In this document: positions 1 through 31,318 of the stretch, one piece after another
Position numbering within the stretch: the first letter of the stretch is position 1
Layout of the letters: the number at the start of each line of letters is the position of its first letter
Virus record (IMG/VR): IMGVR_UViG_3300025010_000180
Span: 1-31,318 of that record
Length of the DNA stretch: 31,318 bases
From: a virus
Strand: one strand, 5' to 3'
The notes under the pieces: model-generated
What the model was told of the DNA's origin: nothing
Databases searched by the model: none
Seen by the model: only the letters and a program-made list of their open reading frames with translations
Program-made: the position numbers and the translations under genes

Positions 1-2
1 AA

Positions 3-620
3 GAAGAAGGATATACCTTTATAGATGGGCTTACATGGAATTGTAAGATAAGCCCAGATAAACACCCCTGCGAGAGTTGTAATGCAGAATTTGATGTGTT
101 TGAAACAGAACAACCAGTTATATCAGATGAAACACTCCCTACTGGGGAGAAAGAAATAGGAGAAACTTCTGACGGCTATCATACTTTTAATGAGTTATAT
201 GAACACAGACACTTATTGTTTGCACAATTAGTACAATGGAAGTCAAAGAAACATTCTGACGGAACAATGTTTGATGGGTGGTTCATAGCAGGAATAAATA
301 AAGAAAAAGGGAAGCAGATTACATATCATATTCCTATGAGATTGTGGGACTCGTTCAAATGTGAGGAGCTAGAAAATGCACCCGAATGGGATGGACATAC
401 TCCAAATGATGTTATTGAAAGATTAAAAACATTAGAGTTAGTATCTCAAGCTAGGAAAGAGGGGGCTGAAGCAGAGAAGATAGAAACTAAAAAGAAAATT
501 GAGGAATTATTCCATTTCTATATCCCACACGGATTATATACCGAAGGAGAGAGCAGTTGGATGTATACACAGTTTGGTGAGGCAATAGTGAAGGAATTCA
601 TACGAGATAAAAAGGTTTAG
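3..620 (+). CDS. Hypothetical phage protein, 5'-truncated by the window edge
   Basis: The reading frame is open from base 3, so the gene probably begins left of the window. A GTG at 96 exists, but the codons before it read as ordinary protein and include a C-E-S-C pair (about bases 69-80), so I treat the gene as partial. The visible part ends at TAG 618-620. The core resembles a conserved but uncharacterised phage family from memory: an S-D-G-Y-H-T-F-x-E-L-Y-x-H-R segment, a D-G-W-F-I-x-G-I segment, then I-T-Y-H-I-P and W-D-G-H-T-P-N-D-V-I-E-R-L. A Lys/Glu-rich helical stretch follows near the C-terminus. No catalytic function can be assigned. It sits 45 nt upstream of the DUF6948-like gene, so both probably belong to an accessory operon. 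The CxxC could bind metal, but that is a guess. Confidence 0.7.
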   Translation, partial: EEGYTFIDGLTWNCKISPDKHPCESCNAEFDVFETEQPVISDETLPTGEKEIGETSDGYHTFNELYEHRHLLFAQLVQWKSKKHSDGTMFDGWFIAGINKEKGKQITYHIPMRLWDSFKCEELENAPEWDGHTPNDVIERLKTLELVSQARKEGAEAEKIETKKKIEELFHFYIPHGLYTEGESSWMYTQFGEAIVKEFIRDKKV

Positions 621-665
621 TTGGTTAGTTGGTCTATTTAAGTTTTAATATTTAGTTTTATTTAT

Positions 666-1037
666 ATGAAAGAGAAAACACAGTCCGTAATGATAGGTGG
701 CATAGAATATGTCCCTAAAGGTGAGGTTAAGACAGTAGCGGAGAGTTTAGATGGTATGCCTTTTGTAATAGTGAGGACATACAGTGCGGGGGTTTACTTT
801 GGTTACCTAAAAGAAGAGAAGAAAGACGAGTGCATTTTGGCTAATGCTAGAAATGTCTGGTATTGGAGTGGGGCAGCGAGTTTGTTGCAGATGGCGAATG
901 AAGGTGTAAATAAACCAAATGATTGTAAGCTCACTCAAGAGGTCGCAGAGATTAAACTAAAGGGAGTTATTGCAATCTTGAAATGCACAAAGGAAGCTCA
1001 AGATAATTTAAGTTCCGTAAAAATATGGAGCAACTAA
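666..1037 (+). CDS. DUF6948-like phage protein (123 aa)
   Basis: The segment F-V-I-V-R-T-Y-S-A-G-V-Y-F-G-Y-L, followed by A-N-A-R-N-V-W-Y-W-S-G-A-A-S-L and a C-terminal I-L-K-C-T-K-E-A, matches my memory of the small phage family called DUF6948, whose biochemical role is unknown. The length is normal for that family. The ATG at 666 has no Shine-Dalgarno and follows a T/A-rich leader. The end overlaps the start of the Gly-X repeat gene by 13 nt, so the two are probably translationally coupled. I recall similar low-complexity Gly-Ser-Tyr-Asp genes beside this family in other phages, but I cannot verify that here. The family name should be confirmed by a profile search; that it is a real gene is near certain. 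Confidence 0.8.
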   Translation: MKEKTQSVMIGGIEYVPKGEVKTVAESLDGMPFVIVRTYSAGVYFGYLKEEKKDECILANARNVWYWSGAASLLQMANEGVNKPNDCKLTQEVAEIKLKGVIAILKCTKEAQDNLSSVKIWSN

Positions 1038-1438
1038 TAACAGGGTTACAGAATATATTAAATAACAGGACAGATGGCTCTGGCGATGGCTCTGGCTATG
1101 GCAATGGCTCTGGCTATGGCTCTGGCTATGGCAATGGCTCTGGCTATGGCTATGGCGATGGCTCTGGCTATGGCAATGGCTCTGGCTATGGCTCTGGCTA
1201 TGGCTCTGGCTATGGCAATGGCTCTGGCTATGGCGATGGCTCTGGCTATGGCAATGGCTCTGGCTATGGCTCTGGCGATGGCAATGGCTCTGGCTATGGC
1301 TCTGGCGATGGCTCTGGCTATGGCTCTGGCTCTGGCTATGGCTATGGCTCTGGCTATGGCTATGGCTCTGGCTCTGGCTATGGCTATGGCGATGGCTCTG
1401 GCTATGGCTATGGCTCTGGCTATGGCTCTGGCGAATAG
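1025..1438 (+). CDS. Gly-X repeat protein, 60 tandem X-Gly dipeptides (137 aa)
   Basis: A 16-residue unique head (M-E-Q-L-I-T-G-L-Q-N-I-L-N-N-R-T) is followed by 60 X-Gly dipeptides and a final Glu. X is only Ser, Tyr, Asn or Asp, always written TCT, TAT, AAT or GAT, and Gly is always GGC. The result is a pure hexanucleotide array. GGC is uncommon elsewhere in this AT-rich window, so the repeat differs in composition from its neighbours. The protein should be unfolded, polar and tyrosine-rich, possibly sticky or phase-separating; function is unknown. No signal peptide or membrane segment is seen. The start overlaps the DUF6948-like gene by 13 nt. Two other frames across the array are also open only because the hexamer contains no stops. 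The true frame is chosen because its head extends before the repeat and it has the coupled start. Confidence 0.75.
   Translation: MEQLITGLQNILNNRTDGSGDGSGYGNGSGYGSGYGNGSGYGYGDGSGYGNGSGYGSGYGSGYGNGSGYGDGSGYGNGSGYGSGDGNGSGYGSGDGSGYGSGSGYGYGSGYGYGSGSGYGYGDGSGYGYGSGYGSGE
1073..1432 (+). repeat. Hexanucleotide tandem array, 60 units
   Basis: Sixty 6-bp units, each made of one GGC codon and one of TCT, TAT, AAT or GAT, fill 360 bp without interruption. Substitutions are confined to two positions of the hexamer. The order is patterned: Asn units are always followed by Ser units, and Ser is usually followed by Tyr. This suggests expansion by slippage or unequal recombination of short multi-unit blocks. 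Length changes in 6-bp steps would keep the reading frame. Confidence 0.95.
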
Positions 1439-1469
1439 GTTAAGTCTATTTAATATAAGCAAGAAGACT

Positions 1470-1706
1470 ATGAAGAAAGACAACACAACAAGGGAAATAT
1501 ATGATAAGTTCCATAATGAATATACATATATTGTTGATTATTCCTCAATCCTTATGGATAAATATTTTCCAAAAGGAGAATGCAAAGAGAGAAGTAAAGC
1601 TCTTATATTTAATGGAGAGCTTATCCATTATATGATGGTAGTTATGAATGGAACGGTTGAATTAGCAGAAAAGAAGGTAGAATCTAAATTAAAAGTAAAG
1701 GAATAA
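1470..1706 (+). CDS. Hypothetical small protein (78 aa)
   Basis: The ATG at 1470 lies 31 nt after the repeat gene's stop and is the first plausible start outside the hexamer array. The same frame stays open back through the array as an Ala-Leu-Ala-Met polymer, which I regard as an artefact. The protein begins M-K-K-D-N-T-T-R-E and ends in a Lys/Glu-rich stretch. It is predicted mostly helical, with no membrane segment. A short hydrophobic stretch with M-M-V-V-M lies mid-protein. I do not recognise a family. An AAGGA inside its last codons serves as the Shine-Dalgarno of the next gene, so the two are coupled. Confidence 0.6.
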   Translation: MKKDNTTREIYDKFHNEYTYIVDYSSILMDKYFPKGECKERSKALIFNGELIHYMMVVMNGTVELAEKKVESKLKVKE

Positions 1707-1709
1707 CCT

Positions 1710-2120
1710 ATGAAAGAGATTAAGAAGATAGGGAAGTTAGAAAGACTAGGAGAAGGAGATTTCCAGATTGGTGAAATATTATTATTGGACAGGTGTGTTG
1801 AGATAGTAGACAAGATAAATGAACTCGTAGAAGCATACAACCAATCCCCGAAGCAACCAGAGGGGAAGATTGGGGTTAAAGAAGCTAACAGCATGATAAG
1901 AAAGATAGAAAAGGCTTATGGTGTTGATACGGGATTAAAAGGTGATGAAGAATTGCACGAACATCTCAAGAAAAACGGATTATCTTCACTAAGTAAATTG
2001 TTGAAACCAGAGAAGCAACCAGAGGTGACAGGGGACTTCCCCACATCACAGACAGGAGATTTTCCACAGGAGAAACTACTACCCAAGAGCCAGAAGAGGC
2101 AGAAGAATATTAGGCTATAG
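1710..2120 (+). CDS. Hypothetical protein (136 aa)
   Basis: The start ATG at 1710 follows AAGGA with about 8 nt spacing, one of the few good ribosome binding sites in this part. The N-terminal half is charged and probably helical (I-G-K-L-E-R-L-G-E-G-D-F-Q-I-G). The C-terminal third is Pro/Gln/Lys-rich and looks disordered, with a short T-G-D-F-P element repeated twice. No domain is recognised. It closes the first gene group: a 105-nt gap with a consensus-like promoter follows. The Pro/Gln/Lys-rich tail could be a protein- or nucleic-acid-binding segment, but nothing in the sequence shows which. Confidence 0.6.
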   Translation: MKEIKKIGKLERLGEGDFQIGEILLLDRCVEIVDKINELVEAYNQSPKQPEGKIGVKEANSMIRKIEKAYGVDTGLKGDEELHEHLKKNGLSSLSKLLKPEKQPEVTGDFPTSQTGDFPQEKLLPKSQKRQKNIRL

Positions 2121-2190
2121 TGGGTAAAATAGAGAGATTATTAAGTAAGGAGAGTAATTAAGTTTTAGATCAACAGTAGCTCATAGATAT

Positions 2191-2219
2191 TTGACATGGA
2201 ATAGGATTAGTTATAAATT
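2191..2219 (+). promoter_or_regulatory. Candidate sigma-70-type promoter before the sugar/nucleotide cassette
   Basis: A perfect TTGACA (2191-2196) is followed 17 nt later by TAAATT (2214-2219); an overlapping alternative is TATAAA (2212-2217) at 15 nt. With the first pair, the predicted transcription start falls on or next to the ATG at 2226, giving a leaderless or nearly leaderless message. This agrees with the lack of a Shine-Dalgarno there. It is the only TTGACA I found in an intergenic position. Confidence 0.5.
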
Positions 2220-2225
2220 TAAATA

Positions 2226-3044
2226 ATGAAAAGCCCCATGAATTTCATAACTTACAATCAGTTAAAGAAAGATGTTATAGAGTGGTCAAAAGAACTCCCA
2301 AATGATTTTGATGTTATTGTAGGTGTTGAAAGAAGTGGAATAATACCCGCCACAATACTGGCCTTGCATTGGAACAAACCATTTCTTACTTTTAATCAGC
2401 TACTTGAGTACAATGGATCGGTGTATATTGATAGTAAAGTTAGTATTAAAGAAGTCAACAGAGTGTTAATAATTGACGACAGTATAAGCTCAGGGAGAGC
2501 AATGGAAAGAATGAGGAATGAAATGGGTAACATGGACTTTGTATTTAAGACAGGAGCAGTATATGGGTTCGATAGTAACCATGATTTAGTTGATTATATA
2601 TTCAAAGATATCCTCTCGCCGAGAATGTTTGAATGGAACTTCCAACACAACGAGAACCTCCCAAATTGTATCTTGGATATAGATGGTCTAATATTTAAAG
2701 AACCACCATTAGAAGACGATACAGAGGCCTACGAAGCCTATCTGGGCAACCCTACACCATTGTATATACCAACTGTGCCAGTCATGGGGATTGTAACAGG
2801 CAGGCTGGAAAAATATAGGGAGGTAACGGAGAAGACCCTTGCAAGATACGGAGTTAAATACGGATTCTTGAAAATGGCTAATTATACTACCCCACAAGAG
2901 AGAAGACAGGATAATATGGGCGTGATGAAAGGGCTAGAGTTTAATAACTCAGAGGCTTCCGTATTTATAGAAAGCTCAAAAGAACAAGCTGATATAATGA
3001 GGAAAATGTGTGTAAAAGACATAATCTGTATAGAGGAATTCTAA
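2226..3044 (+). CDS. Phosphoribosyltransferase fused to a HAD-like domain (272 aa)
   Basis: Residues about 1-130 form a type I phosphoribosyltransferase. The PRPP-binding loop is V-L-I-I-D-D-S-I-S-S-G at 80-90, preceded by a D-V-I-V-G-V-E-R-S-G strand-turn at 29-38. Residues about 148-272 look HAD-like: D-I-D-G at 151-154 is motif I, and G-I-V-T-G-R at 188-193 supplies the Thr of motif II. A late I-E-S-S-K-E-Q-A segment stands where acidic motif IV is expected. The family transfers or removes phosphoribosyl groups on bases; HAD domains are usually phosphatases. The exact substrate is unknown. The gene opens a four-gene cassette and its stop overlaps the methyltransferase start by one base. 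It may serve nucleotide salvage or nucleotide-sugar supply; the latter is inferred only from its neighbours. Confidence 0.85.
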   Translation: MKSPMNFITYNQLKKDVIEWSKELPNDFDVIVGVERSGIIPATILALHWNKPFLTFNQLLEYNGSVYIDSKVSIKEVNRVLIIDDSISSGRAMERMRNEMGNMDFVFKTGAVYGFDSNHDLVDYIFKDILSPRMFEWNFQHNENLPNCILDIDGLIFKEPPLEDDTEAYEAYLGNPTPLYIPTVPVMGIVTGRLEKYREVTEKTLARYGVKYGFLKMANYTTPQERRQDNMGVMKGLEFNNSEASVFIESSKEQADIMRKMCVKDIICIEEF

Positions 3045-3568
3045 TGCGTAAACTAGAAATAGGATGCGATAACAAAAGGCTTGATGAGAGTTGGGAAACA
3101 CTAGACATACTAGAGGGGATTAACGTTGATATAGTCGCCGATATTTCCCAACCATTAACCACGATAGAAGATAATACCTACGATTTGATCTATATGAGCC
3201 ATATCCTAGAGCATATAGCATGGTATAAGACCATAGATGTATTAAAAGAAATTCGCAGAATATCAAAGGTCGGCGGAGTATTGGAAGTGTTTGTACCAGA
3301 TATTGATAAGATTATAAGTGCATATCAAAAAGAAATAATCCCTGATGAATGGTATAGATTTAATCCTGATAAGAACCCATTCCTTTGGTTTGTTGGTAGA
3401 ATATTCACATACGGCAATAATGATACTGATTTTCATAGAGCAGCTTTCAATAAGAAACACCTTAAGGAGTGTTTAGAGAATGCAGGATTTAACAAAGTAG
3501 AATCAGCTAGAATGCCAAGAGGCGTAAGTCATGGCTATATAAACTTGGGTATGAAAGGAATCAAATAA
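3044..3568 (+). CDS. Class I SAM-dependent methyltransferase (174 aa)
   Basis: The N-terminal L-E-I-G-C-D segment is a short motif I, S-adenosylmethionine-binding. Y-D-L-I-Y-M-S-H-I-L-E-H-I (about residues 45-58) is the typical motif IV region of small methyltransferases, followed by I-S-K-V-G-G-V-L-E-V-F-V-P-D. The length fits minimal Methyltransf_11-type enzymes. I chose ATG 3044, which shares its A with the preceding TAA and follows GAGGA, over an upstream in-frame start at 3008. The gene stop overlaps the next glycosyltransferase start in the same TAATG fashion, so expression is tightly coupled. The partner genes suggest a sugar, nucleotide or surface-glycan substrate, but the target cannot be read from sequence. 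Confidence 0.85.
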   Translation: MRKLEIGCDNKRLDESWETLDILEGINVDIVADISQPLTTIEDNTYDLIYMSHILEHIAWYKTIDVLKEIRRISKVGGVLEVFVPDIDKIISAYQKEIIPDEWYRFNPDKNPFLWFVGRIFTYGNNDTDFHRAAFNKKHLKECLENAGFNKVESARMPRGVSHGYINLGMKGIK

Positions 3569-4395
3569 TGCGTATAGCTTGGATAGCAGACTACACAATC
3601 AAAGAACATTTAGGAGGAGCACAACAGACCAATGCACGAATGATCAACTACGGTAGAGAACTAGGCCATGAGATAATCGAGTACACAGCCAAGGACTTGG
3701 ATATGAAAATGAATGTTGATTTGCTTATAACCAATAATATCACCACGTTCAATATAGAAGACATTAAGAAGTTAATGGAAAGAATACCAACTATCAGATA
3801 TGACCATGATATATGGTGCAGTATAGAGAGACCAGAGGTATTTGATGGAACTATACAGAATATATTCCTAAGCCCATGGCATCAGGAAAAGGTAGGGATA
3901 AACATGAAGAGAGTAGTTCAGGGAGTTTGCATACCGTCTCCTATAGATTCAGATATATTTAACAAGACTGGAGCGGTAAAAGAAGAGAATTCTGTGATAT
4001 GGGTGGGTACACTAGCCCCACATAAAGGATTTGATAGGCTTGTAGAATATGCGGTACAAAACCCACAAAAGAAGATTAGAGTAGTGAGCTTTGACAGTAT
4101 GGAAACCAAAAATGCACCGAATATTGAGTTTATAGGTGAGAGACACGGCGAAGAACTAGCAGACTTGTATAGAAAAAGTGAGATATTCTTTTCACATCCA
4201 GACCACGAGGCTTTTGGTAGGACAGTTATGGAAGCTTATCTTTGTGGATGTAAATTAGATTTGAACGAGAATGTTGGTGCAATGTCCTATGATTGGGATT
4301 ATACTGATTACAACGAGGTCAAAAACCATCTTCAGTCAGAGGTTAAGTTCTGGCGAGAGATAGATAACGCGATGAGTAAGTTAGAAAAGATTTAA
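3568..4395 (+). CDS. GT-B fold glycosyltransferase, GT4-like (275 aa)
   Basis: The N-terminal domain starts M-R-I-A-W-I-A-D and has a glycine-rich G-G-A-Q-Q-T loop at 16-21, as in GT-B acceptor domains. The C-terminal domain has V-I-W-V-G-T-L-A-P-H-K-G-F (143-155) and the donor-binding E-x7-E pattern E214-A-F-G-R-T-V-M-E222, characteristic of GT4-type retaining enzymes. The protein is shorter than most GT4 members (350-400 aa), so both lobes are compact. ATG 3568 overlaps the previous stop by one base and has AAGGA upstream. With the neighbouring GDP-mannose dehydratase-like enzyme it could transfer a deoxyhexose or mannose-derived sugar, onto virion, host surface or DNA; the acceptor is not deducible. 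Confidence 0.85.
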   Translation: MRIAWIADYTIKEHLGGAQQTNARMINYGRELGHEIIEYTAKDLDMKMNVDLLITNNITTFNIEDIKKLMERIPTIRYDHDIWCSIERPEVFDGTIQNIFLSPWHQEKVGINMKRVVQGVCIPSPIDSDIFNKTGAVKEENSVIWVGTLAPHKGFDRLVEYAVQNPQKKIRVVSFDSMETKNAPNIEFIGERHGEELADLYRKSEIFFSHPDHEAFGRTVMEAYLCGCKLDLNENVGAMSYDWDYTDYNEVKNHLQSEVKFWREIDNAMSKLEKI

Positions 4396-4412
4396 TTTTA
4401 TTTTTAACTAAA

Positions 4413-5447
4413 ATGGAGCAAAAGACAGCATTTATATCGGGCTTACCAGGCCAGGATGCCGCATATCTTGCTAAATTCCTATTAGAAAAGGGATATAAGG
4501 TAGTTGGCGGACAAAGAAGAAACGCAGAGAGGTCATTCAGTAGACTGAAGAAGATGGGAATACTAGATAAGATTGAAATAGTAGACTTTGAATTACTAGA
4601 GGATTCAAATATAGTAGATATAATTAGAAAGTATCAGTTTGATGAGTTCTATAACCTAGCAGCACAGAGTTTTGTAGGAACTTCATTCAAGAATCCTATA
4701 TACACAATAGAAGTTAATGGATTGTCAGTGTGTAAAATGCTTGAGGCTATTAGAATGTATTCACCCCATACTAAATTCTACCAGGCTTCTACGAGCGAAA
4801 TGTTTGGAGATGTTAAAGAAACCCCACAAAGTGAAAACACCCCATTCAATCCAGTAAGCCCTTACGGATGTGCTAAGTTGTTAGCTCATACAATGGTAGA
4901 AACTTACAGGAGTAGCTATGGCATATTTGCTTGTGCTGGTATACTTTTCAATCATGAATCACCACTTCGAGGAGATGAATTCGTAACCAAGAAGATTACC
5001 AACTATGTTAGAGAGTATCAGGGTGATACTTGCTTCACAGTTCCAAAGAGACCAGAGAAGCCATTACAACTAGGCAATATTCACTCAAGGAGAGATTTCG
5101 GATTTGCAGGAGATTATGTGGAGGCTATGTGGTTGATGTTACAACAGCCCAAGGCTGATACTTATGTTATTGCTACTGGTAAGACATGTTACATTAAAGA
5201 TTTTATTGAAATGGCATTCAAAGAAGTTGGAGTTACTTTAGAGTGGAGAGGAGAAGGATTGAAGGAAAGAGCAATAGACGTAAACACAGGCAAGAGAGTT
5301 ATAGAGATATCTGAAGAGTTTTACAGACCACATGATGTTGAATTATTGCTTGGGGACGCTAAGAAGGCTAATACAGAACTTAACTGGACACCTAAGCACG
5401 ATCTAAAAGCATTGGTATCTCTTATGGTAAATGACCAGATTGACTAA
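4413..5447 (+). CDS. gmd: GDP-mannose 4,6-dehydratase-like SDR epimerase/dehydratase (344 aa)
   Basis: This is an extended short-chain dehydrogenase of normal length for the GDP-mannose dehydratase family. The Rossmann motif is G10-L-P-G13-Q-D; the usual G-I-T-G-Q-D-G is altered so that Ala follows Q-D. Other hallmarks are Q-R-R at 34-36, N-L-A-A-Q-S-F-V at 81-88, the S-T-S-E-M-F-G catalytic segment at 126-132, Y151-G-C-A-K155, and N-H-E-S-P-L-R-G-D-E-F near 180-190. The known reaction converts GDP-mannose to GDP-4-keto-6-deoxy-mannose using bound NADP. Start ATG 4413 has no Shine-Dalgarno. It ends the sugar cassette. No fucose synthase or reductase is visible, so a host enzyme would have to finish the pathway. 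A related UDP/GDP-sugar dehydratase activity remains possible. Confidence 0.88.
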   Translation: MEQKTAFISGLPGQDAAYLAKFLLEKGYKVVGGQRRNAERSFSRLKKMGILDKIEIVDFELLEDSNIVDIIRKYQFDEFYNLAAQSFVGTSFKNPIYTIEVNGLSVCKMLEAIRMYSPHTKFYQASTSEMFGDVKETPQSENTPFNPVSPYGCAKLLAHTMVETYRSSYGIFACAGILFNHESPLRGDEFVTKKITNYVREYQGDTCFTVPKRPEKPLQLGNIHSRRDFGFAGDYVEAMWLMLQQPKADTYVIATGKTCYIKDFIEMAFKEVGVTLEWRGEGLKERAIDVNTGKRVIEISEEFYRPHDVELLLGDAKKANTELNWTPKHDLKALVSLMVNDQID

Positions 5448-5484
5448 GTGATAGAATATAAGTAATAATATTATACATACAACT

Positions 5485-5778
5485 ATGGATAAATTAGGGC
5501 AAATAAAAGCAAGAGTTATGGAGCACAAGTCAGAGTTCAGAAGGCTCATGGGATTATCTCCAGAAGATAGGGCTTCCAAGTATGTTAAACTACAAACACT
5601 TCATGTTCTTAAAGCTATTCAGAATCTAACTGGCCGATATGTTAAATCAGGAGGCAAGGCGACAGACCTTGAGGAGGTTGTAGCGACTAAAATAGAACCA
5701 AAAGATATTGAGGTTATAGATACTAAAGTAGATATTGCCCCATCTACAAAAGCAAAAAGGGGTAGGAAAACTAAATAA
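5485..5778 (+). CDS. Hypothetical protein with basic C-terminus (97 aa)
   Basis: A helical N-terminal half (M-D-K-L-G-Q-I-K-A-R-V-M-E-H-K) is followed by a charged middle and a Lys/Arg-rich tail (K-A-K-R-G-R-K-T-K) that could contact nucleic acid. The start follows an A/T-rich leader containing TATACA about 7 nt upstream and no Shine-Dalgarno. No family is recognised. It is the first of three small genes between the sugar cassette and the terminase genes, a place where phages often keep DNA-binding packaging accessories; that role is only positional inference. Confidence 0.65.
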   Translation: MDKLGQIKARVMEHKSEFRRLMGLSPEDRASKYVKLQTLHVLKAIQNLTGRYVKSGGKATDLEEVVATKIEPKDIEVIDTKVDIAPSTKAKRGRKTK

Positions 5779-5794
5779 GCTTTACTGCTGGAGC

Positions 5795-6097
5795 ATGGCT
5801 AAAAAGTATAAGTATAATACTCTACCTAAAAGAGAAGTATTTGTGGAAAGACTACTAGAGAAGATATCCGAGGAACACAAGGATGTAGTCGATATACTTT
5901 TAGACTGTAACGAGTGGTATGATAAGGAGAATGGCAAACCACTAATCAGCACTATGCAAATGCAAACGATAACAGTATTTATGCACTTGAAATATACCCA
6001 CCTACAAGATTACGTTGAGGCCGAGATAGATGAATTTAATAGAGCAGTAAATGAGGTAGATACAGGTTCACATGTTATACAAGAGAATATAATTTAG
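5795..6097 (+). CDS. Hypothetical protein (100 aa)
   Basis: I chose ATG 5795 because GGAGC (5790-5794) abuts it and it avoids the previous gene; an in-frame start at 5735 would overlap that gene by 44 nt. The protein starts M-A-K-K-Y-K-Y-N-T-L-P-K-R-E-V-F-V-E-R-L-L and is acidic toward the end (V-E-A-E-I-D-E-F). It is predicted helical and soluble, with no recognised domain. The position just before the terminase genes suggests a packaging or early accessory role, not demonstrated here. Confidence 0.65.
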   Translation: MAKKYKYNTLPKREVFVERLLEKISEEHKDVVDILLDCNEWYDKENGKPLISTMQMQTITVFMHLKYTHLQDYVEAEIDEFNRAVNEVDTGSHVIQENII

Positions 6098-6108
6098 TTA
6101 GTATTAAA

Positions 6109-6495
6109 ATGAAGGTAATACAGTCAGAATTGAAGAACTATGGAAGACGTGCAGACGGTTCAGTCTCGATCAAGTGTGATTCCCTTCTTGAACTTACAAG
6201 TAATGATATTGCTGAGATAGATAGAGCTAGAGGAAACGTGGCAGTTGTTGTTCTTACTGATTCCACTGTAGGCAATGATGTTGATATAGATATAGATGAA
6301 ATACTAAAGAATCTACCAGAGAATGATACACTAACCTACAAGTCTCCAAGTAGAAGATTAAGAGACGTATTATATTGCTACTGTAGGCAGACACTAAAGA
6401 GAGAGCCTACTAAAGAAGAGTTTGTTGAATTCTATAAGAAAGAGTATGAAAAGATTATAGAACATTATAAAAGTAAATTAGATAGCGAAATATAA
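6109..6495 (+). CDS. Hypothetical protein (128 aa)
   Basis: The N-terminal half looks like a small beta-rich domain (S-I-K-C-D-S-L-L-E-L-T). A D-V-D-I-D-I-D-E run follows. The C-terminal half (S-P-S-R-R-L-R-D-V-L-Y-C-Y-C-R-Q, then E-P-T-K-E-E-F-V-E-F-Y-K-K-E-Y-E-K) looks helical. I have an impression that the S-P-S-x-R-L-R-x-V-L-Y segment recurs in phage proteins next to terminases, but no named family is certain. Its TAA overlaps the small terminase ATG in a TAATG junction, so it is probably co-translated with packaging genes. Confidence 0.65.
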   Translation: MKVIQSELKNYGRRADGSVSIKCDSLLELTSNDIAEIDRARGNVAVVVLTDSTVGNDVDIDIDEILKNLPENDTLTYKSPSRRLRDVLYCYCRQTLKREPTKEEFVEFYKKEYEKIIEHYKSKLDSEI

Positions 6496-6986
6496 TGAGT
6501 GAAGTAAATGAATCAGATTTAACACCAATAACAAGAAAGACAGAACTTAACCCTGAGCAGGAACTATTTTGTCAACTTTATGCTACAGATAGAGAGTTCT
6601 TTGGTAACGGGACACAAGCATACATAGAAGCATACGACCTGGATATTAATAAAAAAGGTTCATATCAGACTGCTATGGTCAATGCTTCAAAACTACTAAG
6701 AAACACTAAGATATTAGCTCGTCTCGATGAATTGATGGAGATAGGAATATTAAATAACGCAAGAGTAGACAAAGAACTAGCTTTCTTAATTGAGCAGAAT
6801 GCAGAGCTTAATACTAAGCTCGGTGCGATCAAAGAGTATAATGCACTCAAGACAAGAATACAGAATAAGATAGACTTGAATTTGAAAACACCCTTGAAGA
6901 ATATTAAATTTGTATTTGAAGAAGATGGAGACGAAGAAGATAAAAATCAACCCGAAACAGAAGCAGGCTCTCCAGATTCTAACTAA
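6495..6986 (+). CDS. terS: Terminase small subunit (163 aa)
   Basis: The segment L-N-P-E-Q-E-L-F-C-Q-L-Y, then N-G-T-Q-A-Y-I-E-A-Y, then A-S-K-L-L-R-N-T-K-I-L-A-R-L-D-E-L is the typical Terminase_2 pattern: a helix-turn-helix N-terminal domain that recognises the packaging site on phage DNA. A helical oligomerisation region follows (to about residue 125), then an acidic tail. It is immediately followed by the large terminase, with a 62-nt overlap in another frame. Length and position fit the family. The start is the TAATG junction with the preceding gene, without a Shine-Dalgarno. Confidence 0.88.
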   Translation: MSEVNESDLTPITRKTELNPEQELFCQLYATDREFFGNGTQAYIEAYDLDINKKGSYQTAMVNASKLLRNTKILARLDELMEIGILNNARVDKELAFLIEQNAELNTKLGAIKEYNALKTRIQNKIDLNLKTPLKNIKFVFEEDGDEEDKNQPETEAGSPDSN

Positions 6987-8283
6987 ACCAGATAATAACA
7001 TTACAGAATTATTGTATGGTGGAGGAGCTGGCGGAGGTAAGTCTTACCTTGGTTGTATATGGCTAACTCAATCAGCAATAACCTATCCTGGGTCAAGGTG
7101 GTTTCTATCAAGAGAGGTTAATAAAGATATCAGAGAAAGTTCTCTGCTTACCCTACTTGAAGTAATGAAAACAAAGTTTGGCCTTACCTCAGCGATTGAT
7201 TTCAAGTATAAAATAATAGATTCAAGAATAGAGTTTGCCAACGATTCAATGATAGTACTTAAAGAGCTTCCTTACATACCCTCCGACCCTGAATGTGATT
7301 ATTTAGGTTCAATGGAATATACAGGAGGATTCATTGATGAAGCTCAAGAGATTCAAAAGAAGGTGAGAGACACCATGAAGACTAGAATCAGATACAAACT
7401 AGAGGAGTTTCATCTCATTCCTAAACTATTGGAGACGTGTAATCCTGGAAAGAACTATCTTTATGATGAATTCTGGAAGCCTCACTCTAAAGGAGAGCCA
7501 TTAAAAGAAGGAAGATTCTTCTTACCTGCATTAGTAACGGACAATCCTAGGATATCCAAAGAGTATGTCAAAGCCCTGCAAGAGTTAGACGATGAATCAA
7601 TGAAACAAAGATTACTCTACGGAAACTGGGACTACGAGGTAGTGTCTAATCAATTAGTATTAACACAATGGTTAGAGAATCAGATAGTAAACAACTATAA
7701 TCCAGCCGAGAAGAAGAAAGGGGCGGTAGACGTAGCTAGGGAGGGTGGAGATAGTACTGTAGCCAGTGTATGGGTCGGGAATACTCTAGTATGGCTTGAA
7801 AAGATTGATGTACCCATAATGGGCAATGTAGATATCTCTGGGGCGATAGCACAGAAGCTAATACAGTTTTATTCACAATGGGGTGTTGGGTATGAAGACA
7901 TAGAAATAGATGCTGTAGGGGTCGGTGGGGGCGTTGTAGACGCTATGAGAAGACAGGGTTGGTATGTGAACTCATATAAGGGAGGAGAAGGGGTGGAAAG
8001 TAAGGAGGAATTCACAGACTACAAGAATCTAAGAACTTATTCATACTGGCAGTTTAGAGTGGGTATACAGAAGGGAGAAATCTTTATACATAAGGATTGC
8101 CCATTCAGGGAAGAGTTGTTTAGAGACTTTACGGCACACGAGTATGAGATAAATGACAAAATGATAATATTATTAGAGAAGGAACAAGTAAAGCGTAAGA
8201 TTGGAAGAAGTCCAGACTATTCCGATGCTGTTGTAATGGCATACGCCCCTTCTTGTAAAAATAAATTTGGCTTTATACTATAG
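6925..8283 (+). CDS. terL: Terminase large subunit, ATPase-nuclease (452 aa)
   Basis: The packaging motor. Counting from ATG 6925, Walker A is G-G-G-A-G-G-G-K-S at 32-40 and Walker B is G-F-I-D-E-A at 135-140 with catalytic E139. The coupling motif T-C-N-P-G is at 171-175. The C-terminal nuclease domain (Terminase_6-type) has acidic metal ligands D269 (A-V-D-V-A-R-E-G-G-D276), D329 (E-I-D-A-V-G) and the S-P-D-Y-S-D-A pair D431/D434. All expected motifs are intact and the length is normal. A TTG at 6910 would add five residues; ATG is preferred. The gene overlaps terS by 62 nt and its TAG shares its G with the portal's GTG start. Confidence 0.97.
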   Translation: METKKIKINPKQKQALQILTKPDNNITELLYGGGAGGGKSYLGCIWLTQSAITYPGSRWFLSREVNKDIRESSLLTLLEVMKTKFGLTSAIDFKYKIIDSRIEFANDSMIVLKELPYIPSDPECDYLGSMEYTGGFIDEAQEIQKKVRDTMKTRIRYKLEEFHLIPKLLETCNPGKNYLYDEFWKPHSKGEPLKEGRFFLPALVTDNPRISKEYVKALQELDDESMKQRLLYGNWDYEVVSNQLVLTQWLENQIVNNYNPAEKKKGAVDVAREGGDSTVASVWVGNTLVWLEKIDVPIMGNVDISGAIAQKLIQFYSQWGVGYEDIEIDAVGVGGGVVDAMRRQGWYVNSYKGGEGVESKEEFTDYKNLRTYSYWQFRVGIQKGEIFIHKDCPFREELFRDFTAHEYEINDKMIILLEKEQVKRKIGRSPDYSDAVVMAYAPSCKNKFGFIL

Positions 8284-9530
8284 TGGCTGAAGATAAAAAG
8301 ACAAAAGAATTATCAAGTAAAATCTCTCTTGCAGACCAATTTACTGGCAGAGCGTCAGTCATAAAAGGTAAGGACGGTAAGAAGTCCAGAAGAAAACCAG
8401 GAATACCTTATTCAAGCCTTAGAAACCTGAGTAGGAATAACGATGTTGTAAGAGTTGTAATCGACAGGGTAAAGCATAGAGTAACAAAGACACCATGGTT
8501 TATAAGAGCTAAAGATTCTGATAAGCATGAATCATTAAAGCCTTTTGTTAGTTACGTTACTAAACTATTAGAATTCCCTAATAACAATGATGATACCTTT
8601 AGAACTCTAGTATCAAAGATAGTTGAAGATATTCTTGCATTGGATAGAGGTTGTATTGAAAAAGTAAGAAACGTTAAGGGAGAGGTTGTTGAATTACACC
8701 AGGTAGATGGTAGTACTATTTATCCAAACATAGATGAATACGGATTATTCCAAGAGCCTGCATACTACCAGTTCTTTCAAGATACAGTAGAACCTATTGC
8801 AGAACTAGAAGACAAGGATATGTTGATATTTGTTATGAATCCTAGTGGTGAAGCTGGCAGATTAGGTTATGGTAACTCTCCGATAGAGAATGTTATAAGC
8901 ACGGTAATGACCTCACTTCAGGGTATGATGTACAACGCAGATTACTTTGACTCTGAGAAAGTGCCTCCATTTTGGGCTAACCTTGCAGGAGTCCCAATAG
9001 ATGAACTGAATAGATTTAGTGTGGCATTCAATAACCAGTTAAGCAAAGGTAATTGGAAATCTCCATTTACAAACGCAGAAAAGGCAGATATCAAGCTACT
9101 GAGACCTACCAATCAAGATATGCAGTTCTATGAATTGAATCTATGGTTAACCAGAATAGTATGTTCCGAGTTTGAAATATCACCAGAGGAAATAGGTTTG
9201 ACGATGAATAGCAACCGATCAACTGCAGAAGAGCAGAAAGGAATCACATCTGAGGGTATAGACAACGTACTCAGAGTAATAAGTGAAGAATTTAATAATG
9301 ACCTGATAGGAGATTTAGCGGAGACCGTCGATGAAAGGTTTAACGAGATAGAATTCGTATGGGATTCAGATGTCGAGATGGATGAGAAACAGAGAGCAGA
9401 GATTGACGAGATACAGATTAAGAATGGGCTAAGGACTGTAGATGAACTAAGAGAAAGAGATGGATTAGACCCTATCAAGAAACCTGCTACGGTGAATGAT
9501 ATTTTAGCCAAGCATAGGATAAGGAGATAA
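8283..9530 (+). CDS. Portal protein (415 aa)
   Basis: The dodecameric portal forms the DNA channel at the capsid vertex. Family evidence: Y-S-S-L-R-N-L-S-R-N-N-D-V-V-R-V-V-I near the N-terminus, then a conserved central region ending in N-A-E-K-A-D-I-K-L-L-R-P-T and F-E-I-S-P-E-E-I-G-L-T, typical of Phage_portal members in HK97-like phages. The C-terminal D-E-L-R-E-R-D-G-L-D-P segment is also classic. The start is GTG at 8283, sharing one base with terL's stop. The gene ends in AAGGAG-ATA-ATG, giving the next gene a strong but close Shine-Dalgarno. Length is normal. Confidence 0.94.
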   Translation: MAEDKKTKELSSKISLADQFTGRASVIKGKDGKKSRRKPGIPYSSLRNLSRNNDVVRVVIDRVKHRVTKTPWFIRAKDSDKHESLKPFVSYVTKLLEFPNNNDDTFRTLVSKIVEDILALDRGCIEKVRNVKGEVVELHQVDGSTIYPNIDEYGLFQEPAYYQFFQDTVEPIAELEDKDMLIFVMNPSGEAGRLGYGNSPIENVISTVMTSLQGMMYNADYFDSEKVPPFWANLAGVPIDELNRFSVAFNNQLSKGNWKSPFTNAEKADIKLLRPTNQDMQFYELNLWLTRIVCSEFEISPEEIGLTMNSNRSTAEEQKGITSEGIDNVLRVISEEFNNDLIGDLAETVDERFNEIEFVWDSDVEMDEKQRAEIDEIQIKNGLRTVDELRERDGLDPIKKPATVNDILAKHRIRR

Positions 9531-11413
9531 TGGAAGATAAAAACGAGCATATACAAAATGGAGAGCAATATCCATTAGAAATTAAATCTACAATGGATAA
9601 GGCCGAAGAGAGAATGACTAGAAAGGTCATCAGTTCATTCTCTAAATGGAATTACCCTGTTTTTCAATGGGCTGTTGGAATTATTAGCGATTTTACTCAC
9701 CAGAATCAAGAGGTTAGGAAGAGTGATGAAAAAATGCTTGTTCCAACTGAATCAGAACTCACCAAAGAACTTGGGGCATTGATTGTAGTAGACGATTTCC
9801 TAATAGACAACACAACTTTACTAACGCCTATGCAGAATGCTGTAGGATATTCATTCAATACTCTGGCGACTGAAGTAGGTAGCCAAAGCATGACCAACGC
9901 AATACTTGGAGCTATGAATCTGTCATTTGATATCCAGTACGATATGAAAGTATACAACCAGGTATTAGATGATAGAAAGGAATGGTTGGCAGGTGAGTTG
10001 TACGATACCACAATGCAGAAAGTCCCTACAATTATAAGCGCAGGGATAGAGAGTGGGGCTACAATAGACCAGATGACCAATGCTATACAGGACGTACTTG
10101 GTATGGATAAAGATAGGGCTATCAAGATAGCAAGGACAGAAACCAATTATGCTGCCAATGAGGCTATAAGACAGCAAACTCATGTGTTAGGAATAATGAA
10201 ATACAGAATAAGCACAGCAGTAGACGCTTGTGAACTGTGTTTAATGGCTGCACAAAAAGAATACACATTCAGAGAGGCCGAAGGATTATTACCATTACAC
10301 CCTAACGATAGGTGTGTATTACAGTCTGTCATACCAAAGTCATGGTTGGGGATTCAAAAGAGTATATCGGAGAGGGGAATACAGAAGACCATGGACAAAG
10401 GATATATTCCTATTAAGGGAATGGATTACTATACTCCTGATGAAATAGAAGAAGTTAAGAAAGAGGTAACACCAGTAAGGGGAAAGGATTATTTAACTAA
10501 AGAGGAATTGGTTAAGGTTAAGAAAGAAATTGCTCCTAAAAAGGGAGTAGATTATCTTGTAAAGAAAGAGATTGAACTGATTAAAAAAGAAGTTACCCCT
10601 GTTAAAGGTAAGGATTATCGGGACGGCATAGACGCCTACACGCCCAAGAAAGGAGTAGATTACTTTGATGGGAAAGACGGTAAAGATGGGACTGAGATAG
10701 AACCCGAGGAGATAGTCAATAAACTAGAATCAATCACAGAAGATAAAAAGAAACTAGACATAAGGGCTATTAAGAATTTTGATAAGGAGATTAAAAAGAG
10801 AATACCTAAAGTTGTTGTACAAGGTGGTGGTAGAGGGCCAGATGGAAAGGTTAAAGTTGATTCTGATGATGAAAATGGTTACTTGTTGGACAAATTAAAA
10901 GCTGGTACAAACGTAACCATTCAGAAGGATGGGGATAAAGTTAAAATAAACTCTACAGGTGGAACTGGTACTACAGCACATAGTGATTTAACTGAGCTAG
11001 ATTATGTGAATTCTGGACATACAGGATTCCAACCAGCAGGGAGTTATCTTACCTCCGAGACTGACCCTGTATACTCAGCAGATAAGTCTAGCATAGCCCT
11101 TAAAAGCGAAATTCCCGCGGATGTAAGTGAGTTGACAGACACAACAGGGTTGTTGGGGAATGCTACAAAAATACAAGGCTTTGATGTAACTGAAACAGAC
11201 CCAATAGACGGGAAGATACTCGTATACAGAACAGCAACAAGTGAGTATGTGCTAGAGGATAAACCAGAGAGCGGGACTAATCCCGCTGCTAGCGATGTAA
11301 CATTTGCACCAGGTGGAGATATAAGTTCTGTAAATGTACAAGACGCTATAATAGAGTTAGATACTGAGAAGGCCTCTAGGAATTTCGCCATAGCAATGTC
11401 CGCAGCATTATAA
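9530..11413 (+). CDS. MuF-type minor head protein fused to fibre-like modules (627 aa)
   Basis: Residues about 150-268 are a phage Mu gpF / SPP1 gp7 domain: A-R-T-E-T-N-Y-A-A-N at 201-210, then C234-E-L-C237 and H257-x4-C262, the usual Cys/His cluster. Residues 292-385 contain four to five copies of a short repeat (K-G-x-D-Y, a helical spacer, K-K-E-V-T-P), ending in a collagen-like G-K-D-G-K-D-G. Residues about 425-627 resemble tail-fibre or adhesin shaft modules (G-G-G-R-G-P-D-G-K, then L-T-S-E-T-D-P-V-Y-S). MuF proteins normally sit on or inside the head near the portal; a fibre tail here is unusual. The start overlaps the portal stop by one base with AAGGAG at 9521-9526. Expression with portal is strongly supported; the location of the C-terminal module is inference. 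Confidence 0.88.
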   Translation: MEDKNEHIQNGEQYPLEIKSTMDKAEERMTRKVISSFSKWNYPVFQWAVGIISDFTHQNQEVRKSDEKMLVPTESELTKELGALIVVDDFLIDNTTLLTPMQNAVGYSFNTLATEVGSQSMTNAILGAMNLSFDIQYDMKVYNQVLDDRKEWLAGELYDTTMQKVPTIISAGIESGATIDQMTNAIQDVLGMDKDRAIKIARTETNYAANEAIRQQTHVLGIMKYRISTAVDACELCLMAAQKEYTFREAEGLLPLHPNDRCVLQSVIPKSWLGIQKSISERGIQKTMDKGYIPIKGMDYYTPDEIEEVKKEVTPVRGKDYLTKEELVKVKKEIAPKKGVDYLVKKEIELIKKEVTPVKGKDYRDGIDAYTPKKGVDYFDGKDGKDGTEIEPEEIVNKLESITEDKKKLDIRAIKNFDKEIKKRIPKVVVQGGGRGPDGKVKVDSDDENGYLLDKLKAGTNVTIQKDGDKVKINSTGGTGTTAHSDLTELDYVNSGHTGFQPAGSYLTSETDPVYSADKSSIALKSEIPADVSELTDTTGLLGNATKIQGFDVTETDPIDGKILVYRTATSEYVLEDKPESGTNPAASDVTFAPGGDISSVNVQDAIIELDTEKASRNFAIAMSAAL

Positions 11414-11429
11414 GTTTAATAATAATAAA

Positions 11430-14400
11430 ATGGGAAAGAAAAGGATAACAACATATACATTCGACGCTAGTGCAAAAACTATCACCTTTTCAGGTGCTTT
11501 GGATATTGAAGGATTCTCCGTAATAACCAACGTAGTGGATAACATAATTGTTTATCAGTTCAATGACCCATTGTTAGGTGGAACGTTTGATACAAATACC
11601 CTAACCCTCACATACGATACAACCTCCATGGGTGATACTGATGAGTTAATGATTCTCTATGATGATGGAGTTGAAACCACAACGGTGGACGGTACAGTAA
11701 CAGCTAATCTATCTGCAACCGACAACGCAGTTCTCGATGATATAGCTTCAGATACAGAAGCTATTAAGGGTTCTCTAGCTACAGCAGGTGGTTTAGTTGT
11801 AAACTTAGGAGCTAACAACGATGTAACTGTAACAGGAAGTGTAACGGCAGACTTGGGTGCTAACAATGATGTAACAGTAACTTCAGGAGCAATAACTGAG
11901 ACTAATAGTAGTACAATTAAAACCGCAGTGGAATTGATAGACAATGCTATAAGCGGAAATGAAATGCAGGTAGATGTCTTAACCATGCCAACAACTACAG
12001 TACAAGCAACTAATTTAGATGTAAGAGATTTAGTTCAAACATCGGATGCTGTAGCAGTATACGGTTCTGATGATGGTGGCACTACAAAGAGAATAATCAA
12101 GACAGACTCAGGTGGTGCTATACAAGTAGATTTGGAAGTCGCTAATGTAACAGTGAACAACTCCACGGGAGCAAGTGCTGTAAATATCCAAGATGGTGGA
12201 AATTCAATCACTGTTGACGGTGGGGTAACGGCTAATGCTGGCACGAATCTGAACACTTCGGCACTAGCATTAGAAGCAGGAGGAAACCTTGCAGCAATAA
12301 AAGCAAAGACTGACAATATCCCAGCCTTAGGACAGGCTCTTGCAGCCGCTAGTGTTCCAGTAATACTCCCAGCTGCAACAGTAACGACACTCACCCCACC
12401 AGCAGCTATTACAGGCTTCGCAACAAGTGCAAAACAGGACACAATTATTACTCATGTAGACGGAATTGAGGGTTCAGTAGACGGCATAGAAGGATTACTA
12501 ACAACTATCGATGGGGACACAGGAAATATAGCAACCTCTACAGCTCTCCTAGATGACACGGTTTATACAGATGGTGCTGGTACACCTTCAAAGGGGTTAT
12601 TGGTGCTTGGAAGCGATGGTACGAACCCACAAGCCTTATCTACAGACTCATCAGGGAATTTGCAGGTGGAAGTCTTGTCAGCTCCAACTACAGCAGTAAC
12701 AGGCACATTCTGGCAGGTTACACAGCCTATTAGTGGAACGGTTACAGCTAATCTTTCAGCTACTGATAACGCAGTATTAGATGATATTGCAGCAAACCAG
12801 ACAGACGCAAGCCAGAAAACACAGATATCTGATGGAGCGGGGAATGCAGTAACGGTAACAGGGAACAAACTAGACGTAAACGCCTCTGTTGATACGACTG
12901 GATTAGCTACGTCAGCAAAGCAAGATGATATCATAACTGCAATTGGAGATATACCAGGTGGTGGCGGTGTTCAATATGTAGAAGATGACGCGGCAGCAGC
13001 AAATCCAACAGGAACAGCAATAAATCTTATTAGAGCCGATACTCCAGACGCAGTAACTACAACCGATGGGGATAATCTTTCTGCTAGGGGAACTAACAAA
13101 GGAGAATTATATGTAAAACACATAGACGCAATTCCTGTAACAGATAATGGTGGTGCTTTAACGGTAGATGGTACTGTAGCAGTAACAAATGCAGGGATTA
13201 CAACCATTGCAGGTGCAGTGGCGGGTACAGAAATGCAGGTTGATGTACTAACTCTACCTTCTGTAACTGGAACTGTAACGGCAAATGCAGGAACGAATCT
13301 AAATACCTCTACCCTTGCACTTGAAGCTGGTGGTAATCTTGCAGCGATCAAAGCCAAGACAGATAATATACCAGCTCTTGGTCAAGCGTTAGCAGCAGCT
13401 TCAGTACCCGTTATATTACCAGCTGCAACAGTAACGACACTCACCCCACCTGCAGCCATTACAGGGTTTGCAACGAGTGCAAAACAAGATACTATAATTG
13501 ACAATGTTGATGGTATAGAAGGGCTATTGACTACAATAGACGCTGATACAGGAACTATAGCGGGAAAAGATTTTGCTACACAAACAACCCTAGCAGCTAT
13601 GAATGCAAAGATGGTTACTGGAATAGATATTGGGGACGTAACAATCAATAACGCAGCGGGTGCAGCAGCAGTGAACATTCAAGACGGAGGAAACGCAATT
13701 ACAGTTGATGGTAGTGTTACATTGGGGGCAAACACTGGCGTAGATATAGGGAAATTAACAGCCAACCAGAGTGTAAATAATGCTCAAATCAATGGTGTAA
13801 CACCTTTGATGGGTGCAGGGAACACAGGCACAGGTTCGCAAAGAGTTACAATAGCAACAGACCAAGCAGCAGTAGCAAGTAAGGCGGCAATTAATACCTA
13901 TGTAGATGGTTCAATAGTAACAATAGGTGCTAAAACGGATGCGAAATCAACAGCAACAGACACAACAGCAGTTACAGCGATGCAGGTACTCAAACAGATC
14001 TCATATATGGAACAAAACCCTGCTTCAAGAGCAGTTACCAATGCTGGTACGTTTGCTACACAAGCTACGTTGGCGGCAGAAACTACTAAGGTTATTGGAA
14101 CTGTTAATATAGCAGCTTCACAAACAATTGGATTAGCAGCAGGAACAGCGGGAATAGGTAAACTTACAGCAAACAGTGGAGTGGACATTGGAGACGTAGA
14201 TGTATTGAGTCTACCAGCCTTAGCGGCGGGTACGGCTATAATAGGTAAAGTTGGACACGATATAACAGGGATAGGTCATGGAGTTAAAGTTGTAACAACA
14301 GCTGGAACAGACGTAGCCTTAGCTGCTTCTACAGCTTGTAAAAAGGTCGATATTCAAGCTCAAACAGATAATACAGGTTTGATAGCTGTTGGTGGTAGTG

Positions 14401-14543
14401 GAGTAGACGCTACAGAAGCTACTGGGACTGGGATATTGCTAGAAGCTGGTGATATATACACATTAGAGATAGACGATTTGGCTGACGTATACATAGATTC
14501 CACAGTATCAGGAGAGGGTGTACGCTTTACCTACTATTCATAA
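11430..14543 (+). CDS. Large Ala/Thr/Val-rich repetitive structural protein (1037 aa)
   Basis: Residues 1-80 form a distinct beta domain (K-R-I-T-T-Y-T-F-D-A-S-A-K-T-I-T-F) seen, from memory, at the start of phage structural proteins. The rest is low-complexity beta-rich sequence with recurring modules: G-T-V-T-A-N-L-S-A-T-D-N-A-V-L-D-D at about 88 and 436; A-V-N-I-Q-D-G-G-N-x-I-T-V-D-G near 249 and 747; E-M-Q-V-D-V-L-T at 178 and 601; and A-T-S-A-K-Q-D at three places. A block at 266-348 recurs at 616-698 with 80 of 83 residues identical. The last 90 residues form another folded-looking end. No TM or signal is seen. It probably forms a fibre or capsid decoration; the position between MuF and the protease argues for a head association. 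No Shine-Dalgarno precedes the ATG. Confidence 0.85.
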   Translation: MGKKRITTYTFDASAKTITFSGALDIEGFSVITNVVDNIIVYQFNDPLLGGTFDTNTLTLTYDTTSMGDTDELMILYDDGVETTTVDGTVTANLSATDNAVLDDIASDTEAIKGSLATAGGLVVNLGANNDVTVTGSVTADLGANNDVTVTSGAITETNSSTIKTAVELIDNAISGNEMQVDVLTMPTTTVQATNLDVRDLVQTSDAVAVYGSDDGGTTKRIIKTDSGGAIQVDLEVANVTVNNSTGASAVNIQDGGNSITVDGGVTANAGTNLNTSALALEAGGNLAAIKAKTDNIPALGQALAAASVPVILPAATVTTLTPPAAITGFATSAKQDTIITHVDGIEGSVDGIEGLLTTIDGDTGNIATSTALLDDTVYTDGAGTPSKGLLVLGSDGTNPQALSTDSSGNLQVEVLSAPTTAVTGTFWQVTQPISGTVTANLSATDNAVLDDIAANQTDASQKTQISDGAGNAVTVTGNKLDVNASVDTTGLATSAKQDDIITAIGDIPGGGGVQYVEDDAAAANPTGTAINLIRADTPDAVTTTDGDNLSARGTNKGELYVKHIDAIPVTDNGGALTVDGTVAVTNAGITTIAGAVAGTEMQVDVLTLPSVTGTVTANAGTNLNTSTLALEAGGNLAAIKAKTDNIPALGQALAAASVPVILPAATVTTLTPPAAITGFATSAKQDTIIDNVDGIEGLLTTIDADTGTIAGKDFATQTTLAAMNAKMVTGIDIGDVTINNAAGAAAVNIQDGGNAITVDGSVTLGANTGVDIGKLTANQSVNNAQINGVTPLMGAGNTGTGSQRVTIATDQAAVASKAAINTYVDGSIVTIGAKTDAKSTATDTTAVTAMQVLKQISYMEQNPASRAVTNAGTFATQATLAAETTKVIGTVNIAASQTIGLAAGTAGIGKLTANSGVDIGDVDVLSLPALAAGTAIIGKVGHDITGIGHGVKVVTTAGTDVALAASTACKKVDIQAQTDNTGLIAVGGSGVDATEATGTGILLEAGDIYTLEIDDLADVYIDSTVSGEGVRFTYYS
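12225..12473 (+). repeat. Copy 1 of an 83-codon internal duplication
   Basis: This encodes residues 266-348 of the 1037-aa protein and is repeated exactly 1050 bp downstream. The two copies encode nearly the same peptide (three differences), but more than half of the codons differ synonymously. One tract, 12369-12400, is identical over 32 nt. Confidence 0.95.
13275..13523 (+). repeat. Copy 2 of the 83-codon internal duplication
   Basis: This encodes residues 616-698. The 32-nt tract shared exactly with copy 1 is at 13419-13450. One Ser codon even switches between the AGT and TCA families, which cannot happen by a single synonymous step. Protein-level identity is 80 of 83. Confidence 0.95.
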
Positions 14544-14561
14544 GATTATACACAAACAATT

Positions 14562-15572
14562 ATGAGTGCAAACAATGTTATTAAAAAAGTAATCAATTAT
14601 AGATTCAAAGGGCCATGGGCTACTTCCACTGGTTACGCTGTACGAGACCAAGTTGAGGAAGGTGGTAGTACATACACCTGTAGGGTTGCACATACTTCAG
14701 GAACGTTTGCGACTGACTTAGCTGCTAATAAATGGGACTTATACTCACAGGGACTACCAGACCCAAACTTGTCTACAAGTACAACCACTGATATAAGTGG
14801 CTACTTATTTGGAAATGGAACTAATTTGCAATCAGCAAGTGGTGCATGGATTCCCTTCCCAGCAACACTAACGTATAGTTCAATTGATGACCCGACTGCG
14901 GTTGTTACCATTTCAGGCGATTATACAGGTGTATTCTCCGATGGTATGAGAGTGATGATGACCAATGCGGGAAACTTGGTTTGTGGAATAATAAGCAAGA
15001 CCCCGACATATTCTTCCCCTAACACCACAATTTCCTTCCTTCAAGAGATAAATCCTAGTACGGGGACTGCCGCATATCCTCTTGAGGATAGTGCTATCAC
15101 TGCGGCATATTACTCTCACATGAAAGCTCCGTATTCATTCCCGCTTGAACCTTTAAAATGGTCGGTATTTGCTAAGGACACTACGGGGGCAACTCAAGGT
15201 AGCCCAAGTGCAAGCACATGGTACAACCTTGCGAGTGTGTCTCTATCAGTACCAATCGGTTCATGGGATTTAGGATATTATCATTTATATGGTGTGCAGG
15301 AGACCTCTGGAACAACAGCATCAGTCCAAACAACCTTATCTACGGCGAATAATTCTGAATCAGACACATCATTTACCTTCTACTCTGCATACATAGGACC
15401 TACAGGAAGCATAACTCTAAGAAGCCATGCACATAGGGAAAGGAGTTTGTCTGTTACAGCAAAAACGGCATATTACCTTAATACCATGACAGCCGCTGCA
15501 TCAAACGAGAACCTATACAGTTATGGAAATATCAAGGAGACAGTAGTCTACGCAATATCTTCTTTACTATAA
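14562..15572 (+). CDS. Adhesin/tail-fibre-like protein with N-terminal carbohydrate-binding-like module (336 aa)
   Basis: Residues about 17-62 (W-A-T-S-T-G-Y-A-V-R-D-Q-V, S-T-Y-T-C-R-V-A-H-T-S-G-T-F, then A-N-K-W-D-L-Y) resemble a chitin/carbohydrate-binding CBM5/12-type module common on phage fibres. Residues about 95-195 are a beta module (V-V-T-I-S-G-D-Y-T, G-M-R-V, Y-S-S-P-N-T-T-I, A-A-Y-Y-S, S-F-P) also present in the proteins at 27232 and 28016. The C-terminal 130 residues are Ser/Thr/Tyr-rich, like receptor-binding jelly rolls. No enzymatic motif is visible. It lies between two other surface-type genes inside the head module, so it may decorate the head or be a displaced tail fibre. 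The start at 14562 is preceded by TTATACACAA and no Shine-Dalgarno. Confidence 0.8.
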   Translation: MSANNVIKKVINYRFKGPWATSTGYAVRDQVEEGGSTYTCRVAHTSGTFATDLAANKWDLYSQGLPDPNLSTSTTTDISGYLFGNGTNLQSASGAWIPFPATLTYSSIDDPTAVVTISGDYTGVFSDGMRVMMTNAGNLVCGIISKTPTYSSPNTTISFLQEINPSTGTAAYPLEDSAITAAYYSHMKAPYSFPLEPLKWSVFAKDTTGATQGSPSASTWYNLASVSLSVPIGSWDLGYYHLYGVQETSGTTASVQTTLSTANNSESDTSFTFYSAYIGPTGSITLRSHAHRERSLSVTAKTAYYLNTMTAAASNENLYSYGNIKETVVYAISSLL

Positions 15573-15578
15573 AGAGCA

Positions 15579-16682
15579 ATGAGAATAACACATACACCAG
15601 TAATAGACAGTTTAGTTTCTGCTGACCACACCTCTGAGGCTTGTCTAATCACAAAAGAGAACGGAAATATCATACACTTCTATAGATATGCAGCTGGAGA
15701 AAGTGGGAGACATACTGGAAACACAGGAAGAATATACAGAAGAGAGTTTGATGTTGCTACCGAGACATGGGGAGTACCTGCGGAGTTTTATAATAGTGAT
15801 TTTGACGATAGAAACGTAAATGGTGGAAAATTAGCCAATGGGAGAATAGTACTATTTATCTGGATACACGATTATACCGCTCCTGCCATAAAAACAGGGG
15901 TAACCTTTTACAGTGATGATGATGGAGACACATGGAGCGACCCAGTGGACGTTGTTTCCTCTCTTACTGACCCTGTGGCTTACGGAAATATAATAGTTGT
16001 TCCTACAAAAGGGTATATGAAAGGCTTCTTTGACGAGGCTACAAGTTATAGACTGTCTGTACAATTTAGCACGGACGGAGCTACATGGGGAGATGAAGTG
16101 ATTGTCGGGGACTATACCGTTGGCCACGAATACAATTTAAGCGAGCCGAGTTATTCGTATATTGGAGGGGGTAAGATAATCTGTATATGTAGAGACCAAA
16201 ACTATACCACCTATGGCTCTAATTATTACCAGATTACGAGTGATGACTATGGTGCAACATGGAGTACACCGACAAGGACAAACATAGGAGCACCCTATTT
16301 TACTCCTGCACCGACCACATTCTTACACGGAGATAAACTAATCGTCTTGGGAGCAGATAGAAGGACGTACTACACCACGGCTAAATACAATATAAATGAT
16401 GAAGGACTGTTTATCTATTGGGCTTATGCAGAGGATGCATTTTCTACACCTACTGGATATAGAAAGGATACACATATAGATAGGCCGATTGTAGACTCTA
16501 CTCTTACGTTCTATGGTTATCAAAATTATGCTCATGTAACAGATACAAGATACCTAGTAGTGTTCACAGATAGAGATGAAGACGCAACCAATGAGGACGC
16601 AAACTTCTACCAGTTTTATTTAGATATTGAAGGACCAATCGCTGGTAAAAAGTATCGAGCACCGTGTGCGAGTCCAAATTAA
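15579..16682 (+). CDS. Asp-box (BNR/sialidase-like) beta-propeller protein (367 aa)
   Basis: Three Asp-box motifs S-x-D-x-G-x-T-W are visible: S112-D-D-D-G-D-T-W119, S164-T-D-G-A-T-W170 (one residue shorter) and S221-D-D-Y-G-A-T-W228. This spacing is typical of six-bladed propellers of the sialidase superfamily (GH33-like). The body length matches a single propeller. Candidate active-site residues (R71-type acidic/arginine patches near D-D-R-N-V-N-G-G-K and R-D-Q-N) cannot be assigned with confidence, so activity on sialic acid or another glycan is unproven; a binding-only propeller is possible. No signal peptide. It follows the adhesin gene by 6 nt and is presumably a virion-borne surface enzyme or lectin. 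Confidence 0.8.
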   Translation: MRITHTPVIDSLVSADHTSEACLITKENGNIIHFYRYAAGESGRHTGNTGRIYRREFDVATETWGVPAEFYNSDFDDRNVNGGKLANGRIVLFIWIHDYTAPAIKTGVTFYSDDDGDTWSDPVDVVSSLTDPVAYGNIIVVPTKGYMKGFFDEATSYRLSVQFSTDGATWGDEVIVGDYTVGHEYNLSEPSYSYIGGGKIICICRDQNYTTYGSNYYQITSDDYGATWSTPTRTNIGAPYFTPAPTTFLHGDKLIVLGADRRTYYTTAKYNINDEGLFIYWAYAEDAFSTPTGYRKDTHIDRPIVDSTLTFYGYQNYAHVTDTRYLVVFTDRDEDATNEDANFYQFYLDIEGPIAGKKYRAPCASPN

Positions 16683-16729
16683 ACAAAATACTATAATAAG
16701 TTATATATAAATTTATACACATTGGAACA

Positions 16730-16972
16730 ATGATGTACAAAGTAGAAAAGAGTAAGGGAAAGTTTATTAAGTTATTCATGTTAGCAGAAGTGGAAGACGC
16801 TGATGGCAACATGGTAACAGTAAGGAAATTGATTAGAGAGCAGAAGAAAAAGGATATGCTACTTGGATTAGATAAGGAGATAGGTATGTACAAAGATGAT
16901 ATCAAGGAAGCAGAAGAAGGAATGAGTGAGACGGAGCAGATTAAACTTTTAATCAACGATTTAGATGTCTAA
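16730..16972 (+). CDS. Small coiled-coil protein upstream of the prohead protease (80 aa)
   Basis: After a 47-nt A/T-rich gap, tandem ATG codons begin at 16730. The N-terminal third is a short beta hairpin-like stretch (Y-K-V-E-K-S-K-G-K-F-I-K-L-F). The rest is highly charged and helical (R-E-Q-K-K-K-D-M-L-L-G-L-D-K-E), probably coiled coil. No family is recognised. The stop overlaps the protease start by 8 nt, so it is co-translated with head maturation genes and may be a scaffold accessory; that is inferred from position. Confidence 0.7.
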   Translation: MMYKVEKSKGKFIKLFMLAEVEDADGNMVTVRKLIREQKKKDMLLGLDKEIGMYKDDIKEAEEGMSETEQIKLLINDLDV

Positions 16973-18107
16973 AGTAGTCAAAAAACGAAGTGATACAATA
17001 TCTCTTATGGGAGATTTCAAATACTTTGTACAAATTGAAAAGGCTTATGAGGAATCAGGGGACTGGTTTGTTCAAGGTATAGCAAGTGGAACAAGCGAGG
17101 ACTTAGATGATTGTAGGTTTAGCAGAAGTGCATTACAGAAGTTCGTAGATGGATTGCCTCTACCACTTACTGATAACCACGAAAAGGGAGAAGTATTGGC
17201 AAATCTTGGAGAAGTTGTTGAGGCTAGACTATTAGAAGACGATAGTTTGTTTATTAAGGCTAGATTAGACAAAGAACATCCAGCAGTACCATACCTCGTC
17301 AAAAAGGTAGGGCAAGGTAAAAAGTATGCGTTTTCTGTAGAAGGATTACTTAAAAAGGCTAAGACTGTTTACAGTGAAATGTTACAGAAGTTCATTACTG
17401 AATACATTGATATTCAACCAGAGGCTATAAGCATAACAACAAGGCCTGCTTACCAGCCATCATTTTTGGAAGTAGTTTCTAAGAGTTATAAAAAGACTCA
17501 AGAAGATAATATTAAAAAGGAGCAAGAAATGACAGAGATTATAAAAGAAGAGCAGGTAGAACCTGTTGTAGAAGAAACCAAATCAATCGAACCAGAGAAA
17601 TCTGAGGAGGTTGATGAAGTTGTGGAAGTATCAGAGGCCACTGAAGCTAAAGAAGAGGAGAAATCCGAAGAAGTAGCTGAGGAAAAGAATGATGCTCAAG
17701 AAGAAGCCCAAGAGGCAGTTCAAGAAGAGGAATCTAAGCAAGAAGAGGAAGTGGAAACTACCGATTCTGCTGAGGAAGACAAATCTGAATCTCAAGAGGA
17801 TAAAATTGAACAGTTAAACCAGAAAGTCGAGAATTTGACTGACTTGGTTAGTAAGCTAGTTGTTAATAAGACTGATAAGGTCGATGAACCTGTTTCGCAG
17901 CCAAAGCCTCTAACACCAATTGAGGAAGCTTTAGAAATGATTCAAAAAAACAACGTAATTATTAAATCACTTCAGGATAAGGTCGAGAATTTGGAAAGGC
18001 TACCACTTCAGAAAAAGACAAGGGCAAGTTTACCAGTTATTGAGAAATCAACCGACAACGAAGACAAGCCTAAGACTATAACAGACGTGGCAGAACAGTT
18101 AGCATAA
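16965..18107 (+). CDS. Prohead protease-scaffold fusion (380 aa)
   Basis: Residues about 15-175 form an XkdF/S78-like serine protease domain: D-N-H72-E-K-G carries the likely catalytic His and Y-A-F-S124-V-E-G the likely nucleophile, followed by I-S-I-T-T-R-P-A-Y at 155-163. Residues about 185-300 are extremely Glu/Lys-rich, and about 277-350 is a coiled coil, as expected of an internal scaffold. The family cleaves scaffold and capsid N-termini during head maturation. Protease and scaffold in one chain is a known arrangement. The end is a short neutral segment. It starts inside the previous gene (8-nt overlap) without a Shine-Dalgarno and is followed by the capsid gene after 18 nt. An internal scaffold-only start cannot be excluded (ATG 17528 in frame, after AAGGAGCAAGAA). 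Confidence 0.88.
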   Translation: MSKVVKKRSDTISLMGDFKYFVQIEKAYEESGDWFVQGIASGTSEDLDDCRFSRSALQKFVDGLPLPLTDNHEKGEVLANLGEVVEARLLEDDSLFIKARLDKEHPAVPYLVKKVGQGKKYAFSVEGLLKKAKTVYSEMLQKFITEYIDIQPEAISITTRPAYQPSFLEVVSKSYKKTQEDNIKKEQEMTEIIKEEQVEPVVEETKSIEPEKSEEVDEVVEVSEATEAKEEEKSEEVAEEKNDAQEEAQEAVQEEESKQEEEVETTDSAEEDKSESQEDKIEQLNQKVENLTDLVSKLVVNKTDKVDEPVSQPKPLTPIEEALEMIQKNNVIIKSLQDKVENLERLPLQKKTRASLPVIEKSTDNEDKPKTITDVAEQLA

Positions 18108-18125
18108 TATTTAAAAACAAGAACA

Positions 18126-19169
18126 ATGAAAGACATTAGAAAATTAGTGTCGGAGAATGTCGAAAGAATTGAGAAAGCTATCGATACATCTGATATCAAT
18201 GGTCCTACCGTAGGGACAGCAAACGCAATAACACCAAGACAGGATTTGGATGGCGTTTTGCTAAGTATCGCAAACAGAAATACACCTTTTAGAGATATGG
18301 TCTCAAGAAGACAGGGTGTGGGTAGTGCATTCACATTCAACCTAAGAAAGGCATTATTTGCTTCAGGTGAGAGTACAGACCCAAGAAAAGCAGTATATGG
18401 TGATGGTGCATTGCCACAAGCAAAGTCCAGCCTATACTACACTAGAACCACAAGCTACAAAGCAGTTGGTTATAGCGGAACAGTAACAGGAATGGCACAA
18501 GCTCAAGGTGCTGCATTAGTAAACCTATACGCAGAGGAGATTGAGGCTACTACAAGACGAGCAATTCAAGCTGAAGAGTGGTTGAACTTCTGGGGTGATA
18601 GTACCTATATAGACCCAACTACAGGAGAAGCTGCTTACAATGGTTTAGATTCTTTGATTACTACTAACGTAGTAGACGCTGCAGGTGCAACAATATCAAA
18701 GGTTTTGATAGACCAGGCTTGTAACTTAATTGGTCAACAGGGTGGATTCGCAACTGATATGTTCACATCATTCAGAGTAGCTGACAAAATCAGTAACCTC
18801 TATGAGAGTACAACCTCAGTTACAGTTGTAAGTGGTGAAGTTAGAGATAATATTGTCTACGGACAAAGAGTAAAGAATATCTTAACAAGCATTGGAAACT
18901 TGAATGTACAACCTGATTTCTTCATTAATCCTGGGAACACATATCCTTTGGATAATGGATCAACAAGTACTCCAAGTGGTGCAACAACTTCAACAGTGTT
19001 CATTCTATCTATGCCTTATATCAAAATGGTTGATTTACAGGCTCTTGGAATGGAAGAGTTAGGTAGAACCGCTGACAAGAGAGATTTCTTTGTCAATGAG
19101 TATACCGCCATGGAAGTCAAGGCTGAACCATGGATGGCAAAAATCACGAACGTCTTAGATACTCTCTAA
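18126..19169 (+). CDS. Major capsid protein, HK97 fold (347 aa)
   Basis: It is directly downstream of the protease-scaffold, of normal length, and has MCP hallmarks: an N-terminal helical arm with L-V-S-E-N-V-E-R-I-E-K-A-I, a segment L-D-G-V-L-L-S-I-A-N-R-N-T-P-F, the central A-E-E-W-L-N-F-W-G-D and G-L-D-S-L-I-T-T-N, and a conserved C-terminal region ending E-Y-T-A-M-E-V-K-A-E-P-W-M-A-K-I. It self-assembles into the capsid shell. It resembles the SU10/DUF5309-type capsid group from memory. Notably, the ATG of this very abundant protein lacks a Shine-Dalgarno; the leader is A-rich. It ends 18 nt before the stem of a strong terminator. Confidence 0.93.
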   Translation: MKDIRKLVSENVERIEKAIDTSDINGPTVGTANAITPRQDLDGVLLSIANRNTPFRDMVSRRQGVGSAFTFNLRKALFASGESTDPRKAVYGDGALPQAKSSLYYTRTTSYKAVGYSGTVTGMAQAQGAALVNLYAEEIEATTRRAIQAEEWLNFWGDSTYIDPTTGEAAYNGLDSLITTNVVDAAGATISKVLIDQACNLIGQQGGFATDMFTSFRVADKISNLYESTTSVTVVSGEVRDNIVYGQRVKNILTSIGNLNVQPDFFINPGNTYPLDNGSTSTPSGATTSTVFILSMPYIKMVDLQALGMEELGRTADKRDFFVNEYTAMEVKAEPWMAKITNVLDTL

Positions 19170-19187
19170 GTCTATTGGTAGATTTTG

Positions 19188-19217
19188 AAAAGGGGGTGGT
19201 AAAACACCCCCTTTTTT
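19188..19217 (+). terminator. Strong rho-independent terminator after the capsid gene
   Basis: An 11-bp perfect stem (AAAAGGGGGTG at 19188-19198 with CACCCCCTTTT at 19205-19215), a 6-nt loop GTAAAA and a six-T tract (19212-19217). It ends the head operon and separates it from the glycosyltransferase unit. Because the stem is flanked by A and T runs, it could also work in reverse. Confidence 0.95.
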
Positions 19218-19225
19218 GTACAATG

Positions 19226-19234
19226 TGCTATATT
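19226..19234 (+). promoter_or_regulatory. Candidate extended -10 promoter
   Basis: TGCTATATT matches the extended -10 pattern TGnTATAAT with one mismatch, 8 nt after the terminator's T tract. No convincing -35 is seen, which extended -10 promoters can tolerate. The predicted transcription start near 19241 would produce a leader of about 95 nt holding two hairpins. Confidence 0.4.
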
Positions 19235-19247
19235 CTATTTAGGAAAA

Positions 19248-19334
19248 AGTACATAGGAGCAATGTACTAAAAGGTAGAATGTATATGGGGAAAGTCGCTC
19301 CACTTTCCCTACTTAAATTAAGGAGCAAAATAGT
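19248..19334 (+). promoter_or_regulatory. Structured 5' leader with two hairpins and complementary loops
   Basis: Hairpin 1 has the stem AGTACAT (19248-19254) with ATGTACT (19262-19268) and loop AGGAGCA. Hairpin 2 has the stem GGGAAAGT (19288-19295) with ACTTTCCC (19302-19309) and loop CGCTCC. GGAGC in loop 1 is perfectly complementary to GCTCC in loop 2. The same GGAGC also occurs in the real ribosome binding site (AGGAGC 19321-19326, 8 nt before ATG 19335). Loop 2 could therefore pair with either, which would make it a candidate translational switch. A tiny ATG-TAC-TAA frame begins at 19262, right after the first AGGAGCA. Structures are seen by eye; regulation is inference. Confidence 0.55.
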
Positions 19335-20615
19335 ATGAAAGTATTCTGTGAAAGGTATCCAAACATTTCTGTATTCCTAAAAGGGCAGATTTATCAATTT
19401 ATGAATGGTTCGTGTGAGATTCCAGATTCTATGGCGTTGGAATTAGCTAGAAACAAGGAATATACGATAGCTGTAAGCGAAAAGACCTCATTTCCATATT
19501 CCCCATTTGACCCCGCTAAGTGGAAAGATGACAGGAAACTCATTTGGGACGGCCCGATAGGGTATAACAACGGCTATGGTAACGCTTCTTCAGGGTTCAT
19601 GCTAGGATTGGACAAGGTTTGTAATCTATCTGTTGTGGCTAGTACATGGCAAGGAACGGATTTACACTATATTCCTGACAGATTATCAAAGATATTAGAG
19701 AGGACTACGGACAAAATAGATTCATTCTATGTTAAATGCTTCCCTGCCTTTGAATTCAAGAACAGAGTAGCGGAAAGATATATAGGATATACTATGTTAG
19801 AAGCCTCAAGAATTCCACAGAGTTGGGTAGACAACATGAATAACAGTTGCGAAAGGGTAATTGTACCATGTTCACACCAGAAGCAAGCCTTTATCGATAG
19901 TGGTGTCAAAAGAGACGTGGAAGTTATCCCTATTGGCCTTGAGGTGGACAATTTCCCTGAGGTCAAGCCACCTAAAGATGATGAATTCATATTTGGAACA
20001 ATGGGTACACTTACATATAGAAAAGGTACTGATGTACTCGTAAAAGCATTCAGAAAGGCATTCCCTAAGAAGGACTACCCTAATGTAGGCATATTCATTA
20101 AGACTATTCCTGTTGGCGGTATTGCTCACGCCTGGTTTGCCGATGGTGAACTACTAAAGAGCGATGATAGAATCCGCTTGTATACTCAATCATTAAGCCC
20201 TAAGGAACTAATATCAGAGTTCTTTGCAAAGATTAACTGTTTTGTATTCCCTACAAGGGGAGAAGGCTTCGGATTACCACCACTAGAGGCTATGTGTGTT
20301 GGACTTCCAACCATAGCGACCAATTGGAGTGGAACTGGAGACTTTGTACTCCCTGATGTAGCATATCCATTGAACTATAAGATAGTGGACGTCCCTAGAG
20401 GCGATTGGAAGGGCTATCCACCTTCATTACAAGCAGATGGTATGCAATGGGCCGAACCTAGCGTAGACCACCTTGTAGAGCTTATGAGAGAGGTATACAA
20501 CAATAGGGACAAAGCAGAGAAGAAAGGTAAGAAAGCTAGAAAGTTTGTACTTGAAAACTACAACAATGTAACCGTTGCACAACAATTAGTTGATTATTTA
20601 GATAGAAAGTTCTAG
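19335..20615 (+). CDS. GT-B glycosyltransferase, GT4-like, within the structural cluster (426 aa)
   Basis: The donor-binding domain shows G-T-M-G-T-L-T-Y-R-K-G-T-D at 221-233 and the E-x7-E motif E310-G-F-G-L-P-P-L-E318, followed by A-M-C-V-G-L-P-T-I-A-T-N, all typical GT4. The first 50 residues (V-F-L-K-G-Q-I-Y-Q-F-M-N-G, then A-L-E-L-A-R-N-K-E-Y-T-I) look like a small extra domain resembling short phage structural sequences; that resemblance is uncertain. Unlike its neighbours it has a strong Shine-Dalgarno (AGGAG, 8-nt spacing), its own leader and an upstream terminator, so it is an independently controlled unit between capsid and connector. A substrate sugar made by the cassette at 2226-5447 and a capsid or tail acceptor are plausible but unproven. 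Confidence 0.88.
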   Translation: MKVFCERYPNISVFLKGQIYQFMNGSCEIPDSMALELARNKEYTIAVSEKTSFPYSPFDPAKWKDDRKLIWDGPIGYNNGYGNASSGFMLGLDKVCNLSVVASTWQGTDLHYIPDRLSKILERTTDKIDSFYVKCFPAFEFKNRVAERYIGYTMLEASRIPQSWVDNMNNSCERVIVPCSHQKQAFIDSGVKRDVEVIPIGLEVDNFPEVKPPKDDEFIFGTMGTLTYRKGTDVLVKAFRKAFPKKDYPNVGIFIKTIPVGGIAHAWFADGELLKSDDRIRLYTQSLSPKELISEFFAKINCFVFPTRGEGFGLPPLEAMCVGLPTIATNWSGTGDFVLPDVAYPLNYKIVDVPRGDWKGYPPSLQADGMQWAEPSVDHLVELMREVYNNRDKAEKKGKKARKFVLENYNNVTVAQQLVDYLDRKF

Positions 20616-20627
20616 GTTAGGACAAAA

Positions 20628-20636
20628 TGATAATAT
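20628..20636 (+). promoter_or_regulatory. Candidate extended -10 promoter before the connector operon
   Basis: TGATAATAT fits TGnTAtaAT in part and lies 32 nt before the ATG at 20669, in the 53-nt gap after the glycosyltransferase. It would restart transcription of connector and tail genes with a short leader. No clear -35 and no Shine-Dalgarno are seen. Weak evidence. Confidence 0.3.
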
Positions 20637-20668
20637 TAAAGTATAAAATAAGTTAATGTTATCAAACA

Positions 20669-21364
20669 ATGTCTTTAACGCCAGATGGTACAAAGAACAA
20701 TCCTAGGCATCCAACAACGATCGATGAATGTTGGATTCGGACAAGTATGTTTCCGAACCTAGTAAAATATTCTACGGATGTAACAAAATCCCCATATCTT
20801 AACGATACTATTATCGCAGCTTGCGGTATGGTAGATGATATGTGCAATAGATACTTCCTACAGCAAACCATTGATGAGATATTCCCTAATCAGGTATTAA
20901 GAAGTTCAGAGTACAACCAGTTTGTACTTATGAATGTTCCTCTTGTAAGTGTAACAAAAGTATGGACTCAGGTAGTTGGTACGTTTACTGAGATATCTGA
21001 TACATATCTACAAGTACTTACAGCAGAGGGGATTATAAAAATCTTACCTACGTTTAGTAAAAGTGCTACAGTTCCATACCCATACTATATAGATAAGTCG
21101 GCAAACAATATATGGGTTAGATATGTGTCTGGTTACAAGGTTGATTACTCTGGTACTGAAACAGATAACGAAGTCCCTTACGATGTAAGAATGGCTACAG
21201 CACTATTGGTAGATTATCTATTCGCAGGTTTTGATGTTGTAAGTGGAATCGACTCCTTTAGTACGCAAACATACTCTCAGAAGAATTCCTCGGCCGAGAG
21301 TGACGCAAAAATGAGTAGGGTAATCGATTTACTTAAACGTTACAAACTTAGCAATGTTAGATAG
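20669..21364 (+). CDS. Head-tail connector (adaptor) protein, gp6-like (231 aa)
   Basis: The position directly after the head genes, the size and the helical N-terminal core (L-N-D-T-I-I-A-A-C-G-M-V-D-D-M-C-N-R-Y-F) fit the HK97 gp6 / SPP1 gp15 adaptor group that docks under the portal. A later V-P-Y-D-V-R-M-A-T-A-L-L-V-D-Y-L-F helix is also typical, and the insertion of about 90 residues between these helices is beta-rich. The last residues overlap the next gene by 11 nt. The start at 20669 lacks a Shine-Dalgarno. Family assignment is from pattern and gene order. Confidence 0.75.
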   Translation: MSLTPDGTKNNPRHPTTIDECWIRTSMFPNLVKYSTDVTKSPYLNDTIIAACGMVDDMCNRYFLQQTIDEIFPNQVLRSSEYNQFVLMNVPLVSVTKVWTQVVGTFTEISDTYLQVLTAEGIIKILPTFSKSATVPYPYYIDKSANNIWVRYVSGYKVDYSGTETDNEVPYDVRMATALLVDYLFAGFDVVSGIDSFSTQTYSQKNSSAESDAKMSRVIDLLKRYKLSNVR

Positions 21365-21701
21365 CTTATACATACACAAAATCACAGCACTGCGTTACTA
21401 TAATAATAGCCAAGATAGTCTTGGTACTTTCACGAATTCATCAAGTGCAGTTAACTCAAATGATTACATACCATGCAGGATAGAAAGTTACAGTGAAACT
21501 ATTCAATATAACGGTGGAGGGTTAAGAACTGTTAATAAAACAATCATATATATACCACCTGAGTATGTGTTACTGCCACAAGATGAAATAACCAACTACG
21601 ATACAGGACTGTACTTGGGACTTGTAGATGGAATCAATCCAGCAGTGAAAGCCAATTCAACCGATTTAGATCACAATGAGATTACTTTAGAGAATAAATA
21701 A
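21354..21701 (+). CDS. Head-closure/stopper-like protein (115 aa)
   Basis: A small beta-barrel-type protein with a C-terminal D-T-G-L-Y-L-G-L-V-D-G-I-N-P and D-H-N-E-I-T-L-E-N-K, which I associate with SPP1 gp16-like head completion proteins that plug the portal channel. It lies between the adaptor and the gp10-like gene, the expected place. The start overlaps the previous stop by 11 nt and the TAA overlaps the next ATG by one base, so translation is coupled. Confidence comes mostly from order. Confidence 0.65.
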   Translation: MLDSLYIHKITALRYYNNSQDSLGTFTNSSSAVNSNDYIPCRIESYSETIQYNGGGLRTVNKTIIYIPPEYVLLPQDEITNYDTGLYLGLVDGINPAVKANSTDLDHNEITLENK

Positions 21702-22084
21702 TGGGACTAACAATAATTAAGAACACAATACCTAGGGGAATAAGTAAAAACATGTCTTCAATAAGCAATAAATCTGTTCTAGCCGTGTCGAGAGGGCTAG
21801 AGGTCATGAGGTCATACACATTGCCGTTTGTACCAGTCAAGACGGGGAGATTAAAGGGTAGTCTTGCAACAAGAGTAGGTAGGGACAGTATATACAGTGT
21901 AGATACTCAGAAGAGAATGGGGATTGCACAAAGAGTAGTCGGAGAGTTTGGTACTAATGTACCATACGCTAGAGCCGTGGAGTTTGGAACTTCAAGATTC
22001 CCTGGTAGACATTATTTTACTCATGGGATTCAGAATAGCCAAGAAACTTTAAGGCAAGTAATTTTATCTACATTAAAGTCATGA
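21701..22084 (+). CDS. HK97 gp10-family head-tail protein (127 aa)
   Basis: The run P-V-K-T-G-R-L-K-G-S-L near residue 45 is the hallmark of HK97 gp10 / neck type 1 proteins, followed by V-P-Y-A-R-A-V-E-F-G-T and a terminal G-I-Q-N-S-Q-E-T-L-R-Q. It helps join head and tail. The stop is TGA, the only TGA stop in this window, created by an ATGA overlap with the next gene. If TGA were read through, only 11 residues would be added before a TAA at 22115. Length is normal. Confidence 0.85.
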   Translation: MGLTIIKNTIPRGISKNMSSISNKSVLAVSRGLEVMRSYTLPFVPVKTGRLKGSLATRVGRDSIYSVDTQKRMGIAQRVVGEFGTNVPYARAVEFGTSRFPGRHYFTHGIQNSQETLRQVILSTLKS

Positions 22085-22473
22085 AGACAATACAAGAAGA
22101 TATATATACAGTATTAACATCAGATTCAACCTTAGACGGGCTGCTTGGTGCTACGTCAGGTAACAGCAAGATATTTGGTACTATACCGAAGAACTTTGAG
22201 AGCTTTCCTTGTTTAACCTATCAGGTATTTAGTGGGGATTCTAGGACAGTACCACCTAATGCAAGGGATATCACAATAGAATTCAGAGTATTTGGTAAGA
22301 ATAAAACGGTGTGTGAGGATATAGTGGCTAGGGTATACACACTTTTGCAGTATAGACAGAACTGGAACAAAAACATAGTATGGATTAGATATAGCGGAGA
22401 GCTAGATCTACCTGAAGAGGAAAGAGACCTTTGGAGCAAGGTTTTCAGATTCCGAATTTGGGGAAAAGGTTAA
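22081..22473 (+). CDS. Tail terminator/completion protein (130 aa)
   Basis: The size, the alpha/beta pattern and the segment F-P-C-L-T-Y-Q-V-F followed by I-T-I-E-F-R-V-F-G fit the tail-terminator group (gpU / DUF3168-like) that caps tail tubes. It sits between the gp10-like gene and the major tail protein as expected. It begins four bases before the previous stop (ATGA). A W-I-R-Y-S-G-E-L-D-L segment near the end matches the usual final strand. Family call is by pattern and order. Confidence 0.7.
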   Translation: MKTIQEDIYTVLTSDSTLDGLLGATSGNSKIFGTIPKNFESFPCLTYQVFSGDSRTVPPNARDITIEFRVFGKNKTVCEDIVARVYTLLQYRQNWNKNIVWIRYSGELDLPEEERDLWSKVFRFRIWGKG

Positions 22474-22490
22474 TTTAATAATTAAATAAA

Positions 22491-22991
22491 ATGGGAAAAA
22501 CAGCAGTAGGTTCAGCAGTTAGTGAATCAATTTCATTTAACTCTGGATTTCTAACCCTCGCAAGTGGGTACAATGTAGATGTTTCTGACATCACAATCAA
22601 TCAGGGGTTCACAATGCAAGACTTGAGAACTCTAAACTCTATAAAGAAGAGAGCAATAAGACGAAGTTCATTAGAGCAAAGTCTATCATGCACAGTCCAA
22701 GGTCAATGGTCTCAGGTTTCCAAGTATTTCTTCAGTTCTTCTTCTCCTGTATCAGGTGGAACAGAGTATGAGGTATATGACGGACAACAGGATGACGCTA
22801 CAATCTTCGTAACTGTAAATGTTGATAATGATGATGGAACAGTAAGTGGACAATATCAGTATCAATTAGTCGGCCCAGTAATCTCTACAAACAATGATGC
22901 ACTTTCAACAGAAGGATATGGAAGCAAAACCATAGACATTATGTGTAAGGAAATCAAACTTGTAGTAGACTCAGGTGCAGAGAACGCTTAA
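22491..22991 (+). CDS. Major tail protein (166 aa)
   Basis: Gene order (after the tail terminator, before the tail chaperones) identifies the tail tube subunit. The sequence is beta-rich with I-N-Q-G-F-T-M-Q-D-L-R-T-L-N near residue 36 and a T-V-S-G-Q-Y-Q-Y-Q-L-V-G-P-V strand pair, consistent with a small tube-forming beta sandwich. It is shorter than most Siphoviridae tube proteins but within range. An A/T-rich leader with no Shine-Dalgarno precedes ATG 22491 despite the need for high expression. Confidence 0.75.
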   Translation: MGKTAVGSAVSESISFNSGFLTLASGYNVDVSDITINQGFTMQDLRTLNSIKKRAIRRSSLEQSLSCTVQGQWSQVSKYFFSSSSPVSGGTEYEVYDGQQDDATIFVTVNVDNDDGTVSGQYQYQLVGPVISTNNDALSTEGYGSKTIDIMCKEIKLVVDSGAENA

Positions 22992-23012
22992 TTAAATTAA
23001 TTCATTAGGAGC

Positions 23013-23330
23013 ATGAATTTACCAATATTAGAGAAGTCAACATTCACTGTTAAAGTGGATAGTATAGAACTCAACCTTCAAGAAGCTACATTAGGGCAGA
23101 TTGAATCAATATCTACTTATAAGGATATAAAAGAGGGGGACGCAGACATAGTGGACAAGCTAGCAGAAGTTATAGTTTCTTTAATGGGTTCTTATGAAGG
23201 AGCTATAGAAGAAAAAAGAGCTTTCGTTAAAAGTATGTCAGTAAGACAAATCGGGTTAATTGTAGAAGGGCTTATGAATTCGGTTAAACTAAAAAAAGTG
23301 CCAGCGGGGTCGGAGAAATCGAGTTCCTAA
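23013..23330 (+). CDS. Tail assembly chaperone, short form (gpG-like, 105 aa)
   Basis: This is the zero-frame product of the tail chaperone pair, located between major tail protein and tape measure. It is helical and acidic (L-Q-E-A-T-L-G-Q-I-E-S-I). Near its end lies the run CTA-AAA-AAA-GTG, a slippery site. Without slipping, translation ends at TAA 23328-23330 after a short serine tail. AGGAGC (23007-23012) abuts the ATG, an unusually close spacing. Chaperones of this group bind the tape measure during tail assembly and are absent from the virion. Confidence 0.82.
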   Translation: MNLPILEKSTFTVKVDSIELNLQEATLGQIESISTYKDIKEGDADIVDKLAEVIVSLMGSYEGAIEEKRAFVKSMSVRQIGLIVEGLMNSVKLKKVPAGSEKSSS

Positions 23331-23566
23331 TCGCAAGGGACACGGGTTGGACATTAGAATATATCCAATCTCTACCGTACTCCGTTGTAATTGCTTATAT
23401 AGAATTTTACAAGACGGTTAATAATATTAAGACGTCTAAGTCTAAGGATAACAAAAGTGTAGAATATAGTGGTAAGAAAAAGGCAGATGTTGCCCTATTT
23501 AATTCTACATTAAAAACAACGAATGAACCTTCTAGGAGAGCTATCAGCAAAACTAACACTCGATAA
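23013..23566 (+). CDS. Tail assembly chaperone, frameshifted long form (gpGT-like, ~184 aa)
   Basis: A -1 slip on A-AAA-AAA (23291-23297) joins the first 95 codons to an 89-residue extension that ends at TAA 23564-23566. The extension reads S-A-S-G-V-G-E-I-E-F-L-I-A-R-D-T-G-W and then L-E-Y-I-Q-S-L-P, which matches typical T-domain content (T-G-W-x-x-E-Y-I). It has no credible start of its own. Without the slip, the stretch 23331-23522 would be noncoding. The extension overlaps the tape measure start by 44 nt. The classic -1 arrangement and conserved position make this confident; efficiency is unknown. Confidence 0.85.
23291..23297 (+). promoter_or_regulatory. Programmed -1 ribosomal frameshift site
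   Basis: The heptamer A-AAA-AAA in zero-frame register (CTA AAA AAA GTG) allows tandem slippage of P- and A-site tRNAs. The open -1 frame continues for 89 residues of plausible T-domain. I see no strong downstream stem; a G-rich AGCGGGGTCGG follows at 23303 and could pair weakly. Confidence 0.85.
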
Positions 23567-25367
23567 CAAACAGTACATGACCTCTCTTGGTCAAGCCAAT
23601 AACGGTATGACCACGTTTGGGAACTCTTCCTCAGCATTAGTAGCTAAACTAGGAAAACTGGCGACAGCCCTATCGGTAGTCGCCGCGGCTGCCCTTGGTT
23701 CTCTTACTGTAGCAGTGATCAAAAACACCTCAGAACTTGAACAGAATACTGTAGCATTTGAAGCTATGCTTGGTAGTGCAGAAAAGGCAAAAGACTTATT
23801 AGAAACACTGGCTACATTTGCAAAAGAAACCCCATTCGAGTTGGCTGATTTACAGAAATACACTAAACAATTGCTAGCCTACGGTTTTGCCAGTGGTGAG
23901 TTAATACCTACGCTTACTACAGTTGGTAATATAGCAGCAGGCCTGGGGAAGGATTCTTTGCCTATCATTATCAGAGCCTTAGGACAAATTAGAGCAAAAG
24001 GGAAATTAGCAGGACAAGAATTCTTGCAATTAACGGAGACTGGATTACCTATTGCAAAAGAATTAGCAAAGACCCTTGGTATTAGTGTAGAGGAATTAAC
24101 AGGTAACATTGCAGATTTAGATATTTCCTACGAGGGCGTATTAAAAACCATACAGCAAATCGAACAGAACCAATTTAAGAATCTTATGGTCAAACAGTCT
24201 AAGACCCTAGCTGGAATATGGAGCAATATAAAAGATACGTTCACACAATTAACTTGGGAGATTGGGGAACAGACGGGCATATTTGAATTTGTAAAAGGAT
24301 TGGCTGAAGGTTTCCTGAATTGGTTCTCTGGTGCTACACCAGAAATAGTTGGATTCTTTGTAAAAATAAAAGAGGCTATACAATGGATATTTGAGCGTGG
24401 TATCCCTGCAATGAAAGAAGGCTTCCAAAGATTCAGTTTCGATTTGCTTACAGCACTAGGATTAGATCCAATAGAAGTTGGGAAAAAACTCGGGGATTTC
24501 ATAACGACGGTAAAGGACAAATTTACGGAAATAAAGACGTGGATGGCGGAAACATTCACCTCTGAGAATCTAATAAAATTCTATGATGATTTTATGCTAA
24601 AGGTGGAGGAAGTTCGTACTTGGTTTATAAACAAAATATATAACCCTATGAAGAAGTTCTACGATGAAGTTCTTAAACCAATATTTGAATTCTTGTGGGA
24701 CATGATAAAAAAAGAACTTATTCCAGCAATAGAAGAGTTGGGAAGGCAACTCGGTGAATTCCTAAATATGAGTGAAGAAGACAAAGAAAAATTGAAATTC
24801 TTCTTTGAAACTTTGGCTACGTTAATTGGGATTACTGTTGTAGGGGCGTTGGTTCTAGCCATAAGGTTTATAACAGGACTCGTTACCATTGCTTCTGGGA
24901 TTGTTGGATATCTTAATAATATGAAGCTTCAATTACAGGAGATGAAAGATAAGATACTCGAATACCTTGGGAATATAGGGGAAGCTCTTAAAAACCCAAT
25001 CAAGGGGTTCTTTAATCTATACGAGAATATTGGCTTAGCTGGTTCTGCGATTGGAGACCTAATAGAAGGAATTCTTGGTATACCTGCTAAAATACCTGAG
25101 ATCAAAGTCGGTGCTGGGGCTGGTGGTGGTTCGTGGGCTACAGGAGGAATAATCAATAAGAATACAGCACTTGTAGATGAGAATGGGCCTGAGTTAATCT
25201 ACGGACAGAAAGGTGCAAGGGTTCTTAATAATAGGGAGACTGAGGGTGTTCTTGGAAAACAAAGTGGAAAACAGATGACGGTGAACAATGTTTTTAACGT
25301 TGGTAACGGAGTTAGTATGGCAGTACTATCAAGAAATCTAAATTGGATGTATAGGAAACTAAGATAA
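23523..25367 (+). CDS. Tape measure protein (614 aa)
   Basis: The N-terminal L-T-L-D-N-K-Q-Y-M and the helical stretch to residue 230 with F-E-A-M-L-G-S-A-E-K-A, then T-P-F-E-L-A-D-L-Q-K-Y and G-Q-E-F-L-Q-L-T-E-T-G, are classic tape measure (TMP core) sequence. Hydrophobic segments lie near 45-66 and 430-460. A Gly-rich segment (A-G-A-G-G-G-S-W-A-T-G-G) and the conserved V-D-E-N-G-P-E-L-I-Y-G near 560 precede the C-terminus. It sets tail length: at roughly 0.15 nm per residue, a tail near 90 nm is expected. No lysozyme or peptidase domain is evident. It starts 44 nt inside the chaperone extension, with no Shine-Dalgarno. Confidence 0.93.
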   Translation: MNLLGELSAKLTLDNKQYMTSLGQANNGMTTFGNSSSALVAKLGKLATALSVVAAAALGSLTVAVIKNTSELEQNTVAFEAMLGSAEKAKDLLETLATFAKETPFELADLQKYTKQLLAYGFASGELIPTLTTVGNIAAGLGKDSLPIIIRALGQIRAKGKLAGQEFLQLTETGLPIAKELAKTLGISVEELTGNIADLDISYEGVLKTIQQIEQNQFKNLMVKQSKTLAGIWSNIKDTFTQLTWEIGEQTGIFEFVKGLAEGFLNWFSGATPEIVGFFVKIKEAIQWIFERGIPAMKEGFQRFSFDLLTALGLDPIEVGKKLGDFITTVKDKFTEIKTWMAETFTSENLIKFYDDFMLKVEEVRTWFINKIYNPMKKFYDEVLKPIFEFLWDMIKKELIPAIEELGRQLGEFLNMSEEDKEKLKFFFETLATLIGITVVGALVLAIRFITGLVTIASGIVGYLNNMKLQLQEMKDKILEYLGNIGEALKNPIKGFFNLYENIGLAGSAIGDLIEGILGIPAKIPEIKVGAGAGGGSWATGGIINKNTALVDENGPELIYGQKGARVLNNRETEGVLGKQSGKQMTVNNVFNVGNGVSMAVLSRNLNWMYRKLR

Positions 25368-26185
25368 TGTATAGCTTAAAATTTGGAACATTTACATTTG
25401 ATGACCACTATGTCTTTAATGATATAGACTTAACTGATTTACCAATTAGAACAAGCTCTCAAGTAATAACAGGAAGGGACGGTAGAATCATTTGGAAGAG
25501 ATTATATGATAGCAGAACAGTAACCATTGGAGGAGTAATGATTGGAGATACAGCAAGCGATTATCAAACAGCATGGAGGAATCTAATAAACGCTTTTGCA
25601 ATAGGTGACGGAAGTTCAAAGACACTTGAGATAACGCTATCTAACGGAGATGTAAGATACATTGATTGTAAAACAATAAGTCTACCCGTAATTCAAGAAG
25701 AAGAAGGAAAAGCATACGAAGGAGACTTTCAGGTAGTTGTGTCTGCTGAGAATCCATATTATAGAGGAGCTTACACAACTGTTACGATCTACGCAGCCTC
25801 AGTCTCAGGGTTTCCTGTTTCCACGGTTGTACCTACACCACTAGGAGGAAAGGCTACTAATACAGTAACAATTGATATCACAGGGGAGTATGGTTCATAC
25901 CCAAGTTATACGATAAATCCTGGTATAACTAATCCAAGAGTAACAAATCAAACCACAGGGGAAACATTCCAATTGGAAATGACAGTAAATGCAGCTACAG
26001 GCCCAATATCCATTTCATTTGATGAGAGTGGAATTCATGCTGGCGAGAATAATGAATATAATCAGTATTTCAATGGGACTTATTTCAGACTACAGACTGG
26101 TAATAATAACATTGTATTCACAGGAGCAGACGTTGCGGGTGCTTCTCTTGAATTAACTTATGCCAATCAATATATAAGTGTTTAG
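25367..26185 (+). CDS. Distal tail protein, Dit-like (272 aa)
   Basis: The N-terminal half (T-F-T-F-D-D-H-Y, then G-R-D-G-R-I-I-W-K-R-L-Y-D-S-R, V-T-I-G-G) and the pattern ending G-D-F-Q-V-V-V-S-A-E-N-P-Y-Y match the siphovirus tail (Sipho_tail) Dit family that forms the hub hexamer at the tail tip. The C-terminal 130 residues are a separate beta domain, possibly the galectin-like one used for glycan contact in larger Dits. The TAATG junction with the tape measure and an AGGAA upstream support the start. The Tal-like gene begins eight bases before its stop. Confidence 0.85.
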   Translation: MYSLKFGTFTFDDHYVFNDIDLTDLPIRTSSQVITGRDGRIIWKRLYDSRTVTIGGVMIGDTASDYQTAWRNLINAFAIGDGSSKTLEITLSNGDVRYIDCKTISLPVIQEEEGKAYEGDFQVVVSAENPYYRGAYTTVTIYAASVSGFPVSTVVPTPLGGKATNTVTIDITGEYGSYPSYTINPGITNPRVTNQTTGETFQLEMTVNAATGPISISFDESGIHAGENNEYNQYFNGTYFRLQTGNNNIVFTGADVAGASLELTYANQYISV

Positions 26186-27239
26186 TATAGAGTTCTACAA
26201 TCTTAATGTGGCAAGTGCAGAATTCGAGTATCTCGGGGAGTGTTTAACGTTCTCTAATCTTACCTATGAAGCAGCTCTTTTAGATGTAGGGTCGTGCACC
26301 TTTGACATAAATATCCTTGATGAATATGCTAAACCTAAGTACATGAGGAGAATGAGTACTATTATAGTAATAAAAGAGAATGGCACTTGTGTATGGTTTG
26401 GTCCAATGGCTAATCAAACGGGAGACTATGAAGATTTAGACGGATATATTACTGTTACAGGTTATTCATGGCTGTACTATTTCAAGTTTAGAAATACTAA
26501 TAAGAGTCAGATATATTCACAGGTACAACAAAGTGCAATAGCATGGGATTTAATAAATACCTCACAATCAGAAACTAATGGAACATTACTAATAACGCAG
26601 GGCTTGAATCCTACCTCAATGTTAAGAGATAGGACTTATGAAACTTATGAGATTGCCGAAGCTCTAACTAACCTTGCAAATGTAATAAACGGGTTTGATT
26701 TTGGTTTCGAGCCTGTACTCGATTCTGATGGCCGATTAAGTTCAGTCTTGTTCAATGTATACTACCCTACGAAGGGGAGCGTTAGAGAGGACTTGGGGAA
26801 ACTAGAAATGGGTATAAATGTATCCTCTGTATCGTGGACAACAATATCAGAATTATATAATACTGTAATCGTGGAAGGGTCTGGCACGGGTATACCACTT
26901 ATCTATGAAAGTAGCGACCCATCGTCTCAACAAGCGTACACTAGAATAGAGGGCTATGAAAAAGCCTCGGACGTATCGGAGTATGATACCTTACAAAAGA
27001 AAGGTGAGACCTTACTCAACGAAAACAAGGTTGAGGGGTACAGGTTAAATCTAATAATAATGCCAAGTAGTACACTAAACAAATCGGGCCTTGAGGTCGG
27101 GGATACTGTTATTTGTAATCTAAAGATAGGAAACCATCTTGAGTTTATTAATAGAAAAGCCAGAGTTAAAAGTATACCAGCTTCGGTAGATAATGAAGGA
27201 GTTAAAACAATAAGTTTAGAGGTTGAAATATATGGATAA
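26178..27239 (+). CDS. Tail tip/baseplate protein, Tal/gp37-like (353 aa)
   Basis: It follows Dit and has the early baseplate-hub pattern: G-E-C-L-T-F-S-N-L-T-Y-E near 20, V-W-F-G-P-M-A-N-Q-T near 72, and V-T-G-Y-S-W-L-Y-Y-F near 93. These resemble the ReqiPepy6 gp37-like tail family. The end V-G-D-T-V-I-C-N-L-K-I and a final beta repeat are typical. The protein has no added lytic domain, unlike many Tal proteins. Start is GTG 26178, 8 nt inside dit. Its role is hub for the receptor-binding proteins that follow. Confidence 0.8.
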   Translation: MFSIEFYNLNVASAEFEYLGECLTFSNLTYEAALLDVGSCTFDINILDEYAKPKYMRRMSTIIVIKENGTCVWFGPMANQTGDYEDLDGYITVTGYSWLYYFKFRNTNKSQIYSQVQQSAIAWDLINTSQSETNGTLLITQGLNPTSMLRDRTYETYEIAEALTNLANVINGFDFGFEPVLDSDGRLSSVLFNVYYPTKGSVREDLGKLEMGINVSSVSWTTISELYNTVIVEGSGTGIPLIYESSDPSSQQAYTRIEGYEKASDVSEYDTLQKKGETLLNENKVEGYRLNLIIMPSSTLNKSGLEVGDTVICNLKIGNHLEFINRKARVKSIPASVDNEGVKTISLEVEIYG

Positions 27240-27990
27240 CAGTATGCAAACAGAAATATTCTTAGATAAAGTAAAAGATATTGATAGAAGAGTATCCCAT
27301 CTTGAGAGGACTACACAACCACAATTAATCGATTGGTACGCTTTAAATCCTTCCCTGTTCATATATCACGCAAATAATGTCATAACTGTGGATAGTAACC
27401 TAGTCGTAGAAACTTTATTTGCTATTGGAGACCATTTAAGAATTACACAAACAACTACGAAATACTTTTATGTTACTTGGGTAGATACAACAAATAACAG
27501 GTTATACTTACTCGGCGGGGACGCAGCGACTTTCACTAATGGAGCGTTTACTGCAATATCACTTAACAAACAAGCCTCAGCTTCAGGATTCCCAACAATG
27601 ACCTATACAATACCAGAGACATTCGTAACGACTGGAGGAGGACAAGCCTCTTATGATTTTAACATTAAACAGGAGATGCAGATATCTATGGTAGGTAGAA
27701 TGGTAAACATATATTGGGACTTGGAAACGGCAACATTGCCAGCAGGGACTTTGTATATAGATGTTCCTCTCCCATTTGTGGCTACCACTGTAACAGGTAA
27801 ACAATCATCTTTAGTTGGACAGAATCCACTGGCTACGGATACATCAGGAGGTACTACATTCTTGCATGCAGTATATCTAGCAGACCCATCTTCAGCCACA
27901 GCGTATGCAATAAATATAGCACCGACATCAGGCTTGGCGTTTGCTACTGGATACCAAGTGATCGATTCTACAGAAGTATTCAGTCTTTAA
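27232..27990 (+). CDS. Receptor-binding/tail-tip protein (252 aa)
   Basis: I chose ATG 27232, which overlaps the preceding stop by 8 nt (same style as other junctions), over TTG 27223. The first 30 residues form a coiled coil (D-R-R-V-S-H-L-E-R), a common trimer anchor. Residues 35-121 are the beta module (V-I-T-V, F-A-I-G-D-H-L-R-I, L-Y-L-L-G-G-D, S-G-F-P) shared with the proteins at 14562 and 28016. The C-terminal part is a jelly-roll-like Thr/Val/Ala-rich region. No enzyme motif. The position after the tail hub supports host recognition. Confidence 0.75.
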   Translation: MDNSMQTEIFLDKVKDIDRRVSHLERTTQPQLIDWYALNPSLFIYHANNVITVDSNLVVETLFAIGDHLRITQTTTKYFYVTWVDTTNNRLYLLGGDAATFTNGAFTAISLNKQASASGFPTMTYTIPETFVTTGGGQASYDFNIKQEMQISMVGRMVNIYWDLETATLPAGTLYIDVPLPFVATTVTGKQSSLVGQNPLATDTSGGTTFLHAVYLADPSSATAYAINIAPTSGLAFATGYQVIDSTEVFSL

Positions 27991-28015
27991 TTTTACATAA
28001 TGTTAAAATAAAACC

Positions 28016-29206
28016 ATGAGCGAAATACAAATAACATCAATTAATGGAATGGGTGCTATCACAGACCTTGGTGGAGGTTCATTCTCTACTACAGGGATGG
28101 AAGCTAATGACCACATGCACATATCTGAGGACTTTATAGATAATGCAGGAGTCGTTGGTGCAGACGACTATGAGGTAACTCAAGCTGATACCCCTGGAAA
28201 GAAAGTAACTGTCGCTGGAGGTGTTGGTTATGTCTTAAACGCAGATTACTCAGCTACATCTCTTTCAGAGCAAAGGTATTGGAGAGCTAAAATGGGTGGG
28301 GACACCGATGTAACAATAACAGACAATATTTCAGGGAATCCTAGAATAGATATCATTTGTATCAAGGTAGACCCTACAGCCACACCAGATGATGAGGGTA
28401 ATAATGTGGCAGAACTTATAGCAGTTGAAGGCACACCAGCAGTATCTCCTACAGCACCAGCAGTACCAGATAATCATCTTAAACTTGCCGAGGTTGCGGT
28501 ATCTAATGGATTCTCGTCCATAGTTGACGCTGATATAACAGACTCAAGGACTAACGTTTATCTTAATGTAAATTATGATGGTTGGAATAAGGTAACCAAT
28601 ACCTGGACTAGAACAGGAGATTTCGCTTTCACTATTGCTGGTAATGTAACCTCTGTGTACAGAAAAGGAACTAAGGTCAGATATAAGGACGGCAGTTCTT
28701 ACGAATATGGTGTCATTGGGAGTAGCGTTTATTCTTCTCCAAATACAACAATTACGCTGATTACTAATTCAGATTATGCAATGGCGGCAGCGACAATAAC
28801 AGATACATACCTATCATACATCGATAATCCTGTGGGTTTTCCAACTAGCTTCAACTATGTTCCTGCATTCGTGGGATTCTCTGGTGCTCCTAATGGAATA
28901 TACCAGTGGAACAGTATTACCCCAGAACTAATTCAGATATATATAAGAATGACAGACGGAACAAGTAACGCAAATACATTCACAATAGGCTTGCCGTTTG
29001 CAGCTGTAACATTGACAAATTACTTGGAGGTATTATCTGATGTCAACTCTATCAATAACAACGCAACTGTGGATGCTGCAAGTCGAACGACTGCCGTAAT
29101 ATCCTCTGCTGTTACAGTAGTAACGCTTCAACTTAATGCTTCGGCTACTGGATGGACTACATCCAGCGGAAAAAGAGCTAATTTCAGAATGGCGTATAAG
29201 ATATAA
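28016..29206 (+). CDS. Baseplate/receptor-binding protein (396 aa)
   Basis: The N-terminal 185 residues resemble phage baseplate proteins: D-Y-E-V-T-Q, V-A-G-G-V-G-Y-V-L-N, I-D-I-I-C-I-K-V-D and H-L-K-L-A-E-V-A-V-S, ending with D-I-T-D-S-R. A central module at about 190-276 (F-A-F-T-I-A-G-N-V-T, G-T-K-V-R-Y, Y-S-S-P-N-T-T-I-T, V-G-F-P) is the one shared with 14562 and 27232. The C-terminal 120 residues are a beta-rich head domain. It is the last structural gene before the lysis region. A 25-nt leader precedes ATG 28016 with no Shine-Dalgarno. No signal or TM. Confidence 0.78.
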   Translation: MSEIQITSINGMGAITDLGGGSFSTTGMEANDHMHISEDFIDNAGVVGADDYEVTQADTPGKKVTVAGGVGYVLNADYSATSLSEQRYWRAKMGGDTDVTITDNISGNPRIDIICIKVDPTATPDDEGNNVAELIAVEGTPAVSPTAPAVPDNHLKLAEVAVSNGFSSIVDADITDSRTNVYLNVNYDGWNKVTNTWTRTGDFAFTIAGNVTSVYRKGTKVRYKDGSSYEYGVIGSSVYSSPNTTITLITNSDYAMAAATITDTYLSYIDNPVGFPTSFNYVPAFVGFSGAPNGIYQWNSITPELIQIYIRMTDGTSNANTFTIGLPFAAVTLTNYLEVLSDVNSINNNATVDAASRTTAVISSAVTVVTLQLNASATGWTTSSGKRANFRMAYKI

Positions 29207-29292
29207 TGAAACTTAAAATGCCAACAAAAAAAGTAAATATTAAAAGAAAAAAAGTTAAAGTAACACAAAGACGACTTAAAATTAAGAAATAG
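29206..29292 (+). CDS. Cationic microprotein (28 aa)
   Basis: A 29-codon frame starts at a TAATG junction with the preceding gene and ends at TAG. The peptide contains 11 Lys and 3 Arg in 28 residues and no acidic residue (M-K-L-K-M-P-T-K-K-V and onward to L-K-I-K-K). Its one-base overlap with the baseplate gene stop argues it is translated. Such a charge could bind nucleic acid, polyphosphate or membrane; a lysis or antimicrobial-like role is suggested only by its place before the lysis genes. It fills what would otherwise be a gap of 91 nt. Confidence 0.5.
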   Translation: MKLKMPTKKVNIKRKKVKVTQRRLKIKK

Positions 29293-29297
29293 AAGCC

Positions 29298-29591
29298 ATG
29301 CCCAAGAATCCAGAACCAGAAGCAGTAGAAACGAAAATTGAAATGCTAAATAAGAAAATGGATAAAATAGAAAAAGCAATGTTTGGTACAAAGAAAGATG
29401 AGCCAACAATCGTTGAGGATATCGTGTCAAAGATATACTCTAAACTAGATTACGATAAATTACATGCAATGCTGACTACACTAATAGTAATTGGATACAT
29501 TTTAATAACACTTGTAGGTGTGGGGATACTATTGCAATGTCTATTTCAGTCTCAATTGGCTGATGTAACTGAATTTTTACCTATACAATAA
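29298..29591 (+). CDS. Single-TM protein, lysis region (97 aa)
   Basis: The N-terminal half is a charged coiled-coil stretch (V-E-T-K-I-E-M-L-N-K-K-M-D-K-I-E-K). A membrane segment spans about residues 58-82 (M-L-T-T-L-I-V-I-G-Y-I-L-I-T-L-V-G-V-G). The short tail is polar. The layout resembles XhlA-type haemolysin/holin-accessory proteins, though length and order differ slightly. Its TAA overlaps the ATG of the next single-TM gene. It could be a holin, antiholin or spanin-like part; the sequence alone does not decide. Confidence 0.7.
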   Translation: MPKNPEPEAVETKIEMLNKKMDKIEKAMFGTKKDEPTIVEDIVSKIYSKLDYDKLHAMLTTLIVIGYILITLVGVGILLQCLFQSQLADVTEFLPIQ

Positions 29592-29887
29592 TGCCTAAAG
29601 GAGATGAAAAAGAGGTTGTGCAAATAACAAGAGTTGAATGGAATCAATTCTGTAATAAACTCGACAATATGAGCGACATGATAGATAAGATTTATGTTAA
29701 ACTCTTTGGGGACCCTGATATAAAGGGAGATGGTGGGCTTTATGAAAGAGATAAAGTGATGTGGGAAGCATATAACGAGAATAAATTCTGGAAGAGCAAA
29801 CAAGTAGCAATAGGAAACACAATTGGCTGGATATTAAGTGCTGTGGGAGCAGTAATTGCTATCATACTTTCTTCACGCCAACTGTAA
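29591..29887 (+). CDS. XhlA-like single-TM protein, lysis region (98 aa)
   Basis: A helical N-terminus (N-K-L-D-N-M-S-D-M-I-D-K-I-Y-V-K-L-F-G) is followed by G-D-P-D-I-K-G-D-G-G-L-Y-E-R-D and a C-terminal TM near 75-94 (I-G-W-I-L-S-A-V-G-A-V-I-A-I-I-L). An amphipathic N-terminus with one C-terminal TM is typical of XhlA/holin-associated phage proteins. It probably works with the upstream TM gene and the M23 lysin. The start is TAATG-coupled with no Shine-Dalgarno. Confidence 0.75.
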   Translation: MPKGDEKEVVQITRVEWNQFCNKLDNMSDMIDKIYVKLFGDPDIKGDGGLYERDKVMWEAYNENKFWKSKQVAIGNTIGWILSAVGAVIAIILSSRQL

Positions 29888-29891
29888 GTAG

Positions 29892-29919
29892 TTGTACTTA
29901 GTTATCAAAATAGTAAAAT
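29892..29919 (+). promoter_or_regulatory. Weak candidate promoter for the endolysin
   Basis: TTGTAC (29892-29897) and TAAAAT (29914-29919) are separated by 16 nt in the short gap before ATG 29926. The predicted transcription start falls at the ATG, again a leaderless layout. A perfect TATAAT at 29919-29924 overlaps but is too close to the start codon. Weak evidence. Confidence 0.3.
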
Positions 29920-29925
29920 ATAATC

Positions 29926-30561
29926 ATGGCAGAAATATATAGTTCGTTATTCAAGGGAAAGGTCCATGTAACCACTCCATATTCGGATTCGCACAAAGCC
30001 CTAGATATGGGTAATTATAAAACCAAAAATAAGATATACTCCCCTACAAAATTTGGTGCTGGTACTGTTACTAAATATACGAAGAGTTATACATACAACA
30101 AAATACTTTACAAAGACGCAGCCACAATCTGGTATTCATATCCAAATGGTTGGGTAATGTGTTTAGTACATGGAGATGTAAAGGATCAAATCGTTAAGGT
30201 TGGTGATAAAATCAAAGTTGGTCAACAGATATATGTTACTGGAAATAAGGGGTATAGCTTTGGAGATCATCTACATTGTCAATTAACTAAGTATGGAGTC
30301 TATAAAGACCCAGCAAACCATATTTTGAATGACAAACCAGTAGCTGTTCCACCAGTAGTTCCTCCAGTTATAACTCCGACACCAGACCCTGTCCCTGAGC
30401 CTCCTACAGCCCCACCAGTGAACGATACCCCTACAAGCATACCAACCACACCTCCAGCCGAAGACCCTCTCTTGGAGAAGCCAATTGAGCATAAAACATT
30501 CCTACAGGAATTAATCCAGTTCTTTACCGATTTACTCCAGAGTATTTTTAAATCGGACTAA
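29926..30561 (+). CDS. Endolysin, M23-type peptidase with Pro-rich linker (211 aa)
   Basis: The zinc peptidase motifs are present: H23-K-A-L-D27 (HxxxD) and G-D-H115-L-H117 (HxH), with H82 in V-H-G-D between. M23 enzymes cut peptide cross-bridges of peptidoglycan. A Pro/Thr/Glu-rich linker spans about 138-185 and an amphipathic hydrophobic helix (F-L-Q-E-L-I-Q-F-F-T-D-L-L) ends the protein. There is no signal peptide, so release probably needs a holin. It lies between the TM genes. Start ATG 29926 lacks a Shine-Dalgarno. The C-terminal helix might attach to membrane or a partner; no known cell-wall-binding domain is seen. Confidence 0.88.
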   Translation: MAEIYSSLFKGKVHVTTPYSDSHKALDMGNYKTKNKIYSPTKFGAGTVTKYTKSYTYNKILYKDAATIWYSYPNGWVMCLVHGDVKDQIVKVGDKIKVGQQIYVTGNKGYSFGDHLHCQLTKYGVYKDPANHILNDKPVAVPPVVPPVITPTPDPVPEPPTAPPVNDTPTSIPTTPPAEDPLLEKPIEHKTFLQELIQFFTDLLQSIFKSD

Positions 30562-30578
30562 GTTATTAATGTTAATAT

Positions 30579-30755
30579 ATGCGTACGATAGACCATGTAT
30601 TTAGTGGATTTAGAGATAAATCAAATCGCTCTTTGTATAGTTCATATAAATCAAGAATGGGACAGGAAGATGATGTGGTTACATATTTTGTAATGACAAT
30701 CTCAGTTTTTATTCTTGGTGTTATAGTCTTAATTAAATTATTTACAGGTATATAA
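30579..30755 (+). CDS. Small single-TM protein (58 aa)
   Basis: A 59-codon frame from ATG 30579 to TAA 30755 ends one base before the next ATG. The N-terminal 30 residues are polar and basic/serine-rich. Residues about 34-58 are hydrophobic (Y-F-V-M-T-I-S-V-F-I-L-G-V-I-V-L-I), a clear membrane helix. With two TM genes upstream and the holin candidate downstream, it is probably part of the lysis set (holin, antiholin or release factor). No Shine-Dalgarno is obvious. Continuous coding across an otherwise empty gap supports it. Confidence 0.65.
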   Translation: MRTIDHVFSGFRDKSNRSLYSSYKSRMGQEDDVVTYFVMTISVFILGVIVLIKLFTGI

Positions 30756-30756
30756 A

Positions 30757-31104
30757 ATGGCTAAGTTTTTCGATAGTATCGGCGTGTTGTTTGCAAAAGT
30801 CTATAATCCACTTCACCCAAAGCTAAAGATTGCTTTGATGGTAACTACTTCATTTATAGTTTCAGGCGTGATCAATCTTCTCATAAGAGATATGACTAAC
30901 TTTAATGAGGCTGTTACAAATGAGTACCTACAGATTATAATAGCAGGATTGATTCCACTATTAACAGCTGTGGTTAATGTAGTACAGGAAATCTATGTTA
31001 AAGCTGGAACAAAGGTTTTGGCAGCACAAGGAGATCCAGATACAATACAAAAGCTTACGGAGAGTATTGCTACTAAGAGAGTGTTGATTAAGTCTTCTAA
31101 GTAA
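30757..31104 (+). CDS. Holin candidate with two TM segments (115 aa)
   Basis: Two hydrophobic helices at about 25-43 and 57-76 flank a charged loop, with a short amphipathic N-terminus and a soluble C-terminal tail of about 38 residues (A-A-Q-G-D-P-D-T-I-Q-K-L). This is a small holin-like topology, and it is the last gene of the lysis region. The family is not certain; it could also be an inhibitor or a membrane partner of the lysin. ATG 30757 is one base after the previous TAA; AGG lies nearby but is weak. Confidence 0.7.
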   Translation: MAKFFDSIGVLFAKVYNPLHPKLKIALMVTTSFIVSGVINLLIRDMTNFNEAVTNEYLQIIIAGLIPLLTAVVNVVQEIYVKAGTKVLAAQGDPDTIQKLTESIATKRVLIKSSK

Positions 31105-31115
31105 TTGAGGATTAA

Positions 31116-31190
31116 CAGTGGTGGCCACGTCTAAGAGGTGTCCATCACTGATTAGTCTTCAAGGCTATAAAGGTACGAATTTAATCGTAC
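31116..31190 (+). promoter_or_regulatory. Structured RNA leader with three hairpins
   Basis: Three stems occur in 75 nt. First, a 13-pair stem (31116-31128 with 31138-31150, one wobble and one C/T mismatch) around loop GTCTAAGAG. Second, AGTCT (31154-31158) with AGGCT (31162-31166). Third, GTACGA (31173-31178) with TCGTAC (31185-31190) around ATTTAA. There is no T tract after any stem, so a terminator is unlikely. They precede a strong Shine-Dalgarno (AGGAGG, 31202-31207) for the next gene. A leader element or small RNA is possible; it matches no riboswitch I recognise. Confidence 0.45.
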
Positions 31191-31214
31191 AGTTCATTAA
31201 CAGGAGGTACTACA

Positions 31215-31318
31215 ATGGTAGAATCAATATGCAATTTCTGTGGTAAATTCAGAAAAACCTACGCTTGTAGGTCTGTTGGTGTGGATTATGAATATCACGC
31301 CTGTCATAAGTGTATCCG
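31215..31318 (+). CDS. Cys-rich (zinc-ribbon-like) protein, 3'-truncated by the window edge
   Basis: ATG 31215 is 7 nt after AGGAGG, the best ribosome binding site in the window. The 34 complete codons read M-V-E-S-I-C-N-F-C-G-K and later H-A-C-H-K-C-I, giving two CxxC pairs about 21 residues apart plus an extra Cys and His, typical of a small zinc-binding fold. Function is unknown; the gene continues past the window. It probably begins a new transcription unit after the lysis genes, so it may be an early or accessory gene. Confidence 0.7.
   Translation, partial: MVESICNFCGKFRKTYACRSVGVDYEYHACHKCI

Follow-up and report, generated by a model that had tools for sequence, protein, structure and literature searches.

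Introduction

Polyubiquitin repeats are near-identical as protein and carry many silent differences, and it has been debated whether their likeness stems from exchange or from selection (concerted versus birth-and-death evolution; PMC10457151, in the part drawn on here). For DNA exchange between diverged sequences, the lambda Red system recombines genes with 22% divergence efficiently and mostly non-reciprocally, and its joints can lie within very short identical blocks (as described in a portion of PMC2327257). Homeologous recombination on diverged DNA is also carried out by phage Rad52-like annealases (PMC3945230, again in part). The retrieved portions of the literature on codon divergence and conversion in phage repeats, and on the letters of the module motif, contain nothing on the module family analyzed here, and the family is undescribed in the libraries searched. 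We investigated two copies of this module within one gene of a phage, using a stretch of 31,318 bases that comprises the whole virus record IMGVR_UViG_3300025010_000180 (hereafter the window).

Results

Two module copies share their peptide and differ in their codons

The starts of the two 83-codon copies (Table 1) are separated by 1050 nt, and other sequence lies between the copies. Eighty of 83 residues are identical, the exceptions being A/T, T/D and H/N (copy 1/copy 2). At the codon level 34 positions are identical, 46 differ synonymously and 3 change the residue, while 58 of 249 nucleotides differ. The synonymous differences include a serine codon switch, AGT at 12351 and TCA at 13401. 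An earlier sequence-only reading had described this duplication, and its 80 of 83 shared residues, 46 synonymous codons, serine switch and 32-nt identical tract were all confirmed. The 83-codon copies it delimited are real and were drawn slightly too short, with 13 further codons that match at 11 residues once the 21-nt piece of copy 1 is passed. Its remark on a like style in other modules of the protein is likewise borne out. The best protein self-alignment pairs residues 83-671 with residues 431-1012 (236 of 539 identical), and its silent sites show 137 synonymous differences compared to 143.2 expected.

Table 1. Coordinates of the module copies, their parts and the neighboring genes in the window.
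Feature	Position	Strand	Remark
Repeat-built protein, 1037 aa, probable virion fiber/appendage	11430-14543	+	ORF; gene position
Long-range self-similarity, first span	11676-13442	+	partner 12720-14465; shift ~350 residues
Module copy 1, 83 codons	12225-12473	+	in frame in ORF 11430-14543
32-nt identical tract, copy 1	12369-12400	+	probable conversion patch
21-nt piece (SVDGIEG), copy 1 only	12474-12494	+	
Copy 1 continuation, 13 codons	12495-12533	+	11/13 residues as in copy 2
Module copy 2, 83 codons	13275-13523	+	in frame in ORF 11430-14543
32-nt identical tract, copy 2	13419-13450	+	probable conversion patch
Copy 2 continuation, 13 codons	13524-13562	+	
Mu-F-like minor head protein	9530-11413		directly before repeat-protein ORF
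CBM_5_12 match	14562-15572		adjoins repeat-protein ORF
BNR-repeat protein	15579-16682		after CBM_5_12 match
Capsid protein	18126-19169		block leading to capsid gene follows repeat-protein ORF

The repeat protein is encoded within a structural gene cluster

The window contains a tailed-phage structural cluster encoding the small and large terminase subunits, a portal protein, the Mu-F-like minor head protein, a capsid protein of SU10 type, a tape measure protein and an M23 peptidase. The repeat-protein gene lies within this cluster and adjoins the head genes. Based on its repeats, its composition, its place and its CBM_5_12 and BNR-repeat neighbors, the 1037-aa protein is probably a virion fiber or appendage. 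The protein itself has no match in Pfam, PHROG or PDB. When it was searched together with 73 relatives, none of the 74 proteins matched a fiber family and two matched phrog_5838 (virion structural protein). PDB profile matches to the C-terminal domain, the module and the N-terminal domain had best E values of 0.013, 0.35 and 0.6, respectively, too weak to trust. The structure models are low-confidence monomer models, with a mean pLDDT of 66.7 for the module and 44.6 for the whole protein.

Several further features of the window concern its surface proteins and sugar genes. The CBM_5_12 and BNR-repeat genes (14562-16682) are located between the repeat protein and the genes leading to the capsid, and perhaps represent a glycan-binding surface block. 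In the Mu-F-like protein the C-terminal part is long, contains KGxDY repeats and includes a collagen-like stretch, GKDGKDG, which gives the impression of a fused fiber segment. A GDP-mannose dehydratase-like gene is present at 4413-5447, one glycosyltransferase gene sits immediately behind the capsid gene (19335-20615) and a second is found at 3568-4395; these genes hint at possible glycosylation of virion proteins. Separately, a repeat array 358 nt long spans 1074-1432, its units being of GGCTAT/GGCTCT type and 18, 30 or 42 nt in length. Two forward frames (Gly/Ser/Tyr-rich, 1025-1438; Ala/Leu/Met-rich, 1074-1706) and one reverse frame (1058-1486) stay open through it.

The module recurs in many metagenomic phages

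In a first scan of viral contigs, 296 stretches were confirmed to be relatives; with a ceiling of 80 loci per scan, 79 loci entered the analysis. Seven near-duplicate loci (L001, L017, L024, L027, L034, L035 and L061) were left out, reducing 137 module stretches to 120. For pairwise comparisons, 126 distinct ORFs remained out of 288, with 203 copies in 125 of them, and a pair was used if it had 45 or more aligned columns and 35 or more identical residues. Two or more module copies are present in 60 of the 125 distinct ORFs. The genomic neighbors of the relatives are diverse, with no family found in more than 3 of 64 upstream or 2 of 55 downstream neighbors scanned. The module had no match in 50,697 phage records, a search in which the BLAST low-complexity filter may hide some matches, and the whole 1037-aa protein gave one weak partial match in the phage collection. 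A scan of bacterial genomes located the module in 3 contigs of metagenome-assembled bacterial genomes.

Silent sites are at saturation

To obtain an expectation for silent differences, each copy was taken to draw its codons independently from the codon usage of its own gene. Copies 1 and 2 are then expected to differ silently at 48.3 codons (sd 4.3), or at 51.2 codons if the usage of the other genes is applied, and 46 differences are observed. Outside the 32-nt tract, 39 silent differences face 37.7 expected (aligned columns). The wider family behaves in the same way. Across all 73 columns of the 120 module copies, silent identity stays within -0.03 to +0.06 of expectation. Totals are 64888 observed and 65781.3 expected for 2295 between-gene pairs, 735 and 768.4 for 28 within-gene pairs, and 907 and 939.9 for a smaller first set of 47 within-gene pairs with a looser length limit. 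Two single within-gene pairs lie above expectation, one in L013 (z +2.48) and one in L156 (443/530, z +2.37). The silent sites of copies 1 and 2 are at saturation, neither below nor above random.

The sequence-only reading had suggested that codon divergence would limit recombination between the repeats. No excess of silent differences is found in the window pair or over the 28 within-gene pairs, and the longest identical run of the window pair is longer than chance, not shorter. Since the silent differences amount to independent codon draws, no codon pattern built to block recombination is evident. Scrambled codons need no selection of their own here, and the pattern as a whole is an ordinary outcome of peptide selection and phage recombination.

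The 32-nt tract is likely a short conversion patch

Identical runs of at least 32 nt occurred in 0.3% of pairs simulated with the gene's codon usage and in 0.09% with that of other genes, column permutation gave 0.285%, and a permutation of the polymorphic codons across 17 aligned copies gave P = 0.005; these values are modest and, as the tract was picked by eye, optimistic, and 10 codons are little data. A module of another phage, L002, provides a reference for silent ancestry. Outside the tract, copy 2 and the L002 module show 23 silent differences compared to 34.2 expected (z -3.1). Inside the tract, copies 1 and 2 differ at 0 of 10 codons while copy 2 and L002 differ at 8 of 9. The counts show copy 2 sharing silent ancestry with the L002 module outside the tract and switching to copy 1 within it.

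Among within-gene pairs, 3 of 26 have clustered identical runs (P < 0.02); the between-gene figure is 15 of 2283 (Fisher 0.0009). Leaving out the window pair gives 2 of 25 within genes (P = 0.014). L156 represents a second case, in which two copies have 52 of 53 residues in common, scrambled codons and an 11-codon identical run that sits elsewhere in the module. Together with the run-length statistics and the switch relative to L002, these data lend moderate support to a short, recent conversion patch between the repeats, one of two origins that had been proposed for the tract. The idea that both tracts have derived residues (T, V) unique to them was considered and dropped, since these residues are also present in other phages (L032, L044, L045).

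The other proposed origin, a conserved nucleic-acid element, finds no support. Silent identity in the tract columns of the 120 module copies deviates from expectation by only -0.01 to +0.03. Among viral contigs the 32-mer is confined to this virus and one further contig that is 100% identical to the window over 14,900 bases, so that strain variation is absent. Folding of the tract is not unusual on either strand (z -0.37 on the + strand, +0.55 on the - strand), and an Rfam scan of the window returned no match.

The peptide is under strong selection

For copies 1 and 2, NG86 estimates are dN 0.060 and dS 2.03 over 83 codons, a ratio of about 0.03 that is rough because dS is at its ceiling, and dN 0.049 and dS 1.48 over 73 codons, likewise rough at saturation. 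The strong selection on the peptide that had been proposed is borne out by these values. Near-invariant module residues are P, GQ, A, S, PV and TP, and P298, G301, Q302 and P310 are among the motif residues invariant in 74 aligned proteins. Four recent between-phage comparisons (dS < 0.3) gave dN/dS of 0 to 0.11. Two recent within-gene module duplicates gave higher ratios, 0.40 in L179 (3176-4627; 5 of 48 silent differences) and 0.26 in L069 (4677-5330; 5 of 39). Because of this difference between the between-phage and within-gene ratios, peptide constraint is strong yet not uniform across the family. NG86 rates across the family are mostly uninformative, with 11398 of 11618 pairs saturated or undefined. 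The median dN/dS is 0.50 over 220 family pairs with nominal dS of 0.05-1, most of which we judge to be low-dS draws from saturated comparisons.

With regard to protein identity, the window pair stands alone: of the silent-saturated pairs, 25 within genes and 2086 between genes, no other reaches 0.95, and the best between-gene pair has 0.947. A general rule that the same-gene partner is the nearest in protein fails, being true for 13 of 37 copies.

Discussion

Origin of the module copies

We favor an explanation, with a probability of about 0.75 for the whole, in which an old shared module is held by purifying selection, its silent sites are saturated and a short conversion patch has been added. 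An old and widely shared virion-protein module would be present in two copies, its peptide kept alike by purifying selection and its silent sites having drifted to saturation, both as documented above. The module would form part of a repeat-built, probably fiber-like surface protein, a role suggested by gene position, repeats and composition. Its wide sharing is consistent with modules being shuffled between phages through recombination. Along the line leading to this phage, homeologous recombination would have copied a patch of at least 32 nt from one repeat into its partner, as we infer from the run length and the switch in silent ancestry. A strand-annealing pathway of the phage or its host is the probable, putative agent. 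Several observations count against this explanation. The P values of the tract are modest and the tract was picked by eye, and the one other contig that contains it offers no strain variation. Shared purifying selection does not single out the outlier identity of the window pair, and the recent within-gene duplicates in L179 and L069 look less constrained. For the fiber role, the structure models are poor and known fiber families give no match.

A variant compatible with the favored explanation has each copy acquired from a different phage through module shuffling, instead of by duplication inside the gene, with one conversion afterwards. The modules are mosaic between phages and copy 2 is silently nearer to the L002 module than to copy 1, which makes separate uptake a tentative possibility. 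Against it, the two copies are identical at 72 of 73 aligned columns while either one reaches at most 0.90 with other phages, and the self-similarity with its shift of ~350 residues fits an old internal duplication equally well. For the tract itself, two saturated copies could have agreed at ten successive codons by chance, and a P of about 0.003 for one pair is attainable when a whole window is scanned for oddities. We regard chance as unlikely given the excess of clustered runs within genes, which persists without the window pair, and the silent ancestry switch relative to L002. The outlier protein identity of the window pair leaves room for selection on sameness inside one protein. The copies would then be kept equal within one fiber, for example as two equal binding or assembly sites (putative), and their concerted evolution would need no exchange of DNA, with the window pair as the extreme case in an undescribed phage fiber-module family; we consider this joint reading doubtful.

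Two readings assign a function to the nucleotide sequence, and both appear far less probable. Codon divergence between the repeats could have been selected as a natural form of codon scrambling that prevents recombinational deletion of the stretch between them. Silent divergence outside the tract is indeed complete and the pairs in L013 and L156 exceed expectation, but scrambling predicts a general excess that is seen neither in the window pair nor over the within-gene pairs. Modules of unrelated phages are equally randomized, recent repeats in some genes (L179, L069) are almost the same in sequence and the longest identical run of the window pair exceeds chance length, making selected scrambling very improbable. 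We give even less credence to the tract being a DNA or RNA element whose function keeps the two copies the same. Such an element would account for a run of more than chance length shared by the copies, but the tract columns are at silent expectation across the family, the 32-mer is missing from all viral contigs save the 100%-identical one, neither folding nor Rfam points to a structure, and the identical run of L156 occupies another module position.

Under the favored explanation, silent sites in phage repeat proteins can randomize fully while the peptide hardly changes, and codon divergence alone is therefore no sign of an anti-recombination design. The module family, with its many multi-copy ORFs, represents a set for measuring short-tract exchange between diverged repeats.

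Comparison with known systems

The 1037-aa protein resembles phage tail fibers and virion appendages in being a repetitive Thr/Ala/Gly/Val-rich protein encoded inside a structural cluster, and tail fiber families are found among the upstream neighbors of its homologues (3 of 64 for each of three families). It differs from them in matching no fiber family and in the position of its gene next to head genes. With regard to lambda Red, the substrates of about 22% divergence described in the consulted portion of that work are similar to the module copies, which differ at 58 of 249 sites. The difference is that conversion is deduced here from sequence alone, with no recombinase identified in the 31-kb record. 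As in polyubiquitin, the module copies are conserved as protein with silent sites at random expectation. In contrast to polyubiquitin, the phage copies are located 350 residues apart in a mosaic structural protein instead of head-to-tail, and show no sign of being cleaved into monomers. The module copies consequently evolve in a polyubiquitin-like way yet are no polyubiquitin.
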